From an uncultured Schlesneria sp. (GTDB lineage Bacteria > Planctomycetota > Planctomycetia > Planctomycetales > Planctomycetaceae): DNA of 64,000 nt. The DNA is taken from contig CAIULL010000284.1 in the NCBI GenBank assembly GCA_903899985.1, forward strand, positions 1-64,000, read 5' to 3'. Shown piece by piece: positions 1 through 64,000 of the stretch (position 1 is the stretch's first letter; each line of letters begins with the position of its first letter). Under the pieces are notes generated by a model. It saw only the letters and a program-made list of their open reading frames with translations, had not been told where the DNA came from and made no database searches. A program made the position numbers and the translations under genes.

Positions 1-82
1 GATGATCGATGCCTTCATGGGGATCGAAGAATGGGAACGAACCGGATACCAGAACATGAACGTGACACAATTCCAGTTGTAG
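1..82 (+). CDS. 3' end of an unidentified protein
   Basis: Only the last 26 codons are inside the window. They read in frame from base 2 to a TAG stop at 80-82 and end in TQFQL. The peptide is acidic and aromatic, with no motif I can assign. The frame is open to the left edge, so this is the C-terminus of a gene that starts upstream. It converges on the OmpA-like gene, and a hairpin lies between the two. Confidence 0.5.
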   Translation, partial: MIDAFMGIEEWERTGYQNMNVTQFQL

Positions 83-146
83 TTGGACCAGGCAGGATAA
101 CCGTCACATTAAGTGATCGGTGACGACAGCATTGCTCAAACGAAAA

Positions 147-180
147 CAGCCCGACCGCTGATTGATCAGCGATCGGGCTG
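147..180 (-). terminator. hairpin terminator of the OmpA-like gene
   Basis: Two 16-nt arms (147-162 and 165-180) pair with one mismatch. On the minus strand the stem is followed by TTTT (complement of 143-146). This fits an intrinsic terminator for the minus-strand gene ending at 207. It may also stop the converging plus-strand gene. Confidence 0.6.
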
Positions 181-206
181 CATGAATTCAGGTGCTGCCT
201 GAGCAG

Positions 207-1031
207 TTACTGCACTTCAGGGTCCCAGGCACTGGCCACCGGGGTGTCCGGAGCCAGAACATAGACTTCAACTCGACGATTCTTCTGACGAGTTGCTTCC
301 GATGTATTCGGTTCAACCGGCTGATGTGGTCCGTAGCCTGAAATTCCCATGCGGTTTTCGTTGATTCCTGACTTTCGCAACGCTCGCATAACCGACAAGG
401 CTCGGTGGGCTGACAAACCCATATTGTCGTGGTGTTTGTCGGCGGTCGATTTTCTCGAGACCGGCTTGTCGTCGGTGTGGCCCGAGACGAGAACTTTCAA
501 ATTACGTGCGTCGTTCTGATTCATGATCTGAGCGAACTCTTCAAGAATCTGTTTGGCTCGCGGTTGAACTTCGTCGCTCCCTGACGCGAACAGCAGATCG
601 TTCGAGAACTTGCTGACTCCCGTTTGCGGATCGAAGTCGAAATCCGGGTACTTCTTCCGGAGTGCTTCCAGTTGTTTATTGGTGCCCGACGACATCGGAT
701 TGCTTGGTTTACTGACCATCAAGGTCCGCATGCGGTTTTCCAACTCACTGTTGGTTGAAGCCAGGTTGCCAAGTCGGGCGTTTGCCGCGTCCAGGCTTTG
801 CTTCGCCGCGAGGTATTGTTGTTCCAGGGCCGCTTTGTCAGCAGCAAGCTGAGCTGCGGTGCCGCCCATCCCGTTTCGTTCCATCGCCAGAGCTTTGTTC
901 TGTTGATAGAGCTGTTGGGCACGCAACTGGCTTTGTTGAAGTGCGTTCCGTGGAGGTCCTTGCATACATCCTATTGGTAAGAGGGCAAACGCCATCAGAC
1001 CAGTCGACAGGCAGACCCGAAAACGAGACAT
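207..1031 (-). CDS. OmpA-family peptidoglycan-binding lipoprotein
   Basis: This 274-residue protein starts with a short hydrophobic segment followed by a lipobox-like LLPIGC, so Cys22 is the likely lipidated residue. Residues about 35-110 form a Gln/Ala-rich coiled coil. The C-terminal part, about 140-265, is an OmpA/MotB domain: LLFASGSDEVQP, then VSGHTDD, then the terminal RQKNRRVEVYV signature that contacts diaminopimelate in this family. The architecture (lipid anchor, coiled-coil spacer, peptidoglycan grip) resembles Pal and other wall-tethering proteins. There are no Tol genes nearby, so naming it pal would be a guess. The family assignment is firm; the precise role is inferred. Confidence 0.88.
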   Translation of the reverse strand: MSRFRVCLSTGLMAFALLPIGCMQGPPRNALQQSQLRAQQLYQQNKALAMERNGMGGTAAQLAADKAALEQQYLAAKQSLDAANARLGNLASTNSELENRMRTLMVSKPSNPMSSGTNKQLEALRKKYPDFDFDPQTGVSKFSNDLLFASGSDEVQPRAKQILEEFAQIMNQNDARNLKVLVSGHTDDKPVSRKSTADKHHDNMGLSAHRALSVMRALRKSGINENRMGISGYGPHQPVEPNTSEATRQKNRRVEVYVLAPDTPVASAWDPEVQ

Positions 1032-1611
1032 CGAAAGGCTCCTCGGTTAAGCGCACCGATACCGATCCGTGAGGTCGATGCCGAACGAAAGCCCCCAATA
1101 GATGGAGACGCAACGAAACGCCATCAACAACACGAAGACGCTACGGTCAACGTACGATGAGATTGTGAATTGGATTTTTGAGATTGGATATCGATGGGCG
1201 GCTCGCCAGCAGGTTCTGTCCGTCGTTCCCGCAACGGACAGGCTGCACGAGCCATTGTCGGCGGATTTATAGTCATGAGTCCAAAAGCTGCCAAGAGGAG
1301 TATTAAACGAAATCTGCTTGTGTGCCGTCTGTTTCTAACCGAAACCCCGTCACATTTGGTGTGATTCGGCGGTTTTTGCCGGGAGTGAGGTGTTTTGGGC
1401 AATCAGACGGGCAGAAATCAGCGGGCAAACAGTTCCACCGGAGATTTTCGCGATGAATCGTGACGACGAAATCACGTTTTCTGAACATCGCGAGGGGTCG
1501 CCGAGTGAGGTGCGCAGGTTTCGACGAAAGACTACGCTCCCCCAAACTGGAAATAGCGACTTCCCCGCTCAACGGATCAAGTCCATCGAATACAATTTGG
1601 CACGTGAACTA
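1032..1611. other. intergenic region without a convincing gene
   Basis: This 580-base gap lies between two minus-strand genes. Short ORFs exist on both strands (92 aa and 89 aa minus, 94 aa plus), but they overlap one another, have no recognisable domain and no good ribosome binding site. I see no tRNA, terminator or repeat here. Confidence 0.4.
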
Positions 1612-2604
1612 TCATTCGATGGGAACACGCCAATAAACACTGCTCTTATCGATAGAGACAATCTCGCCTTTTAGTTTATGCTGGGCACGAAAATCGTCGA
1701 CGGCCGCTCGACAATTTGGCCATGACCAATAATCGTCCACGATCACGAAGCCACCAGGACTCACTTTGTGGAACAACGATGTTAATGCGTCCATTGTTGA
1801 TTCGTACAAGTCGCCATCTAATCGCAATACTGCTAGTTGTTCAATCGGTGCAATTGGCAGCGTATCTTTGAACCACCCTTTAAGAAACTTAACTTGGTCG
1901 TCAAGCAGCCCGAATCGATCGAAGTTGGCCCGAACCTGTTCAAGCGAAACTTTCAAGTAGTTACATTCAGACAGGTCATACTGAGGCTTGTCACGATCCT
2001 GAGCAACCAACGGTTTTGGAAGGCCCTCAAACGAGTCCGCCACCCAGACCGTTCGATCTTTGACGTCAAATCGCTCAAGGACCGCGCGCATAAAAATTGT
2101 CGAGCCACCTCTCCACACACCCGTCTCAATGAAATCACCGGGGACATTTTCTGCAAGCACCGTTCTCATGCATTCTTCAATATTGTTCATCCGCTGAAGG
2201 CCCGTCATGCTGTACCCAAAACAGGGCCAATCGATCCCTTCATTTCGTAATTCAGCATTGAACTGATTCGTTCGGACGATCAAGTATCCTCGGCGCGCCA
2301 GGCCATCAATAATAAAATTCTTCAGGTACTGAATCAGTCCCCATTTCGAACGATTAACATTTACGATACGCCAACCGCTTTCGTCATAAATGTCAGCGAT
2401 CAGGCAGCGTTTCAGGAGGTCCAGATACAGGTCCTTGGATCCAACTTCGGTTTCAGATGTTCCAAGCAACTTTAAATCTCCCCGGAAGGCCTTTGGCATA
2501 AGAAAGAGTACGTGAAAAAGATCATACAGGTGTGCAGGCAGAGCTTCAAGCGTTAACTTGCGAGGGAGTGATTCAAGAGGGCATTTGAAAATCCAAATTC
2601 GCAA
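1612..2604 (-). CDS. TylF/MycF-type SAM-dependent O-methyltransferase
   Basis: The C-terminal two thirds match the macrocin O-methyltransferase (TylF/MycF) family. Visible motifs are FIETGVWRGGST for SAM binding, VADSFEGLP, and the metal-ligand segments RLDGDLYESTMDAL and VIVDDYWSW. Family members methylate sugar hydroxyls in macrolide, O-antigen or surface glycan pathways using Mg2+ and SAM. The frame opens with a TTG codon at 2604, and the first ATG is residue 36 (2499); neither has a good ribosome binding site. The 5' end lies only about 30 bases from a degraded IS5-type transposase, so the N-terminus may have been altered by that insertion. No glycan biosynthesis cluster is visible nearby, so the substrate is unknown. 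Confidence 0.85.
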   Translation of the reverse strand: MRIWIFKCPLESLPRKLTLEALPAHLYDLFHVLFLMPKAFRGDLKLLGTSETEVGSKDLYLDLLKRCLIADIYDESGWRIVNVNRSKWGLIQYLKNFIIDGLARRGYLIVRTNQFNAELRNEGIDWPCFGYSMTGLQRMNNIEECMRTVLAENVPGDFIETGVWRGGSTIFMRAVLERFDVKDRTVWVADSFEGLPKPLVAQDRDKPQYDLSECNYLKVSLEQVRANFDRFGLLDDQVKFLKGWFKDTLPIAPIEQLAVLRLDGDLYESTMDALTSLFHKVSPGGFVIVDDYWSWPNCRAAVDDFRAQHKLKGEIVSIDKSSVYWRVPIE

Positions 2605-2634
2605 TAAATACTATGGCAGGCAATTTGCATTTCC

Positions 2635-3494
2635 ATGAGGGAGAAAGGAGATCCTCGCATGCATTTTACCCTGTCACAGTGGCCCCAACGACGGCGGCAG
2701 AATACGACAGGGTCCAGGACGACCCCGAAACCTTTTGTTACTGATTTCCAACGGAATCTGATCAAAGACTTATTTGCCCCCCCGAACCATCCCCTGAAGG
2801 AGGTCGTCCACGAGTTGACTCGCGAAGGTGTATGGAAGGCGTTCTTTGGGCGTTGGAGGCGGGTGCTCGATGGCAAGATTTACCAGAACGATATCCCTCT
2901 TTTGCAACTTGCTGGCGACAACACAAAGAGTGGACGGCGGCCGGATTGTTCGTCCTTGCGTGGGAAAGGTTGATCAAGGCCGTGGACTGGCGAAAACTAC
3001 TGGACTGGTCGCAGGCAATGGGTGATGGCACCTTTTCGCCTGCAAAAAAGGGGGCTTGAGGCGGGTAAGACCAGGAAAGGCAATGGAACAAAACTCATGC
3101 TGATGACGGACGCTCAGGGAATCCCTATCTCGGTATTCACAACATCGGCTCAGGCGGCCGAAGTCAGTACGATTGAGATGTTGGTCGATTCATGTTTCGG
3201 GGAAACGTCTCAATCGACTTCTTTATGACAAGGCCGCAGACGCCGACCGGCTTCGAGACGCCCTCCAGCTGCGTGGCATCGAACAAATCACGCCATAACG
3301 CAAGGAGCGCATGCACCCTTCCCGACGGGATGGTCGATCACCGCGGCGGGATCGGCACCGGTGGAAAATCGAACGAACAATCAGTTGGCTGGGTTTCCAA
3401 ACAAGGCTCTTGGTTTAGGTATGATTACTATCCGCATCTGTTCGAAGGTTTTGTACATCTGGGCTGCTTGATGCGATGCTTAAAGTGGTTTTGA
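2635..3494 (+). pseudogene. IS5-family transposase remnant with several frameshifts
   Basis: Pieces of one IS5-family (IS427/IS1031-like) transposase lie in order but in shifting frames. First comes FVTDFQRNLIKDLFAPP near 2737. Next is EGVLWALEAGARWQDLPERY (about 2835-2895) through LDWSQAMGDGTFSPAKKGA, in another frame. Then GKTRKGNGTKLMLMTDAQGI (about 3065-3120), and finally ERTISWLG and YPHLFEGFVHLGCLM ending at 3494. At least three frame changes plus internal stops make it non-functional. A DDE-type active site is expected, but it is split across frames. I could not identify terminal inverted repeats or a target duplication. Confidence 0.85.
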
Positions 3495-3933
3495 AATGAC
3501 CCCGAAGCATTTCTGCCACGGCAAATCCGAGTGGTTTTATAAAGACGTTATCGAGCGTCGTCAGCGGGGGCTGATTGGCATTTGATTCGGGGGGCATAAA
3601 GCGCCTGTAAAGTCTACTTTCGGATTCATTATCCCGGCAGAACTGCCGATTATTCTTTTCTTTTTGACGAACATTTGGATTGCGGCTGATTTCAGAAGCG
3701 GCGATCAATGGTGGAGCGTCTGCAGTGTCAACTCGCCATGCAGCAACTGTAAATCTTCGTGTTCGCTGTGCACTTCAAGCAGTTCCCTTGACCAGATCCG
3801 GTTGCACAGCTCAACAGTCCGATCAACGAGTTTTTTGGAGTGGTTGTGAGATCCGGGTTCAAAAAAGAGTCTGCTTCTTCATACGATGAAATACGATCTT
3901 CCGTAAGATTCTTCAGATCTTCATTGATGTTGT
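3495..3933. other. gap between IS remnant and lutB; possible gene debris
   Basis: No intact gene is visible. On the minus strand, directly after the lutB stop, short stretches with coding-like composition occur in different frames, including INEDLKNLTEDRISSYEEAD (about 3860-3925) and LVDRTVELCNRIWSRELLEV (about 3760-3820). These could be remnants of a gene that once followed lutB, but I cannot assign them to a family. Confidence 0.3.
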
Positions 3934-5313
3934 TCAGCGATGCTTGCGGTACATGTCGCGGAAACTTTGTTTCGGCATCGGAGGAAGCTCGCGTTGTTTT
4001 CCCCACGCGTTCAGCCGGTTGTAGATCATAAACCGAGGGAGTTTCGGCATGACCCAGCGACCGATTTTTCCTGATGTCGTGAACAGCCAGGTGTTCCCGA
4101 GAACAAGTCGAGCAAACTTCATCGACAGACGCTTGGTCCAAGGCAAATGCCCCTTTACCGCGATTTCACGCCGCCAGGTCAGCAACTGTGTATGCAGATC
4201 GATCTTCACAGGACAGACGTCGCTGCATGACCCGCAAAGACTACAGGCAAATGGCAGGCTGTGGTGCGTGGCGGGGTCTCGCGAAGGAGCGAGAATCGAG
4301 CCGATCGGGCCGGGAATGGTCGTTTCGTAACTGTGGCCGCCACTTCGCCGATAAACCGGGCAGGTGTTCATACACGCCCCGCAGCGAATGCAGTTCAGTG
4401 AGCGGCGGAAATCGGGTGAACCCAGGATATCACTCCGCCCGTTATCCACCAGAATGATGTGCATCTCACCCCCGCGCATCGGGCCGTGAAAGTGAGAAGA
4501 ATATGTCGTGATGGGTTGTCCAGTGGCGGACCTGGCCAACAGTCGTAAAAAGACACCAAGATCCTTGGCTCTTGGGATCAGCTTTTCAATTCCCATGCAA
4601 GCAATATGAACTTTAGGAAGCGAAACCCCCAGGTCCGCGTTTCCTTCGTTCGTGCAGACGACGAAACCGCCCGTTTCGGCGATGGCAAAATTCACGCCCG
4701 TGATTCCGACGTCAGCATTCAAGAATTTTCGCCGCAGTTCATCTCGAGCCGCATTGACGAGATATGGCGGATCTGTTGCTCCGGCGTCAGTTCCCAGATG
4801 CTTATGGAACAAATCTCCGATCTCTTCACGTTTGATATGGATTGCTGGCATCACGATATGTGATGGGGGTTCGTTACGAAGCTGAACGATCCATTCGCCA
4901 AGGTCGGTGTCGACAACTTCAATCTCGTTTCGTTCAAGAAACGGGTTGAGATGACATTCTTCGGTGAGCATTGATTTGCTCTTCACCACTTTTTTGGCAC
5001 CGTGTTTCTTGATGATGTCGAGCACGATTTGATTGTGCTCGGCCGGTGTTCGTGCCCAGTGCACAGTGGCACCTAGCTTCGTGGCGTTCCGCTCGAACTC
5101 CTCAAGGTAATCAGCCAGCCGCGACATCGTATGCAGTTTGATCCCCGACGCACGCTCACGTAGTTCTTCCCATTCGGGCAGAGTCGATGCCGCTTTATCT
5201 CGCTTGGATCGGATAAACCACAATGATTGATCATGCCAATGGGCACGGGCATCATCTGACACAAATGCAGTGGCATTATCGGAGTGTTCGTGATGGACAG
5301 CAGTTTGGGTCAT
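3934..5313 (-). CDS. lutB: LutB-type iron-sulfur lactate utilisation protein
   Basis: This 459-residue protein has the LutB/LldF layout: an N-terminal LUD domain (about 60-300, with KSKSMLTEE, TGVNFAIAETGG and a GPMRGGEMHIILVDNGRSD stretch) and a C-terminal ferredoxin-like part with two four-cysteine [4Fe-4S] motifs, CIRCGACMNTCP and CSLCGSCSDVCP. In the LutABC complex, LutB helps oxidise L-lactate to pyruvate in the cytoplasm. The usual partners lutA and lutC are absent on both sides, and the sequence downstream is disturbed and followed by an IS remnant. It may be an orphan subunit or work with LutA/LutC encoded elsewhere. The ATG at 5311-5313 has no strong Shine-Dalgarno. Confidence 0.9.
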   Translation of the reverse strand: MTQTAVHHEHSDNATAFVSDDARAHWHDQSLWFIRSKRDKAASTLPEWEELRERASGIKLHTMSRLADYLEEFERNATKLGATVHWARTPAEHNQIVLDIIKKHGAKKVVKSKSMLTEECHLNPFLERNEIEVVDTDLGEWIVQLRNEPPSHIVMPAIHIKREEIGDLFHKHLGTDAGATDPPYLVNAARDELRRKFLNADVGITGVNFAIAETGGFVVCTNEGNADLGVSLPKVHIACMGIEKLIPRAKDLGVFLRLLARSATGQPITTYSSHFHGPMRGGEMHIILVDNGRSDILGSPDFRRSLNCIRCGACMNTCPVYRRSGGHSYETTIPGPIGSILAPSRDPATHHSLPFACSLCGSCSDVCPVKIDLHTQLLTWRREIAVKGHLPWTKRLSMKFARLVLGNTWLFTTSGKIGRWVMPKLPRFMIYNRLNAWGKQRELPPMPKQSFRDMYRKHR

Positions 5314-5470
5314 AATAAGCAGCTGAATGAGGTAGGTTTGTTGATGCGGAAAACATCCATTCAGACGTCCAAGACGCTGATGATCTTAAGCTTCAGATTC
5401 AACAATGAAGGTCAAAATCTTCTTGGGCGATCAGAATTCTCTCGAGACCTGATCTGATTAAGTATAGGCC

Positions 5471-6814
5471 CTACTTCGGCGTTTCGACCAGTCGCAGGTT
5501 ACGGAACGCAAGATCAGTTGTTGGATCGTGACCTTGCAGACTGAGATGTCCGGCAGCGACTCGACGACCTTCCCGAGGGTTGTCGTTCTCGGGGCGTTCA
5601 TCCGTCCAGTCGACAACTTGAGTTCCGTCGACCCATGTCGAAATGTGCGTGCCATCAGCAACCAACGTTCCTGTCAACCATGTTCGATCGTCGGATACGA
5701 CACTTCTGGCCGAGACGCGTTTGAAAATCGCACCCGTGCCATGATCGTCCGGTTTTGTACGGTCTCCGTTTTTGAATCCGTTATGAATCTGAAATTCATA
5801 CCCGTGTGAAGGGGCTTCCTCGGTCCCCTTCATCGCCCGAAAGAAAATTCCACTATTCAGCTTGTCCCCATTCGTAATCGCATCAAACTGCAGAACAAAG
5901 TTTCCAGCCTTCGTATCTGTTTCCAAAAAGCCACGACCGTTGGTGACGTGAATCGTTCCCTCTTTGACGACAAACTTGCTCTTTGAACCCGGCACTTCGT
6001 GCCAACCATTAAGCGTTTTGCCATCGAACAACGGCTTGGCTCCAAGCGGCTTGAGATACACATTCCGGAACTCGATTTTGCCGCCATTCATCTGCAATCC
6101 GATATGCCCGGTCGCAAGCGGATTGGACGTCGTGTCAGAGTACTCCAGAACCTGTTCCCCATCAAATTTCACCACGACTTGCGGCCCGGCAACGCGGACG
6201 TGGTACGAGTGCCATTCACCATCGCCAAGGACCTGCTTTGTCGGGTTCGCTCGCCCGACAAGACTTGCCGTGGCAAACGACGGCCTTGAGTCACACATAT
6301 TCAATTCATAACAATCGACAGCAGGGTTCGTTGGATTCGCGGGGGTTCTCAGAAAGATACCGCTGTTGCCACCTTTCTCGACACGGTAGTCGCATCGCAG
6401 TTCGTAATCGGCAAATCGAGTCGTGGAGACGAGCAACCCCTGATTGGCTGCATCGCTGCTGTCTGCCGTAATCACTCCATTTTTTACGGACCAACCAAGC
6501 TTGTTATTGGGCTTCCAGCCAAACAACGTCTGACCATCAAACAGTCGAATCCAACCCTCCGAAATCTCTTCACGAGTCAGCCAGTTTGATCCGTCCGCTG
6601 GCTTCGACCGAAAGTCCACGTTCGGGGCGCTCGGTTCTTTCGTCTTGACCGCATCGACTTTCGGTATCGATTTTTCCGTTTTCGCCTTGGCGGAGTCCGC
6701 TTTTTGCACCTGCTTGGCCTGCGACAGCAGTGGCGAATTCGACTCTTGCGAAAGGCAGAAGTCGCGGCAGAAAAACGCCATCACAAGGACCGACGAGACA
6801 GTCAAACGATTCAT
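5471..6814 (-). CDS. secreted protein with two DUF1080 (3-keto-disaccharide hydrolase-like) domains
   Basis: A signal peptide (NRLTVSSVLVMAFFCRDFC) leads into a Lys/Ala-rich linker and two tandem DUF1080/LamG-like beta-sandwich domains. The first (about 75-255) contains EGWIRLFDGQTLFGWKPNN and GNSGIFLRTP. The second (about 260-445) contains KPLFDGKTLNGWHEVPGS and LNSGIFFRAM. DUF1080 proteins are heavily expanded in Planctomycetes; some characterised members hydrolyse 3-keto-glycosides. An upstream ATG at 6838 exists, but the ATG at 6814 has GGAG eight bases ahead and begins directly at the signal peptide, so I chose 6814. It is probably periplasmic. The sugar substrate is unknown. Confidence 0.87.
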   Translation of the reverse strand: MNRLTVSSVLVMAFFCRDFCLSQESNSPLLSQAKQVQKADSAKAKTEKSIPKVDAVKTKEPSAPNVDFRSKPADGSNWLTREEISEGWIRLFDGQTLFGWKPNNKLGWSVKNGVITADSSDAANQGLLVSTTRFADYELRCDYRVEKGGNSGIFLRTPANPTNPAVDCYELNMCDSRPSFATASLVGRANPTKQVLGDGEWHSYHVRVAGPQVVVKFDGEQVLEYSDTTSNPLATGHIGLQMNGGKIEFRNVYLKPLGAKPLFDGKTLNGWHEVPGSKSKFVVKEGTIHVTNGRGFLETDTKAGNFVLQFDAITNGDKLNSGIFFRAMKGTEEAPSHGYEFQIHNGFKNGDRTKPDDHGTGAIFKRVSARSVVSDDRTWLTGTLVADGTHISTWVDGTQVVDWTDERPENDNPREGRRVAAGHLSLQGHDPTTDLAFRNLRLVETPK

Positions 6815-6996
6815 GGTCGGGTCTCCGCGCAAATCCATGGGGTTGTCAAAATCAATTCGGATGTCGAGATGACATCACTGGAGTTTCGAACCGACAGGCG
6901 AGATTGGATTCATCGGGCCGGTTGAAAAACGGATTCCATCAAGCCGCGTTCGTTAAGCGACACATCTCATCTGTCATGCGCCGCGACAACGATGTT

Positions 6997-7467
6997 TTAG
7001 CGTTGGGCGAACTTTCCCGCCAATGCGTCATGCTCGATTTCGAACACCTTCTTAAGTCGCCTGACGTGTCGTTCTTCGTTTGTGAAGCTCGCGTTGACAA
7101 ATGCGCGGACGAGTTCAGCGGCCAATTCTTCGCCGATGATGCGCGCTCCCAGACAAAGCACGTTCATATCATCGTGCTCGACTCCCTGGTGTGCTGAATA
7201 GATGTCGTGGCACACCCCGGCTCGAATTCCGGGAATCTTATTGGCTGCCACACTGATCCCGACGCCGCTACCGCAAACGAGTATTCCCCGGTCTGCTTGT
7301 CGAGCCAGAATTGTTTCCCCGACTTTTCGGGCGAAGTCAGGGTAGTCCACTGAGCAGTTCGAGTCGGTTCCACAATCCACAACTTCGTGTCCGGCCGCCT
7401 GGACAACGGCGACGACCCGTTGTTTAAAAGGAAAGCCGCCATGATCACAGCCGAGAGCTATTCGCAT
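6997..7467 (-). CDS. rpiB: ribose-5-phosphate isomerase B
   Basis: This is a RpiB/LacAB family enzyme, which interconverts ribose 5-phosphate and ribulose 5-phosphate in the pentose phosphate pathway. The N-terminal MRIALGCDHGG carries the phosphate/substrate Asp-His pair (residues 8-9). The catalytic cysteine loop ILVCGSGVGISVAANK follows, then RAGVCHD and HDDMNVLCLGARIIG. The length of 156 residues is normal. An in-frame GTG lies six codons upstream (7485), but the ATG at 7467 begins exactly at the conserved beta strand. It stands alone between a DUF1080 gene and gltD, all on the same strand. Confidence 0.93.
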   Translation of the reverse strand: MRIALGCDHGGFPFKQRVVAVVQAAGHEVVDCGTDSNCSVDYPDFARKVGETILARQADRGILVCGSGVGISVAANKIPGIRAGVCHDIYSAHQGVEHDDMNVLCLGARIIGEELAAELVRAFVNASFTNEERHVRRLKKVFEIEHDALAGKFAQR

Positions 7468-7693
7468 AATGGGTTCGCCAAACACTTCTATGGGGAATCG
7501 ATCGAAGAATCCGAGTGCTTCGTCAATGGGATCAATCTTAACCGAACCGGCAGAGTATCGAAAACGACATGGAAAAACACGAACATGTCGCTTTTCGTGC
7601 GTTCTTGATTTGCCGGTTGATTAACGAATCCGTATTAACTTGTCTCGGAGTGTTTATCACCGATGCGATTGTAACCTGAGACACGTCCACGAA

Positions 7694-9160
7694 TCAGGGA
7701 AGATCGCTTTTGCCCATCAAATATTTATCACATTCCCGAGCAGCACCACGTCCCTCGTTGATGGCCCAAACAATCAGGCTTTGACCGCGACGGCAGTCAC
7801 CAGCCGCAAACACTCCTGGAACATTCGTGTTGAACTGCCCATGAGCTGCCTCATAATTCGAACGACCATCCAGCTTCACGCCAAGCTGCTCGGCGACCGG
7901 TGATTCGGGGCCCAAGAAGCCAAGTGCCAGGAATACCAGATCGGCGGGAATCTCTTGTTCTGTTCCCGGAATGACTTTGAATGGAGGGGCAGGTTCCGCC
8001 TTCGCAATTTTCAGCGCGCGAACCTCTCCCTTGTCATTTCCGAGGAATTCGACCGTCGTCGTGCTAAAAAGTCGTGGATCGTTACCAAACGCAGCAGCGA
8101 CTTCGGCATGGCCATAGTCGACCCGGAAGATTTTCGGCCATTGTGGCCAGGGATTGTTTGCCGCTCGCGAAGTGGGTGGTTCCGGGACAATTTCCAGGTT
8201 GATGACCCCTTTACAACCGTGCCGCATCGATGTGCCGATACAGTCGTTGCCGGTATCACCACCACCGATCACGACAACATGTTTGTCTTTCGCGTTGATG
8301 TAACGGTTATCAGACAATTGTGAATCAAGCAGACTCTTGGTGTTTTTGTAGAGGAACTCCATCGCCATATGGATTCCCTTAAGTTCCCGTCCGGGAATCG
8401 GTAGATCGCGTGGCTTGGTTGCACCCGTACAGAGAACGATCGCATCATACTGTTCACGCAAATCCATTGGGCTGATATCTCGCCCAATCTCTGTGCTGGG
8501 TTGAAACTTGACCCCTTCGGTTGCAAGCAGGTCGATACGCCGCTGGACGACGTGCTTTTCCAGCTTCATGTTGGGAATGCCGTACATCAGCAATCCGCCG
8601 ATTCGATCAGCCCGCTCGAAAACAGTGACTTCGTGCCCGACGCTGTTCAGCTGCGCGGCGGCCGCCAATCCAGCCGGACCTGAACCAACAATAGCGACGC
8701 GCTTGCCGGTTCTCGTCTGTGGTGGATTTGGTTGCACCCACCCCTGATCAAATCCATGATCGATGATCGAGCATTCAATATTTTTGATGGTGACCGCTGG
8801 CTTGGTAATCCCCAGCACGCACGAACCTTCGCACGGAGCCGGGCAGACTCGCCCCGTGAATTCCGGAAAATTGTTGGTCTTGTGCAGTCGATCAAGCGCT
8901 TCGCGCCAATGACCGCGATACACGAGATCGTTCCATTCCGGAATCAGATTGTTGACCGGGCAACCTGCCGCCATTCCGGCCATGAGTGAACCGGTATGAC
9001 AGAATGGAACTCCGCAATCCATGCACCGGGCACCCTGAGTGCGCAGTTCCGAATCGGGCATGTGCTCGTGGAATTCGTTCCAATTGAGAATCCGCAATCG
9101 CGGGTCTGTCTCATTCGGTGTCTGACGTTGAAACTCTTTAAAACCTGTCGGCTTGCCCAT
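7694..9160 (-). CDS. gltD: glutamate synthase (NADPH) small subunit
   Basis: GltD, 488 residues. It passes electrons from NAD(P)H through FAD to the large subunit, where glutamine plus 2-oxoglutarate yield two glutamates. The N-terminus carries the cysteine clusters for two [4Fe-4S] centres (CMDCGVPFC...GCPV and [12 protein letters not shown]). An FAD dinucleotide fold follows ([17 protein letters not shown]), then the NADPH site ([15 protein letters not shown]) and the C-terminal [20 protein letters not shown]. gltB lies upstream on the same strand, but about 700 bases away rather than adjacent. That gap holds a GxxExxY pseudogene and an inverted-repeat element, so co-transcription may be interrupted. 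Confidence 0.96.
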
Positions 9161-9208
9161 TTGAATACCAAAGACTTAAAAACACGGAATAAACACTAAT
9201 CAATATCT

Positions 9209-9586
9209 TCAGAGCGCGATTCGCTCGTGCTCCAGTTTCGGAAAGTGACAGAAATTTACCAAAATTCCCAATTTCAAACCTGAGGACTTAAGGTAGTGCT
9301 GAACTTTCGCCCGATGAATGTCAGCCAGGACTGAAACAGCCTTGATCTCAAGAATAATTTTATCAAAGCAAATAAAGTCCGGCTCGTACTCTCTTTCTAA
9401 TTGATGCCCTTTGTAAATGAATGGCAACGGCCTCTTGGAGACAAAAGGAATGCCACGCAAGTTAAACTCAATCTTTTAGCATTGGTGATAGACTTCTTCC
9501 AAAAAACGTGGACCAACTTCTTTATAGACCCCGAAACAAGCCCCCATGGTCTGATAAGACTCTTCCCGATGAAGGATCTCAGTCAT
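9209..9586 (-). pseudogene. GxxExxY-family protein gene with an in-frame stop
   Basis: Read from an ATG at 9584-9586, the minus strand gives the GxxExxY family pattern: ACFGVYKEVGPRFLEEVYHQ, then a TAA at 9476-9478, then in the same frame KIEFNLRGIPF and YKGHQLEREYEPDFICFDKI, EIKAVSVLADIHRAKVQHYL and GLKLGILVNF. The total of 125 codons is normal for the family, and only codon 37 is a stop. The stop splits the G-E-Y signature half from the DUF559-like half. GxxExxY proteins are of unknown function and are often found beside CACGAAA repeats, as here. It could be a pseudogene, a sequencing error, or restart at an internal TTG (9460). Confidence 0.75.
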
Positions 9587-9636
9587 CTTACGGCCTTCAG
9601 AATCATCACGAAGAAATGCTGAAATTCAGGAAGTTT

Positions 9637-9860
9637 TGAACCACGAAACACACGAAATACACGAAAAAAATTAAAGCAGTGAAGTTTTTTACCTTAAACT
9701 AATTGATTGCACATAATTTGCGACCGGCATTTTTCGTTTCAGTCATTTGTTGTCGAGATTGCCGAGGATGTTGAAGATAAAATCAATTACTTTCCGAGAG
9801 TGGGGTATTAAATTGTCTTCCCACTTTTTTCGTGTTTTTTGTGTATTTCGTGGTTCAATT
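9637..9860. repeat. MITE-like element with CACGAAA-type terminal inverted repeats
   Basis: A roughly 30-base stretch beginning GAACCACGAAACACACGAAA (9637 on) recurs as an imperfect reverse complement ending in TTTCGTGGTTC near 9859. Between them lie about 160 AT-rich bases without an ORF. The element fills the space between gltB and the GxxExxY pseudogene. CACGAAA-rich repeats of this kind commonly accompany GxxExxY genes, which suggests one mobile or dispersed unit. Confidence 0.65.
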
Positions 9861-9876
9861 TCTTAATTCGCATTTC

Positions 9877-12800
9877 TTAAGCCTTCAGTTTTTCCTTTTC
9901 TTTTTGCTGTTCGGCCAAGGCTCGCTTGTAGTCGATTGGCATCACTTTTACGAAGCGTGGCAGTTCTTCATCCCAGTTTTGAAGGATTCCCTCCGCGACT
10001 GTTGATCCCGTATGTTTGTAATGCTTCGCGATCAATTCCTTCAGTTCTGAAATGTCGTGAGCACTTTCCATTTTTTCCAGCGCCACCATTTCCAGGTTGC
10101 AATTGGAAAGTAGCTGGCCACCTCGGTCGTAAACATACGCAATTCCGCCAGACATCCCCGCCGCAAAATTGCGACCCGTTGCTCCGAGAATGACGGCACG
10201 GCCACCGGTCATATATTCGCAACCGTGGTCTCCGACACCTTCGACAACGCAAGAGGCTCCGGAGTTTCGCACACAGAAACGTTCCGCAGCACGTCCACGG
10301 AAGAAGGCTTCCCCTTCTGTGGCGCCATACAGCGCGACGTTACCGATAATGATGTTTTCCTCGGGCTTAAACTTCGATGCGGCTGGCGGGTAGACGATGA
10401 TCCGACCGCCGCTGAGTCCCTTCCCGACGAAATCGTTCGCATCACCTTCCACTTCAATCGTGATCCCTGAAACCAGCCATCCCCCCAGCGTCTGGCCGGC
10501 GGAACCCTTGCAGCGGATGTGGATCGTGTTATCGGGCAATCCATGTTCGCCCCACTTCTTCGAAACTTCGTGACTGAGAATCGTTCCCAGGGCGCGATCG
10601 ATGTTCTGAACCTCAATATTCAGTCGAGTCGGCTTCTTATGCTGGATGGCATCCTGTGACTCTCGGATCAATTCATTATCAATCTGCAGTTCAATGCCAT
10701 GCTTCTGCTTGATGGTGCAGTAAGTCTGGACATTGGCATGCGGCTTGGTCGCTGGCGTCAGGATCTTTGTCAGATCCAGGTGTTTCAGCTTCCAGTGGTT
10801 GATCGAATTGTCGTATTCCAGGACTTCACTGTGACCGACCATCTCGTCAATCGTGCGGAAGCCAAGGGAAGCCATGATTTCCCGAGCTTCTTCCGCCACC
10901 ATGAACAGGTAATTGATGACGTGTTCCGGTTTTCCAGCGAACATCTTTCGAAGTTCAACATCTTGCGTCGCCACACCGACAGGACACGTATTCAAATGGC
11001 ACTTTCGCATCATGATGCAGCCGAGTGTGATCAGCGGCGCGGTTGCGAAACCGAATTCCTCGGCTCCCAGAAGGCAGGCGATGACAACGTCACGACCCGT
11101 CTTCAGTTGACCATCCGTTTCCAGGCGAACTCGGCTGCGCAAATCATTCAGCACCAGTGTCTGATGCGTTTCTGCGATTCCCAGTTCCCACGGCATCCCG
11201 GCATGCTTGATACTGGTCAGCGGTGACGCACCCGTCCCGCCCGAATCACCAGAGATCAGGATCTTGTCAGCATGTCCCTTGGCCACACCCGCCGCGACCG
11301 TACCGACACCCACTTCCGAAACCAGCTTCACGCTGATGCGTGCCGAGGGGTTCGAATTCTTCAGGTCGAAAATCAGTTGAGACAAATCTTCGATCGAGTA
11401 AATATCATGATGTGGTGGCGGACTGATCAGCCCAACACCGGGCGTCGAATGACGCGTCGCTGCGATGATCTTGTCGACCTTAAAGCCCGGAAGTTCCCCT
11501 CCTTCACCGGGCTTGGCACCCTGTGAAACCTTGATCTGAAGCTCGTCGGCATTCGTCAGATACCAGCTCGTCACACCAAATCGACCGGATGCGACCTGCT
11601 TAATGGCCGATCGTTTCGAATCGCCATTCGATTCCGGCTGGAATCGTTTGTAGTCTTCGCCCCCTTCACCGGTGTTGCTCTTGCCACCGATACGGTTCAT
11701 GGCGATTGCCAGGGTTTCGTGAGCTTCTGCCGAGATCGAACCGTAGCTCATGGCTCCCGTGCAGAAACGACGAACGATCGAAGCGACCGAATCGACTTCT
11801 TCCAGCGGAACAGGCGTCAGCCCCGTCTTGAATTTGAGCATCCCGCGCAAATGGCATTCGCGAGTCGTTTGCTCGTTCACCATCTTGGAGAATTCTTTAT
11901 AGGCGGCTTTATCTCCCTGTCGGGCGGCCTTCTGGATATTCGCGATATTGTGAGGATTCCAGGCATGCTTCTCGCCCGAGGATCTCCACGCGAACAGCCC
12001 AAAATTCGGCAGCACGGGAAGGTTGTTCTTGTCACGCGTCGGATATCCGATTTCATGACGTCGGAACGCCTCTTCACCGAGGATTTCAAAGCCGACGCCA
12101 CTGATGCGGCTGGCCGTCCCTCGGAAACATTTCTTCATGACTTCTTCGCTGATCCCGACCGCCTCGAAGATCTGGGCTCCCTTATAGCTGGCCAGGGTGG
12201 AAATCCCCATCTTTGCCATGACCTTGAGGATTCCCTGCTTGGTGGCTTTTCGGTAAGCGGCCGTGATTTGTTCGTGCGTCCATTCCCCTGCCAGTTCGCC
12301 GTCGTCCTGCAGCTGCCACAGGGCTTCGAAGGCCATATACGGATTGATTGCGTCGGCACCGTATCCCGTCAGCAGGCAGAAGTGATGCACCTCACGAGCT
12401 TCGCCGGTCTCGACGACGATCCCGATCCGCGTTCGTTCTTCATTACGAACAAGGTGATGATGAACCGCTCCGGTTGCCAGCAGTGCACTGACCGGTAATC
12501 GGTGTGCGCTGGCGAGTCGATCAGACAGAATGATCAGGCTGAATCCGTCGACGATCGCCTGCCGGGCTTCACCACAGATTCGGTCAAGTGCCCATTTCAG
12601 GCCTGCCGAACCCTGTGACTTCGGATAGGTGATATCGATCGTCTTGGTTTTCCAGTCGCGATAGTTCAAATGCTTGATCGCAGCCAGTTCCTCGTTGGTC
12701 AGGATCGGGTGCGGAATCGCCAGCCGATGACATTGTGCTTCGGTCGAGTCGAGCAGGTTCCCTTCAGGTCCGATGTAACATTCCAGCGACATGATGACTT

Positions 12801-14457
12801 CCTCCCGCGTACTGTCGATGGCGGGATTGGTTACCTGAGCAAACAATTGCTTGAAATAGTCGTAGATCAGCCGAGGCTGATCGCTCATGCATGCGAGTGC
12901 CGAGTCATCACCCATCGAACCGATCGGGTCCTTCTTGGTGGTGATCATCGGGACGAGCATGAACTGCAATGTTTCGGTGGTATATCCGAAAGACTGCATA
13001 TGCGCGAGCAATTCTTCGCCAACCATCCGGTGCGGGGGCTCGGCAGCGGGTAGCTCACGAAGCTGCAGACGCTGACGTCGCAGCCAGTCGTTATAGGGCC
13101 TGCGGTTTGAGAAATCCTTTTTCAATTCTTCGTCAGGGATCAATCGACCCTGCTTGAAATCGACGAGGAACATCTTGCCGGGCTGTAGCCGTCCCTTGAT
13201 CTTGACGTTAGCGGGATCGATGTCGAGCACACCCACTTCACTGGCCATGATGACACGATCGTCGTGCGTGACATAATAACGGCTTGGTCGCAGGCCATTC
13301 CGGTCAAGAGTCGCGCCAATCACAGTACCATCGGTAAACGAAATCGAGGCCGGGCCGTCCCATGGTTCTTGCAGCGCCGAATGATACTCGTAGAACGCTC
13401 GTTTGTCCTCGGGCATGGTGTCATGATTCTGCCACGCCTCAGGGACCATCATCATGACCGCTTCGGGCAAGCTGCGCCCGGCCATCACCAGAGTTTCCAG
13501 GGCGTTGTCAAAATTTCCCGAGTCGGAACAATGCGGTTCGATCAGCGGGAACAACTTGCTGAGGTCATCCTTGAACAGTTCGCTCTTCATCATCCCCTGC
13601 CGGGCGAACATCCAGTTGCCATTGCCCCGAACGGTATTGATTTCACCGTTGTGAGCGATGTATCGCTGCGGATGTGCACGATCCCAGCTGGGGAACGTGT
13701 TCGTGGAGAATCGGCTGTGCACCATGGCCAGGTGCGAAACATACTCGGGATCTTGCAGGTCGTTATAGAACGCCGAAACTTGTTCGGACGTGAGCATCCC
13801 CTTGTAGATCAAAACTTTTGACGACAACGAGCAAATATAAAACTTGAGTGCTTGAGGAAGGTTCCCTTCGCGAATCACGTGGCTGGCGCGTTTACGAATG
13901 ACAAACAACTGTCTTTCAAACGCATCTTGATCCAGTCCCGGCTTGGACGCGACGAACAATTGCTCGAATGCAGGCATCGCGGCGCGAGCCGATGGGCCGA
14001 TGTCGGCTCCGTCCGGATCATGGGGAACGTCTCTCCAGCCGATCAGGGTCTGGCCTTGCTCGCTGATCAGTCGCTCGACAGCCTCTTTCGCCGTCTTTCG
14101 TTGTGCAGGATCTGTCGGCAGAAAGACCAGTCCCAAGCCGTAACTACCAGGAGCCGGCAATGTCTTTTTCAAATCTCGCTGGACAATCTTCGAGATGAAG
14201 TCATGAGGAATGGCCGTCAGAATCCCGGCGCCGTCACCGGTGTTTACTTCACATCCACACGCGCCTCGATGCGCCATGTGTTTGAGCATTCGCAAGGCGT
14301 CAACAACAATTTGACGGGACTTTTCCCCTTTAATATGCGCGACGAATCCCACCCCGCACGAATCGTGCTCATTCGCAGGGTCGTAAAGCCCTTGTGGTTT
14401 TGGCGTACCGTCGGAAAAAAACAGTTCCGGCTGACGTGTAAAAAGTGGATCGGTCAT
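9877..14457 (-). CDS. gltB: glutamate synthase large subunit
   Basis: GltB, 1526 residues, is the catalytic subunit of NADPH-dependent glutamate synthase. An N-terminal propeptide of about 33 residues precedes DSCGVGF; Cys34 should become the N-terminal nucleophile of the glutaminase domain (about 34-430). A central linker domain (about 450-780) and the FMN/2-oxoglutarate synthase domain (about 850-1215, with ISGDSGGTGASPLTSIKHAG) follow. The 3Fe-4S motif CIMMRKCHLNTC is intact, and a C-terminal GXGXG beta-helix (about 1290-1480) is present. The ATG lies 11 bases after the stop of a LysR regulator on the same strand, so the two are probably co-transcribed. No strong Shine-Dalgarno precedes it. 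Confidence 0.97.
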   Translation of the reverse strand: MTDPLFTRQPELFFSDGTPKPQGLYDPANEHDSCGVGFVAHIKGEKSRQIVVDALRMLKHMAHRGACGCEVNTGDGAGILTAIPHDFISKIVQRDLKKTLPAPGSYGLGLVFLPTDPAQRKTAKEAVERLISEQGQTLIGWRDVPHDPDGADIGPSARAAMPAFEQLFVASKPGLDQDAFERQLFVIRKRASHVIREGNLPQALKFYICSLSSKVLIYKGMLTSEQVSAFYNDLQDPEYVSHLAMVHSRFSTNTFPSWDRAHPQRYIAHNGEINTVRGNGNWMFARQGMMKSELFKDDLSKLFPLIEPHCSDSGNFDNALETLVMAGRSLPEAVMMMVPEAWQNHDTMPEDKRAFYEYHSALQEPWDGPASISFTDGTVIGATLDRNGLRPSRYYVTHDDRVIMASEVGVLDIDPANVKIKGRLQPGKMFLVDFKQGRLIPDEELKKDFSNRRPYNDWLRRQRLQLRELPAAEPPHRMVGEELLAHMQSFGYTTETLQFMLVPMITTKKDPIGSMGDDSALACMSDQPRLIYDYFKQLFAQVTNPAIDSTREEVIMSLECYIGPEGNLLDSTEAQCHRLAIPHPILTNEELAAIKHLNYRDWKTKTIDITYPKSQGSAGLKWALDRICGEARQAIVDGFSLIILSDRLASAHRLPVSALLATGAVHHHLVRNEERTRIGIVVETGEAREVHHFCLLTGYGADAINPYMAFEALWQLQDDGELAGEWTHEQITAAYRKATKQGILKVMAKMGISTLASYKGAQIFEAVGISEEVMKKCFRGTASRISGVGFEILGEEAFRRHEIGYPTRDKNNLPVLPNFGLFAWRSSGEKHAWNPHNIANIQKAARQGDKAAYKEFSKMVNEQTTRECHLRGMLKFKTGLTPVPLEEVDSVASIVRRFCTGAMSYGSISAEAHETLAIAMNRIGGKSNTGEGGEDYKRFQPESNGDSKRSAIKQVASGRFGVTSWYLTNADELQIKVSQGAKPGEGGELPGFKVDKIIAATRHSTPGVGLISPPPHHDIYSIEDLSQLIFDLKNSNPSARISVKLVSEVGVGTVAAGVAKGHADKILISGDSGGTGASPLTSIKHAGMPWELGIAETHQTLVLNDLRSRVRLETDGQLKTGRDVVIACLLGAEEFGFATAPLITLGCIMMRKCHLNTCPVGVATQDVELRKMFAGKPEHVINYLFMVAEEAREIMASLGFRTIDEMVGHSEVLEYDNSINHWKLKHLDLTKILTPATKPHANVQTYCTIKQKHGIELQIDNELIRESQDAIQHKKPTRLNIEVQNIDRALGTILSHEVSKKWGEHGLPDNTIHIRCKGSAGQTLGGWLVSGITIEVEGDANDFVGKGLSGGRIIVYPPAASKFKPEENIIIGNVALYGATEGEAFFRGRAAERFCVRNSGASCVVEGVGDHGCEYMTGGRAVILGATGRNFAAGMSGGIAYVYDRGGQLLSNCNLEMVALEKMESAHDISELKELIAKHYKHTGSTVAEGILQNWDEELPRFVKVMPIDYKRALAEQQKEKEKLKA

Positions 14458-14468
14458 TTCAAATTTTT

Positions 14469-15443
14469 CTAACGAGGAATCGATGATGAAGAGGCTATGT
14501 GGGGTTCGACCGAATGATTTGAGTTGTTCGAATCATTCGGTCCGTTTGAACGGGAGAACGTTTCGGGGTCTTGATGCAACAGTTCAAGAAACCGGGTAAT
14601 GGCCGTGGTAAATGGCTTTGTTCGACGGTAAACAATATCGAGGCGACGGACCCAGTCGACGTCTTCCAGTTCGATGGCGACGAGTGAGCCATAGTCAATT
14701 TCGCGGCGAACGGTTGGTATTGGAAGCAAGCCGACACCGGAGCCGACTTCGACGGCTCGTTTGATATTTTCAATATTGTCGAAAGCGTGAACGACATTGA
14801 CCGAGACTTTCGCCTGCTTCAGCCAGCGATCCGTCTCTTGTCGCATTCGGAGTTCTGACGTAAATCCAACAAGTGATTCGCCGTCCAGTTCTGCGGCGAG
14901 AATACTGGTTTGTGCAGCGAGTCGGTGTTGCGGTGCGACCACCACAACAATCTTCTGATCTTGCCAAGTCTCGTAGACCAGATCTGCTCGACGAGGTGCA
15001 AATGACATCAGGCCCAGGTCGACGGTCTCATTTTCAACGCTCGACAGAACTTCCGCAGGATGAACGTATTGCAGGTCAAGAGCCGCGTCGGGATAAAGAC
15101 GCTCGAACTCTTTCACATAGCAATCCATCTGCAGAAGTCCGACGGAGTAGATCGATGCAACACGCACCGGCCCAACAACTTTGTCCCGTCGCTGCAGGAT
15201 TCGATCTTCGAGTCGCCGATAACCGTCGATGAGCTCGCGGCATCCGTCGAAATAGATTCGGCCTTCGGGAGTCAACTGCAGCGGCCGGATGGCTCGGTTC
15301 AGCAGATCGCAACCCAGATGTGCTTCCAGAGACTTGATTGTTTCGCTGGCAGCAGGCTGTGAAACCCCATACGCCTTCGCTCCCTTGGAAAAACTTCCCT
15401 GGTGCGCTACTTCGCAAAACAATTCGAGATCGCGGAGGTTCAT
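14469..15443 (-). CDS. LysR-family transcriptional regulator next to gltB
   Basis: This 324-residue LysR-type regulator has an N-terminal winged helix-turn-helix (residues 1-60; GSFSKGAKAYGVSQPAASET) and a type 2 periplasmic-binding-like effector domain (about 90-295). A Ser/Asn-rich tail follows. It immediately precedes gltB on the same strand, which suggests it regulates nitrogen assimilation, much as GltC does in Bacillus. That role is inferred from position only; GltC is normally divergent from gltA, whereas here the genes are tandem. Inverted repeats upstream of its start (15454-15495) could be its own operator. Confidence 0.88.
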   Translation of the reverse strand: MNLRDLELFCEVAHQGSFSKGAKAYGVSQPAASETIKSLEAHLGCDLLNRAIRPLQLTPEGRIYFDGCRELIDGYRRLEDRILQRRDKVVGPVRVASIYSVGLLQMDCYVKEFERLYPDAALDLQYVHPAEVLSSVENETVDLGLMSFAPRRADLVYETWQDQKIVVVVAPQHRLAAQTSILAAELDGESLVGFTSELRMRQETDRWLKQAKVSVNVVHAFDNIENIKRAVEVGSGVGLLPIPTVRREIDYGSLVAIELEDVDWVRRLDIVYRRTKPFTTAITRFLELLHQDPETFSRSNGPNDSNNSNHSVEPHIASSSSIPR

Positions 15444-15453
15444 GGACCGTATG

Positions 15454-15495
15454 CCTACGTTATCAGTAGGCCAAATAAGTTAGATAGCTAAGTAT
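15454..15495 (-). promoter_or_regulatory. candidate LysR operator upstream of the LysR gene
   Basis: Two dyads lie 11-52 bases upstream of the start codon. One is CCTAC-N7-GTAGG at 15454-15470. The other is a TTAG-N4-CTAA dyad within 15476-15495. LysR-type regulators usually bind T-N11-A dyads near their own promoter. The assignment rests on symmetry and position only. Confidence 0.35.
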
Positions 15496-15835
15496 CGGAA
15501 TTGCCGATGCGGATAATATCGAGCATCTGGAATGATCGTCAACGAAGCGAACCGTTTTTTTCCACGTTTTTTCGACGATTGGCAACGTGTAACAACTACG
15601 GCAGCAGTGCTTTTTGGAAAAACCACGGTACAGAATGAGATCGCTGTTTCAAAAAAGAGCACGGTGCAGGCTTCGCTCGTAATCGTATGGCAGGGTGAGG
15701 GTTCTGCCGAGCCTTAAGGCAAATACAACCTTCGTTCGCACCAATTGCCGAGACCTGAAAACAATCAAAAGAACAATTGGAACACCGATCAGCACTCATC
15801 TTCGCTAATCAGAGAATTCAAAATTCTACGAAGCA
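15496..15835. other. intergenic region with nothing recognisable
   Basis: This lies between the LysR gene and rnhA. Only short overlapping ORFs of about 60 residues without a domain are present. I see no RNA gene and no clear terminator. Confidence 0.4.
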
Positions 15836-16318
15836 TCATTTCTTGAACTGCATCGCTGCGGCGACGGCGAGTTCATCGCAACGCTCGTTTTCAGGGTGGC
15901 CAGTATGTCCGCGAACCAGCGTGAAGCGCACTTGATGCTTGTTCAACAGTTCGTCCAACTGCTGCCACAGCTCAACATTTTTGACCGGCTTCCAGGAAGT
16001 TCCTTCCTTCCGGCGCCAGCCGTTGCGCTTCCAGCCGGGCATCCATTCCGAACAACCTTTGGCAACGTAAGTGCTGTCAGTGACAACTTCTACGTCGGAA
16101 CGAGATTTCAGGGCCGCCAAGCCCGAGATCACAGCTTGCAGCTCCATCTGATTGTTGGTCGTCAGAGGAACTCCGCCAGAAATTTCTTTTTCTTTTCCTG
16201 TCGCAGGGTGACGCAGGATGCAGCCCCACCCGCCAGGCCCAGGATTCCCCCGACAGGCTCCATCGGAAAAGATCCGCACGAACGGCAGAGGAGCTGTATC
16301 TGAGGGTTGGGCCGACAT
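15836..16318 (-). CDS. rnhA: ribonuclease HI
   Basis: This 160-residue RNase HI cleaves the RNA strand of RNA/DNA hybrids (R-loops, Okazaki primers). The four acidic metal ligands and the catalytic histidine are visible: Asp19 in [16 protein letters not shown], Glu59 in NNQMELQAV, Asp81 in [10 protein letters not shown], His138 in [13 protein letters not shown] and Asp148 in the same segment. The basic handle region ([20 protein letters not shown]) used for substrate binding in E. coli RNase HI is also present. The gene lies just downstream of infA on the same strand, about 66 bases away. Confidence 0.96.
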
Positions 16319-16384
16319 ACGAAACGCTACTGCCGAGATTTCTTGGTTTAAACGGACATCGACAGGCTACCCGTCCAAGTACGA

Positions 16385-16603
16385 TTAACGTTCGCGGAAC
16401 ACAATGCGGCCGCGGTTCAAATCGTAAGGAGAAACTTCGACGACAACATGATCGCCCGGCACAATACGGATGAAGTTCTTGCGCATTTTCCCAGCAACGT
16501 GAGCCATTACCATGTGACCCGTCTTAAGCTTCACGCGAAACTGCGTGTTTGCCAATGCTTCGACAACATCGCCTTCAACTTCGATGGCCTCTTCTTTGGC
16601 CAT
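16385..16603 (-). CDS. infA: translation initiation factor IF-1
   Basis: IF-1, 72 residues, is a single OB-fold that occupies the 30S A site during initiation. Family signatures are [34 protein letters not shown] and the terminal RGRIVFRER. The frame opens 13 codons earlier, but the ATG at 16601-16603 has GGAGG nine bases upstream and starts the canonical [11 protein letters not shown] sequence, so it is the true start. It is not embedded in a ribosomal protein operon here; rnhA follows. Confidence 0.97.
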
Positions 16604-16985
16604 AAACCAAAACCTCCAACAGTCGTTTAATAATCGCGGCAATCCATTTCGCCGCTCATGAGAGAATCATCGATTGTAGCGGTTTGATCATCGAAATACC
16701 ACAGCGTCTTGCGAGATCTTGATCCTCGCCCGCGAAAACCATTTTCGTCAGAAGAGCCGCACTTCAGCAAGCGCGAGCGGACTCTTTAATGAGCGCTGTT
16801 GTGCAAGTGGTCTTTTCATTTATCCCCGGCTCGCCTTGCTCATTTGATGAGTCCAACACAATTGCTGGGTTCACAAAACAAACTCTGGCGAGCCGGTCAG
16901 AGATCAAACGCCGAGCGCTTTGGGCTGATCCCCTCCCCTCAGGGGTGCAGAATACCCAGCGAGCCCGAGTCGAATGACTGCGACT
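16604..16985. other. intergenic region between infA and serC
   Basis: Apart from the infA ribosome binding site, I see only small hairpins such as CCCCTCAGGGG near 16933. No conserved ORF or RNA gene is apparent. Confidence 0.35.
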
Positions 16986-18071
16986 TTACTTGCCGTTCTC
17001 GGCTTCAAAGTTCTTCAGGAATTCAATCAAGGCATCGACGCCCGCTTCGGGGAATGCGTTGTAGATGCTGGCTCGCATTCCTCCGACACTGCGATGTCCT
17101 TTCAGCCCGTCGAAACCGGCTTTTGTCGCGGCTGAACAGAATTTCGCATCCAGGTCGGCATCGCCTGTCACAAAGGTGACGTTCATCTGCGAGCGGCTTC
17201 CGACGGCGGCGGTGGCTTTGAAGAGCTTGCTCTGGTCCAGGTACGAATAAAGCTTTCCAGCTTTTCGCTGGTTTCGTTCGCCGACCGCAGGCAGACCACC
17301 ATCCTTTTTGATCCATTTCAGGACCAGGCCAACCAAATAAATCGCGAATGTCGGTGGGGTGTTATACATCGACTCGTTCTTGGCGTGAGTCCGGTACTGA
17401 AGCATCGTCGGCAGGTTTTTCGCACCTCGCTCAATTAACTCGTCGCGGATCAAGAGCAGTGTCACGCCTGAGGGACCGAGATTTTTCTGGGCACCGGCGT
17501 AAATCAGGGCGTGCTTCGACACGTCGATTGGCCGCGAATAGATATCGCTGCTTGCGTCGCAGATCAGGTCGACACCGGCGGGAACAGGTGGCAGGCCGGG
17601 CCATTGAGTTCCGAAAATCGTGTTGTTCGATGTGTAATGAGCGTAGACCGGCTTTTCACTGAACGAACTTGTCGCCGGAATGTAGGAAAAATTCTTATCC
17701 TGGCTGGAGCAGGCAATGTGAGTTTTTCCAAACCGCCGAGCCTCTTCCTCTGCCTTTTCAGACCAGGAACCGGTGACGAGATAATCCGCTGTCTGGTCCG
17801 GAGACAGAAAATTCATGGGAATCTGGAAGAATTGAGTCGAAGCGCCCCCTTGCAGGAAAAGGACTTTGTAACCGGCTGGAACGCCGCCGACTTCGCGAAC
17901 GAGTGCTTCGGTTTCTTCGTAGACGGCTAAGAACGCTTTTCCACGGTGCGAATGTTCAAGGATACCAATTCCGGTTTTACCAAGTGACAAAAGATTCTCG
18001 CGAGCCTCTTCCAAGACGGATTCGGGGAGTACTGCGGGGCCTGCTGAGAAATTCCAAATTCGCTGAGTCAT
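16986..18071 (-). CDS. serC: phosphoserine aminotransferase
   Basis: SerC, 361 residues, is a PLP enzyme (class V fold) that converts 3-phosphohydroxypyruvate and glutamate to phosphoserine and 2-oxoglutarate. It starts with the family hallmark [31 protein letters not shown] and the Schiff-base lysine in [16 protein letters not shown] follow. The C-terminus has [17 protein letters not shown], typical of SerC. The frame extends 41 codons further upstream, but that stretch is not conserved-looking, and the ATG at 18071 has AAGGGA upstream. It consumes glutamate made by GltBD and stands alone as a transcription unit. Confidence 0.96.
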
Positions 18072-18532
18072 TCCGAACGATCCCTTGTCAATAACGCTAA
18101 TTCCAATCAATTCCACGCAGAATTCAGACGGAAAGATCTCCGAAAGTCCTGCAAAAAAGCCGTTCGTCGAGAATGATTTGCCACGAAATCTCAACGGGAC
18201 AGAATCTTAACTCGAAGATCGAGCTGAAATATAGTCGCCCAGGCAGCAGATTCCACGGAACAAGCCGTTTTTCGGGCAAATTCCGCAGAGTCGGGAATTC
18301 GCCTAGATTGAAGCCAGCAGGACTCTTTTGGAAGCGACTTGAAATTGCGAGCGAACTGTGCGTGGAACGACTCACCGTCCAGCACCCCGCATCCCGAAGT
18401 ATGCCTAAACTGACTTAAAAGTCGGAAAGCTATATAGCCAAACAATGGCCACAGGTTACGATTACCGCTAGAAGTTTTGTTATCGCCTTTTTCCGTCGAA
18501 GTTTGCGTTCGCTTCCGAGAGGAGCTGCCATC
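18072..18532. other. divergent intergenic region (serC / Gly-rich TPR gene)
   Basis: This 460-base region must hold promoters for both divergent genes. I see a CGGGCAAATTCCGCAGA stretch near 18275 that resembles the GGGCAAAG-type repeats at 20.9 kb, but no confident promoter. Short ORFs on both strands overlap each other and show no domain. Confidence 0.35.
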
Positions 18533-20716
18533 ATGTTTCGTGCAATTCGCATTGGTATCGTTGTGCTTCTCGGATCGTCGCTAATCGGTCAACCGTTTGC
18601 TTACGGCAATCACGGTGGCGGCGGCGGCGGTCATGGCGGTGGTGGTGGCCACATGGGCGGCGGCTTCGGCGGCGGCCATATGGGTGGTGGCGGGTTTGGC
18701 GGCGGTCACATGGGTGGCGGCGGCTTCAGTGGTGGCCACATGGGCGGCTTTAGTGGAGGCCATATCGGTGGCGGCCATGTTGGTGGGTTCAATGGGGGGG
18801 GCGTTCACTATGGCGGCGCCATGCCCTCTCACAACGTCTATCAGGGAGGCCACTTTGGCGGCAGCAATGTGATTCAGCATAACCCCGGTTATGGACTTCA
18901 TCAGGGGATCAACCACTCAAACAGCGGGATCATCCATAGTCCCGGGATTCAGCATAATCCTGGAGTCATCCAGCACAATCCTGGCGTGACCGGACTCCAG
19001 CACAATGCCATTCGGTCAGGGACCACCCAGCACCTCGGCACCCAGCATCTCGGAACGCAGGGGATTGGAACGACGCATCTGGGGAGTCAAAACCATCTTG
19101 GTACCCAACATCAGAATCAGGCAACCTTCTACCAGCATCACGGTTTGAATCAGGGGGCGGGATCATCAATCAACCATTCGGGCTTGAATCATGGTTTGAA
19201 TGGCGTCAATCATTCCGCTCATCAAGGCTCGCAGTTTCTCAGTAATCACGCCGGGCAAACGGGCGCCGGGCTTCATCGTACTGCTGGTTCCATCAACCAT
19301 GTGAATTCCGTGCATGCGACAAACCTGTCGAGCCATCAGTTCCTGGCAAATCACCATGCCGGAACTTCGGTCACCGCCGCCCATGCTGGTTCGTTTATCC
19401 ATAATCAGGGAAATCATCTGCATAACACGGGTTTCAACCAGGGAAACTTTAATTACAACCATAATCACATCGCAAACTGGAACAACGGGCACTGGAATAA
19501 CGGCCACTGGAACAACGGAAATTGGCATAACGGCAATTGGAATAACTGGAACAACAACCGGTTTTGGTATGGTGGCCTGGGAGGTTTCGGTTTTGGTGGA
19601 TTCTGGCCATGGTACGGCGGTTTCTGGCCTTACTACGGGTACGGTTGGGGTTGGGGTCCTGGACTCGGCTTCGGGTTGGGTTACGGACTTGGCTATGGCC
19701 TCGGCTACGGTGGCCTCGGATATTATGGCGGCTACGGTCTGGGCTATTATGGCCTGAACGGTTTCGGCTGGGGATATGGCCTGAACAGTCTCGGCTTCGG
19801 TTATGGCTTGAACAACGCTTATTCAAGCTGGGGCTGTTTCGCTTACCAGCCATGTTGTGCCTTCCAGCCGATTACCTACGGCTACGCCAGTGCGATGCCA
19901 GGGTATGCCGGATATAGCGGTCTGGGTATCGGTTCCAATGCGATCGCCTATGCTCCGATGTCACAATTGAGTGCACTGGGAGTCGCGACCGCCACGGATG
20001 CTCCCCCTGCGGTTCCTCCGACGAATGCGACACCACCGAACCTGGATAAGACTTCCGGAGCCGCGAGTGGACTGCCAACGGCCGAAGAATTCGCTCAAAT
20101 CGGTGAATCCGCGTTCAAGAGCCGCGATTACAAGGGAGCTGTTCGAGCCTGGCGTCACGGATTGGTTGACGATCCTCAAAACGGCGTCTTGATCCTGATG
20201 CTGGCTCAAGGGTTGTTTGCGACGGAAAACTTCAGTGAATCAGCAGGCGCGGTTCAGGCTGCAATGCAGACGCTGCCACAAGAAAAATGGGACGTCGTCG
20301 TCAAGAACTTCCGCGACTTGTACGGCAAGGGTGAAGATTACACGTCTCAAGTTCGCGCTCTGGAAAAAGCCGCCCGAGCGAAAACAGACGACCCCGCGCT
20401 GCGATTCCTGCTTGGTTATCACTACGGCTTTCTGGGCTATCCCGCCGAAGCGGTGAAGCAACTGGAAAAATGCCTCAGCCTGGCACCACAAGACGAAGTC
20501 TCACGTAAGTTACTGCGAGTCTTCGACGACAAGCTGCCCAAGAAAGACGAACTTCCAGGCCCTGGCGAACCACCAGAAACAAGAAAGCCACCTGTCCCGG
20601 CACCCAACGACGTCGTGCCACCTCCAGCACTCAACGCCGAACCTTCAAACGCAGGTCTGACCGGTAAGCAAGGTGAGGAAACCGTCCCTGCCCGAAGCGA
20701 CAAAGAACCGAAGTAA
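18533..20716 (+). CDS. secreted Gly/His/Asn-rich low-complexity protein with C-terminal TPR region
   Basis: This 727-residue exported protein has a signal peptide (FRAIRIGIVVLLGSSLIGQP). A long low-complexity part follows: Gly/His-Met repeats (about 25-105), His/Gln/Asn-rich repeats (about 105-340) and Gly/Tyr/Trp-rich repeats (about 345-450) such as GYGLGYGLGYGG. A TPR-like helical domain follows at about 515-665 (FAQIGESAFKSRDYKGAVRAW, FLLGYHYGFLGYPAEAVKQL), then a Pro-rich tail. The ATG at 18533 has GAGGAG eight bases upstream; an earlier in-frame codon at 18503 is unlikely. Similar Gly-rich plus TPR secreted proteins occur in Planctomycetes, but I know of no defined function. The His clusters could bind metals. 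Confidence 0.85.
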   Translation: MFRAIRIGIVVLLGSSLIGQPFAYGNHGGGGGGHGGGGGHMGGGFGGGHMGGGGFGGGHMGGGGFSGGHMGGFSGGHIGGGHVGGFNGGGVHYGGAMPSHNVYQGGHFGGSNVIQHNPGYGLHQGINHSNSGIIHSPGIQHNPGVIQHNPGVTGLQHNAIRSGTTQHLGTQHLGTQGIGTTHLGSQNHLGTQHQNQATFYQHHGLNQGAGSSINHSGLNHGLNGVNHSAHQGSQFLSNHAGQTGAGLHRTAGSINHVNSVHATNLSSHQFLANHHAGTSVTAAHAGSFIHNQGNHLHNTGFNQGNFNYNHNHIANWNNGHWNNGHWNNGNWHNGNWNNWNNNRFWYGGLGGFGFGGFWPWYGGFWPYYGYGWGWGPGLGFGLGYGLGYGLGYGGLGYYGGYGLGYYGLNGFGWGYGLNSLGFGYGLNNAYSSWGCFAYQPCCAFQPITYGYASAMPGYAGYSGLGIGSNAIAYAPMSQLSALGVATATDAPPAVPPTNATPPNLDKTSGAASGLPTAEEFAQIGESAFKSRDYKGAVRAWRHGLVDDPQNGVLILMLAQGLFATENFSESAGAVQAAMQTLPQEKWDVVVKNFRDLYGKGEDYTSQVRALEKAARAKTDDPALRFLLGYHYGFLGYPAEAVKQLEKCLSLAPQDEVSRKLLRVFDDKLPKKDELPGPGEPPETRKPPVPAPNDVVPPPALNAEPSNAGLTGKQGEETVPARSDKEPK

Positions 20717-20746
20717 TTTCGCCATCAACTTGAGAGAGTCAACTCA

Positions 20747-20793
20747 ACGAAACCCCACCGCCCCCGAGGCGGTGGTTAACGGGCCTTTGCCCT
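20747..20793 (+). repeat. dispersed GC-rich palindromic repeat, copy 1
   Basis: The core is a perfect hairpin, CCACCGCC-N5-GGCGGTGG (20755-20775), followed by GTTAACGGGCCTTTGCCC. A near reverse complement occurs at 27636-27682. Truncated relatives (GCAAAGGCCCGCTGACCA at about 20845 and GGGCAAAGTTCCGCTGACCA at about 20949) lie in the same gap. It sits just after the Gly-rich gene and could also act as a terminator. Confidence 0.7.
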
Positions 20794-21004
20794 ACCAAAT
20801 TGTTTTGTTTCGTGGGCCGGTGAATATTTCGGGTGTGTTCGTGCAAAGGCCCGCTGACCATCTTCACCCGAAAAACGGGTCAGAGCCCTCATGGGTGGTG
20901 TCTGGTCACTGTGGGAGAACGACAGCTATGGGGGCAGAACCATTTTTCGGGCAAAGTTCCGCTGACCAGCGCTGCGGTTGCAGTGTGGGGCTCTTACACA
21001 AACC

Positions 21005-23401
21005 CTACTTCAAATCAATCGTGACTTTTTCGATCTGACCACTGAATTTGAACGGAACCTGGTAGGACAGAGTCACTGGCGTCCCAGCGTCTTCGCCGAC
21101 GTCGAGTGTTTCGTCGAGCGCGATACGGATCGGCATCGTTCGTTCGATTCGTCCCTTGGCAACTTCTTTGCCGTCGACGCTTAATGTGGATGTGCCCCCT
21201 TTGCCGATGCCGCCGCCGTCATAGACGAAGTCCATCTTGACCGTGTGCTTGCCAGTTGAAAGGGGATCTTTGCCGGCGACTTCGTAATGTGCGACGTCAA
21301 CGAAGCTGTAATGGAACACCGGTTTCCCTTTTTCCAGATACAGAGCCCACCCGCCGAACAGACCACCTTGCGTCAGGATGATTCCATTCGCGTCAGCCTT
21401 CACTTCCACCTCGGCCGTGAGCGACCATGACTTGTTCTTGGTGTCAGGTGCTGCCCCTTCTGGAATACGCGTCATCCCTTCCTTATACGTAAACGACTTT
21501 CGGCCTCGTGTGAGGCTTGGGCGAATGGCGGGGTCAAGCCGGGTGGTCTTGCTGTTGTCGATTGGTAAGACATTGTATTGGGCTGCTTCTGTGTAAAAGA
21601 GAAGTTGCAGATCTTTCAGCTTGTCCGGCATTTTTGCAGCGAGATTTTCGGATTGCGAGAAGTCTTTGCTTGTGTCATACAATTCCCAAACATATCCGTT
21701 GATTTCATCGACACCGGCTCCGGCGGGATCCCAAGGCGTGTTGGGTGGAGTCGTACACGCAACCCAGCCTTCGGAATAGATGGCTCGATTACCACCGAGT
21801 TCAAAGTACTGTTTGGTTCGTCGGCTCTTCGCCTTTCCGTCCGCAAAGCTGTAAGCCATGCTGATCCCTTCGATCGGCTTTTGCGTGACGCCATTCACTG
21901 AATCTGGTGCCGAGACGCCACAGACTTCCAGGATCGTTGGGACGATGTCGATGCAATGATGCCACTGTGTTCGCAGTTCTCCTCTGGCCGCTATTCCCTT
22001 TGGCCATGAAATGACCATCCCGTTGCGAGTTCCGCCGTAATGGCTGGCAATCTGCTTCGTCCATTGGAAGGGGGCACACATTGCATGCGCCCACGCGGCG
22101 GGATAATGGTTGTAGGTCGTCCACTTGCCGATGTCGTCGACCCTTTTCAATACTTCCTTCAGATCTTCAGGGACTCCATTGAAGAATGTCATTTCATTCA
22201 AAAGTCCTTGCGGGCTCCCTTCCGCACTCGCCCCGTTATCACCGGCGATAAAGATTACCAGCGTGTTTTCGAGTTGCCCCGTCTGCTTGATGGCTTCAAT
22301 GACCCGGCCGACGTTGTAGTCGGTCTGCTCGAGAAAACCGGCGTAAACTTCCATGAAGCGGGCATAGACCTTTTGCTGTTCGGCGGTCAGTGTATTCCAG
22401 GCTGGCAAGCCTGGTGCCAGCGGCGTCAGTTTGCTGTCTTGAGGAATGACACCCAGTTTCTTCTGGCGTTCGTGCGTTTCTTCACGGACTTTATCCCAGC
22501 CCTGGTCGAACTTTCCCTTGTACTTGTCGATCCATTCCTGTTTCGGGTGATGCGGAGCATGAGTCGCTCCAGGTGCGTAGTAGCAGAAGAAGGGCTTTTC
22601 CGGGGCAACAACCTTCTGCATGCTGATCCACTTGATCGCCTGGTCTGCCATGTCGTAGTCAAAGTTGTAGTCGGGTTTGCCGAGATAAGGCTCAATCGGT
22701 TTGGTTCCCTCGGTGACAGCGGGTCGCCACTGGCTGGTATCGCCGCCGATGAATCCATAAAAATGGTCGAACCCAAGTCCTGTGGGCCAAAGATCAAATG
22801 GGCCCGCCTGGCTGGATTGCCAGTCGGGGACGTTATGGTTCTTGCCAAACCAGGCGGTGCCATAACCATTTTGCTTCAGTAGCTCGGCCACTGTCGCGGT
22901 ATCCTTTTGCATGACCGAATCATAGCCTGGAAAGCCGGTCGCAGCTTCCATGATGACGCCGGTGTGGCAGGTGTGGTGATTCCGACCGGTGATCAGTGCC
23001 GCTCGCGTCGGACTGCACAATGCCGTGGTATGAAATTGGTTGTACTTCAAGCCGTTATCGGCAAGCTTCTGAAATGTTGGTGTCGAGCAAGGTCCTCCGA
23101 AGGTACTGGTTGCCCCGAATCCCACGTCGTCCAACAACACCAGCAGAACATTCGGCGCGTTTTTGGGTGCTTGAGTCGGTTGCGGGAAATCGGTTTTCGA
23201 TTCCTTGGCCCGCAGATTGATGATCCCCTTAAATGGTTGAGGCGGAGCTGGAAGAACGCTGGACGTATTCGCCACTTGTGCTGAACTTCCCTTGGATTCT
23301 TGCGCGATCGACTCTGTCCATTGGGAGGATGCTGCTATCCACCCGAAAAGGCCCGCCATCGTCATCACGATCAACGTATTGAGGTGCTCTCGTCGAAACA
23401 T
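21005..23401 (-). CDS. secreted arylsulfatase (formylglycine-dependent)
   Basis: This 798-residue protein has an N-terminal signal segment (LNTLIVMTMAGLFGWIAAS) and a complete type I sulfatase fold. Metal-binding NVLLVLLDDVGFG (about 84-96) is followed by CSPTRAALITGR, whose Cys129 should be converted to formylglycine. GYGTAWFGKNH, FIAGDNGASAEGS and GTRNGMVISWP match the family. A C-terminal beta region (about 640-798) is typical of the long Pseudomonas-like arylsulfatases. It probably hydrolyses sulfate esters of algal polysaccharides in the periplasm; the substrate is unknown. Family expansions of this kind characterise Planctomycetes. No formylglycine-generating enzyme gene lies in the window. 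Confidence 0.93.
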   Translation of the reverse strand: MFRREHLNTLIVMTMAGLFGWIAASSQWTESIAQESKGSSAQVANTSSVLPAPPQPFKGIINLRAKESKTDFPQPTQAPKNAPNVLLVLLDDVGFGATSTFGGPCSTPTFQKLADNGLKYNQFHTTALCSPTRAALITGRNHHTCHTGVIMEAATGFPGYDSVMQKDTATVAELLKQNGYGTAWFGKNHNVPDWQSSQAGPFDLWPTGLGFDHFYGFIGGDTSQWRPAVTEGTKPIEPYLGKPDYNFDYDMADQAIKWISMQKVVAPEKPFFCYYAPGATHAPHHPKQEWIDKYKGKFDQGWDKVREETHERQKKLGVIPQDSKLTPLAPGLPAWNTLTAEQQKVYARFMEVYAGFLEQTDYNVGRVIEAIKQTGQLENTLVIFIAGDNGASAEGSPQGLLNEMTFFNGVPEDLKEVLKRVDDIGKWTTYNHYPAAWAHAMCAPFQWTKQIASHYGGTRNGMVISWPKGIAARGELRTQWHHCIDIVPTILEVCGVSAPDSVNGVTQKPIEGISMAYSFADGKAKSRRTKQYFELGGNRAIYSEGWVACTTPPNTPWDPAGAGVDEINGYVWELYDTSKDFSQSENLAAKMPDKLKDLQLLFYTEAAQYNVLPIDNSKTTRLDPAIRPSLTRGRKSFTYKEGMTRIPEGAAPDTKNKSWSLTAEVEVKADANGIILTQGGLFGGWALYLEKGKPVFHYSFVDVAHYEVAGKDPLSTGKHTVKMDFVYDGGGIGKGGTSTLSVDGKEVAKGRIERTMPIRIALDETLDVGEDAGTPVTLSYQVPFKFSGQIEKVTIDLK

Positions 23402-23573
23402 GTTGTCCTCAGCTGAATTAATGTTGATTCAAAACGAGAAATGACGCCTCAGCGACGATCGGCTCATTCTTGAGTGATCTTCATTGCGCGGGGCGTGATG
23501 ATGGCTGCTTCGGTCGGAGGCGATTCCCTGCAGTCTCTCCACCGCTCTTGAATCGTTCATCATTGTTCATGAG

Positions 23574-23603
23574 CACTGCTTGACCGAAGACGGTCAAGCA
23601 GTG
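23574..23603. terminator. perfect hairpin, member of a dispersed palindrome family
   Basis: The stem CACTGCTTGACCG pairs perfectly with CGGTCAAGCAGTG around the loop AAGA. On the plus strand a short T-run follows (23611-23616). It lies downstream of the esterase gene (minus strand) and upstream of the arylsulfatase, so it may work as a terminator for the esterase. A close relative occurs at about 62343-62369. Confidence 0.6.
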
Positions 23604-23632
23604 GCACTTGATTTTTAAGACTTGTTGAGATC

Positions 23633-24355
23633 CTAGTTTTTCCCCGGTCGCTTTTGTGCGAGCAACCAGTCGTAAAACTCGGGGTTATTGTAGGTTTCAG
23701 TCCATGAATCATGGCCGGCCTCAGGATAGATCGTCAATTTGGGCTCGCCCCCATTTTTCTTGATGGCGTCGATCATCGATTGAGACAATTCCACGGGAAC
23801 ACCCGTGTCTTTGGCGCCATGGAACGCCCAGATCGGAAGCTTCGCCAATCGTCTTGCTGACTGGACATCACCACCGCCACAGATTGGCGCAATGGCTGCC
23901 AACCGATTTGGTGCGTGTGCCGCCATACGCCAGGTTCCGAAGCCCCCCATGCTGAGGCCGGTTAAGTAGATTCGGTCCTGGTCAACTTTGTATTTTCGTT
24001 CGAGATCGTCCAGCAGCAGCGACAGTTCGAACGGTTCCCACGATTTCCCTTTTGGGCATTGTGGTGAGACGACGATCATGGGGAATTCTTTCCCGGCGGC
24101 GATCAGCTTTGGAGGTCCGTGAACTTTCACCTGATCGAGATTATCGCCTCGTTCGCCGGAGCCATGCAGGAAGACCATCAGTGGCCACGTCTCTTTTTTG
24201 TCGTAATCCTTCGGCAGATAGAGCAGATAGTCCATTTCGACATGGATCGTGACGTCAAGCTTTGCCGCTTTTTGAGGTTGGTCCTGACAATAAGCGACGG
24301 TTGGTCCGATGGGGGATGACAACAGGGCGAGGGTGAGCAGCAAGTTGTGTTTCAT
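23633..24355 (-). CDS. secreted alpha/beta-hydrolase (prolyl-oligopeptidase/esterase-like)
   Basis: This 240-residue protein has a signal peptide (KHNLLLTLALLSSPIGP). An alpha/beta-hydrolase domain follows with the oxyanion segment PLMVFLHGSGERGDN, nucleophile elbow GLSMGGFGTW, acid residue in WAFHGAKDTGVP and catalytic His in YPEAGHDSW. It resembles the phospholipase/carboxylesterase-type enzymes with a PQCPKGKSW insert that are common in Planctomycetes. It probably cleaves an ester or peptide in the periplasm. The triad is complete, so it should be active; the natural substrate is not apparent. Confidence 0.88.
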   Translation of the reverse strand: MKHNLLLTLALLSSPIGPTVAYCQDQPQKAAKLDVTIHVEMDYLLYLPKDYDKKETWPLMVFLHGSGERGDNLDQVKVHGPPKLIAAGKEFPMIVVSPQCPKGKSWEPFELSLLLDDLERKYKVDQDRIYLTGLSMGGFGTWRMAAHAPNRLAAIAPICGGGDVQSARRLAKLPIWAFHGAKDTGVPVELSQSMIDAIKKNGGEPKLTIYPEAGHDSWTETYNNPEFYDWLLAQKRPGKN

Positions 24356-24697
24356 TTTGGCTTTTCGCGAATTGAGGATGGGATTGATCCCGGTGTTTGT
24401 ATCGGACTCAGGACTCCAATTCCAGCCACGAGACGATGCTGGATCATCACGACGGAGAAGGACTGAATGCGTCTTGTCCCACGTTTTTCAATACCGGTTC
24501 AGCAAGTTCTGCCGGTTAAGGTTTTTCCCTTCGCTGGCAGTCAGCAGATTTTGCGTGAAGAGGTCAAATGTCAGGTTTTGACTCGTTTTCAGGTATTGTT
24601 CAACTGACGGATTAATAATTATAAGACGCGCGCTCAGGTGATCATATGGGCTCTTTTCCAGTCAACCAGTTTCGATCGCTGCAAAATCAGGAATGGA
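24356..24697. other. divergent intergenic region (esterase / sterol desaturase-like)
   Basis: It must contain both promoters. An AT-rich segment with TTAATAATTATAAGA at about 24610-24625 is a possible -10 region for the plus-strand gene, without a clear -35. No ORF or RNA was recognised. Confidence 0.3.
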
Positions 24698-25744
24698 ATG
24701 AGTGATTCGACATTCAAGTCGTTGTTGAGGTTTATGACCGCGAATATCGCTGTGGTGTTGCTCGGATTTCTCTTTTTTCCGACACATACCATGGCGGTGG
24801 GACAGTGCTATTCGACGGTGTTTGCCAATTTTGATCCAATCTATGTTCTGCAGCGGATCTCGTTACTCGCCGTTTGTCTCTTGATTGAGTGGCGGTTTGT
24901 CGGCTGGAAGGATTGTTCGCTCAGAAAACTTCTGTGGCCTTCTCGTTCGGCCATGCATGATCTCGTGATCGGCACAATCAATCTCTGCGGATTCGCGATC
25001 ATTCTGTTTCTATTTTTCACGGCGAACGTGATACCCGTATTACCCGCCAGCACACGCGAGTTGGTTGGGATCGAATGGACTTCTCGTACCGACAATCTGC
25101 CGTTGCAAATCGTATTCTGGTTTGTATTACGTGATTTTGTTCTCTACTGGTTTCATCGATTGTTACATGAGTTTGCGTTCGCGTGGGAAATTCACAAATA
25201 CCATCACTCCGCAACGGTGTTTACAATGTTGACAGCGAGCCGCGTGCACTTTCTTGAGCGAGCGCTCAGTCACGTATTCGTCACGCTTCCCCTGGTAATG
25301 CTGGGAATGCCTGGGGAACCCTTTCTCGCGATCACGATCCTTAATGATGCTTTGAGTCGATTTCGCCATTCGATGGTGAATTGGGGTTTTGGGTGGTTTG
25401 GCTGGATTGTGGTCTCGCCAATCGCTCACCGAATACATCATTCGTACCTTCCCGAACATTGGGACGTGAACTACGGAGATTCTCTGACGATCTGGGACCG
25501 ACTTTTCGGCACCTATTACGGCGGTGGCATCTTGAATTCAGAAGTTGGCGTGACCGACAATCTGATTGACAACGTCGATGTCATCAGCGGATTGCTGATT
25601 CCCTATGCAAAGGCGATCCAGCGTTTTGGCGATTCCCTCACGACGAATGAATGGTGGCAGACATCCCGCCGCCGACAAGAAGAGGTGAATGTCGAGATCA
25701 TTCAAGACGCTCACGACGATTCTGTTGCACGGCGAGCTGCTTGA
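24698..25744 (+). CDS. sterol desaturase / fatty acid hydroxylase superfamily membrane protein
   Basis: This is an integral membrane di-iron enzyme of the sterol desaturase superfamily, about 348 residues from the ATG at 24698 (GGAATGG upstream); an earlier in-frame codon at 24638 is possible. The eight-histidine clusters are visible: HRLLHE, HKYHH and, after more membrane segments, HRIHH. Four to five hydrophobic helices are apparent (for example FMTANIAVVLLGFLFF, IGTINLCGFAIILFLFF, FVTLPLVMLGMPG). Members insert oxygen into or desaturate sterols, fatty acids, alkylglycerols or carotenoids. The C-terminal about 40 residues are charged and cytoplasmic. The substrate cannot be told. Confidence 0.88.
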   Translation: MSDSTFKSLLRFMTANIAVVLLGFLFFPTHTMAVGQCYSTVFANFDPIYVLQRISLLAVCLLIEWRFVGWKDCSLRKLLWPSRSAMHDLVIGTINLCGFAIILFLFFTANVIPVLPASTRELVGIEWTSRTDNLPLQIVFWFVLRDFVLYWFHRLLHEFAFAWEIHKYHHSATVFTMLTASRVHFLERALSHVFVTLPLVMLGMPGEPFLAITILNDALSRFRHSMVNWGFGWFGWIVVSPIAHRIHHSYLPEHWDVNYGDSLTIWDRLFGTYYGGGILNSEVGVTDNLIDNVDVISGLLIPYAKAIQRFGDSLTTNEWWQTSRRRQEEVNVEIIQDAHDDSVARRAA

Positions 25745-25971
25745 GTACGAGGGAAGAATCCCTCGCGAAGTCTCCGAATGGTTTCGCTTTTTAAGCCAGA
25801 TTCGTAAGATTTCTCTCGCAGTCAGACTTTGAACAGTCAAGTTTATGACCGTTCGTGGGATGGATGAGGCCCGAAGATCAAACAACGTGAAAATGCGCGC
25901 GACGATGGCTCCGGACCGGGGATTGCCATGGGTTTGCGGCGTCGATCATTCTGAACCTTCGGGGATTACTG

Positions 25972-26901
25972 GTGTGCTTTCTCGCTGATGATGAAGCGTC
26001 TTTGGCTGCCGGTATGACCTCGATTGTCGCATCACTCGCTCAAGGAATTCTGAAAATGATGGTTTTAGAAAAGATGAAATACATTTCGATTTGCATCGTG
26101 TCTTTACTCACCGCGGGTGGGATTGCCTACGGCAAATTGCAGGATGAACCGGCTCGATTCAATCAAGGACTTCGGGGCAATATCGTTGAAGTCAAGGAGG
26201 GCAAACCTTTAACTGTCACAATCTCGCTGGATGAACAAGAAACGTGGCTGAATCTGGATGTTTCAGGTTCGGCAAAAGTATGGACGGCGTATGAGATTGG
26301 GCAGTTGTCCGATTTGAAGGAAGGGCAATACGTTTCATTGCGTTTAGCAGATGATTACCGCACTGTGAACGAGATTCACATCAAGGGAGACGTTCTGATC
26401 GGTGAGATCAAGTCGATGGCTCAATCGGGCAAATTGAGTTTTAATCCTTATGAAGATGATGAAGAAGCGAGTGATAAACTGACGGAAGTCGAACTCGCTC
26501 CAGACGCGATCTTGCGGATTGGCCTACTGCCTGCCGCACGCGAGGAATTTAAACCGGGGATGGAAGTCCAGCTTGAATTTGGTCGCGATGGAAAATTCGT
26601 TCATGCGATGACGGCATTTGCCGACGAGGATGCGATGTTCTATGGAGGACTTAGCGAGCTGAGCGCAGATTCCTCCAAGATTTCCATTGAACAACCGGGT
26701 GACGACGATGAGCCGTCCACGATTCGATCGTATAAAGTCACTCCTGAAACGATTGTGTGGCTGGACCTGAAGCCCGTTAAACTGGCCGACTTGAAAGCGG
26801 GTGCCTGGATCGTCGGGCGATTATCCGACGACGGAAATACCGTTCGGGCGATTAAAGCAGAGTCGCCGGAACCGGAAGATGACGATGATGACGACAAATA
26901 G
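25972..26901 (+). CDS. membrane-anchored protein that begins with an ECF sigma-factor tail
   Basis: The N-terminus, DDEASLAAGMTSIVASLAQG followed by ILKMMVLEKMKYISICIV and a single membrane helix, looks like the linker and C-terminal anchor of planctomycete ECF sigma factors (pattern AAGxxSxxVxxLxxGVLKxMxxxKLK plus helix). No sigma-2 or sigma-4 domain lies upstream; the frame is open only to about 25890. The rest (about 65-300) is a beta-rich acidic domain with repeated short segments (GNIVEVKEGKPLTVTI, GEIKSMAQSGKLSF), ending in Glu/Asp-rich DDDDDDDK. The start is GTG 25972, or more likely ATG 26056, which has AAGGA nine bases upstream. I infer that it descends from a decapitated sigma gene and now encodes a periplasmic domain of unknown function. 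Confidence 0.7.
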   Translation: MCFLADDEASLAAGMTSIVASLAQGILKMMVLEKMKYISICIVSLLTAGGIAYGKLQDEPARFNQGLRGNIVEVKEGKPLTVTISLDEQETWLNLDVSGSAKVWTAYEIGQLSDLKEGQYVSLRLADDYRTVNEIHIKGDVLIGEIKSMAQSGKLSFNPYEDDEEASDKLTEVELAPDAILRIGLLPAAREEFKPGMEVQLEFGRDGKFVHAMTAFADEDAMFYGGLSELSADSSKISIEQPGDDDEPSTIRSYKVTPETIVWLDLKPVKLADLKAGAWIVGRLSDDGNTVRAIKAESPEPEDDDDDDK

Positions 26902-26967
26902 CGAACGTCGTTCGGATGATGGCTGATGAAATGTCATCGAATTGAAATGCTGAAACGAAAAATACGC

Positions 26968-26995
26968 GAGGCACCAGTTTGGAAACTGGTGCCTC
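26968..26995. terminator. bidirectional hairpin terminator
   Basis: A perfect 13-bp stem, GAGGCACCAGTTT paired with AAACTGGTGCCTC, encloses a GG loop. On the minus strand it is followed by TATTTTTCGTTT, so it should terminate the small gene ending at 27047. On the plus strand GTTTCTATTT follows, which could terminate the sigma-tail gene. Confidence 0.8.
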
Positions 26996-27046
26996 GTTTC
27001 TATTTCCGGACTTTATTTCGTCCGACCGATTCGTTAAACGCAATTT

Positions 27047-27232
27047 TCAATGGGACTTCTTGGAGGCCTTAGAAATCGCCTTCGCGACGATGTCAAATGC
27101 GTCAGCAGTCGGCAAAGCTGCCAGGACCTTGAATGCTTCGGAGAGGACTCGTTTCGTCTCAGCCACGCCGATTGAAGTCTTGTCCGTGTCAACCTTACGG
27201 GACACCTCGTTGTAAAAGTCATTCACATTCAT
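27047..27232 (-). CDS. small conserved-looking protein of unknown function (61 aa)
   Basis: This short acidic/basic helical protein has a regular heptad-like pattern (ETKRVLSEAFKVLAALPTAD, FDIVAKAISKASKK). It has its own intrinsic terminator (26968-26995) directly downstream, and codon usage resembles the neighbouring genes. It has no cysteines, signal peptide or membrane helix. I do not recognise the family. It may be a small regulator or structural protein. Confidence 0.6.
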   Translation of the reverse strand: MNVNDFYNEVSRKVDTDKTSIGVAETKRVLSEAFKVLAALPTADAFDIVAKAISKASKKSH

Positions 27233-27695
27233 TGATTCAGTACTCCAGTTTAGGGAACCCTTGAACGCGGAAGACGCTACAACGAAAGTGGATCGAAGAC
27301 AAGTGGAATTCGAGTCGCGTTTTAACGTAAATTGCCTGCGATTTGGTCCGTCACGGTTTCGACAACTTTGTTTGTCATCCCCGTGATGGGCACAATCCGG
27401 ACTGATTAACTGAGAGACGAAGAGAGGTGACCGATTATCGTATCGTGCCTCCAGCCCAACTATAATGAGTTAGCCGGATCTCAATACTCAGTATCGTGCC
27501 AAATGGTCGAGGAAGACTTCGTTGACCTCAACCTCTTCGAACAGCCGACCAACAACAATTTCGAAGCCTGGAAGTAAAACCGGAAACTTCATCGCGGCAG
27601 TGGAATTCAAGGTCGCGTGCGAAGTTCGTTTTCCGGGGCAAAGGCCCGTTAACCACCTCCGCAGGGGAGGTGGAGTTTCGTGATAGCGCTGTGGC
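27233..27695. other. intergenic region with one dispersed repeat
   Basis: Apart from the palindromic repeat at 27636-27682, I see no ORF with a recognisable domain. A purine-rich GAGAGACGAAGAGAGG stretch near 27411 is the only other compositional feature. Confidence 0.4.
27636..27682 (-). repeat. dispersed GC-rich palindromic repeat, copy 2
   Basis: GGGCAAAGGCCCGTTAACCA followed by the hairpin CCACCTCC-N5-GGAGGTGG and AGTTTCGTG is the reverse complement of copy 1 at 20747-20793, with compensatory changes in the stem. It lies just downstream of the minus-strand gene that ends at 27696. Confidence 0.7.
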
Positions 27696-30065
27696 TTACT
27701 TTTTGGCTCTCAGGGCAGCAATCTGTTCGTCGGTCACTGTAATCCGAAAAGGTTGCTTTGGATGTTTCTCACTGATCGTAAATTTTGCTGACAGGTTTTC
27801 GGCCTGGGTGATCTCTTTCGGACCTTGCAGGTCAGTCACTCGAAATTCTCCCGTGGAATTCGGGTGGACATGGAAAAATGCCTTGCCCTGCTCGTCCGTG
27901 TTGTGGGCGACGCACCAGGCGTTATCGGAGTCGTACTTGCGTCTAACGGCGAATCCTTCGACGGGTTTGCCTGCTGAATTCGTCACCCGGACTTCCACTG
28001 GTAAAGATGGCGCAAATTGAAGGTCGCCCAGGTCCGTAACGGTTCCTGCTTCTAATCGAAAGGGCTTGTCAATCAGGGCCGGTGACCATTCGTCGTTATA
28101 GGGGGATTCGAACCTCAGTCGCATTTGGATTCCTGCTGGCACGTGGATCGGCTGTCGCTCGTTGATGGTCAGCCAGTGAACGTACTCAAAGTCGCGGTCA
28201 GACCCTGATTTGATTGCCTGAAACAGACTGAACCAGTCTGGCTGGTCATCCTTCGTAGGAAGCCACCAGGGCATGATGGGAAGTCGGTTGATCTCAACAA
28301 TCGGGCAGACGATCACCTTCGCGGCAGGGAACAAAGGAAAATGTGAAACATCGATTCGTTGGTTTTCGTCTGGCTTGAGCGACCCGACGCGGACCTTAAA
28401 CGGGATGGAATTCTGATCGAATGCCATGAGACCGTAGAATTCCCGCGCCGGCTGCTGCACGATTTCAAATCGTCCGTCACGATCGGTTCGAACCAGACCT
28501 TGAACTCCATAGAATTTACTGAGAAGAGTAACCACCGGGTGATCGAGTGGAGGATTGGACGGAACTTTATCCAGCAATTTCCAATCGTTTTCGGACAGGA
28601 GTGCCAGATTGTTGCGAGCGGTCGAATTCCAGCCGATGACAATCGCGTCTGGTACTGCTGATCCGGTCACCCCATTGACGACTTGACCATGATAGGTGAT
28701 CGCTTTTGGCAGTCGAAAAACCAGATCTTCCGGGCTGTCTGGATCGATTTTCAAAGGTTCGAAGCGTATCACGCCTCCGTTGTCGAAAAACGTGGCATTG
28801 TATGTCCCTTCAAGAACCCGACGACCGCGAAAAAGTGACCTTGGGTCAAGCCTGATCGACTGTCGGTCAGCGCCAATTCGCTGGACATGCAGGTTCATCC
28901 AGTGCTCGGGCTTCTCCAGCCAGTTGTCTTTGGCTGCCTCAAACCGAAATCGATGAAGTCGATTCGGCTTGGGGAGTTCGATCCGGACCGGTTCCGAGTT
29001 GGATAACATTCCCGTGACAGGAAAATACGAATCGTCATCGGGTTTCGTAATCGTCGTTTCATATCGCGAGTTCGGCGGGATGATATCGCCTCGCGAACGA
29101 TCGGGGTTGTCGTTTGGCAGATAGAAGCTGAAGAGGCCTTTCTCGTCGGTCAGCACTTCACCGCATGGAAACGCTCCATTGATCAGTCCTTCACCCGCAG
29201 TTCGCACGTGGCGACATGTGACAACAGCGCCGGCAATCGGCTGGCCGTCAGGGGCAACAACAGTGCCTGTCAGTGCACGTTTCCTGAACTCCGAGTTTCG
29301 AGGAACAAAGGGAAGACGGAGCTGGGTGTGTGGTCCCCAGAATAAGACTTCACAGCGTCCTGTACCGTAGTCCGAATGTTGAATTTGCATGACACAAGCA
29401 AATTGACCGGGTTCAATTAATGGAACGGCAATTCGACCATATTCGTCGGTCCAATCGCCGACCACTCGCGCTTCGGAATCCTCGCCAGAAGCGGCTGCTG
29501 AGATGTCATCCTGGATTGTGGTTCGTTTGGGATTGTTTGCGGATCTAGATGAAAAGGTCAGGGTGACTTTTGCATAGGGGATCTGGTCGCCGAGTGCATC
29601 GACAACGACATGGGTATGTTTCGGAAAATTACTGAGTATCGTTTGGGCGCGACGTGAGATTTCCTGGTTCACGTGATTAACAGCACGCTCAATCGGTGCA
29701 CGAGCGTAGTAGCTGATCGACTGCAGTTCGCGAGTCGCTTTCTCTCGCGTCTCCAGGCTTTCCGCGCCGAGTTGAGGAATCAGGGCATCAATCGTGGATG
29801 ATTGCTTTTCCCGTTCCTCCAGTGTCGGGGCGAAGGACTTTGGGAACGCAGGGCCTTCCGATACGGGGCGGCCAATTGACGAGAGAAACTGCTTTCCGTT
29901 TTTCGGTGTCAGAGAACGCGGTCCCTCTTCCGCCGCAGGGTCGATTTCCGGCTCATCTCGTTTCTGATCTGCTCCATTGACTGTATGAGGCTTCAGGCAG
30001 GTGGCTGTCGACGTCAGCCCGAAAAGCAGAACAGGAATCAACCAGTGGTTTCCGAATAAAGACAT
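27696..30065 (-). CDS. secreted protein with carboxypeptidase regulatory-like domains
   Basis: This 789-residue exported protein has a signal peptide (NHWLIPVLLFGLTSTATC), a Glu/Pro-rich linker and a helical segment at about 90-150 (IDALIPQLGAESLETREKAT) resembling a HEAT-type repeat. Several beta-sandwich modules of the carboxypeptidase regulatory-like type follow, for example GTVVAPDGQPIAGAVVTCRH with GLFSFYLPND, VNGVTGSAVPDAIVIGW, and near the C-terminus VRVTNSAGKPVEGFAVRRKY. No catalytic domain is visible. Such proteins are common in Planctomycetes and are thought to bind surfaces or glycans. Function is unknown. Confidence 0.8.
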   Translation of the reverse strand: MSLFGNHWLIPVLLFGLTSTATCLKPHTVNGADQKRDEPEIDPAAEEGPRSLTPKNGKQFLSSIGRPVSEGPAFPKSFAPTLEEREKQSSTIDALIPQLGAESLETREKATRELQSISYYARAPIERAVNHVNQEISRRAQTILSNFPKHTHVVVDALGDQIPYAKVTLTFSSRSANNPKRTTIQDDISAAASGEDSEARVVGDWTDEYGRIAVPLIEPGQFACVMQIQHSDYGTGRCEVLFWGPHTQLRLPFVPRNSEFRKRALTGTVVAPDGQPIAGAVVTCRHVRTAGEGLINGAFPCGEVLTDEKGLFSFYLPNDNPDRSRGDIIPPNSRYETTITKPDDDSYFPVTGMLSNSEPVRIELPKPNRLHRFRFEAAKDNWLEKPEHWMNLHVQRIGADRQSIRLDPRSLFRGRRVLEGTYNATFFDNGGVIRFEPLKIDPDSPEDLVFRLPKAITYHGQVVNGVTGSAVPDAIVIGWNSTARNNLALLSENDWKLLDKVPSNPPLDHPVVTLLSKFYGVQGLVRTDRDGRFEIVQQPAREFYGLMAFDQNSIPFKVRVGSLKPDENQRIDVSHFPLFPAAKVIVCPIVEINRLPIMPWWLPTKDDQPDWFSLFQAIKSGSDRDFEYVHWLTINERQPIHVPAGIQMRLRFESPYNDEWSPALIDKPFRLEAGTVTDLGDLQFAPSLPVEVRVTNSAGKPVEGFAVRRKYDSDNAWCVAHNTDEQGKAFFHVHPNSTGEFRVTDLQGPKEITQAENLSAKFTISEKHPKQPFRITVTDEQIAALRAKK

Positions 30066-30235
30066 GTGATGCTCCCCCCGAACTGCGATCCTCTGGCTGC
30101 CACGAATGCGGCATTCGCTTCGCCGTGAAAGTCTATCACGATGCTGTCATTCGCAAAAATAAATTGCCAGCAGCATGAACTGGTTTTCTCTTAAATCCCC
30201 CCTCCCCAAAAAAAGGGAATCGGCAGCGTGAAAAC

Positions 30236-30270
30236 AAAAAACGAGTGGTGATGCATCGCACCACCACTCG
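30236..30270 (-). terminator. intrinsic terminator of the DUF937 gene
   Basis: The stem CGAGTGGTG / CACCACTCG lies at 30242-30270. On the minus strand it is followed by TTTTTT (complement of 30236-30241), about 30 bases after the stop codon at 30298. This is a canonical rho-independent terminator. Confidence 0.85.
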
Positions 30271-30297
30271 CTGTTTACTGAGCCCGATGAAAGTCGC

Positions 30298-31413
30298 TTA
30301 GCCCTTGATCAAAGCGGCCAGCTTTTCAAGAAGTCCGTCAAGCAATGGCTTGATCAATTCGCCGACGCCGGGGATGCCGACAGCTTTTTCGGCTTTTTCC
30401 TGCAGGGTCTTCTGGCCCCCTTCGAGCAGGCTCAAGACACCGCCGCGACCTGCTGCGGGCAATTTATTGAACAGGCCACTCAAGCCTTCGAACTGTCCAA
30501 CCAGTTTTTCGAGGTTTGGAACCGCAGCCTTCGCCGTATCGACGTCGGTGATTCCATCAAGTGCTCCATCAATGGACTTGAAATAACCAGTGAAGTCTTC
30601 GGTCAACGCTTTGACCGGATCGACAGCAGCCTCAGCGGCCATTTTCGCTTTTTCAATTGCCATGGCTGCGGATTCGCTTGCCTCTTCAACCTTACCCATC
30701 GTTTCACGAGCGACTTCTTTAACGACTGGCTTGGCCTGACTCAGGAACCACAGCAAACCGCCAAGAAGGGCTGCCAATGCCAGAATCGGCAACAGCCAGT
30801 TGGTTGATTCTTTTGCGGCTTCGCTGCCGGCCTGACCCACTTTTGATGCTGTATCCGATGCGAAACTGGTCAGATCGCTCAGCCCTTGCACCCCAGCCAG
30901 ACCCTTGGCCAGGTCGCCTGGAATCGCCCGCGCGATATTCGACTTCTGTGAAAGAAGCAACTTCAGCAGGCCGGCTGCGTCAAGGCCGCCCGATTTCACT
31001 TGTTTGCTGAGCACGCTGAGTGCGAAAGGAGCAATCATGGGCAACAATTTTGAGACAAGTGCTGTGTTACCAGCGAGGAACTTGGCGATTGGACCGATGA
31101 GTGCCGTCAAGCCACCACTCCCCAACAGGTCTCCCAGAATGTTGGTCCCCTTCTTTGCCAACTCGTCAGCGCCCCCTTTGGCGATGACGCTTCCGAGATT
31201 ATCCGAGAGCGAATCATCGACGGAGCGCAGGGTATTGAAGAGTTTTTCGGCTCCATTTGGTTTCGCGGCAGCCCCACCGATACCGCTCAGCAATGTTGGC
31301 ACGATCGCTCCGAGTGCCTTCTGGACCAGGTCTGGGCTTTCGCCGGTTAACGATGCCAATTGCTTGAGGGTATCACCCCCCAAAAGTTTCAGAATCAGTT
31401 CAACGATGTTCAT
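30298..31413 (-). CDS. DUF937-type protein with a central membrane helix
   Basis: This 371-residue protein begins NIVELILKLLGGDTLKQLAS, followed by a DUF937-like helical domain (about 1-185; VQKALGAIVPTLLSGIGG, LLKLLLSQKSNIARAIPGDL). A single transmembrane helix follows (about 205-225; WLLPILALAALLGGLLWFL), then an Ala/Lys/Glu-rich helical region (about 230-370; MGKVEEASESAAMAIEKAKM). The ATG at 31413 has GGAG eight bases upstream. DUF937 includes YidB-like proteins of unknown function. The DUF937 fold joined to a long helical domain across one membrane span is not an arrangement I associate with a known role. Confidence 0.78.
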   Translation of the reverse strand: MNIVELILKLLGGDTLKQLASLTGESPDLVQKALGAIVPTLLSGIGGAAAKPNGAEKLFNTLRSVDDSLSDNLGSVIAKGGADELAKKGTNILGDLLGSGGLTALIGPIAKFLAGNTALVSKLLPMIAPFALSVLSKQVKSGGLDAAGLLKLLLSQKSNIARAIPGDLAKGLAGVQGLSDLTSFASDTASKVGQAGSEAAKESTNWLLPILALAALLGGLLWFLSQAKPVVKEVARETMGKVEEASESAAMAIEKAKMAAEAAVDPVKALTEDFTGYFKSIDGALDGITDVDTAKAAVPNLEKLVGQFEGLSGLFNKLPAAGRGGVLSLLEGGQKTLQEKAEKAVGIPGVGELIKPLLDGLLEKLAALIKG

Positions 31414-31712
31414 GATTAATACTCCGTGGCTGAATTTGAGTCGGTGTCTCTCAGTTGAAGATCGCACGCATCATTAGCGTGACAGAAATCTTTCCAACAG
31501 CGTAGTCAGACTTTAAGCGATCTTCAACAGTGCGACCCGATGGCGACGAAAGATATGAATTATTCGTCAAACATTCATAAATGTTTCTTCAAGAATTCGT
31601 TATGACAAGATTGATGGCGACATCAATCTTCCTTAGTTGAGTGTTTCAGTCTGGATGTTTATTCAGTTTACCCGGCGACAGATGAACCGCTCATGAGGTG
31701 AGGATCAGAGGG
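31414..31712. other. intergenic region with nothing recognisable
   Basis: About 300 AT-rich bases lie between two minus-strand genes. I identified no ORF, hairpin with T-run, or RNA gene. Confidence 0.35.
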
Positions 31713-32390
31713 TTAGACGGGGACCGGCGGGTTTGTCAGGGTCGATACGATTTCGACAACCAATCCGAGGATCATGGTGACGTTCAGAAAAGAAAGCAGC
31801 ACATGGGCAAGAACCACACGGCGAACGTGTCGACTACGAATCGTAATGTCTGAGACCTGGTAACAGATGGCGAGTGTGAACGAGAAGTACATAAAATCCC
31901 AGAAATCGGGCATTGCGTCTTCAGGGAATTCCAGCGGCGGGCGATCTGCCGGCTCTCCCTCGACCGGTGTGGGGTCGTAATACATACGGGCGTAATGAAT
32001 GCCAAACATCACGTGCAGCAAACCCCATGACAGAAAGACAGCCAGGAGCGAAAGCCCGAGATGAACGTTAGCGAATAGCGGTGTCCATGTCTTGGAGCGA
32101 TGCAGCATTAATCCGACCCCAGACAGACTGAGTCCCGATAGAACTCCAGCCAAAAAAAGTACCATCCAGTTGCTGGATTCCACCTTTTCCGCCAGTTCCC
32201 GCGTTGTTTCGGCATCGGCATTCGCCAATCGCACGAGCAGAATGGCGAGATAAGTTGAGATGGCCAGGTCGTAGCCCAGTAGAATCCGAAGGTCGAATTC
32301 CAACGGAAACGAAAGCACAAATGCGATGACGCCGATCAGTCCCGCACAGATCAGTCGGACTAACATGGATGTCCAGTGGAACGAGTTCAC
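31713..32390 (-). CDS. DUF1345 integral membrane protein
   Basis: This 225-residue protein has five or so hydrophobic helices. The DUF1345 signature is near the C-terminus: DFWDFMYFSFTLAICYQVSD, then ITIRSRHVRRVVLAHVLLSF. Other helices are LICAGLIGVIAFVLSF, NWMVLFLAGVLSGLSLSGVG and LGLSLLAVFLSWGLLHVMF. The function of the family is unknown. The middle loop carries FGIHYARMYYDP, another family feature. It appears to be monocistronic. Confidence 0.88.
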   Translation of the reverse strand: MNSFHWTSMLVRLICAGLIGVIAFVLSFPLEFDLRILLGYDLAISTYLAILLVRLANADAETTRELAEKVESSNWMVLFLAGVLSGLSLSGVGLMLHRSKTWTPLFANVHLGLSLLAVFLSWGLLHVMFGIHYARMYYDPTPVEGEPADRPPLEFPEDAMPDFWDFMYFSFTLAICYQVSDITIRSRHVRRVVLAHVLLSFLNVTMILGLVVEIVSTLTNPPVPV

Positions 32391-32933
32391 GTCAGCATCT
32401 GCCTATGTTAAATGGAATTTAGGATTCAATTTACGTCATTGAGGTCATGAAGGGTGATCGCATCGCGAAATCCTCGAAGAGGTATTCGTTTGCCGATCGA
32501 CAGGGACTTAAAAACTGCTGCATTTCTCGTCGAAGTTACCAAGCGGATCAGCAAAAGGCGAAATGGCGATTGACGAAAATCAAATGGCGGAAATTCCGTG
32601 CGCGAGATTGTCCGGTCCATTTCCGATGTAAGTCTTTTTTCGCGAAGGATCGTGTGATGTTCATCCAAGGCAGTGCGGCATCTGGAATCATTTGTGCGTT
32701 AATTATGTGACTCCACATTCGCCTCGCGCAGTTTCGGTACGCAAGTGAGCCAATTTCGGAATATTTCTTACACGCCATTCGTTGCCAGATGATAGACAGA
32801 TGCCTATTTTATGGGGGTGTGGTTTGCTCATGATTGCCTCGTGTTTGACGCGCGATCTGAGGACCTTTTCTACTGTCATCGATCGATCCGTAAAACGGGC
32901 GCTTCGCGTTATCGAACTTAGAGGAATCTCACT
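32391..32933. other. intergenic region without a supported gene
   Basis: This 540-base gap contains overlapping short ORFs on both strands (80 aa minus, 87 aa plus). None has a recognisable domain, and composition is unremarkable. An AGAGGA motif at 32920-32925 is the ribosome binding site of the next gene. Confidence 0.4.
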
Positions 32934-33809
32934 ATGCGTTGGGAAGGTGGTCGACAGAGCGAAAACATCGAGGACCGTCGTAATATGAAACCCGCTGTGA
33001 TGGCGGCTGGCGGTCTGGGTGTGATGATTGTCATGGTCATTGCTGCGTTACTGGGTCTTGATCCTCGCAAAGTCCAGCAAGTGATGAATGGGCCGGGTGG
33101 TGCACAAGGGGGACGCGGCGCACAGACCGTTCAACGGGAACTGACCGCAGAAGAAAAGAGAAGTCGTGATTTTGCCGCGACAATCCTGGCGTTCACGGAA
33201 GATGTCTGGCGCGAACAGTTCAGTCGTGCTGGCGAGAAATACGTTCCTCCGAAAATGGTGTTGTTTTCTAACGCCGTGGCAACCGGGTGCGGAAATGCCC
33301 CTTCGGCGGTCGGACCCTTTTATTGCCCTGCCGACAGAACTGTTTATCTCGATCCTTCCTTTTTTGAAGAGCTTCGCGTGAAAATGGGGGGATCTGACGG
33401 CGAGTTTTCACAAGCCTACGTCGTCGCGCATGAAATTGGCCACCATGTGCAGAACCTGCTCGGTTACAGCGAAATTGTCGATCGGAAACGCCAGACAGAA
33501 TCCAAGACAGAATTCAATAAATGGTCGGTCAGACTGGAATTGCAGGCCGACTACCTCGCGGGCGTCTGGGCACATTACGGACAGGAAAAGTTTACATTTA
33601 TCGAAGCGGGTGATGTCGCGACTGCGATGAAATCTGCCAAGGCCATCGGTGATGACCGTATTCAGAAAAATGCGCGGGGTTTCACATCACCTGAAAGTTA
33701 TACGCATGGAACGTCCGAGCAACGAACAAAATGGTTCCGTGAAGGGTTGAGGACAGGTGATTTGAATCGGCTGAAAGATCTCTTCGAATTGCCCTATAAC
33801 GAACTGTGA
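32934..33809 (+). CDS. YpfJ-type neutral zinc metallopeptidase
   Basis: This 291-residue protein has the conserved YpfJ start (MRWEGGRQSENIEDRR), a membrane anchor (about 22-42) and a Gly-rich linker. A zinc-peptidase domain follows with the HExxH motif HEIGHH (His166, Glu167, His170) and the third-ligand segment LELQADYLAGVWAH. TVYLDPSFF and SYTHGTSEQR are family hallmarks. The active site probably faces the periplasm. The E. coli homologue has no settled substrate. AGAGGA precedes the ATG. A secreted PDZ protein follows on the same strand 76 bases later, so the two may be co-transcribed and work together in envelope protein handling. Confidence 0.92.
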   Translation: MRWEGGRQSENIEDRRNMKPAVMAAGGLGVMIVMVIAALLGLDPRKVQQVMNGPGGAQGGRGAQTVQRELTAEEKRSRDFAATILAFTEDVWREQFSRAGEKYVPPKMVLFSNAVATGCGNAPSAVGPFYCPADRTVYLDPSFFEELRVKMGGSDGEFSQAYVVAHEIGHHVQNLLGYSEIVDRKRQTESKTEFNKWSVRLELQADYLAGVWAHYGQEKFTFIEAGDVATAMKSAKAIGDDRIQKNARGFTSPESYTHGTSEQRTKWFREGLRTGDLNRLKDLFELPYNEL

Positions 33810-33885
33810 CAAACTGCGATCTGTCACCATCTATTTTTCTTCGAAATCTCCCAACTCATTGTCTCCCTGAATTAGAGAGCGAATC

Positions 33886-35253
33886 ATGATCGGTTTGACG
33901 CGAAAAATTGCTTGCTTGTTGCTGATGGTGGCTGGTTTCACGGGGTTGAATACGAGCCCGTCTAACGCTCAGCAACCCGTTCGGTTGGCGAAAGCCGACG
34001 CTCCCGTTGTGGCTGACGGCACTGTCCAGCAGGTTTTTCGAAGTGCGCGTCAGGGGCGGACCGATTACCTGATTCAAATCAGCGTGAAACGTTCAGAGGC
34101 TCAAAAGGCCCTCAGTCCAGCAGCGCGAGCACACTTTCCGGCGCCAGGTGAAACAATTTATGTCCACGTGGGAGATGGCCACAAACAAGTACCCGAAGAA
34201 GGCTCACAGGTTCGCGTGTTCGTGACCGATCGTGAACAAGGGGGATGGGATGGTGCGTTTCCAGACTGGTTTGACGCAACCGGCAACCGCCCCGTCGAAC
34301 CACGTCGCGAAGATCCTGCCGCAGGTATCAATATCAATAACCTTCCTCCCGCCACAGCCAAATCGAATCTGGGGATGACGACCGAAGTGCTGAAGGTTCA
34401 AAACCGGATCGCGATTCGGGTGACAAGTGTGGAACGGGGTGGTCCCGCAGCCAAGGCAGGGCTTGAGGTTGGTGACGTGATTGCAGGGATCGAGGGAGAA
34501 GCGATTACCGCTGCAGGACAACTGGAAGCCCTGGCCGCCAAGGGCAAACCGTTTTCGTTGATTGTTGTTGATGTCAACACCGGAAAGGGGACTCAGATCG
34601 AACTTGATCCTGGTTCACAAGCCGTTGCCGTTGATCAATCCGAAGTCGCAAAGCCCACCCCCGAACAACCGGCAAAAATATCGCTCGGTATTTCTGCCGA
34701 GCCTGTCAGTCTGGGCACGCGAAGCGCACTGAAAGTGACTGGTGTCAAACCAGAAAGCCCGGCAGACAAGGCCGGGGTTGAGGTCGGTGACATCCTGGTT
34801 GCTGCGAATGGCGCTCCTTTAACGGGACCTGAACAGCTTCTGGGTGCACTTCGAAAAAGCGGTCCCGTTCTGAAGTTGATGGTTCGTGATACCCGCACCG
34901 GTCGCGATACTGAAGTTTCTGTGAATCTCACTGGGACGGCACCAACAAAGCCATTGCCTGCCGGCGTGGATGCCCCGGTCAACGCGAATCCTGGCAGCCT
35001 GGGAGCTGTCACCGAACTGGCATTCAACGACGATGACTTTGCGGTCAAAATCACAGAAGTGGAACCGAACAGCGCCGCGTCAAGGGCGGGGCTTCGGCCC
35101 GGCCTTCTGGTGGTTGCAGCAAACGGAAAGCCCGTTCTTCATCCAAATGATCTTAACGACGCCGTCCGCAAAAGTAATGGTACTCTCAAGCTGACCGTCG
35201 TTGATCCGACCAGCGGTAAGAAGGGCAATCTCGACGTCAATCTGGGCCGTTAA
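33886..35253 (+). CDS. secreted protein with three PDZ domains
   Basis: This 455-residue protein has a signal peptide (RKIACLLLMVAGFTGLNTSP). An N-terminal domain follows (about 30-130; DYLIQISVKRSEAQKALSPA). Three PDZ-like domains at about 155-245, 260-350 and 375-455 each carry the ligand-groove pattern: GGPAAKAGLEVGDVIAGIEG, ESPADKAGVEVGDILVAANG and NSAASRAGLRPGLLVVAANG. There is no protease domain, so it may be an adaptor that binds C-termini of exported proteins. It follows the YpfJ-like peptidase closely and converges on the response-regulator gene, with stops only about 8 bases apart. Confidence 0.88.
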   Translation: MIGLTRKIACLLLMVAGFTGLNTSPSNAQQPVRLAKADAPVVADGTVQQVFRSARQGRTDYLIQISVKRSEAQKALSPAARAHFPAPGETIYVHVGDGHKQVPEEGSQVRVFVTDREQGGWDGAFPDWFDATGNRPVEPRREDPAAGININNLPPATAKSNLGMTTEVLKVQNRIAIRVTSVERGGPAAKAGLEVGDVIAGIEGEAITAAGQLEALAAKGKPFSLIVVDVNTGKGTQIELDPGSQAVAVDQSEVAKPTPEQPAKISLGISAEPVSLGTRSALKVTGVKPESPADKAGVEVGDILVAANGAPLTGPEQLLGALRKSGPVLKLMVRDTRTGRDTEVSVNLTGTAPTKPLPAGVDAPVNANPGSLGAVTELAFNDDDFAVKITEVEPNSAASRAGLRPGLLVVAANGKPVLHPNDLNDAVRKSNGTLKLTVVDPTSGKKGNLDVNLGR

Positions 35254-35261
35254 TTAAGACT

Positions 35262-36713
35262 TCACGTGATTGACTTGGGTTCGTCGATTTCCTGGTCAAT
35301 AGCACGGATCTTTGCTCGCAGCGTCGGGCGGCTGAGACCAAGAATTTCAGCCGCCCGCGATTGCAGTCCTTTAGCGACCTTCATCGCCTGGCTGACTAAT
35401 AACCGGTCAAAGTGCACCAGTGATCGGCGGTAAACGTCGACGCTCCCCTCGGTCATAGTCCTCTCGACAAAGGCGCCTAACAAACGCCACGCCTCGTCGT
35501 TGACACTGACAATGTGAGGTACGACGTCATTATCATTTAATGAATCTGCGTGCAATTCAATCGACAGGAACTCCGGCAGCAATGTCGGGCCGGTCGATGC
35601 AATCAACGATTCGCGGATGACGGTCTGCAATTCCCGAATATTGCCGGGCCAACGGTAGCTTTGCAGAAGTTCCAGAGATTCCTGCGAAATGGACTGAACT
35701 GACGTTCCAAGCTGTCGATTGAGACGAAACAGGAAGTAGTGTGCCAGCTCAGGGATATCAGCGATTCGATCTCTCAGCGGGGGCAGGTGCAATGTGACCC
35801 CGCGCAACCGGTAATAAAGATCGCGGCGAAACTTCCCCTGATCAATCATGACTTCCAGATTTTGATTTGTCGCCGCAATCACGCGAACGTCGACTGTTAG
35901 CGTTTCGTTACCGCCGACACGCTGGAATTGGCCGTCCTGCAATAAACGCAAGATCTTCGCCTGTGTCGCATGAGGCATGTCGCCCACTTCGTCGAGAAAC
36001 AAAGTCCCTCGGTGGCACTGCTCGAATTTGCCGACACGTCGGCGCTCAGCCCCTGTAAAGGCTCCCTTTTCATGACCGAAAAGCTCACTCTCAAGCAGAG
36101 TTTCAGGAATGGCAGCACAGTTGATTGCTAAAAAAGGGGAAAGATTCCGCCGGCTGTGCTGATAGACGGCCCGCGCGACAAGTTCCTTTCCGGTACCGCT
36201 TTCTCCCAGAATCAGGACATTCACATCTTGTGGCGCGATCCGGCCGATTTGCTTGCAGATTGACTGCATCGACGGACCATTACCAATCAACCGATCTGAC
36301 GCTTCGTCAGCAAGGTTCGTGTCTTCTATCGCCGCGGCAGCATGCATCAGTCGGCCAATTTTCAACGCTTGATCAACGATCTGGTGCAGTTGATCAAAGT
36401 CGAGCGGCTTAACGAGATAGTCGAACGCGCCGACTTTCATCGCTTCGATGGCGGTGTCGGCAGTCCCATGCCCCGTAATGAAAATGATCAACGCCTTGGG
36501 ATCAATTTCATGGATCTGATGAAACAGCTCCATCCCGGATTGTTTTCCCAGACGGATATCCAGCAGCACAACGTACGGTGATTCGTCGCGTAATACTCGC
36601 AGACCATCGACAGCGTTAGACGCGGCAAAAACACGCAGCGATTCACTTTCCAGAATACTTCGAATCGTCTTACAGATGCCGGCCTCGTCATCGATCACTA
36701 ATAGTGATTCCAT
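35262..36713 (-). CDS. NtrC-family sigma-54-dependent response regulator
   Basis: This 483-residue regulator has three domains. The receiver domain (1-120) has acidic pocket DDE at 8-10, phosphoacceptor Asp52 in LLDIRLGKQSG, and Lys in YLVKPLDF. The AAA+ domain (about 145-375) has Walker A GESGTGKE, the GAFTGA loop that contacts sigma-54, Walker B GTLFLDEVGDMP, and the RWPGNIREL sensor segment. A Fis-type helix-turn-helix closes the protein (about 440-475; AAEILGLSRPTLRAKI). The ATG at 36713 starts the receiver strand exactly. It lies 30 bases downstream of a histidine kinase gene on the same strand. It should activate sigma-54 promoters on phosphorylation; a candidate site lies at 38579-38593. 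Confidence 0.95.
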   Translation of the reverse strand: MESLLVIDDEAGICKTIRSILESESLRVFAASNAVDGLRVLRDESPYVVLLDIRLGKQSGMELFHQIHEIDPKALIIFITGHGTADTAIEAMKVGAFDYLVKPLDFDQLHQIVDQALKIGRLMHAAAAIEDTNLADEASDRLIGNGPSMQSICKQIGRIAPQDVNVLILGESGTGKELVARAVYQHSRRNLSPFLAINCAAIPETLLESELFGHEKGAFTGAERRRVGKFEQCHRGTLFLDEVGDMPHATQAKILRLLQDGQFQRVGGNETLTVDVRVIAATNQNLEVMIDQGKFRRDLYYRLRGVTLHLPPLRDRIADIPELAHYFLFRLNRQLGTSVQSISQESLELLQSYRWPGNIRELQTVIRESLIASTGPTLLPEFLSIELHADSLNDNDVVPHIVSVNDEAWRLLGAFVERTMTEGSVDVYRRSLVHFDRLLVSQAMKVAKGLQSRAAEILGLSRPTLRAKIRAIDQEIDEPKSIT

Positions 36714-36743
36714 TTCGCACCTCAAATTTTGAATCGCCCATCG

Positions 36744-38363
36744 TCAAGCCGTCGCTTCTTCCAAGTCTGCGTTGACTTGAACCTGGTGAAAATCCTTACT
36801 GAATTTCACCAGTGGGATTGTCAGTGTGAATTGAGCTCCGCCCGCAGGGCCGTTGCAGGCAAGAATCGTCCCTTGATGTTCTTCGATGATTCGGTGGGAG
36901 ACAGCAAGCCCCAACCCGGTGCCCCGCTCTTTGGTCGTTGCAAATGGTTCGAACAAGCGTGATAAAACATGGTTCGAGATTCCTTCCCCCGTGTCCCGGA
37001 TCGTGAGCACGGCCACATGGTCGCCAGGCTCCCCCTGGCTGCGGGGTAACGTGTCCGTGGTCGGACTTCGTGGAATGTCAACTCCAATAATCGCATCTGC
37101 GGCATTAATCGAAAGACGCCCCCCGTCCGGCATTGCCTCAACCGCATTGATCAACAGATTGACCAGCACCTGGTGCAGCTTTTCCGTGTCGCCGTCGACG
37201 ATTAACGGATTCTCCATCTCGCCTGTGATGATCTCGATTCCCTGTTGTCGTGCTCGCGAATCAATCAGATTCAGTGCTCGCTTCAACGTTTGTCGTAAAT
37301 CATGTTTGACGATATTCAGTTTTGGAGGGCGGGCAAAATCGAGTAAGCCTTGAATTGTCGTTTCCATGCGTCCGATCTCATCCAGGATCAGTCGCAATTG
37401 ACTTTCATCAAGGGTTGGCCCCGACGCCTTTCGGATTGCATATTGCAACAAAAGCTTGACCGATGTCAGCGGATTACGAATTTCGTGAGCGACCCCGGCG
37501 GCAAGTTCACCTACGGCGGCGAGTCGTTCTGCCTGGAGCACCTCGCGGCGAGCGGACTGCAGTTCACGACTGACCTGCCTCATCCGTTCGGCAACCTGTT
37601 CAGCCTGTTGCTGGACATCCTCAAAATTGGACGTTCCATCGATTGCCAGCGTCCCGATATTACTATTACTTTTTGTTTCGGCATCGTGCAAAGTCACGGC
37701 AATCCGAGCAATGTTGCGGTCGAGACGACGAGCCAATCTCCAGCCGAGAAAAAGACCCAACAAGGGCCCGACCATAAGAATCGAAAACCGGCCCCAGAGT
37801 ATTTTATTGGTGACGCTCTCTCGTTGGGCTCGATAGTGCTCAATCGCACTCTGGTTGATCCGAAAGAGTTCCTGAGCGGAATTTCCGACCCGTTCGGCGA
37901 GTTCGACGACTTGCTGTCGCTGGTCCGTCAGATTGATTGCCTCGGCGAAAGGTTCATTTCTACTAAACTCACGATCGGTTATTCGGTTGCAGAAGTCACG
38001 AAGCGCTGAAAGGGCTTCGTCCAATTTCGCCATAGGAGCCTTTTCCTCCTCGAGATATAGCGAATTTTTGAGTTTCTGGTGTTCGACGGTGATTTGAGCG
38101 TCGGCTTCATTCCAACGCTCCCGAAACCCGGGAATCAGTCTGCTGTCCGTGGGGAACTCCGATATCAGATGCCAGACAGCGATCTGCAACGCTTCGGCGG
38201 CACGAACCGAGCTCACATTTTCGACAACAACTCGCTGACTCGAACGCTGCACCCACAACACGTACTGAGTCGTTGCCACGCTCATGGCGACCCAGACGAC
38301 GACGATGCAAAGGATTGGAATCAGGATATGCAACAGCAGTGATTTGGATTTGGGCGTTTTCAT
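36744..38363 (-). CDS. membrane sensor histidine kinase
   Basis: This 539-residue kinase is partner of the downstream NtrC-type regulator. A first membrane helix (about 10-32; LLLHILIPILCIVVVWVAM) and a second (about 190-212; FSILMVGPLLGLFLGWRLA) enclose a helical periplasmic sensor region (about 33-190). A HAMP-like linker and coiled coil follow, then the HisKA dimerisation helix with the phospho-acceptor in GVAHEIRNPLTSVKL. The ATPase domain has N box NLLINAVEAMP, G1 DTGEGI and G2 GTGLGLAVSHR. The ATG at 38363 has AGGA ten bases upstream. The arrangement resembles ZraS/NtrB-like kinases that pair with sigma-54 activators. The stimulus is unknown. Confidence 0.94.
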   Translation of the reverse strand: MKTPKSKSLLLHILIPILCIVVVWVAMSVATTQYVLWVQRSSQRVVVENVSSVRAAEALQIAVWHLISEFPTDSRLIPGFRERWNEADAQITVEHQKLKNSLYLEEEKAPMAKLDEALSALRDFCNRITDREFSRNEPFAEAINLTDQRQQVVELAERVGNSAQELFRINQSAIEHYRAQRESVTNKILWGRFSILMVGPLLGLFLGWRLARRLDRNIARIAVTLHDAETKSNSNIGTLAIDGTSNFEDVQQQAEQVAERMRQVSRELQSARREVLQAERLAAVGELAAGVAHEIRNPLTSVKLLLQYAIRKASGPTLDESQLRLILDEIGRMETTIQGLLDFARPPKLNIVKHDLRQTLKRALNLIDSRARQQGIEIITGEMENPLIVDGDTEKLHQVLVNLLINAVEAMPDGGRLSINAADAIIGVDIPRSPTTDTLPRSQGEPGDHVAVLTIRDTGEGISNHVLSRLFEPFATTKERGTGLGLAVSHRIIEEHQGTILACNGPAGGAQFTLTIPLVKFSKDFHQVQVNADLEEATA

Positions 38364-38734
38364 AATTCGCTTTCCTGCAATCAACACTGCGAAAAATCAG
38401 CACTGCGAAGTCTCGCAAGGAAACGTTTTTTTCATTGTTGGCAAAACAGTTTCATTCTAGGGTGTTTTAAGCGTCCGCTAGCATTATTCATAAAACGGAG
38501 TCAGAAAGTCTATTCCGTCACTAACACATGGGACTTCCGTATGTCGATGTTCGGAATTAAGGTTTTCGAAACTCAGTATGGCACATTGAATGCCAGAGTG
38601 AGTTTCCAGCTCGCCCTTATTAGATTTTAATTCCATTCTGAAGGTGCCCGATTGCTCTAACTGCCATCGAGGGAATCGGATCCGAATGGTACGAATCAGC
38701 GCGTTATTCTGTTCATCAATGTGGACTAGGAAAA
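38364..38734. other. divergent intergenic region (kinase / ACP-like gene)
   Basis: This 370-base region lies between divergently transcribed genes. It contains the candidate sigma-54 site described separately. A long ORF on the minus strand (38484-38960) runs through the ACP-like gene and is likely spurious. Confidence 0.4.
38579..38593 (+). promoter_or_regulatory. candidate sigma-54 (-24/-12) promoter
   Basis: TGGCACATTGAATGC matches the sigma-54 consensus TGGCAC-N5-TTGC, with GG (38580-38581) and GC (38592-38593) separated by exactly ten bases. It points toward the ACP-like gene that starts at 38735. The neighbouring operon encodes a GAFTGA-bearing activator. The -12 element has one mismatch. 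Confidence 0.4.
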
Positions 38735-38968
38735 ATGGATTTGTCTGAATTTGTGGCTGAGCTGGAGCAGTTATTTGAACTGCCGCCAGGAAGTTTGAGC
38801 CATTCCTCCGTGATTGAAGAGACTCCCGGCTGGGGATCTCTAAAGTTTCTCTGCCTGATCGGTATGATTGACGATCAGTACGGCGTGGCGTTAAAGCCAA
38901 AGCAAATTCATCAATGCACGACAATTGCAGATCTGTATGAATTGGTGAATTCCTTCCCAAAAGCTTGA
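38735..38968 (+). CDS. acyl-carrier-protein-like protein
   Basis: This 77-residue acidic helical protein has ACP layout: helix 1 (SEFVAELEQLFELPPG), the prosthetic-group helix around WGSLKFLCLIGMIDD, and a final helix (TIADLYELVNSF). The serine that would carry phosphopantetheine is Ser35, but it sits in GSL rather than the usual DSL. It could be a divergent carrier protein or an unmodified one. No ketosynthase, ligase or other acyl-handling enzyme lies next to it. It starts about 370 bases upstream of, and divergent to, the kinase/regulator pair. The amidohydrolase downstream begins 72 bases later on the same strand. Confidence 0.75.
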   Translation: MDLSEFVAELEQLFELPPGSLSHSSVIEETPGWGSLKFLCLIGMIDDQYGVALKPKQIHQCTTIADLYELVNSFPKA

Positions 38969-39040
38969 TTAATCAGATATCGCCCGGTTGTGTCGCTGTC
39001 ATCCAAGTCTCTTTCAGATTTTCATTTTTTGGATGTCGTG

Positions 39041-39988
39041 ATGTCTCTTACCCGCCGAGAATTTGTCGCGTCCGGCCTGGCCGCAATCAGTCTGACTGAT
39101 CTTGGTCATTCCTTTGCGGCAGCGGACGACGAAGCACTCATCCCGGTTGTGGACACGCATACTCACTTCTACGATCCTACACGGCCGCAAGGTGTCCCTT
39201 GGCCATCGAAGGACGATCCCCTGCTCTATCGGCCCGTTCTACCGAGGGAGTTTCAGACGCTGACAAAACCGTTTGGAGTCACGGGAACCGTCATCGTTGA
39301 AGCAAGCCCATGGGTGGAAGACAACCAGTGGCTACTCGATCTGGCGACAAGCGACCCGTTTGTTTTCGGTGTCGTGGGGAACCTGTCGCCAGGAACGGAA
39401 TCTTTTGCAAAGCACCTGGCTCGTTTCGCAAAGAATCCGGTTTATCGCGGGATTCGGGTCAACGCCGACGCGGTTAATAAAGGATTGGAAAGTCCTGCAT
39501 TCCTGTCCGACTTAAAGACGCTGACCGATGCTGGTCTGGAGCTTGACGTCAACGGTGGGCCGGAAATGCTGCAGATCGTCGATCGCCTGGCGGATCGGCT
39601 GCCAGATCTGCGGATTGTGATCAACCATCTCTCTAATGTGAAGATCGACGGAAAAGAGCCCCCCGCCGCATGGCAGGCCGGTCTTAAGGCGTGTGCCACA
39701 CATCCGAAAGTCTTTCTCAAAGTCTCGGCGCTTGTCGAGAGTGCTCGCGCAGGTCAAAGACAGGCTCCGTCTGATACATCGTTCTATCATCCCATTCTGA
39801 ATGCCGCCTGGAAAACATTTGGCGAAGACCGGTTAATCTACGGCAGCAACTGGCCCGTCAGCGACAACGCAGGGCCATACAAACTTGTTTTTCAAATCGT
39901 GTCCGAATACTTCCGAGATCAGGGACGCATCGCCTCAGAAAAGTTTTTCGCCCGCAACGCCCTGGCGGCATACAGGTGGCCAGCCTGA
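39041..39988 (+). CDS. Tat-exported amidohydrolase family protein
   Basis: This 315-residue protein begins with a twin-arginine signal (SLTRREFVASGLAAISLTD). It continues as an amidohydrolase_2 TIM barrel: the first metal-ligand strand is VVDTHTHFYDP (His40, His42), then RIVINHLSN, and near the end RLIYGSNWPVSD. This set matches the family of 2-pyrone-4,6-dicarboxylate lactonase and L-fucono/rhamnono-lactonase enzymes, which open lactones without always needing a metal. An in-frame start at 38990 exists but would bury the signal. The likely role is hydrolysis of a sugar lactone in the periplasm. Confidence 0.88.
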   Translation: MSLTRREFVASGLAAISLTDLGHSFAAADDEALIPVVDTHTHFYDPTRPQGVPWPSKDDPLLYRPVLPREFQTLTKPFGVTGTVIVEASPWVEDNQWLLDLATSDPFVFGVVGNLSPGTESFAKHLARFAKNPVYRGIRVNADAVNKGLESPAFLSDLKTLTDAGLELDVNGGPEMLQIVDRLADRLPDLRIVINHLSNVKIDGKEPPAAWQAGLKACATHPKVFLKVSALVESARAGQRQAPSDTSFYHPILNAAWKTFGEDRLIYGSNWPVSDNAGPYKLVFQIVSEYFRDQGRIASEKFFARNALAAYRWPA

Positions 39989-40130
39989 TCGGAAAAGCGG
40001 CTGAGGGCGTGTTCGAATCTTCGAGGCCGACTCAAACCGACTTCGCGATTCGGACGTGAAACTGAAAACTACAGGACCTCCCCTTTCCCTTCGCTCAGCG
40101 TTTTACCAACCGATTCCAAGCGAGAGGCTA

Positions 40131-40796
40131 TTGATACAATTCTATCAACTTCAACAACCGAAAGCTGGTTCGCCAGAGGACCGAGACGGCAGAAGCGATG
40201 CACTCAAGGAAGAGGGAAACAACACGGGCGAGGGTGTCCGATGTCCTACCTGTAATCGCCCTCTTTCCATGCTCAAATGGCTTCCCCCATTTCGTGTCGA
40301 GTTGGAATCATGGGGTAAGCACTATGGGGATATTGCAGATGTTGGCGACGACTTGATTGTATCGGAGCGTTTCAGACAAGTATTCGAAAACAGCGGCCTG
40401 CAAGGTTTGGTGAGCTTTGAACCCGTGGTCATCATCAAAGTCCTGTATCGCCGAGGCAAGCCGAAGGAACCGTTGCCACGCTACTTCAAGGCGGCTGTCG
40501 TACGCAGTACGACAACTATCAACCAAGAAGCGTCCGGATTTGTCTGGGAAAACGTGGCCAAGATCTGTCCTGAATGCTTATTTGACACGCTCAAACGTTA
40601 CCAAGCCCTTATTATCAAAGAAGAAACATGGACGGGTGAAGATATCTTTTTTCCTCGTGGGGGACATGGGCCGATCGTCAGCGAACGATTCAAGAATGTA
40701 TTCGATAAAAACAGGATGCTTGGAGCGGTGTTCATTCCTGTGGAAGAAGCTGGGTACGACAATTTTCCTTGGGAAGCACAAGCCGAATCAACATGA
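40131..40796 (+). CDS. double-CXXC protein, possible immunity protein
   Basis: About 221 residues read from a TTG at 40131 (AGAGG just upstream); a longer GTG start at 40056 is possible. Two zinc-ribbon-like pairs, CPTC (about 43-46) and CPEC (about 146-149), are separated by a globular part. A duplicated segment is evident: LIVSERFRQVFENSGLQG and PIVSERFKNVFDKNRMLG. This matches the Myxococcus double-CXXCG paralogue family, some members of which are immunity proteins of outer-membrane-exchange toxins (SitI-type). The N-terminus FYQLQQPKAG also fits. No toxin gene is adjacent, so it may be an orphan immunity gene. The family call is reasonably good; the function is inferred. Confidence 0.65.
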   Translation: MIQFYQLQQPKAGSPEDRDGRSDALKEEGNNTGEGVRCPTCNRPLSMLKWLPPFRVELESWGKHYGDIADVGDDLIVSERFRQVFENSGLQGLVSFEPVVIIKVLYRRGKPKEPLPRYFKAAVVRSTTTINQEASGFVWENVAKICPECLFDTLKRYQALIIKEETWTGEDIFFPRGGHGPIVSERFKNVFDKNRMLGAVFIPVEEAGYDNFPWEAQAEST

Positions 40797-41569
40797 TGAC
40801 TCCCGGCAATGTGTAACCGTGTACCTGCACAAGCTCGAGGATTGTCGCGAATGCAAGTTTCGTAGAAGGTCACTATGGGGACACTGCACTTACTCAATTT
40901 TACGAAGCTTGGACATAATAGACGGGCACGTTTCAACCTGATTGAAGTCCGCCATAATGCGATAGCAGAAAATGACTTTCAGTCGCATCTGTCGACATAG
41001 ACTCGGAGCGTTTTCGCCGAAGTGCAGTGTCCCCGATCTTTGCCGTTACCTACAACGACTTCAGCTTGACGGCCGCCAGTGTCACTGAGCCTGCCACTGT
41101 GGTTTCTGCGGTCATTGGCAACTTGGCCTCCATGTTTCTCTTCCGACGCTGCAAAGCTTGAGACGCTGATTTCATGACATTGCAATGCACGGATAAGTGA
41201 AAGCACGGGGAAGCAAAGGTACGGGGACGCCGCTGATTTTGAACGCAGCCGACAGCTTCTGAATCTTGATTTTCATGAGGATTCGTCGAACGTTGAAAAA
41301 GTGGCTGTCCCTTTACCGGCTTCCTCCCCGTGTTTCACCCCTCATTCCACGGCTGTTCCCCAGAATTCTAAAGGTTCTGTTGCGTACTCCAAGACGGGGG
41401 CGGCAGCTGTGTCGCAGACGTGTTGTGGTTATGTTGAGGGGAAGCCAAAGCTGTTTTTGAATTTGAAACCAAGCCACAAAGACGCCGCTTTTGCGCGGGT
41501 TCAAACAATGGTTGTGGAACAAAGTCTTCCGAGCGGCCGTTATCGTTGTGGAAGCGGCAGGCCAGCGGA
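40797..41569. other. intergenic region with REP-like inverted repeats
   Basis: I see no supported gene in these 770 bases. Two inverted-repeat pairs stand out: GGGACACTGCACT (40878-40890) with AGTGCAGTGTCCC (41021-41033), and an imperfect pair of about 26 bases, GGTACGGGGACGCCGCTGAT (from 41218) against a segment ending near 41320. The GGGGAC/GTCCC type sequences resemble repeats left by REP-associated (IS200-like) transposases. Confidence 0.5.
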
Positions 41570-42538
41570 TTATGATTCTTGCAGCACTTCGATATCGAGC
41601 GGATTCGCTGAAACGAATTCTGCCAGTTCGGTTGCGTTAAACACGCCTGTCGTCGCGCCCATCGACTGAACGCAACTGGCTCCCATGGCCGCTCCGAGCT
41701 TTAAACAATCGGCCACGGATCTGTCGCGAAGGACTCCATACAGGAATCCCGCCGAGAATGCGTCTCCCGTTCCTGTTGCATCAACGGTTTTCACTGGAAA
41801 GACACCTGCCTGCAATCTGGTGTGCGGGCCAATCAGTACGGCTCCGCGCTCTCCTTGCGTGACAATGGCTGTCCTTGCGCCAAGATCTCGCAGCGCCTCG
41901 GCTTGCTTTACAGTATTTTTCTGGCCTGTGATTCGTTCGGCTTCGTCATTATTACAGAAAAAGTAGTCGGTCCACGGCAGCACGGGATTCAGCCAGGCCA
42001 TTGTGTCAGTTGAATCTGACAGAACAACATTAAGTGCTGTGGGAACCCCGTTCTCACGCGCAATCTGGAATAATCGGACCGTTCGTTCGGGTGTCAAAGA
42101 ATCCATCAGACAGAAGCCACCGACAAACAACATCTTCGCCGCGCGAATTGCGTCTTCGCTGACACGCAGTCCGTCGTATTCTGCGTTGGCACCAACGCAA
42201 TGAATAAACCGGCGATCTTCTCCAGCCACATTCAGAACGAAGGTAGTGCTGGTAGGGGTCGTCTCGCTTGTTTCCAGTTGTGATGTGTCAACCCCCGAAG
42301 CGTCCAGCAGGTTCCGAACCTCACGACCGAACAAGTCAATTCCCACGCGGCCAGAAATGCCGGATTTCAAACCGATTCGAGCCATATCGACGGCCACATT
42401 TGCAGGACATCCGCCGATTGAAAATTCAATGCGATCTGTCTTGATCAACACACCTTGCGCCGGCATCCTCGCGAGTGGATGGCAGACCGTATCCGCCACG
42501 ACGATTCCCGCACAAAGACAGTCGAGCGGTGCTGGCAT
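41570..42538 (-). CDS. PfkB-family carbohydrate kinase
   Basis: This 322-residue ribokinase-like protein has N-terminal signature IGGCPANVAVDMARIG and C-terminal signature DATGTGDAFSAGFLYG, with the catalytic Asp in TGDAF. It phosphorylates a sugar or nucleoside hydroxyl using ATP. The FNAT-type residues past 300 and an Asn-Asp-Asp-Glu segment (FFCNNDEAERITG) fit fructokinase or adenosine-kinase branches, but substrate prediction is unsafe. It follows purB on the same strand, so a nucleoside substrate is conceivable but unproven. Confidence 0.9.
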   Translation of the reverse strand: MPAPLDCLCAGIVVADTVCHPLARMPAQGVLIKTDRIEFSIGGCPANVAVDMARIGLKSGISGRVGIDLFGREVRNLLDASGVDTSQLETSETTPTSTTFVLNVAGEDRRFIHCVGANAEYDGLRVSEDAIRAAKMLFVGGFCLMDSLTPERTVRLFQIARENGVPTALNVVLSDSTDTMAWLNPVLPWTDYFFCNNDEAERITGQKNTVKQAEALRDLGARTAIVTQGERGAVLIGPHTRLQAGVFPVKTVDATGTGDAFSAGFLYGVLRDRSVADCLKLGAAMGASCVQSMGATTGVFNATELAEFVSANPLDIEVLQES

Positions 42539-42581
42539 CAGAAAGGCCTTTCTGGTCGTACGTCCTTGAAGGCAATGAACA

Positions 42582-42621
42582 GGACCTAAGGGACTTATAG
42601 GGCCTATCAGACTTATGGGAC
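42582..42621. repeat. short tandem decamer-like repeat
   Basis: Four imperfect units of about ten bases run in a row (GACCTAAGGG, ACTTATAGGG, CCTATCAGA, CTTATGGGAC) between purB and the PfkB kinase gene. Degenerate repeats with this RGGACTTATAGG flavour occur between genes in some planctomycetes. No function is apparent. Confidence 0.55.
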
Positions 42622-42690
42622 GGCGTGTCGGAGAGATGGTCTGGGGGGCGGTCGGCAGGATCGCCGAACGCTCCCATTTCCAATACGGAC

Positions 42691-44121
42691 TTAAACGTGC
42701 AATTCTTCGGCTTTGCGGTTCAGGTCGGCTGCGTATTGCCTTCGAATTGGTTCAATGACGTTGGCAACAAAGCTGTCAACCTGCTCGGGGGCACGGCCAA
42801 CAAACCGGCGTGGATCTAAAGCTCCGGTCAAATCGACGTTGGCGAAACTTGGCTCCGATTTCAACCGGTCGATCAGGTCGTTCGACAGCCCATGTTCCTT
42901 CACTTGTTTACCCGCTTCAATACTGTGAACTCGGATTCGTTCATGCAGTTCCTGCCGGTCGCCCCCTGCCCTGACCCCTGCCATCAGAATTTCTTCCGTG
43001 GCCATGAAGGGGAGTTCTTCGTCGAGATGTCTGGCGATGACCTTGGGGTACACAACGAGTCCGTCGACGACATTACGGTAGAGAATCAGGATCGCGTCGA
43101 TCGCCAAAAATGCCTGTGGGATCGTCAGCCGACGGTTGGCGCTGTCGTCCAGGGTTCGTTCCATCCACTGAGTCGCTGTTGTTTGAGCGGTTGATGATGT
43201 CAGGCTCATTACGAACCGAGCGAGGCCGCACATGCGTTCCGATCGCATCGGGTTACGTTTGTACGCCATCGCTGAAGAGCCGATCTGATGCTTCTCAAAC
43301 GGTTCTTCGATTTCCTTACGACTTTGCAAAAGTCGAAGATCGCTGCCCGCTTTATGAGCCGACTGGGCTAATCCGCCTAAAACGTCAATGACTTGTGAGT
43401 CGACCTTGCGTGAATACGTCTGCCCCGTGACGGAGTACGAGGTTTCGAATCCCAGCTTGCGGCAAACCAACTGGTCCAGTTCTTCGACCTTCGCGTGGTT
43501 CCCGTCAAACAGTGCCAGGAAAGTGGCCTGAGTTCCCGTCGTCCCTTTCACTCCCCGTAATTTCAAGCTGGCGATGCGATGCGAGATTTCTTCCAGATCA
43601 AGCACCAGGTCGTAGCACCATAATGTCGCTCGTTTGCCGACAGTGACAGGTTGAGCTGGCTGGAGGTGAGTGAAACCGAGGCACGGAAGATCGCGGTATT
43701 CGACTGCGAATTTTGCCAACTGATCGATTGTTGCCACGAGTTTCGCCCGCAGCAGTTCCAGACCACGTCGCATCAGGATCAAATCGGTATTGTCGGTGAC
43801 GTAGCAACTGGTCGCACCGAGATGGATGATGGGCTTCGCAGCGGGGCAGACGTCACCGTAGGCATGCACGTGAGCCATCACATCATGACGCAGTCGCTTT
43901 TCATGCCGGGCAGCCGCCTCAAAATCGATGTCGTCGACCTTCGCCTTCAGTTCATCAACCTGAGCCTGCGAGATATCAAGTCCCAGTTCCCGTTCGGCTT
44001 CGGCCAGAACAACCCACAGTTTTCTCCAAGTTGAATGCTTGGTTTGAGGCGACCAGAGTTGACTCATCTCGGTCGAGGCGTATCGGCCGATTAACGGATT
44101 GTCGTAAACATCGTGATTCAA
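42691..44121 (-). CDS. purB: adenylosuccinate lyase
   Basis: PurB, 476 residues, belongs to the fumarase/aspartase superfamily. It cleaves SAICAR and adenylosuccinate to release fumarate in purine synthesis. Motifs include the N-terminal [38 protein letters not shown], the catalytic histidine region [12 protein letters not shown], and the signature [17 protein letters not shown]-terminal domain of about 100 residues is complete. The ATG is at 44121. It stands at the head of a minus-strand pair with the PfkB kinase. The usual purine operon is absent. Confidence 0.95.
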
Positions 44122-44349
44122 AACACGCTACCTTTTCAGACGGTTGATTGTGATCCGCAGAGCGATCAGCCTAACGATTCTCAAGCGGCGAGATAACCCA
44201 TGCAAATCCGAATTGCAACCTTGACCGACATTCGGGTTTTCTGAAGAGCGAAAAATAGTGAAGATTCGTGCTATCATAAGAGTCTTGACCGATTTGAACG
44301 GACGAATATTGCAAGACCCAATCAATCTTACGCAGGCCGTTTTACTCAC

Positions 44350-45276
44350 ATGACTGAACCCATTGCCTACCTCAACGGCCAGTTCGTCCCCATTTCACAG
44401 GCATCATTATCGGTCTTCGATCTGGGGATCGTCGCCGGGGCTTCGATCACAGAAATGACTCGGACATTTCGGCATGTCCCGTTTCGGCTTAAAGAGCATC
44501 TGGATCGGTTGGAACAGTCTTTGAAACTGACGCAGATTGATCCTCGTCTCTCGCGTGAGGAATTGGTTTCAATCTGCGAGCAAGTCATTTCCGAGAATCA
44601 GCGTCTGATCCCTGCTGACCATGATCTGGGACTGATCGTCTTCGTGACTTCCGGGCAAAATTTGACCTATCTTGGTCTCAACGAATTGTCCCGTGCAAAA
44701 ACCCCTTCGGTCTGTGTGCACACGTTTCCGCTACCGTTTGAGTTATGGTCCGAACGATATGAAACCGGACTCCACCTGGTGACGACCTCGATCGGTTCAC
44801 TTCCCGACGACGTGATCGATACACGCATCAAACATCGAAGCCGATTGCATTGGCATCTGGCCGATATTCAGGCAAAAAAAGTTGACCCGACGGCAATGGC
44901 AGTGCTGCTCGATCAGGACGGTTTTTTGACCGAAACCGCCACCGGCAATGTTTGCGTCGTCGAAGGGTCCACGATCGTGACCCCGTCTCAGCATGTGCTG
45001 CACGGGATCAGTCGTGACGTCGTCGCAGATCTCGCCGCATCGCTCGGTCTGACATTTGTCACCGCAAGGGTCAAGCCGGACGAACTGGCTCGTGCCAGCG
45101 AAGCATTCCTCACTTCAACGCCGAATTGCATGCTTCCCGTTACCAGATTCAATAATCGCCCCATTGGTCACGGAACGCCCGGTCCAGTGTTTCGGCAATT
45201 GATTTCGGCCTGGAGCAATCTGGTCGGACTGGACATCATCGGACAAATGCGAGACGGAGCCAGATCACGCCGATGA
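44350..45276 (+). CDS. class IV aminotransferase (BCAT / ADC-lyase type)
   Basis: This 308-residue fold-type IV PLP enzyme has the N-terminal strand AYLNGQFVPISQASLSVFDL, the PLP-lysine in DTRIKHRSRLHW, and the cofactor-phosphate segment LTETATGNVCVVEG. Branched-chain aminotransferases, D-amino-acid transaminases and aminodeoxychorismate lyases share this layout. The short loop after HGISRDVV fits BCAT-like or ADC-lyase-like proteins better than classic IlvE. The reaction cannot be told from sequence. A strong terminator follows. Confidence 0.88.
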   Translation: MTEPIAYLNGQFVPISQASLSVFDLGIVAGASITEMTRTFRHVPFRLKEHLDRLEQSLKLTQIDPRLSREELVSICEQVISENQRLIPADHDLGLIVFVTSGQNLTYLGLNELSRAKTPSVCVHTFPLPFELWSERYETGLHLVTTSIGSLPDDVIDTRIKHRSRLHWHLADIQAKKVDPTAMAVLLDQDGFLTETATGNVCVVEGSTIVTPSQHVLHGISRDVVADLAASLGLTFVTARVKPDELARASEAFLTSTPNCMLPVTRFNNRPIGHGTPGPVFRQLISAWSNLVGLDIIGQMRDGARSRR

Positions 45277-45284
45277 GGTCATCA

Positions 45285-45324
45285 ACATATTGTGTTGCGA
45301 GCTTTCGCCCGCAACACAATATGT
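45285..45324 (+). terminator. intrinsic terminator after the aminotransferase
   Basis: A perfect 15-bp stem, ACATATTGTGTTGCG with CGCAACACAATATGT, encloses a 10-base loop and is followed by TTTT. It starts eight bases after the stop codon. Confidence 0.85.
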
Positions 45325-45508
45325 TTTGGCGCACGGGCTGAAGCCCATGCTACGGATCGTGACTCGCCGGATTCAATTTGCGAAAACTGACAACCACCAA
45401 AGTGTGTCACGTGTCAGGAGGAGAACACAGCAACTTGGAAACCAGCGCACCGATCCCTAGAATTCGTCGTGACGAGTTGACAGTCGAAGTGCTTTCAGGA
45501 AATTTGCA

Positions 45509-45901
45509 GTGTCAGACGAATTGTATGACGACCACATTCTCGACCACTTTGAGTCGCCTTACCACAAAGGGCATTTAGATTGCCCGACGTGTTCGCATTC
45601 TGACAAGAATCCAATTTGCGGCGATCAGGTGACGATCGAGTTGTCGATTGACGAAAATCAACGTGTGACACAGGCGTTTTTTGATGGCAAAGGCTGTGCG
45701 ATCAGTCAGGCCGCCGCATCAATTCTGTGCGAGTCGATCGAAGGGAAAACGCTTGCGGAACTCCACGAATTTCAGGCAAAAGACATGCTTGATCTGCTGA
45801 AAGTTCGGCTCACCGCCAGCCGCCAGAAGTGCGGACTGCTGGGCTTTAAAGTACTGAAAACAATGCTCTACTCGCTGGAACAGCCGGGTGCCACCGCATG
45901 A
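45509..45901 (+). CDS. sufU: SufU/IscU-type iron-sulfur scaffold protein
   Basis: This 130-residue scaffold has SufU features: start YDDHILDHFESPYHKG, ligand cysteines Cys37 (NPICGDQ with Asp39), Cys63 (KGCAISQAA) and Cys108 (RQKCGLLGF), and the extra about 20-residue insertion between the second and third cysteines typical of SufU. In SufU systems it accepts sulfur from SufS, usually zinc-bound. The start is GTG at 45509 with AGGAAA upstream. No sufS or sufBCD lies in the window, so it is detached from the rest of the pathway here. Confidence 0.92.
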   Translation: MSDELYDDHILDHFESPYHKGHLDCPTCSHSDKNPICGDQVTIELSIDENQRVTQAFFDGKGCAISQAAASILCESIEGKTLAELHEFQAKDMLDLLKVRLTASRQKCGLLGFKVLKTMLYSLEQPGATA

Positions 45902-46084
45902 GGAGCCTTTACGGTTACGCAGTTGACTGAAATCAATGGCTGGAACGCGAACCAGGGGCTTGACAACAGGCAGGAAATCGTTCGCCGACGTTGTTCAATC
46001 GACTGTCGGACCCAAGAGGTTTCGGGTGCCGACACGCCGCTGCGACTGAAAAAATTCGCATGCAATGGCAAATCATGTCAGCGC

Positions 46085-46645
46085 CTACGAGCCCATGATG
46101 TCTTTTTCTTTGGCATCGGCCATGGAATTGACTTTGCCTTCATATTGTTTTGTCAATTCTTGAATCTGCTCTTTCAGCTGATCATGCACGTCCTCGTTAA
46201 TCAGCTTGTCTTTCATCGACGTATCGGCGTGCTTATTCGCGTCGCGACGGATATTGCGAATGGCGACTCGAGCGTCTTCTGCCAGATCTTTCAATCGGGA
46301 AACCATTTGCTTTCGGCGTTCTGTCGAAAGCGGTGGGATGTTCAGCCGAATCACTTTGCCGTCTGAATTGGGGGCAAGACCGATGTCGCTGGACTGAATC
46401 GCCTTGGCAATCTCGTTGATGACCCCCTGGTCAAAGGGCCGAATCATGATCTGTTGTGCTTCAGGCACGCTGATGGTAGCGATCTGTTTCAGCGGCGTTG
46501 GCGAGCCGTAGTAATCGACTCTAATCGAATCGACTAAACCCGTCGTGGCACGGCCAGTTCGCAAACCCTGGAAATGTTCGTGAGCGACCGTAGCGGCTTT
46601 CTCCATGCGCTCTTCAGCATCCAGCAGAATTTCGTCCTGATCCAT
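46085..46645 (-). CDS. frr: ribosome recycling factor
   Basis: RRF, 186 residues, splits post-termination ribosomes together with EF-G. Domain I helices carry LRTGRATTGLVDSIRVDYYG, domain II contains TISVPEAQQIMIRPFD and NIPPLSTERRKQMV, and the C-terminal helix has IRNIRRDANK. It is the last gene of the conserved order rpsB-tsf-pyrH-frr, 25 bases after pyrH. Confidence 0.96.
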   Translation of the reverse strand: MDQDEILLDAEERMEKAATVAHEHFQGLRTGRATTGLVDSIRVDYYGSPTPLKQIATISVPEAQQIMIRPFDQGVINEIAKAIQSSDIGLAPNSDGKVIRLNIPPLSTERRKQMVSRLKDLAEDARVAIRNIRRDANKHADTSMKDKLINEDVHDQLKEQIQELTKQYEGKVNSMADAKEKDIMGS

Positions 46646-46670
46646 AGTGATGAGGCTCCGTAGTTGTCAT

Positions 46671-47411
46671 TCAGGTCGCCGGTGCACCGACGCGAGTTCC
46701 AAGCCGCTCACCTGCGATCACGCGTTCGATATTACCAGATTTCTGATAATTGAGCACGACGATGGGAATATTATGTTCCATACAATGATGAATCGCCTGA
46801 GCGTCCATCACCTGCAGGTTTTGACGCAACACGTCTTGATAAGAGATTTCTGAATAGCGTACCGCATGGGGATTCTTCAGAGGATCGTCTGAATAGACTC
46901 CGTCGACGCGAGTTGCTTTAACAACCAGGTCGGCATCAATTTCCCGAGCACGCAGCGCAGCGGCGGTATCGGTCGTCACAAACGGGCTTCCAGTGCCGGC
47001 TGCAAGGATTACAACCCGACCTTTTTCAAGATGGCGGATACATCGCCGACGGATGAATGGCTCGGCGACGGGAGGGATCGCGATCGCGCTTTGTACACGA
47101 GTCGGGATCCCATAGTGTTCCATCACGTCCTGCAACGCCAATGCATTGATCGAAGTCGCCAACATCCCCATGTAGTGTGCCGTGGCAGGCACGACAATGG
47201 AATTTGTTGACGAAAATTCTTTGCCCCGAAGGATATTGCCCCCGCCGCAAACAATGGCGAGCTGGACACCACTTTCAACGACTCGCTTGATCTGCTCGCA
47301 GATAATCTGGACTTCGGCGAGGCTGATGCCAGATTCACCGGGTCGAGCAAAACTTTCGCCGCTCAGTTTCAGTAAGACTCGTTTGTACTTAGGGGGCGTC
47401 CCGGCTGCCAT
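46671..47411 (-). CDS. pyrH: uridylate (UMP) kinase
   Basis: PyrH, 246 residues, belongs to the amino acid kinase fold and converts UMP to UDP. Signatures are [52 protein letters not shown] and the C-terminal [20 protein letters not shown]. The ATG at 47411 (MAAGTPPK) has GGAG upstream; an in-frame codon seven residues earlier is less likely. It follows tsf on the same strand within 35 bases. Confidence 0.95.
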
Positions 47412-47444
47412 CAGGAAAAGATCTCCGATCAATTCGAACGAGGT

Positions 47445-48281
47445 TCAGTTGCCAAGAATCCATCGAGTAAACGATATTGGTTTCAGGCCGCTTTCAGCAA
47501 GTGCCTGATTAACGGTTTTCGAATCGTCCTTGGCGAACAACTGGAAGCCCAAAACACCTTGTTCGGCGTAGTAAGTTTTCATCCGGCCATCCACCATTTT
47601 TTCGATGATGTTTGCGGGCTTACCAGAAGCAGCCGCTTCAGCCGTCAGTCGGGCTCTTTCGGCAGTAACGTCGGCAGCGGAAAGCTCTTCCGGGTTAGTG
47701 ACGACCGGCTTCAACGCAGCGATGTGCATCGCGACGTCACGCAGAACTGGAGCCGTTTTGTTCTCGCCACTGGCACAGAACAGCACGCCTGTCTTACCGT
47801 CGTGATGCGTGTAAGCGCCAGCAGGACCTGACACTCGAAGAACTCGTGCAAGGACCATCTTTTCGCGAATCTTACCGACGACTTCTTCCAGCAATGTCGC
47901 CAAAGTTGTCCCTGGACGGTCTGGGCTTGGTTGGGCCAGCAATTCGGCAGCGGTAGATGCACCCGGGCCATTCAATAATTGTTTCAAGCACTGATCAGCA
48001 AGAAAAATGAAGTCATCTGCTTTAGCAACTGGAGCTGATTCGCATTGAATCTCGACCATGCCCGCAAGTGCCCCATCGGCTGTGACTGCGGTCTTAATCA
48101 AGCCTTCACTGGTGGCATTTTCAGCTCGCTTAATCGAAACCTTCTTATTCGATTCCTTCAGCAGCTCGATCGCTCGCGCTTGATCACCATTTGCCTCTGT
48201 GAGAGCCCGTTTGACTTCCATCATCGGCAGATTGGTCAGATCACGCAGTTCCTTGACTGCCTGAGCGGTGATCTCGGCCAT
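47445..48281 (-). CDS. tsf: translation elongation factor Ts
   Basis: EF-Ts, 278 residues, is the guanine-nucleotide exchange factor for EF-Tu. The N-terminal UBA-like domain is intact (VKELRDLTNLPMMEVKRALT). The core contains IQCESAPVAKADDFIFL (the region interacting with EF-Tu) and a dimerisation-like segment. The C-terminal KTVNQALAESGLKPISFTRW is present. The gene follows rpsB, but a hairpin with T-run lies between them, so tsf may be partly uncoupled from rpsB transcription. Confidence 0.95.
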   Translation of the reverse strand: MAEITAQAVKELRDLTNLPMMEVKRALTEANGDQARAIELLKESNKKVSIKRAENATSEGLIKTAVTADGALAGMVEIQCESAPVAKADDFIFLADQCLKQLLNGPGASTAAELLAQPSPDRPGTTLATLLEEVVGKIREKMVLARVLRVSGPAGAYTHHDGKTGVLFCASGENKTAPVLRDVAMHIAALKPVVTNPEELSAADVTAERARLTAEAAASGKPANIIEKMVDGRMKTYYAEQGVLGFQLFAKDDSKTVNQALAESGLKPISFTRWILGN

Positions 48282-48366
48282 GACATCGACTCCTCAAAAG
48301 AATTTTCAGTACAAAAACAGGGTGTCCATCCATCCTGACATCACGTGTCAAGTCGAAGTTCACAAA

Positions 48367-48394
48367 ACGACCGACCACTTTTCAGGCCGGTCGT
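48367..48394 (-). terminator. attenuator-like hairpin between rpsB and tsf
   Basis: ACGACCGACC pairs with GGCCGGTCGT (one mismatch). On the minus strand a TTTT run follows. It lies about 60 bases past the rpsB stop and before tsf, a typical position for partial termination. Confidence 0.6.
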
Positions 48395-48457
48395 CTCCGG
48401 TGAACCATCAAAAAACGGAGACACACACAACGAAATGTTGCATCACGTAACGCAGGT

Positions 48458-49207
48458 TTACGACTGGATAGAAGGCCGAGCCTTGTATTGTTCTTCCAGC
48501 GGCTGCTCGACTTCCTCTTTCGGCACCATGTTCCGACCTTCCGCAACGGCGGCGGTCAGGTGCTTCAGTACGAGTTGAATCGAACGGATACTGTCATCGT
48601 TTCCAGGGATCGGCAAATCAACGTCGTCTGGGTTGCAGTCGGTGTCGAGGAGCGCAATCACTTTAATACCAACGAGATGCGCTTCGTGAACGACGTTGTG
48701 TTCCTTCTTGGGATCAACAACGATAATTGCTTCAGGAAGACGATTCATCAAGCGCAGACCGTTAATGTTTCGCAACATCTTGCGATGCTCGCGCAACAGC
48801 TTCGACTGCATCTTCTTTGAATAGGTGTTGATATCACCCGAGGAGAAGATTTGATCCAGTTCTTCCAGTCGCTTCATACGAGTTCGCATGGTCCGGAAAT
48901 TCGTGAAAATACCCCCCAGCCAACGATAGTCAACGTATGGCATGTTGACGGAATTGGCACAGTCGCGAATCGTTTCTGCTGCTTGCTTTTTCGTACCGCA
49001 GAACAGGACCAGACTTCCCTGGGAAGCGACCTTTTGCAGATACTTTTTTGCTCGCAGTAAACCACGAATGGTTTCTTTGATATCGATGATGTGGATGAGA
49101 TTCCTGCGACCGTAAATATAAGGCCGCATCTTGGGGTTCCATCGACTGGTTCGATGCCCGTAATGGATGCCCGCTTCGAGAAAATCTTTCACCACAATTT
49201 CTGACAC
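48458..49207 (-). CDS. rpsB: 30S ribosomal protein S2
   Basis: S2, 249 residues, opens with [20 protein letters not shown] and carries [47 protein letters not shown] and [20 protein letters not shown]. The start is GTG at 49207, ten bases behind a strong GGAGGAG; an upstream in-frame TTG at 49228 would begin inside that Shine-Dalgarno and is unlikely. It heads rpsB-tsf-pyrH-frr. A consensus promoter lies about 340 bases upstream, which leaves a long leader that could carry S2 autoregulation. Confidence 0.97.
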
Positions 49208-49439
49208 GTTACCGACTCCTCCACGCAATATGTGCGGGTCCAGAATCCAATTCTGTTGTTACAAGACGCAAAGCCACAAAGGTGCGGCTTCTCCCACGGC
49301 CCGCATCGTAACGGCGGCCCGCAATCCCGTCAAATGATCACCCTGTCTAATAGCTGAACCGACGAAAAATCATCCTCCGACGCGAATAGCGTCGAAGTCC
49401 AAGTCTGGCTGCTGCCCGGGCTGTTAACGCCAACAAATA

Positions 49440-49475
49440 CGCCTCCGTGAGGCCAAACGGCTTCACAGAGGCGTC
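49440..49475 (-). promoter_or_regulatory. strong hairpin in the rpsB leader
   Basis: Sixteen-base arms (ACGCCTCCGTGAGGCC and GGCTTCACAGAGGCGT) pair with two mismatches around AAAC. It lies between the consensus promoter and rpsB, so it is transcribed as part of the leader. Its role (autoregulation, attenuation or stability) is inferred from position only. Confidence 0.45.
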
Positions 49476-49551
49476 AGTTGAATGCCCCAGGCTTTAATGA
49501 CAAATCCGGCGAATAACCATCCTTGATTAGGGCATACCATATGACCGCCGC

Positions 49552-49579
49552 ATTATCTTGCGCAATTTGAGGTTGTCAA
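49552..49579 (-). promoter_or_regulatory. rpsB: consensus sigma-70 promoter of rpsB
   Basis: Read on the minus strand: TTGACA (complement of 49574-49579), a 16-base spacer, and GATAAT (complement of 49552-49557). Both hexamers match consensus at 6/6 and 5/6. Transcription would start near 49545 and run toward rpsB, giving a leader of about 340 nt. It overlaps the upstream region of the divergent sulfatase gene. Confidence 0.75.
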
Positions 49580-49668
49580 CTCAAAAACAACATCGATTTG
49601 CGATACGATGCGATCGATGGCAGAAACATTGACGAACGACTCAACTCCACAGTCCAGGACGTCTTACG

Positions 49669-50985
49669 ATGGCTGTTTTCAGGCAACGACGACGGGCCGG
49701 TTTCCTTTTTTTTGTATTCGCGCTCGCTTGTGCGAAATTCGGTTCTGCAGAAGACGCCTCAAAATCTGCGTTGATGCCAAATATCCTTGTGTTGCTCGCA
49801 GATGATCTGGGCTGGGGTGATATCGGCTTGCACGGTGGAATCGCGAGGACTCCAAATATCGACAGGCTTGCACAGGAAGGCATGGAGCTGAAACGGTATT
49901 ACGCTTATCCGTTGTGCAGTCCGACGCGCGCGGCAATGCTGACCGGACAGATGCCGCGACGTTTCGGGATCGTTCACGCGCTTCAGGCAAGAGACGCGGG
50001 TCTGCCTGCTGGCTTGCCAACTCTTCCTCGAACACTTAAGTCCGCTGGTTACCAGACCATGCTCGTTGGTAAATGGCATTTAGGTGCCTCGAGTCATCCG
50101 CTCAACAGCGGATTCGACAATTTCTACGGATTCCTGGGCCCGGAAATTGACTATTACGCTCATACAAGTCGAAACGGCCAGGTGGATTGGCAGCGGAATG
50201 GAAAAACGACCCAGGAAGCAGGTTATTCGACATTTCTATTCGCTGACGAAGCGGCCTATCTGATTGAAGAGCGGGAATACAGTCGGCCATTTTTCCTGCA
50301 AATATCGTTTAACGCCCCACATTTTCCGTTTGCTGCACCTCCTGAATACGAAGCGAAATATCCAAGCCTTCGTCGACCAGCAGCGACGCGAGTCGCAATG
50401 ATCGATGCACTCGACAATGCCATTGGACGGATTCTCGAAACATTGGATGAACAGGGTTTGCGACAAAATACCCTGGTCATATTCCTTTCCGACAACGGAG
50501 CTGACCAGGCGGGGCGTAACTCACCGTTCCGAGGAAGCAAAGGCTCAACTTTTGAAGGAGGGATTCACGTCCCCTGCCTGATCAGATGGCCGCAGGAAAT
50601 TGCTGCCGGTTCTGTTTGCGAGCAACCCGTCACGGCTCAAGATCTTTATCCTACGCTTGTTGCTGCATCAGGGTTGTCTCTTGAGAACGAGAAAGAACTC
50701 GATGGTAGAAATCGCTGGCCATCAATTCGATCTGGTAATGAGCAGAGCGATGGTCCATTCCTGATTTCGGCCGCGAATTCGGCGTTGTTCGACGAAAACT
50801 GGAAATTCATCGAAACCGAAAACGGAAAAACAATGCTCTTCGAAATCATCAAAGATCCTGCTGAAGCACACGACCTGATCTCCGAGCAGCCCGCAATTGC
50901 TGAACGCCTTCAAACCCGACTGTCAGAGATGAGACAGGCGTTTCCGCCTGTCTCATCGCGACGCCCCCCTGGCAGGCCTCGATAA
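49669..50985 (+). CDS. secreted sulfatase (formylglycine-dependent)
   Basis: This 438-residue sulfatase has a signal peptide (RRRAGFLFFVFALACAKFGS). Metal-ligand strand NILVLLADDLGWGDIG is followed by the modification motif LCSPTRAAMLTGQ with Cys83 as the formylglycine precursor. MLVGKWHLGASSHPLNSGF, FFLQISFNAPHFPFAAP and FLSDNGADQAGRNSPFRGSK are family features. It ends soon after the catalytic domain with a short Pro/Arg tail, so it is more compact than the 798-residue arylsulfatase at 21 kb. It probably desulfates a polysaccharide in the periplasm. Confidence 0.92.
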   Translation: MAVFRQRRRAGFLFFVFALACAKFGSAEDASKSALMPNILVLLADDLGWGDIGLHGGIARTPNIDRLAQEGMELKRYYAYPLCSPTRAAMLTGQMPRRFGIVHALQARDAGLPAGLPTLPRTLKSAGYQTMLVGKWHLGASSHPLNSGFDNFYGFLGPEIDYYAHTSRNGQVDWQRNGKTTQEAGYSTFLFADEAAYLIEEREYSRPFFLQISFNAPHFPFAAPPEYEAKYPSLRRPAATRVAMIDALDNAIGRILETLDEQGLRQNTLVIFLSDNGADQAGRNSPFRGSKGSTFEGGIHVPCLIRWPQEIAAGSVCEQPVTAQDLYPTLVAASGLSLENEKELDGRNRWPSIRSGNEQSDGPFLISAANSALFDENWKFIETENGKTMLFEIIKDPAEAHDLISEQPAIAERLQTRLSEMRQAFPPVSSRRPPGRPR

Positions 50986-51086
50986 TCCAGGCGATTCTTC
51001 GACGAATGTTCTTTTGTCATCGAATTGAAAAACGCGTTAGAATTTCACCTGAACATCGCCAACCGCCCGATCTGAAAGAGAGCTAA

Positions 51087-51812
51087 ATGAAGCACGTGCT
51101 GATCACAGCCACTTTAATATCAACGATCATGTCGCCCGCCTGGTTGACTGCTGCGGATGCACCAGCTGCCAAACCGTTGACCAAACCGATGATTGGACGA
51201 CTCGCCGCGTCAAAAGTACTGTTTCTGGGGAACAGCATCACGTTACATGGACCGGCCCCTGCGATCGGTTGGGCAGGAAACTGGGGGATGGCAGCCAGCG
51301 TGAAGGAAAAGGATTATGTTCATTTGCTGACAGCCGACATTGCCAGGGCAACGGGTCAGTCTCCTGAAATCCGCGTACGAAATATCGCTGACTTTGAAAG
51401 AGGGTACGACACCTTCGATTTTGAAAAACAGTTTCGAGACGATCTTGTTGTTCTGGCCATCGGCGAAAATGTTGCTGAACTGACCACCGATGAAGCCAGA
51501 GCCAACTACGCGAAAGCGTTCGCCCGACTCTTGTCCATTCTCCATCAGCAAAGTGAGTCGACCGTTTTTGTGCGTGGTTGCTTTTGGAAGAATGAGACCA
51601 AAGACGCAATCATGCGCAAGGCAACGGCTGATGCCGGAGCGACATTTGTGGATATCAAAGAGTTAGGTGGTGACGAATCCAACGCCGCACGATCCGAACG
51701 ATCGATCGAGCACGCAGGCGTCGCGGGTCACCCTGGCGACAAAGGGATGCGCGCCATCGCTGACGCGGTCTTTGTCGCAATTCAAAAAAAATCGAAACCC
51801 GTCACGCAATAA
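51087..51812 (+). CDS. secreted SGNH/GDSL-type hydrolase
   Basis: This 241-residue protein has a signal peptide (KHVLITATLISTIMSPAWLT) and an SGNH-hydrolase domain: block I VLFLGNSITLHG with the nucleophile serine, the block III Asn in VVLAIGENVAEL, and block V SIEHAGVAGHPGDKGM with the Asp/His pair. Family members deacetylate or de-esterify carbohydrates and lipids. It lies about 100 bases after the sulfatase and 36 bases before queE, all on the plus strand. A joint role with the sulfatase in polysaccharide removal is plausible. Confidence 0.85.
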   Translation: MKHVLITATLISTIMSPAWLTAADAPAAKPLTKPMIGRLAASKVLFLGNSITLHGPAPAIGWAGNWGMAASVKEKDYVHLLTADIARATGQSPEIRVRNIADFERGYDTFDFEKQFRDDLVVLAIGENVAELTTDEARANYAKAFARLLSILHQQSESTVFVRGCFWKNETKDAIMRKATADAGATFVDIKELGGDESNAARSERSIEHAGVAGHPGDKGMRAIADAVFVAIQKKSKPVTQ

Positions 51813-51848
51813 GGGGCGGGTCTTCGCAATAACGGATCAATCAAATCA

Positions 51849-52613
51849 ATGAACACTTCAATTGTGCTTGCTCAACTTAACGGTCGGCCAGAGATATTTC
51901 ATAGCCTTCAGGGTGAAGGTGTTTCGATCGGCGTTCCCAGCGTGTTTGTTCGCTGCAGTGGTTGCAATTTGCAGTGTCACTGGTGTGACACGGAATACAC
52001 CTGGAACTGGCTGGGGACGAAGTACATTCACGACAAAGACCAACCAGACCATCCTGCAAAACATGATCGAAGTGCCGTTCAAACACGATTGTCACCTGAC
52101 GAGGTCGCTAAGGCCGTAAGTTTATACTGTTGTGACAACGTCGTATTTACCGGAGGTGAACCGATGTTGCAGCAGGATCAGCTTATGGAAGTGGCCCGTA
52201 TCCTTCGGGCGACGAATAGCGAGTACGAATTCGAGGTAGAAACCAATGGTACGATCCTGCCAAAAGCCGGATTTGATGAGCTTATTACGAGATATAATGT
52301 CTCACCCAAGCTCAGCAATTCCGGGATGTCGCATTCCTCTCGGCTGATTCCCGAGACGATTGCCGTATTTGTTCAAAATCCCAAGGCGGTATTTAAATTT
52401 GTGTGCTCAGAAGCGGGTGATGAAGAGGAGATTGCTGCGTTCGAGCGAGATTATCGCGTTCCACGTCGACGAATTCTGGTTATGCCTGAGGCCATCGACC
52501 AGCGGTCGCTGGAGCAACGGAGATCCGTTGTCTTCGAGCTGTGTAAGGCGAGCGGATGGCGTTATACGGACCGGCTGCATGTCGCAATATTTGGAGATCG
52601 GAGGGGAGTCTAA
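51849..52613 (+). CDS. queE: 7-carboxy-7-deazaguanine synthase (radical SAM)
   Basis: QueE, 254 residues, converts 6-carboxy-tetrahydropterin to 7-carboxy-7-deazaguanine on the route to queuosine and archaeosine. The [4Fe-4S] cluster motif is CSGCNLQCHWCDTEYTWNW. The segment VVFTGGEPMLQQDQLME is the SAM-binding GGE. The C-terminal ILVMPEAIDQRSLEQR and DRLHVAIFGDRRGV fit the family. A queuosine-precursor transporter gene (53499-54218) lies close by on the other strand. Confidence 0.94.
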   Translation: MNTSIVLAQLNGRPEIFHSLQGEGVSIGVPSVFVRCSGCNLQCHWCDTEYTWNWLGTKYIHDKDQPDHPAKHDRSAVQTRLSPDEVAKAVSLYCCDNVVFTGGEPMLQQDQLMEVARILRATNSEYEFEVETNGTILPKAGFDELITRYNVSPKLSNSGMSHSSRLIPETIAVFVQNPKAVFKFVCSEAGDEEEIAAFERDYRVPRRRILVMPEAIDQRSLEQRRSVVFELCKASGWRYTDRLHVAIFGDRRGV

Positions 52614-52675
52614 GTTTCCGATCGCTTTTTCCGCGTGTTCGCGGATGCGGTTTTTTTGCCGGCCTGAAATCCTCG

Positions 52676-53449
52676 CTACGAGATCTGAATTCCATTTGTG
52701 AATAGATGGCTCGGTTTTATTGTCGCCGCCTCTGCAACGACGTCATACCGGAGAAACACCTCGCCGTGAGAGTTCACTCGATGGCTTTTCAGCGAGAGCT
52801 TACGCACGTTTTCGTAAGTGAAACCCATACCGTCAAACGACGTCGAAGCTGATCGTCCGCCAAAGATAAACGGTGCGAGTGTAATACAGACTTCGTCGAC
52901 AAACCCGGCGTTCAGCATCGAGAAATTGAGTTCTCCGCCACCTTCCAGCAATAACCTGTTAATTCCATGGGCTGGTAAGCGACGAACAACTTCCACGAGA
53001 TTGACACGCCCGGTTGTATCAAGAGAAACCATCTCGATTTGAGCGTATCGACGGGCCAAATCGCGAAGGTTGGATGGTGTGCGCGAAGTCGTAAAAACCA
53101 GTTTTTCGGTTTCCCCGTTTGTGAAGAATCTCATTTCGGCGAGATTTGGCGGCAATGAGGCACAAACGCAAATGTTCTTGGGATGCCTCGAACCTTTTGC
53201 CGACATGCGACGCGCAATGAGTTCGGGATTTCGAATGATCAGCGGCGGGTCTTCAGCGAGAAGAGTTCTACTGCCGATGATCACTCCGTCCGCATCGGCC
53301 CGGAAATTCTCCATTTCCCAACGATCCTCGTCGCTACCGAAATTGACTTTGCCGCTGTTGACCGGTGCGAGTTTACCGTCGACCGATTCTGCAACATTCA
53401 ATCTGACAAATGGACGACCGGGAGAGACGTCGCTTCGGTGCGTTTCCAT
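52676..53449 (-). CDS. RibD C-terminal / dihydrofolate-reductase-fold reductase
   Basis: This 257-residue protein comprises only the reductase half of RibD, without the deaminase domain. Visible motifs are VRLNVAESVDGKLAP at the start, DGVIIGSRTLLAEDPPL in the NADPH pocket, and LLLEGGGELNFSMLNAGFVD near the C-terminus. It may be 2,5-diamino-6-ribosylamino-pyrimidinone phosphate reductase for riboflavin synthesis, or a related pterin reductase. No other rib genes lie here, so the exact substrate is open. Confidence 0.87.
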   Translation of the reverse strand: METHRSDVSPGRPFVRLNVAESVDGKLAPVNSGKVNFGSDEDRWEMENFRADADGVIIGSRTLLAEDPPLIIRNPELIARRMSAKGSRHPKNICVCASLPPNLAEMRFFTNGETEKLVFTTSRTPSNLRDLARRYAQIEMVSLDTTGRVNLVEVVRRLPAHGINRLLLEGGGELNFSMLNAGFVDEVCITLAPFIFGGRSASTSFDGMGFTYENVRKLSLKSHRVNSHGEVFLRYDVVAEAATIKPSHLFTNGIQIS

Positions 53450-53498
53450 CCGAGAAAAATCCCATCATCATGCATTCAAGCCTGTTGGCGAAACGACG

Positions 53499-54218
53499 TC
53501 ATTGCCGCTCGGGGAACAGGCTGAAATTCGTTCCGATGTCAAAATAATCTTCGTTTTCAGTTCGCTTCAGAAAATTCACAACCTGGTATGTGAGTGGAGT
53601 CAACAAGACTTCCGTGGCGACTTTCAGCAGGTAATTGGTCAGCATGACTTGTACGACCAGGTCGTTGGACCAGATTCCCCAGAATGCTAACGGGTAGAAA
53701 AGGACGGAATCGACGGCTTCACCGGCGATCGTTGATCCGATCGTCCGAGCCCAAAGGTGTTCGCCTCGGGTCCAGACTTTCATTTTCGCCAGGACCACAG
53801 AATTCACCCACTCGCCGATCAGAAATGCCAGGAGCGATGCTGCAACAATTCTCCATGTACTTCCAAATACCGTCTCCCATGCTGCTTGGTTTGGCCATGC
53901 CTCTGACGGGGGGAGTTGAACGATAATCCAGGACATGATGCTGGAAAAAATCAATGCCGAGAAACCCGCCCAGATCACCTTTCGCGATCGGGCGTATCCA
54001 TAGACCTCGGTGAGGACGTCCCCGAACAGATAGCTCAACGGTAAAAAAACGACTCCTGCGCCGAAGTTGTAACCACCGATCCGCGCGACTTTTCCTGCCG
54101 CAATGAATTCACTGCAGAAAAGGACTGTGACAAATGCAACCATCAGCAAGTCATAGAACCGGTAATTCCGGTGAGGATTCGAGACAGGTTGCTGGTCCAC
54201 GTGGGGAAGATTGCTCAT
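53499..54218 (-). CDS. YhhQ-family queuosine-precursor transporter
   Basis: This 239-residue membrane protein has six helices (VAFVTVLFCSEFIAAGKVAR, WAGFSALIFSSIMSWIIVQL, WRIVAASLLAFLIGEWVNS, IAGEAVDSVLFYPLAFWGIW, VQVMLTNYLLKVATEVLLTP). The VUT/YhhQ family signature GDVLTEVYGYARSRKVIW is present. Family members import queuine precursors such as preQ0 or preQ1. It lies about 900 bases from queE on the opposite strand, which supports a link to deazaguanine metabolism. It is transcribed toward the RibD-C gene. Confidence 0.9.
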   Translation of the reverse strand: MSNLPHVDQQPVSNPHRNYRFYDLLMVAFVTVLFCSEFIAAGKVARIGGYNFGAGVVFLPLSYLFGDVLTEVYGYARSRKVIWAGFSALIFSSIMSWIIVQLPPSEAWPNQAAWETVFGSTWRIVAASLLAFLIGEWVNSVVLAKMKVWTRGEHLWARTIGSTIAGEAVDSVLFYPLAFWGIWSNDLVVQVMLTNYLLKVATEVLLTPLTYQVVNFLKRTENEDYFDIGTNFSLFPERQ

Positions 54219-54258
54219 GAATCAACGGCTCTAGCTTACGGTGAAATTGTCTGAGGGA

Positions 54259-55326
54259 TTATAGCGGGGCAGGCAAACGAAGAAGGTCGAAACGGGGCAG
54301 GATTCTGACCTCGGCAGCCAATCGATGTGCTGCTTTCCAAATGGGTTCGGACGTTTCCGGAGAAGGAAGGGACGGGAGAAGTTCAGCAACTGGCATGGCC
54401 CGATAGGCGAGAGTCCAAAGGTCCTTCTTGAGGATAACGCCATCAAAAAGTAACAAGTCGATATCGATCGTCACTTGTTTCTTGCAGTTGTCTGATCGTA
54501 CTCGACCAAGTTCGTTTTCAATTCGCTTCAGGGTCACGACGAGATCGTTCTTTGTCGATCTTGTCCGGACCAGAAGTGCTGCATTGATGTAGTCAGGCAA
54601 GCCTGAATTGATGTCGTCAGGCAAGCCTGCATTGATGCCGTCAGGCAAGCCTGAATTGATGCCGTCAGGCAAGCCTGAATTGATGCCGTCAGGCAAGCCT
54701 GCGGTCATTGAGGCATCGACAATGGCGGGAGACTGCCATGCACTTGATACGGCGTCGATAACGAGCTCATTGCTTAGTTTTCTGATGGCTTCAGAAAGAT
54801 TGAAAGTGGCGTCGGTGTTCGATCCGAGTCCCAGGCAAGCCCGGTAGCATTCCTGTGACTGTGGCTTGGATTGGAAAGGCTGATCGAGTCCGTTTTTTAA
54901 GGCAACTGCCGATGCTGGAAGCGGATCGGCGGGTGTCTTGCCAGGGAGCGCTCTTTGAGACCGACTGGCAAGCCAGTCTCGGTTTCGTTCAATCTGGACT
55001 CCCACCGATCGGCTACCTGGAACAGCACCTGGTTTTTCGATTCGAACGCGCACACGGTCAATGCGCGAGTCAGCCAGGACTATTTGAGCAACGTCGGCCG
55101 CAAGGGCCTCGACCGTAAAGCGACCAATACGCATGGCGTGAGTCGAAACACGGTCGGCCACGCTTTGATAGTCGACGGAATCCGAAATATCATCGGTGAT
55201 GCCAGCTCGTTCAACACTGGTATCAAGGTCGATATTGATGACAAATTCCTGGGGTTGCTCGCGCTCCCAGGCGTTGACGCCAATGATTCCTCGTAGGATC
55301 AAATCGCGAATAAAAATCGTATCCAT
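54259..55326 (-). CDS. FolB-FolK fusion with a repeat insertion in the HPPK domain
   Basis: This 355-residue bifunctional folate enzyme joins two domains. Residues 1-118 are dihydroneopterin aldolase (FolB: RDLILRGIIGVNAWEREQPQ, SVDYQSVADRV, RVRIEKPGAVPGSRSVGVQI). Residues about 168-355 are hydroxymethyl-pterin pyrophosphokinase (FolK: YRACLGLGSNTDATFNLSEA, ELGRVRSDN, VTIDIDLLLFDG). The linker (119-165) is variable. Residues 209-248 hold five copies of the octamer GLPDGINS (variants GLPDGINA, GLPDDINS, GLPDYINA); the last one merges into the normal FolK strand, PDYINAALLVRT. The repeats enlarge a loop near the pterin site by about 32 residues. The enzyme may still work, since the other motifs are intact. 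Confidence 0.9.
   Translation of the reverse strand: MDTIFIRDLILRGIIGVNAWEREQPQEFVINIDLDTSVERAGITDDISDSVDYQSVADRVSTHAMRIGRFTVEALAADVAQIVLADSRIDRVRVRIEKPGAVPGSRSVGVQIERNRDWLASRSQRALPGKTPADPLPASAVALKNGLDQPFQSKPQSQECYRACLGLGSNTDATFNLSEAIRKLSNELVIDAVSSAWQSPAIVDASMTAGLPDGINSGLPDGINSGLPDGINAGLPDDINSGLPDYINAALLVRTRSTKNDLVVTLKRIENELGRVRSDNCKKQVTIDIDLLLFDGVILKKDLWTLAYRAMPVAELLPSLPSPETSEPIWKAAHRLAAEVRILPRFDLLRLPAPL
54581..54700. repeat. five tandem 24-bp repeats inside folBK
   Basis: Five uninterrupted 24-base units, each ending GTCAGGCAAGCCT, run in frame through the FolK part. Units differ at one to three positions (GCATT/GAATT at the start; GTAG/GTCG/GCCG in the middle). Each contains the small palindrome AGGC-AA-GCCT. 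Confidence 0.92.
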
Positions 55327-55380
55327 GCGCCCCGCTCAATTTTCATGTCCTGGCAGTCGCCCATCGGTCGAAATCGAGGC

Positions 55381-56025
55381 TTAGATGTGAGTAATCACGT
55401 CTTCAGCTTTGAATCGAACCTTTGGTAGCGTTGCATATTTATCGCTGCCAGAACGATAGCCCGCTGCGGCCACGACTGATGCGCCGTAGCCGAGTGCCGA
55501 TAAGCCGAGGATTTCGTCATACTTGGCTGGCTCAAAACCTTCAATCGGGCAGGCGTCAATTCCCAGGAGCGCTGCCGTTGACATGAAAAAGCCAAGGGCG
55601 ATGTAAACCTGTCGTGAAGCCCAGGCATTGATGTCGATCGAAGGCTTTGAGAGCGAGCCAACCATCATTTGACGATAGCTTTCCAGGGATTCGACCGTCG
55701 TTCCGCGCACTTCTGCCGTTCTGGCCACAAAGCGTTCAATATCCGACTCGCTCAAATTTTTTCGGATCGCAAAAACGACAAGATGTGACGCGTCGACGAT
55801 TTGAGACTGCCCCCAACTCGCTGGTTTCAAGAGTGCCCGTTTGGCGGGGTCAGTGACGACGAAAAATTTCCATGGCTGCAATCCGAATGACGACGGAGTC
55901 AGCACAAGTGCCCGTTCCAGTGTTTTCCAGTCGGTTTCCGGGATCACTTTCGTCGAGTCAAACACTTTTGTGGCGTATCTCCATTCCAGTTGTTTTTCGA
56001 TGACGTCATTAGAAACAGGCTTCAT
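55381..56025 (-). CDS. nitroreductase-family NAD(P)H oxidoreductase
   Basis: This 214-residue FMN enzyme has the nitroreductase fold: the start KQLEWRYATKVFD (FMN phosphate), LVLTPSSFGLQPWKFFVV, KPASWGQSQIVDASHLVVF, and GIDACPIEGFEPAKYDEILG. It resembles NfsB-type, DHPR-like oxidoreductases. The ATG at 56025 has GGAG nine bases upstream; the frame extends 22 codons beyond but lacks family features. The role is a general NAD(P)H-dependent reductase of quinones or nitro compounds. Confidence 0.9.
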   Translation of the reverse strand: MKPVSNDVIEKQLEWRYATKVFDSTKVIPETDWKTLERALVLTPSSFGLQPWKFFVVTDPAKRALLKPASWGQSQIVDASHLVVFAIRKNLSESDIERFVARTAEVRGTTVESLESYRQMMVGSLSKPSIDINAWASRQVYIALGFFMSTAALLGIDACPIEGFEPAKYDEILGLSALGYGASVVAAAGYRSGSDKYATLPKVRFKAEDVITHI

Positions 56026-56800
56026 TTTCAACGACTCCAAAAGGATCACGGCCGAGAATTGCATCATCCGGGCAAGGCTTGAAGATGCCACTAGATCATA
56101 GGAGTGTTTGTAAAGACAGCAAGTCGATTGAAAAAATGAATTCTGTCATACGGATCTTCACGAAAGACGCAGACAAATAGCGGTTTTTTCGCAACTTTCG
56201 ACGCTCTCAGACTGCTCGAAGGCCGTGTTTGGATCACATTCACTTCAGCCTTGAGATTTCTCCAGCCTGTTTAATTCGTACTCAATTATCCTCAGTCTGT
56301 GAATTTCCCGCGAAATCACAACTTTCCTCTATACTCTTTTGGCAAGGCCGTTATACTTGCGAGCACGAGCCTCGGCTCTATCTATCCTGTGGACGATTGA
56401 TGCCATCGGATAAACCCTTTCAGGGTGCGATGGGTTTTATTATGGACGCTGCTTGCGTCCGGCACATCTCGTCCTGAACCCCGTGAGCAATGCGTTGGAA
56501 GACGGGTCTTTCCAGTCAGTGTTTCATTTTGAGCACTGGTGGAATTCCCCTGACTTGCGGGTTCCTAAATACGCGGCCTCATGCCAGAACAACGGCACGA
56601 TGACGGTCGTGGGACGGGTGTCGTTCCATCGCAAATTGAGTGATTTTTTGAAGTGACGCGACCGGTGTGCGTCACTTCACTGAACAGCATCGGCTTGATC
56701 ATTGCCGATGTCGTGCTCATGCTGCGTGAAGCGATTCCATTTCTCACGCTCGAGTCCTGCAGCGTTGCATCTGCTTCCGACGGCCAGCTTGGAGTTTTCG
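56026..56800. other. long intergenic region with hairpins; candidate ncRNA
   Basis: No convincing ORF is present, although small ORFs (67-82 aa) exist on the plus strand. Hairpins include GGACGC-N5-GCGTCC (about 56441-56457), AAACCC-N13-GGGTTT (about 56412-56436) and a 10-bp perfect stem GAAGTGACGC/GCGTCACTTC (56650-56678). A TATACT box (56330-56335) could be a -10 element, but its -35 is poor. A structured RNA or a leader of the helicase gene is possible. Confidence 0.35.
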
Positions 56801-58126
56801 TTGAGTTTTGCTGATCTCGGGCTTTGTGAGCCCATATTGAATGCGATTAAATCGGAAGGTTATGAAACCCCGACCCCTATTCAAGCACAAGCGATTCCGC
56901 ACGCGTTAACTGGTCGCGACCTTTTCGGTTGCGCCCAAACCGGTACGGGAAAAACAGCGGCATTCGCACTGCCGATTATCCATCTACTGATGGAAGCGGG
57001 GGTTCCTTCCGCCAAAGTTCGTCGACCGATTCGAGCATTGATCCTGGCCCCGACCCGCGAATTGGCGATTCAAATCGCCGATTGCATTCTCGCGTACAGC
57101 CAGCATACGCAGATTCGTCACACGTTGATATTTGGTGGTGTCAGCCAGGTTCCACAAGTACGCGCTTTGCAACGCGGAATTGATATCGTCGTGGCAACAC
57201 CAGGCCGACTCTGTGACCTGATGGGGCAAGGGTTTGTTGACCTCAGCCATGTCGAAACATTCGTCCTGGATGAAGCCGACCGCATGCTGGACATGGGGTT
57301 CATTCATGATATCCGGCATATTGCCGAGCGAGTTCCGAAGGTCCGGCAAACGTTGTTTTTCTCGGCAACGATGCCACGTGAAATTCGCGATCTGTCGACG
57401 TCGCTGTTAACAAACCCCGTGACGATTGAAATCACTCCTGTTGCAACCGCTGCCGAAACGGTCGAACAGGGGATCTATATCATTCCGAATTCGAACAAGC
57501 CTCGTTTGCTGCAGACATTGCTGACTCAGCCAGAACTGACGCGTGCCCTGGTCTTTACGAGAACAAAGCACGGCGCGGATAAGGTTTTGCGTCACCTCAT
57601 GCAGGCTGGCGTGCGTGCTGACACGATTCACGGTGGAAAATCGCAATCAAAGCGACAACGTGCTCTTTCGGACTTTAAGACAAACCGATTGCGAGTTCTG
57701 GTGGCAACAGATATTGCCGCAAGAGGAATCGATGTCGACGGCATTTCGCACGTCATCAATTATGATCTGCCGGTCGAAATCGAATCGTACGTACATCGTA
57801 TCGGTCGAACGGGTCGTGCAGGTGCCAACGGAATCGCGTTAACGTTTTGCGATCCTTCGGAACGCTCGAAGTTACGTGCCATCGAACGAGCGATTCGTCA
57901 GCCAATTAATATCTTGAAAACGCCGAATCTGGTGGTGATCCCCGCTGCTTCAGCGATCACCCACGACTTTGACGACCGCGAACAACATCGACCGGCTCGC
58001 CCTGTTGAGAGCGGAGATGGCATGCCACCTCGACGTCCGCAAGGACCTCCTGGCGAACGACGCGCGTTCCAGGGAAACCGAGCTGCTGGCGGACCACCCC
58101 GCCGACGAAACTACAGCAGCCGCTGA
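56801..58126 (+). CDS. DEAD-box RNA helicase (RhlE-like)
   Basis: This 441-residue helicase reads from a TTG at 56801 (GGAG six bases upstream), where the sequence SFADLGL matches the family start; a longer ATG start at 56702 is less likely. All motifs are present: Q motif GYETPTPIQAQAIP, AQTGTGKT, PTRELAIQ, DEADRMLDMGF, SAT in FFSATMP, ATDIAARGID and HRIGRTGRAG. The C-terminal tail is Arg/Pro/Gly-rich (about 405-441), like RhlE. Such enzymes remodel rRNA during ribosome assembly and mRNA in the cold. A terminator follows. Confidence 0.93.
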   Translation: MSFADLGLCEPILNAIKSEGYETPTPIQAQAIPHALTGRDLFGCAQTGTGKTAAFALPIIHLLMEAGVPSAKVRRPIRALILAPTRELAIQIADCILAYSQHTQIRHTLIFGGVSQVPQVRALQRGIDIVVATPGRLCDLMGQGFVDLSHVETFVLDEADRMLDMGFIHDIRHIAERVPKVRQTLFFSATMPREIRDLSTSLLTNPVTIEITPVATAAETVEQGIYIIPNSNKPRLLQTLLTQPELTRALVFTRTKHGADKVLRHLMQAGVRADTIHGGKSQSKRQRALSDFKTNRLRVLVATDIAARGIDVDGISHVINYDLPVEIESYVHRIGRTGRAGANGIALTFCDPSERSKLRAIERAIRQPINILKTPNLVVIPAASAITHDFDDREQHRPARPVESGDGMPPRRPQGPPGERRAFQGNRAAGGPPRRRNYSSR

Positions 58127-58168
58127 TTCGCTTGTTGTTAAGCATCAGCTCCGCGTAAATATCTTGCG

Positions 58169-58194
58169 GACACCTGCGGAAAGCCGCAGGTGTC
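58169..58194 (+). terminator. hairpin terminator of the helicase gene
   Basis: GACACCTGCGG pairs perfectly with CCGCAGGTGTC around AAAG, about 45 bases after the stop. Only TT follows, so efficiency is uncertain. Confidence 0.55.
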
Positions 58195-58351
58195 TTGCAT
58201 TGATTTCATCGCGTGCCGCCAGATTTGGGCGTCACGCGATGTTTTTTTGCGCTGACATTCGAGTCCCATCACTGGACGATCTTACGGCAATCGCCTGTAA
58301 TACCTGCTCGCTCGTCAATAATCGAGTCCTTTGCTGGCAGATTCATGCAGA

Positions 58352-59752
58352 ATGTCTGATTCAACACTCTCTTCGACCAATTTAAAACGGAATCCGTTTG
58401 CAGGGATACTGACGATCGTCGGAGCGTTATTACTGACAGCAGTCTATTTTCGCTTCCCACAAGTGACAAGAAACTGGCCCGTGCCAGGACATGTCTTCTT
58501 CCGCGGTCTGGTGATCCTGATGGGTCTGTCTGGCCTGATGCAGGTCTTGAATTCGATTTCAAATTCTCCTTTCAGAATTCCAGCCTGGGTCATGGTGACC
58601 CAGCACCGGATGTCAATTCCGTTGGAAGGTTGGATCTATCTCGCCATTATCATCGTTCTGTTTACCGGTGCGATGTTGACCAAGCAGAACACGCTGTTTC
58701 TTGTCTTTGCTCTGATGGCTGGGCCATTTGTCATTAACGGGTGGATGACCTTTGGGATGTTGCAGGCAGCGCGCGTTCAGCGGTTGGCGATGCGGCGAGC
58801 GATGCAGGGTGAATTGTTTTCCGTCGATGTTTCGTTGAGCAACAGCCGTCCGCTATTTGCGATCTGGATGATGTCGGTTCAAGATGAAATCGTGCATCCG
58901 CGAGAGTCCCTTTCAGCAACAGTCCTTTTTTCTCGCGTATCTCCACGGACAACTCAATCGGGCCAGTATCAGTTACGGTTGAGTCAACGTGGTCGTTACC
59001 GATTTGGTCCGTTACGGGCGGCGTCCCGATTTCCTTTGGGGCTGGTCGAACGCAGTCGGGTATTTCGTGCCTCGGATGAAATCCTGATCTATCCCCGGAT
59101 TGGAAAAGTCTCGCCGGCGTGGAAACAGAAACTGGCGAACGCGACGGAACTCGTGACGCGAATGCAGCCACATCACGGAGTTTTTCATGATGATTTCCAT
59201 CAGCTCCGTGAGTTTCGATCTGGTGATAATCCGCGGGCGATTCACTGGAGATCGACAGCCCGGCGAGGCGAACTGATTCTGCGTGAGTTTCAGCAGAATC
59301 GCGAACACATGCTGGCGGTTGTTCTTGATCTTTTCTGGCCTCCAACGGCTCCAGAGAGTTTTCGGGAGCAGACGGAATTTGCACTCAGCTTTGTCGCTTC
59401 TCTGCTGGCAGAACGCGGACGCGAATGCCGCGACGGACTTTTGACTTTGGCAGCCGCAGGGGATCGCAAATTTCACTGGGAAGGACACGGCACATCGACC
59501 AGTCTTGAGTCCCTGCTCGACGGACTGGCTGTTTTCGAAGCGGGTCCGTCAAAAGACATTGTCGAGCTTCTCAGTACGACGCTGCAACACAGCTCGTCGA
59601 TGACACAAGTCTTGCTCGTGACGACCAGGACGACGACTCTTCCCTATCAAGACTTGTTATCGAGCAGGGTTGACCTCTTGAATCTGAGCGAGATCACACC
59701 CGGTCAACTGTTAACTTATGATACAGGTTCACAGTCGAGGCGGATGAGCTGA
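58352..59752 (+). CDS. DUF58 domain membrane protein
   Basis: This 466-residue protein has two to three N-terminal membrane helices (FAGILTIVGALLLTAVYF, LVILMGLSGLMQVL, WIYLAIIIVLFTGAM). A beta-rich domain follows, then the DUF58 core (about 260-330) with FDD-like FHDDFHQLREFRSGDNPRAI and HWRSTARRGELILREF. DUF58 proteins accompany a MoxR ATPase and a TgpA-type transglutaminase and appear to form a maturation or stress system; the transglutaminase follows here 34 bases later, but no MoxR gene lies in the window. The start MSDSTLSS at 58352 is preferred over 58331. Confidence 0.88.
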   Translation: MSDSTLSSTNLKRNPFAGILTIVGALLLTAVYFRFPQVTRNWPVPGHVFFRGLVILMGLSGLMQVLNSISNSPFRIPAWVMVTQHRMSIPLEGWIYLAIIIVLFTGAMLTKQNTLFLVFALMAGPFVINGWMTFGMLQAARVQRLAMRRAMQGELFSVDVSLSNSRPLFAIWMMSVQDEIVHPRESLSATVLFSRVSPRTTQSGQYQLRLSQRGRYRFGPLRAASRFPLGLVERSRVFRASDEILIYPRIGKVSPAWKQKLANATELVTRMQPHHGVFHDDFHQLREFRSGDNPRAIHWRSTARRGELILREFQQNREHMLAVVLDLFWPPTAPESFREQTEFALSFVASLLAERGRECRDGLLTLAAAGDRKFHWEGHGTSTSLESLLDGLAVFEAGPSKDIVELLSTTLQHSSSMTQVLLVTTRTTTLPYQDLLSSRVDLLNLSEITPGQLLTYDTGSQSRRMS

Positions 59753-59786
59753 TGTCCATAAAAATATTGGGAGGGAGAGCTCATTA

Positions 59787-62282
59787 ATGGATCTCGCATT
59801 TGTTTTTAAAATGAGTCTCTACGGGTTAACCGCTCTTGTCGGAGCGATTCTCGGTTGTGCGGAAAGTGAAGGGGTCGCCTACGGAAGCGGACGTCTTGGG
59901 TTTGCCTTGCCGTTCCTGTCCATCCCCATTGTCGTTTGCGGGTACCTGTTTACAGAAGTTCATTGGAGACGCGATCAAACCGTCGGAGCGGGCCTGAATT
60001 CTTTCACTGCGAATTTCCTGGGGATCGCTTCTTTGATCGCCACTGGCGTCGAGTTCATGAGCGAGAATCGCGAAGGAAAGCTCCTCGCGGGAACGCACCT
60101 TCTGTTATACGTGACCTGGATTGTTCTCTTTCAACAAAAAACCGTAAGGCTCTACTGGTTTTTGATGGCATTGGGAATCCTTCAGCTTGCATTAGCTTCC
60201 GTCTTGACGACAAAAGGCTGGTTTGGATTTTGCGCCCTGGCCTATACGTTCGGTGCGGTCTGGACGCTTTCGATTTTCTCGCTGTGGCGCGCAGAACAAC
60301 AATTTGAAGACGAAGAAAAAATCAGACTGGCTCAATCCGCGTCGAATCCTGCCAGTGATGTCGATTTTTTCCCCCCGAACGACCGTCTGCGAAGCGAGGT
60401 GCGTGGTGCCGTTCAACACGAGGGTGGAGCCCGCTGGCTGACCGCAAGATTTGTCAGTGGCGTGCTGTTGACGACCTGTTCCGCTCTTCTTGTTAGTGCG
60501 GCGTTTTTTGCGGTGACTCCCCGGGTCTGGGTCGGGTCGACAGTCAGCCTGAATGAAGATCGCGAAGTCCTGAATGCGATCACAAAAAAGACTGGCCTGG
60601 CATCAGTCCGTCTAGGGGAACTCGGCCGCATCCTCGAAAGTATGGAGCGAGTTTTTGAAATTCAGCTGAGAAATCTCAATACCGGCAAGTTGATTGCTGT
60701 GCAGGAGTACGCGGAACAACTGGGGATGGCAGAACCCCTGTTTCGTTCCGGGGTCCTGACTCACTATCAAAGTGGGCGATGGAGCGTCGATCCTTTCAAT
60801 GGCCTTTATAACCGCCCCTTTGAACGCCCGGATGAGAGGTCTGAGATCGAGCAGATCGTTCGACGCGATGCAAATGATTCAGGGGTCTTGTTTTGCCTGG
60901 GCGTGCCCCAGGTGATCATCGACTCGCATCGGCATATTATTGGCGATCTCAATGAATTAACCGGAGTCGCGACTCAGAATGATCAGAAAAAAGAGTCCGG
61001 GCTCATGATCTACAGCGTCGGTTCAACTCTACCCAAACAACAGCCACATCATTATTCGTACGCCGTCTCAGCGAGAACGAGGGAAGCATATGCCCGTAGC
61101 GAATATCTAGAGCGGTCGAAAAGACTTCCTCTCAACCTGACTCGATTGCAAAAGCTGACTCACGATATTGTCAACGCGGAAGTCGCCCGACGACAAAAGG
61201 CAGAAGCGCAGTCCGTCGCTCGTGAGTTGACTCGGATGGAAATCGCCACGGCGATCGAAGAATATTTAAGAGATTCCGGCGAGTATCGGTATACTCTGGA
61301 CCAATCGATCCAGGATCCGAAGATTGACCCCATTGAAGACTTCCTGATCAATCGAAAGGAAGGTCACTGCGAATATTTCGCGACCGCTCTGGCGCTGATG
61401 TTGCGAGCCGAAAATATCCCTGCGCGCCTGGTGAGTGGATACAAAGGTGGGATTATCCACCCGGAAAAAAAGGATTGGCTTGAGGTCCAGCAGCGGTTTG
61501 CGCATGTCTGGGTTGAAGCCTGGGTCGATAAAGTCGGATGGACGACATTCGATGCGACACCCGTCGACGCACGATCAATGAGTGTCGCCGGAATGTCTGC
61601 CAAAAAAACTTCGCTTTGGTCTGATATGCAAACGGCATTCGCCGGACTGTGGTCCGATAACATTCTCAATATGTCCCTCGACCGTCAGGAACAGTCGATC
61701 TATAAGCCGGTGCGAAAAATGGCGTTTAATCTGGTGATCTTTTTACGCCAGCTGTTTACTTCGCCTCAATCGGCTCTGCGTATGTTGTTTGATATTTTCA
61801 CGAACCGTAATTACTGGTTCAGTCCTGGTGGCGTGATCTTTATCATTTCTTTATTGCTGGCGCTGGCGGCGTTTGCCTGGTCAGCTCGATGGCTATTTTT
61901 GTGGGTCAATCGCTGGCTGGACAAACAAAGTCGTCAGCAAATCCGCAAACAGCATCGAATCGTGGAGTTCTACGAACGATTTACAGGAATGATGAAATCG
62001 CATGGACTCAAACGTTCGCCAAACCAGACCCAAAAGGAATTCGCCGAGATGGTCGCGAGTCATTATTCTTCTGACCTGGAACTTGTGGGAGAGAAAGATA
62101 TTCCAGACCAGATTTCACGACTGTTTTACAAAGTCCGCTTCGGGGAAACAGATTTGACCATCCACGAAGAGAATGAGATCCAGCTCTTACTGGCCAAGCT
62201 GGACCGAGCCTTGTCCAAGGATGTCCGTCATCATCGCAACACCAGTTTGGCTTTCGAACGAGAGCGTTCGGGTGTCAGTTGA
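59787..62282 (+). CDS. TgpA-like transglutaminase membrane protein
   Basis: This 831-residue protein has several N-terminal membrane helices (about 8-175 and 228-248; GIASLIATGVEFMSEN, LLLYVTWIVLFQQ). A periplasmic part with a transglutaminase-like core follows: Cys528 in EGHCEYFATALALMLRAENI, His573 in FAHVWVEAWVDKVGW and Asp589 in TTFDATPVDA form the catalytic triad. A further helix follows (about 685-710; SPGGVIFIISLLLALAAFAW), then a cytoplasmic DUF4129-like tail (KRSPNQTQKEFAEMVASHY). GGGAGGGAG lies upstream of the ATG. It pairs with the preceding DUF58 gene. In Pseudomonas TgpA is essential; the substrate is unknown. Confidence 0.93.
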   Translation: MDLAFVFKMSLYGLTALVGAILGCAESEGVAYGSGRLGFALPFLSIPIVVCGYLFTEVHWRRDQTVGAGLNSFTANFLGIASLIATGVEFMSENREGKLLAGTHLLLYVTWIVLFQQKTVRLYWFLMALGILQLALASVLTTKGWFGFCALAYTFGAVWTLSIFSLWRAEQQFEDEEKIRLAQSASNPASDVDFFPPNDRLRSEVRGAVQHEGGARWLTARFVSGVLLTTCSALLVSAAFFAVTPRVWVGSTVSLNEDREVLNAITKKTGLASVRLGELGRILESMERVFEIQLRNLNTGKLIAVQEYAEQLGMAEPLFRSGVLTHYQSGRWSVDPFNGLYNRPFERPDERSEIEQIVRRDANDSGVLFCLGVPQVIIDSHRHIIGDLNELTGVATQNDQKKESGLMIYSVGSTLPKQQPHHYSYAVSARTREAYARSEYLERSKRLPLNLTRLQKLTHDIVNAEVARRQKAEAQSVARELTRMEIATAIEEYLRDSGEYRYTLDQSIQDPKIDPIEDFLINRKEGHCEYFATALALMLRAENIPARLVSGYKGGIIHPEKKDWLEVQQRFAHVWVEAWVDKVGWTTFDATPVDARSMSVAGMSAKKTSLWSDMQTAFAGLWSDNILNMSLDRQEQSIYKPVRKMAFNLVIFLRQLFTSPQSALRMLFDIFTNRNYWFSPGGVIFIISLLLALAAFAWSARWLFLWVNRWLDKQSRQQIRKQHRIVEFYERFTGMMKSHGLKRSPNQTQKEFAEMVASHYSSDLELVGEKDIPDQISRLFYKVRFGETDLTIHEENEIQLLLAKLDRALSKDVRHHRNTSLAFERERSGVS

Positions 62283-62340
62283 TTCTTTGGTTTGAAAATG
62301 AAACCGATCGGTGCTGTGTCAATCATCGAGAATTCATGTG

Positions 62341-62371
62341 CCATTGCTTGATCGTTTTCGGTCAAGCAGTG
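62341..62371 (+). terminator. hairpin downstream of tgpA-like gene; dispersed palindrome copy
   Basis: The imperfect stem ATTGCTTGATCG / CGGTCAAGCAGT surrounds a T-rich loop and is followed by GCTCTTTCTC. It is a degenerate relative of the perfect hairpin at 23574-23603 and may terminate the transglutaminase transcript. Confidence 0.55.
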
Positions 62372-62486
62372 CTCTTTCTCGTTCGAAAGTGACGACTATC
62401 GACACACGAAATCTGTGGTCACTACGGCTATCATCCCATCGGAAGATGTTATTCATCGGATACTCTTGAAATGCATTGATTGATCT

Positions 62487-64000
62487 ATGGGTTATCGTAG
62501 TCTCGAAGAAACTGTTGTTGACCTGGAGCGACACAAGCATCTCGTGCGAATCGATGCCGAGATTGACCCGGTGCTGGAGGCGGCTGAAATTCAGCGGCGA
62601 GTCTACCTGGCGGGTGGCCCCGCTCTTTTGTTCGCTCGCGTTAAAGGCTGCCAGTTTCCTATGGTTTCCAATCTTTTCGGAACCATGGAACGAACCCGAT
62701 TCATTTTTCGTGATTCGCTTGAAAACGTGCGAAAACTGGTCGAGCTGAAAATCGACCCCGGCCAACTTGCAAAAAATCCGTGGCGTTATCGCAGTCTTCC
62801 CGCCACGCTGTGGTCGATGTGGACCCGACGCGTTCGGCGCGGGCCGGTAATCGAGAATGAAACGACACTCGACCAGCTTCCTCAATTGAAAAGCTGGCCC
62901 AATGACGGAGGGCCGTTTATCACCCTGCCTCAAGTTTATTCCGAGCATCCTGATTTCCCCGGTTTTAAAAACTCAAACCTGGGAATGTATCGCGTTCAGA
63001 TTGCTGGCAACGATTACGTTCCAAATCGCGAAGTCGGCCTGCATTACCAGATTCACCGAAGTATCGGCGTTCATCATGCTGCCGCAGTGCGAAGCGGCAA
63101 GAAATTACCGGTTAACATTTTCGTCGGTGGTCCACCGGCGATGACTCTGGCCGCCGTCATGCCCTTGCCCGAGGGGTTATCGGAACTGCTGTTTGCTGCG
63201 GCGCTTGGTCGTCGTCCCGTGAGAATGATTTCTCGTGGTGGCGAATTACCAATTTATGCCGATGCTGATTTCTGCATTGCGGGAACGATCGATCCATCAC
63301 TCACAAAGCGAGAAGGACCTTTCGGCGATCACCTGGGTTATTACAGTTTGCAGCATGAATTCCCCTATCTGCAGGTCGATCATGTCTATCACCGAACCGG
63401 GGCTATCTGGCCATTTACTGTCGTGGGACGTCCGCCGCAGGAAGATACGTCATTTGGAGAGATCATCCATGAGATCACCGGCCCGATCATTCCTTCAGTG
63501 TTACCAGGTGTCAAAGCGATCCACGCGGTCGACGCTGCCGGTGTTCACCCATTGCTTCTGGCAATTGGAAGTGAACGTTACGTCCCTTACGCAAGCACGC
63601 GTACGCCGCAGGAATTGTTGACAACCGCGAACGCGATTCTTGGACAAGGCCAGTTGTCGCTGGCGAAATACTTATTCATTGTTGCCCACGAAGATCAGCC
63701 ATCTCTCGATATCCACGATATCGCCGCTTACTTTCGACACGTGCTGGAACGAGTCGACTGGCGAAATGACCTGCATTTTCAGACACGAACGACGATTGAT
63801 ACGCTCGATTATTCCGGTAGCGGATTCAATCAGGGTTCCAAGGTGGTCATTGCCGCAGCCGGGGCCAAACGACGAGACCTCGGAAGAGAATTGCCGCCGG
63901 GGCTCTCCTTACCCGACGGTTACCGCAATCCAAGGATCGCGATACCAGGCGTTCTGGTTGTCGAAGCCGCCACCATCAAGTCTGGCGGGCCACTAATCTC
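62487..64000 (+). CDS. UbiD-family decarboxylase, 5' part
   Basis: The gene starts at ATG 62487 and runs off the right edge (504 codons visible, no stop). It matches UbiD, a prenylated-FMN-dependent reversible decarboxylase. Visible motifs are NREVGLHYQIHRSIGVHHAA, VNIFVGGPPAMTLAAVMPLP, EGPFGDHLGYYSLQHEFPYL with the catalytic Glu/Arg region, and LDYSGSGFNQGSKVVIAAAG near the visible end. UbiD makes ubiquinone or menaquinone precursors, or degrades aromatic acids, together with the flavin prenyltransferase UbiX, which is not in the window. A Shine-Dalgarno is not obvious. Confidence 0.93.
   Translation, partial: MGYRSLEETVVDLERHKHLVRIDAEIDPVLEAAEIQRRVYLAGGPALLFARVKGCQFPMVSNLFGTMERTRFIFRDSLENVRKLVELKIDPGQLAKNPWRYRSLPATLWSMWTRRVRRGPVIENETTLDQLPQLKSWPNDGGPFITLPQVYSEHPDFPGFKNSNLGMYRVQIAGNDYVPNREVGLHYQIHRSIGVHHAAAVRSGKKLPVNIFVGGPPAMTLAAVMPLPEGLSELLFAAALGRRPVRMISRGGELPIYADADFCIAGTIDPSLTKREGPFGDHLGYYSLQHEFPYLQVDHVYHRTGAIWPFTVVGRPPQEDTSFGEIIHEITGPIIPSVLPGVKAIHAVDAAGVHPLLLAIGSERYVPYASTRTPQELLTTANAILGQGQLSLAKYLFIVAHEDQPSLDIHDIAAYFRHVLERVDWRNDLHFQTRTTIDTLDYSGSGFNQGSKVVIAAAGAKRRDLGRELPPGLSLPDGYRNPRIAIPGVLVVEAATIKSGGPLI

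Follow-up and report, generated by a model that had tools for sequence, protein, structure and literature searches.

The window, as we call the whole stretch of 64,000 nucleotides that was analysed (from the genome of an uncultured Schlesneria sp., here G000), contains an open frame at 25891-26901 on the forward strand, with an in-frame TGA directly upstream at 25888-25890. It is preceded on the same strand by the gene of a fatty acid hydroxylase family protein (24638-25744; Pfam PF04116, tblastn). Inside the frame lies a Shine-Dalgarno-like stretch, AAGGAATT (26042-26049, +), whose AAGGA core ends 9 nt before an in-frame ATG at 26056. From this ATG, which is followed by a second one at 26059, to the terminal TAG, the frame would encode a free tail protein of 281 aa (26056-26901, +), whose start is inferred. 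Behind the gene, at 26968-26998, an inverted repeat (GAGGCACCAGTTT...AAACTGGTGCCTC) is followed by T-rich sequence and is likely a terminator. Further downstream, a 61-aa open frame (MNVNDFYNEVSRKVDTDKTS...) occupies 27047-27232 on the reverse strand, and similar sequence is present behind the locus in two relatives, G004 and G005.

No sigma domain is found in the window protein with Pfam and NCBIfam: Sigma-70 region 2, which binds core RNA polymerase and the -10 element, and Sigma-70 region 4, which binds the -35 element, are both absent. This bears out the preliminary description, which had seen neither region upstream. The reason becomes evident from a genome of the same genus, G001, whose contig C93 (L045:9566-11197) carries a 552-codon open frame for an intact ECF sigma factor of 544 aa, with Sigma70_r2 at residues 43-103 and Sigma70_r4_2 at 144-196 (Pfam), followed by the tail and beta domain of the window protein. 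The two genomes are collinear through the hydroxylase gene (86% amino acid identity), the intergenic region and the N-terminal leader, after which the alignment jumps into the tail. In an ungapped alignment, the former start codon and codon 2, ATG TCA in G001, read ACG TGA in the window (25885-25890, +), the ACG being at 25885-25887. The window frame begins at 25891 because this stop arose inside the old sigma leader. What follows, at 25891-25998 (+), is the N-terminal leader of the old sigma factor in decayed form. It corresponds to G001 residues 3-38 (alignment from L045:9566), an identity that is supported by a separate local match of window residues 1-39 in G001. At the deletion join (25998/25999, +), 206 codons are missing with respect to G001 (A39 to G244, 618 nt), and both sigma2 and sigma4 fall inside this gap. 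In the window, an ECF sigma factor gene has been stripped of its whole sigma head by a 618-nt in-frame deletion, and its original start has been lost as well. The earlier reading of the N-terminus as an ECF tail stands as regards the tail (ca. 72% amino acid identity to G001:C93 over its length), while the stretch upstream, which had been taken for the linker, is the leader that precedes sigma2.

Head and tail are found in one open frame in seven relatives (G001, G011, G046, G105, G139, G166 and G172) and on two contigs with a 125-base overlap in G008, and a Pirellulaceae record (L161) provides a further intact one-frame case. The check proposed in the preliminary description, namely that relatives should have a complete sigma gene ending in the same beta domain, was therefore passed. 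Identity of the window protein to the tails of intact G001, G046, G166 and G172 is 56-72% at the amino acid level, and 45-47% to those of G011, G139 and G105. At the profile level, the window tail and the tails behind intact sigma heads form one family (E 4.6e-162). Matches to the window protein are present in 10 of the 99 genomes searched (its own and relatives), and in 19 of 170 family genomes at 1e-6. Ten of these 19 match along the tail, two of them without a head (G000, the window genome, and G004), and the other nine, being only partial, were left unclassified. The long match is kept in only five of the 15 genomes of the genus (G000, G001, G004, G008 and G011). Fragments in G014 and G183 match only over 36-112 residues of the tail end, with identities that depend on the query (40-67% and 28-33%, respectively). 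With the window protein alone as query no relative was found in the named genome contigs, where an alignment-based scan gave 11 loci; a plasmid search returned no match.

The second headless gene belongs to an independent genome, G004, and its join has the same length as that of the window. Together with the intact orthologue in the same gene neighbourhood of G001, this confirms the decapitation that had been inferred from the window alone. The G004 gene keeps its start ATG, with a shortened leader, and is adjoined by the same sulfatase and esterase genes as in the window; a hydroxylase gene of the G000/G001/G005 kind was not found beside it by tblastn. The headless protein of G004 also shows an in-frame insertion of 24 codons in its first barrel (L046, G004:C83, tail in 11748-12722). 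Since the window genome is a draft of 296 contigs, it could be argued that the head was merely lost in assembly; this we rejected as hardly credible, given the G004 join, the mutation of the old start codon and the synteny of both flanks.

In G005 the loss of the gene is nearly total (L140, G005:C236, about 977-1030). Right after the stop codon of the hydroxylase gene, which also adjoins the locus in this genome, there is a scar of ca. 50 nt, from CAAGGAATT to ACATTTCG, in which the beginning of the tail is preserved together with its Shine-Dalgarno-like sequence and the ATG ATG, and then unrelated sequence. It was missed by the protein searches and found by a DNA pattern. An inverted repeat and T-rich element similar to that of the window was seen by eye behind the scar.

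Concerning the number of deletion events, two type II topoisomerase genes yield the species tree ((G000,G001),G004),G005, with a support of 94 for G000 plus G001 and a short inner branch. The tail tree places G001 with G004 (support 83 for amino acids, 56 for nucleotides), and a G000 plus G004 clade is not rejected on the tail data (AU p 0.059 and 0.316). The equal-length join in G000 and G004 argues for a single deletion. A single ancestral event is nevertheless not settled, as the data also allow for two separate deletions at this site, for recombination while the species were young and for sorting of an old polymorphism.

To describe selection on the headless tails, omega was estimated with a codon model written for this analysis, on the species, deletion and tail trees. 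Headless branches display values of 0.30-0.37 against 0.08 for the others on the three trees (2dL 33-36), and their protein evolution is about 4 times faster. For G004 omega is below 1 on all three trees. For G000 the species and deletion trees also give a value below 1 (p about 1e-5), but the tail tree, the best tree for the tail, gives 0.67, which cannot be told apart from 1 (p 0.55). Had constraint dropped from the background level to none, a stop-free frame would be expected with a probability of ca. 0.017 for the 281 codons of G000 and ca. 0.19 for the tail of G004. In the alignment, both headless tails show length differences in multiples of 3. These data have to be weighed against the reading that the window gene is a dying pseudogene, in which the sigma factor became useless in the clade, the head was lost and the tail is open only as its decay is recent, the inner start being irrelevant here. 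The accelerated headless lineages, with an omega four times that of intact ones, the lost original start with its stop at codon 2, the near-complete disappearance of the gene in G005 and the few genomes of the genus that keep the long match all fit such decay, while the absence of stops, the conserved frame and the omega values below 1 (three trees for G004, two for G000) speak against it. We regard decay as a close rival, somewhat short of an even chance, and favour weak constraint on the window tail as an intact protein, with selection probably not absent.

The 281-aa product would start with two lysines, followed by a hydrophobic segment, three small beta-barrels and an acidic end. The hydrophobic segment, YISICIVSLLTAGGIAYG (26080-26133, +), is by its sequence a membrane anchor or signal peptide, and residues 3-29 are modelled as a helix with low confidence; AYG before KLQ could, we presume, be a signal peptidase site. 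An AlphaFold2 model of the last 280 residues (mean pLDDT 80.8, barrels mostly 80-93) predicts three tandem small barrels of OB type (26164-26874, +). The closest solved fold is CusF (Z 8.8, rmsd 2.4 over 67 aligned residues, 16% identity), followed by Rim1 (Z 8.7), other single-strand binding proteins and the cold-shock domains CSD7-9 of Unr. These predicted likenesses say little about function, the folds being small and common. The barrels resemble CusF-type and other OB barrels in the predicted fold of each one, and differ from CusF in the low identity, in the lack of any Pfam match to CusF_Ec in the window protein and in the tandem arrangement of three; only the G004 protein gives a CusF_Ec hit, of 13.6 bits, far below the curated cut-off of 27. 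Pfam names no known anti-sigma domain in the tail, and the model of the intact G001 protein (pLDDT 62.8) is too uncertain to judge contacts between head and tail. On these predictions, the remnant would be a protein of 281 aa that is exported or anchored in the membrane and has three barrels of OB type.

How such a remnant might be translated is suggested by the ATG at 26056, which is in frame and just before the membrane segment. At the same place the intact relatives read CAAGGAGTTCTGAAAATGATG or nearly so. The motif glycine is encoded by GGA in nine of the ten window-family members compared, and the tenth, G105, has a glutamate at this site and reads CAGGAGGTA (CAG GAG GTA).

The site is also conserved in ECF tails of the class at large, which were collected with a profile, A3, built from ten ECF tails. 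Its seed pattern fixed the amino acids and the ATG and left the glycine codon free; therefore the codon result described below is not built in, and the ATG count partly is. A3 matches are present in 42 of 118 class genomes and absent from the window genome at E 1e-5; the window family shares only the LxQG(V/I)LKxM..K(L/M)K core with the class tails. Ninety tails were taken from more than 150 listed, and one (L252) was dropped as a duplicate of L243, leaving 89. Three of them (L200, L207 and L253) have a head that is short, broken or truncated by the contig end. The suggestion that the tail module serves widely as a membrane anchor is correct in a sense, as this anchor type occurs on ECF factors across the class, but the other 86 of the 89 tails stand behind a head-length stretch. 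Three tailed loci deserve a mention of their own. L200 (G431:C1:4850450 region) is interrupted by one in-frame stop after sigma2 and before sigma4, and the tail frame beyond this stop is open; the gene may show another way of losing the head, or the sequence may be in error. In L207 (G417:C59) sigma2 is not in the same frame as sigma4 and the tail is truncated, so that it is probably a pseudogene. L149 (G006:C93) is a tailed ECF factor that ends in an SBP_bac_10 (DUF1559) domain and again shows the inner start (CAAGGAGTCTTGAAAGCAATG).

Of the 89 tails, 44 contain an exact 6-base match to part of AAGGAGGTG within the four-codon stretch, where 10.1 are expected from 300 synonymous shuffles that follow the codon usage of the gene concerned (sd 2.5, maximum 17); control internal Met codons of the same genes give 2 of 175, against 2.4 expected. 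GGA encodes the motif glycine in 55 of 72 cases (10.7 expected), and GAA the glutamate before it in 36 of 37 (13.5 expected). No other aligned column with at least 30 equal residues reaches the z values of these two (15.1 and 7.6, respectively), and the next two (z 5.6 and 5.4) are found in codons between the motif and the ATG. The end of 16S rRNA, GGATCACCTCCTTTC, an anti-Shine-Dalgarno able to pair with the motif, was found in 11 of the 13 genomes tried. A looser test based on duplex energy reached p <= 0.05 against synonymous shuffles in only 2 of 90 sites (mean -8.8 versus -7.7). It did not separate the sites singly because the amino acid motif is itself G-rich; as most of the pairing potential resides in the amino acids, exact Watson-Crick matches and codon choice were used instead. 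A stricter DNA motif was found in none of 199 genomes drawn from the phylum, which says nothing about the tails.

Since the tails are homologous and their amino acids alone give much Shine-Dalgarno potential, one may ask whether the conserved codons reflect nothing more than a protein motif (EGVLKAM) and an unusual codon choice kept by common descent, with no RNA signal. We find this improbable: synonymous choice is extreme only at the motif columns, and the excess persists when each of 18 genera is represented by a single tail (six-mers 9.4 versus 2.3 expected, GGA in 11.7 of 13.8 versus 2.6). Moreover, a glutamate replaces the glycine in 15 of the 89 tails, and most of these keep GGAG, as AAG GAG GTG, AGG GAG GTG or GGG GAG GTC, so that the RNA core is kept through the amino acid change.

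The stretch could, on the other hand, pause ribosomes instead of starting them. Internal Shine-Dalgarno-like stretches have been discussed as pause sites, and this one directly precedes the hydrophobic segment, where a pause would aid insertion of the membrane helix with no free tail being made from intact genes. Pausing requires no ATG. Yet an ATG is present at the expected codon in 83 of the 89 tails and near the expected place in 86, a count that loses some of its weight as the profile seeds all had the ATG. Furthermore, only three tails have no ATG, and in two of these the Shine-Dalgarno 4-mer is missing as well (Fisher p 0.002), and the codons around the ATG are shifted too. We therefore hold pausing to be an unlikely explanation, if less so than common descent. 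The presence of a conserved putative ribosome binding site and an in-frame start inside a larger ECF gene, the criterion for an inner translation start, is met at the level of sequence, and independent translation is inferred from it.

The explanation that we prefer is that planctomycete ECF tails would carry an old internal translation start, i.e. a Shine-Dalgarno and an in-frame ATG before the membrane segment. In intact genes, this start would yield the tail alone in addition to the full sigma-tail fusion, and the free tail might regulate, from the membrane, the sigma factor encoded by the same gene. In the window the sigma head is gone and the inner gene alone would be left, under selection that is weaker and probably not absent; the headless protein could still be made because the tails carry the internal start. 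The deletion, the join shared with G004, the disappearance of the old start, the change in evolutionary rate and the conservation of the inner start at the level of codons are observed. Use of this start by ribosomes, the making of a free tail and the tail's function are inferences, as no translation data are at hand. The tail as a free membrane protein, a possibility already raised in the preliminary description, is likewise inferred in both expression and function. It is favoured because the frame is open, the internal Shine-Dalgarno and ATG are kept and omega is below 1 on two of three trees, and disfavoured because selection is relaxed, the original start is lost and the gene is almost gone in G005. 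All in all, a decapitated ECF gene with an expressible OB-barrel tail, made by way of a conserved inner start, is the best explanation, with a probability of roughly two in three.

Regarding known systems, ECF57 and the C-terminal extensions of ECF factors are described in PMC8999054 and PMC8103513. The intact relatives are like the planctomycete ECF factors with such extensions (ECF57 with WD40 repeats, and others) in having a sigma2-sigma4 head, a linker, a membrane segment and a varied C-terminal domain. The window member differs in having no sigma domain, and the tails differ in their conserved, putative internal translation start, for which no earlier report in ECF genes was found in the open-access literature searched, so far as its text was available. 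Genes with an in-frame internal start are known from CRISPR-Cas, where small subunits are translated from within large genes. There, too, the C-terminal part is made alone from its own ribosome binding site, as we propose for the tail, the difference being that we did not find such a start reported for ECF sigma factors in the same literature. In PMC8999054, a sigma head and a membrane regulator are described in one chain, the sigma part being freed by proteolysis, as well as fused anti-sigma factors such as IutY. The tailed factors share the single chain of sigma head and membrane regulator; in those systems, as there described, proteolysis releases the sigma part, whereas here we propose that internal initiation gives rise to a free membrane part. 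Inhibition of the sigma factor by its tail is no more than a conjecture, made by analogy with fused anti-sigma factors of the IutY kind.

To our knowledge, large planctomycete ECF families often have no separate anti-sigma gene, and because this gene is often missing, how these families are held back is an open question. ECFs without a nearby regulator are remarked on in PMC8103513. It is an even call whether the tailed ECF genes of Planctomycetia are two-in-one genes that give both a fused and a free sensor, the latter possibly a built-in anti-sigma partner, with the window gene as a case in which the inner gene survives alone. If true, the free tail from the inner start would be a concrete regulator of ECF factors, and current gene models in the class would miss a second product in many sigma genes. 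The inner start would also explain why an expressible membrane protein can be left behind when a sigma gene is deprived of its head.
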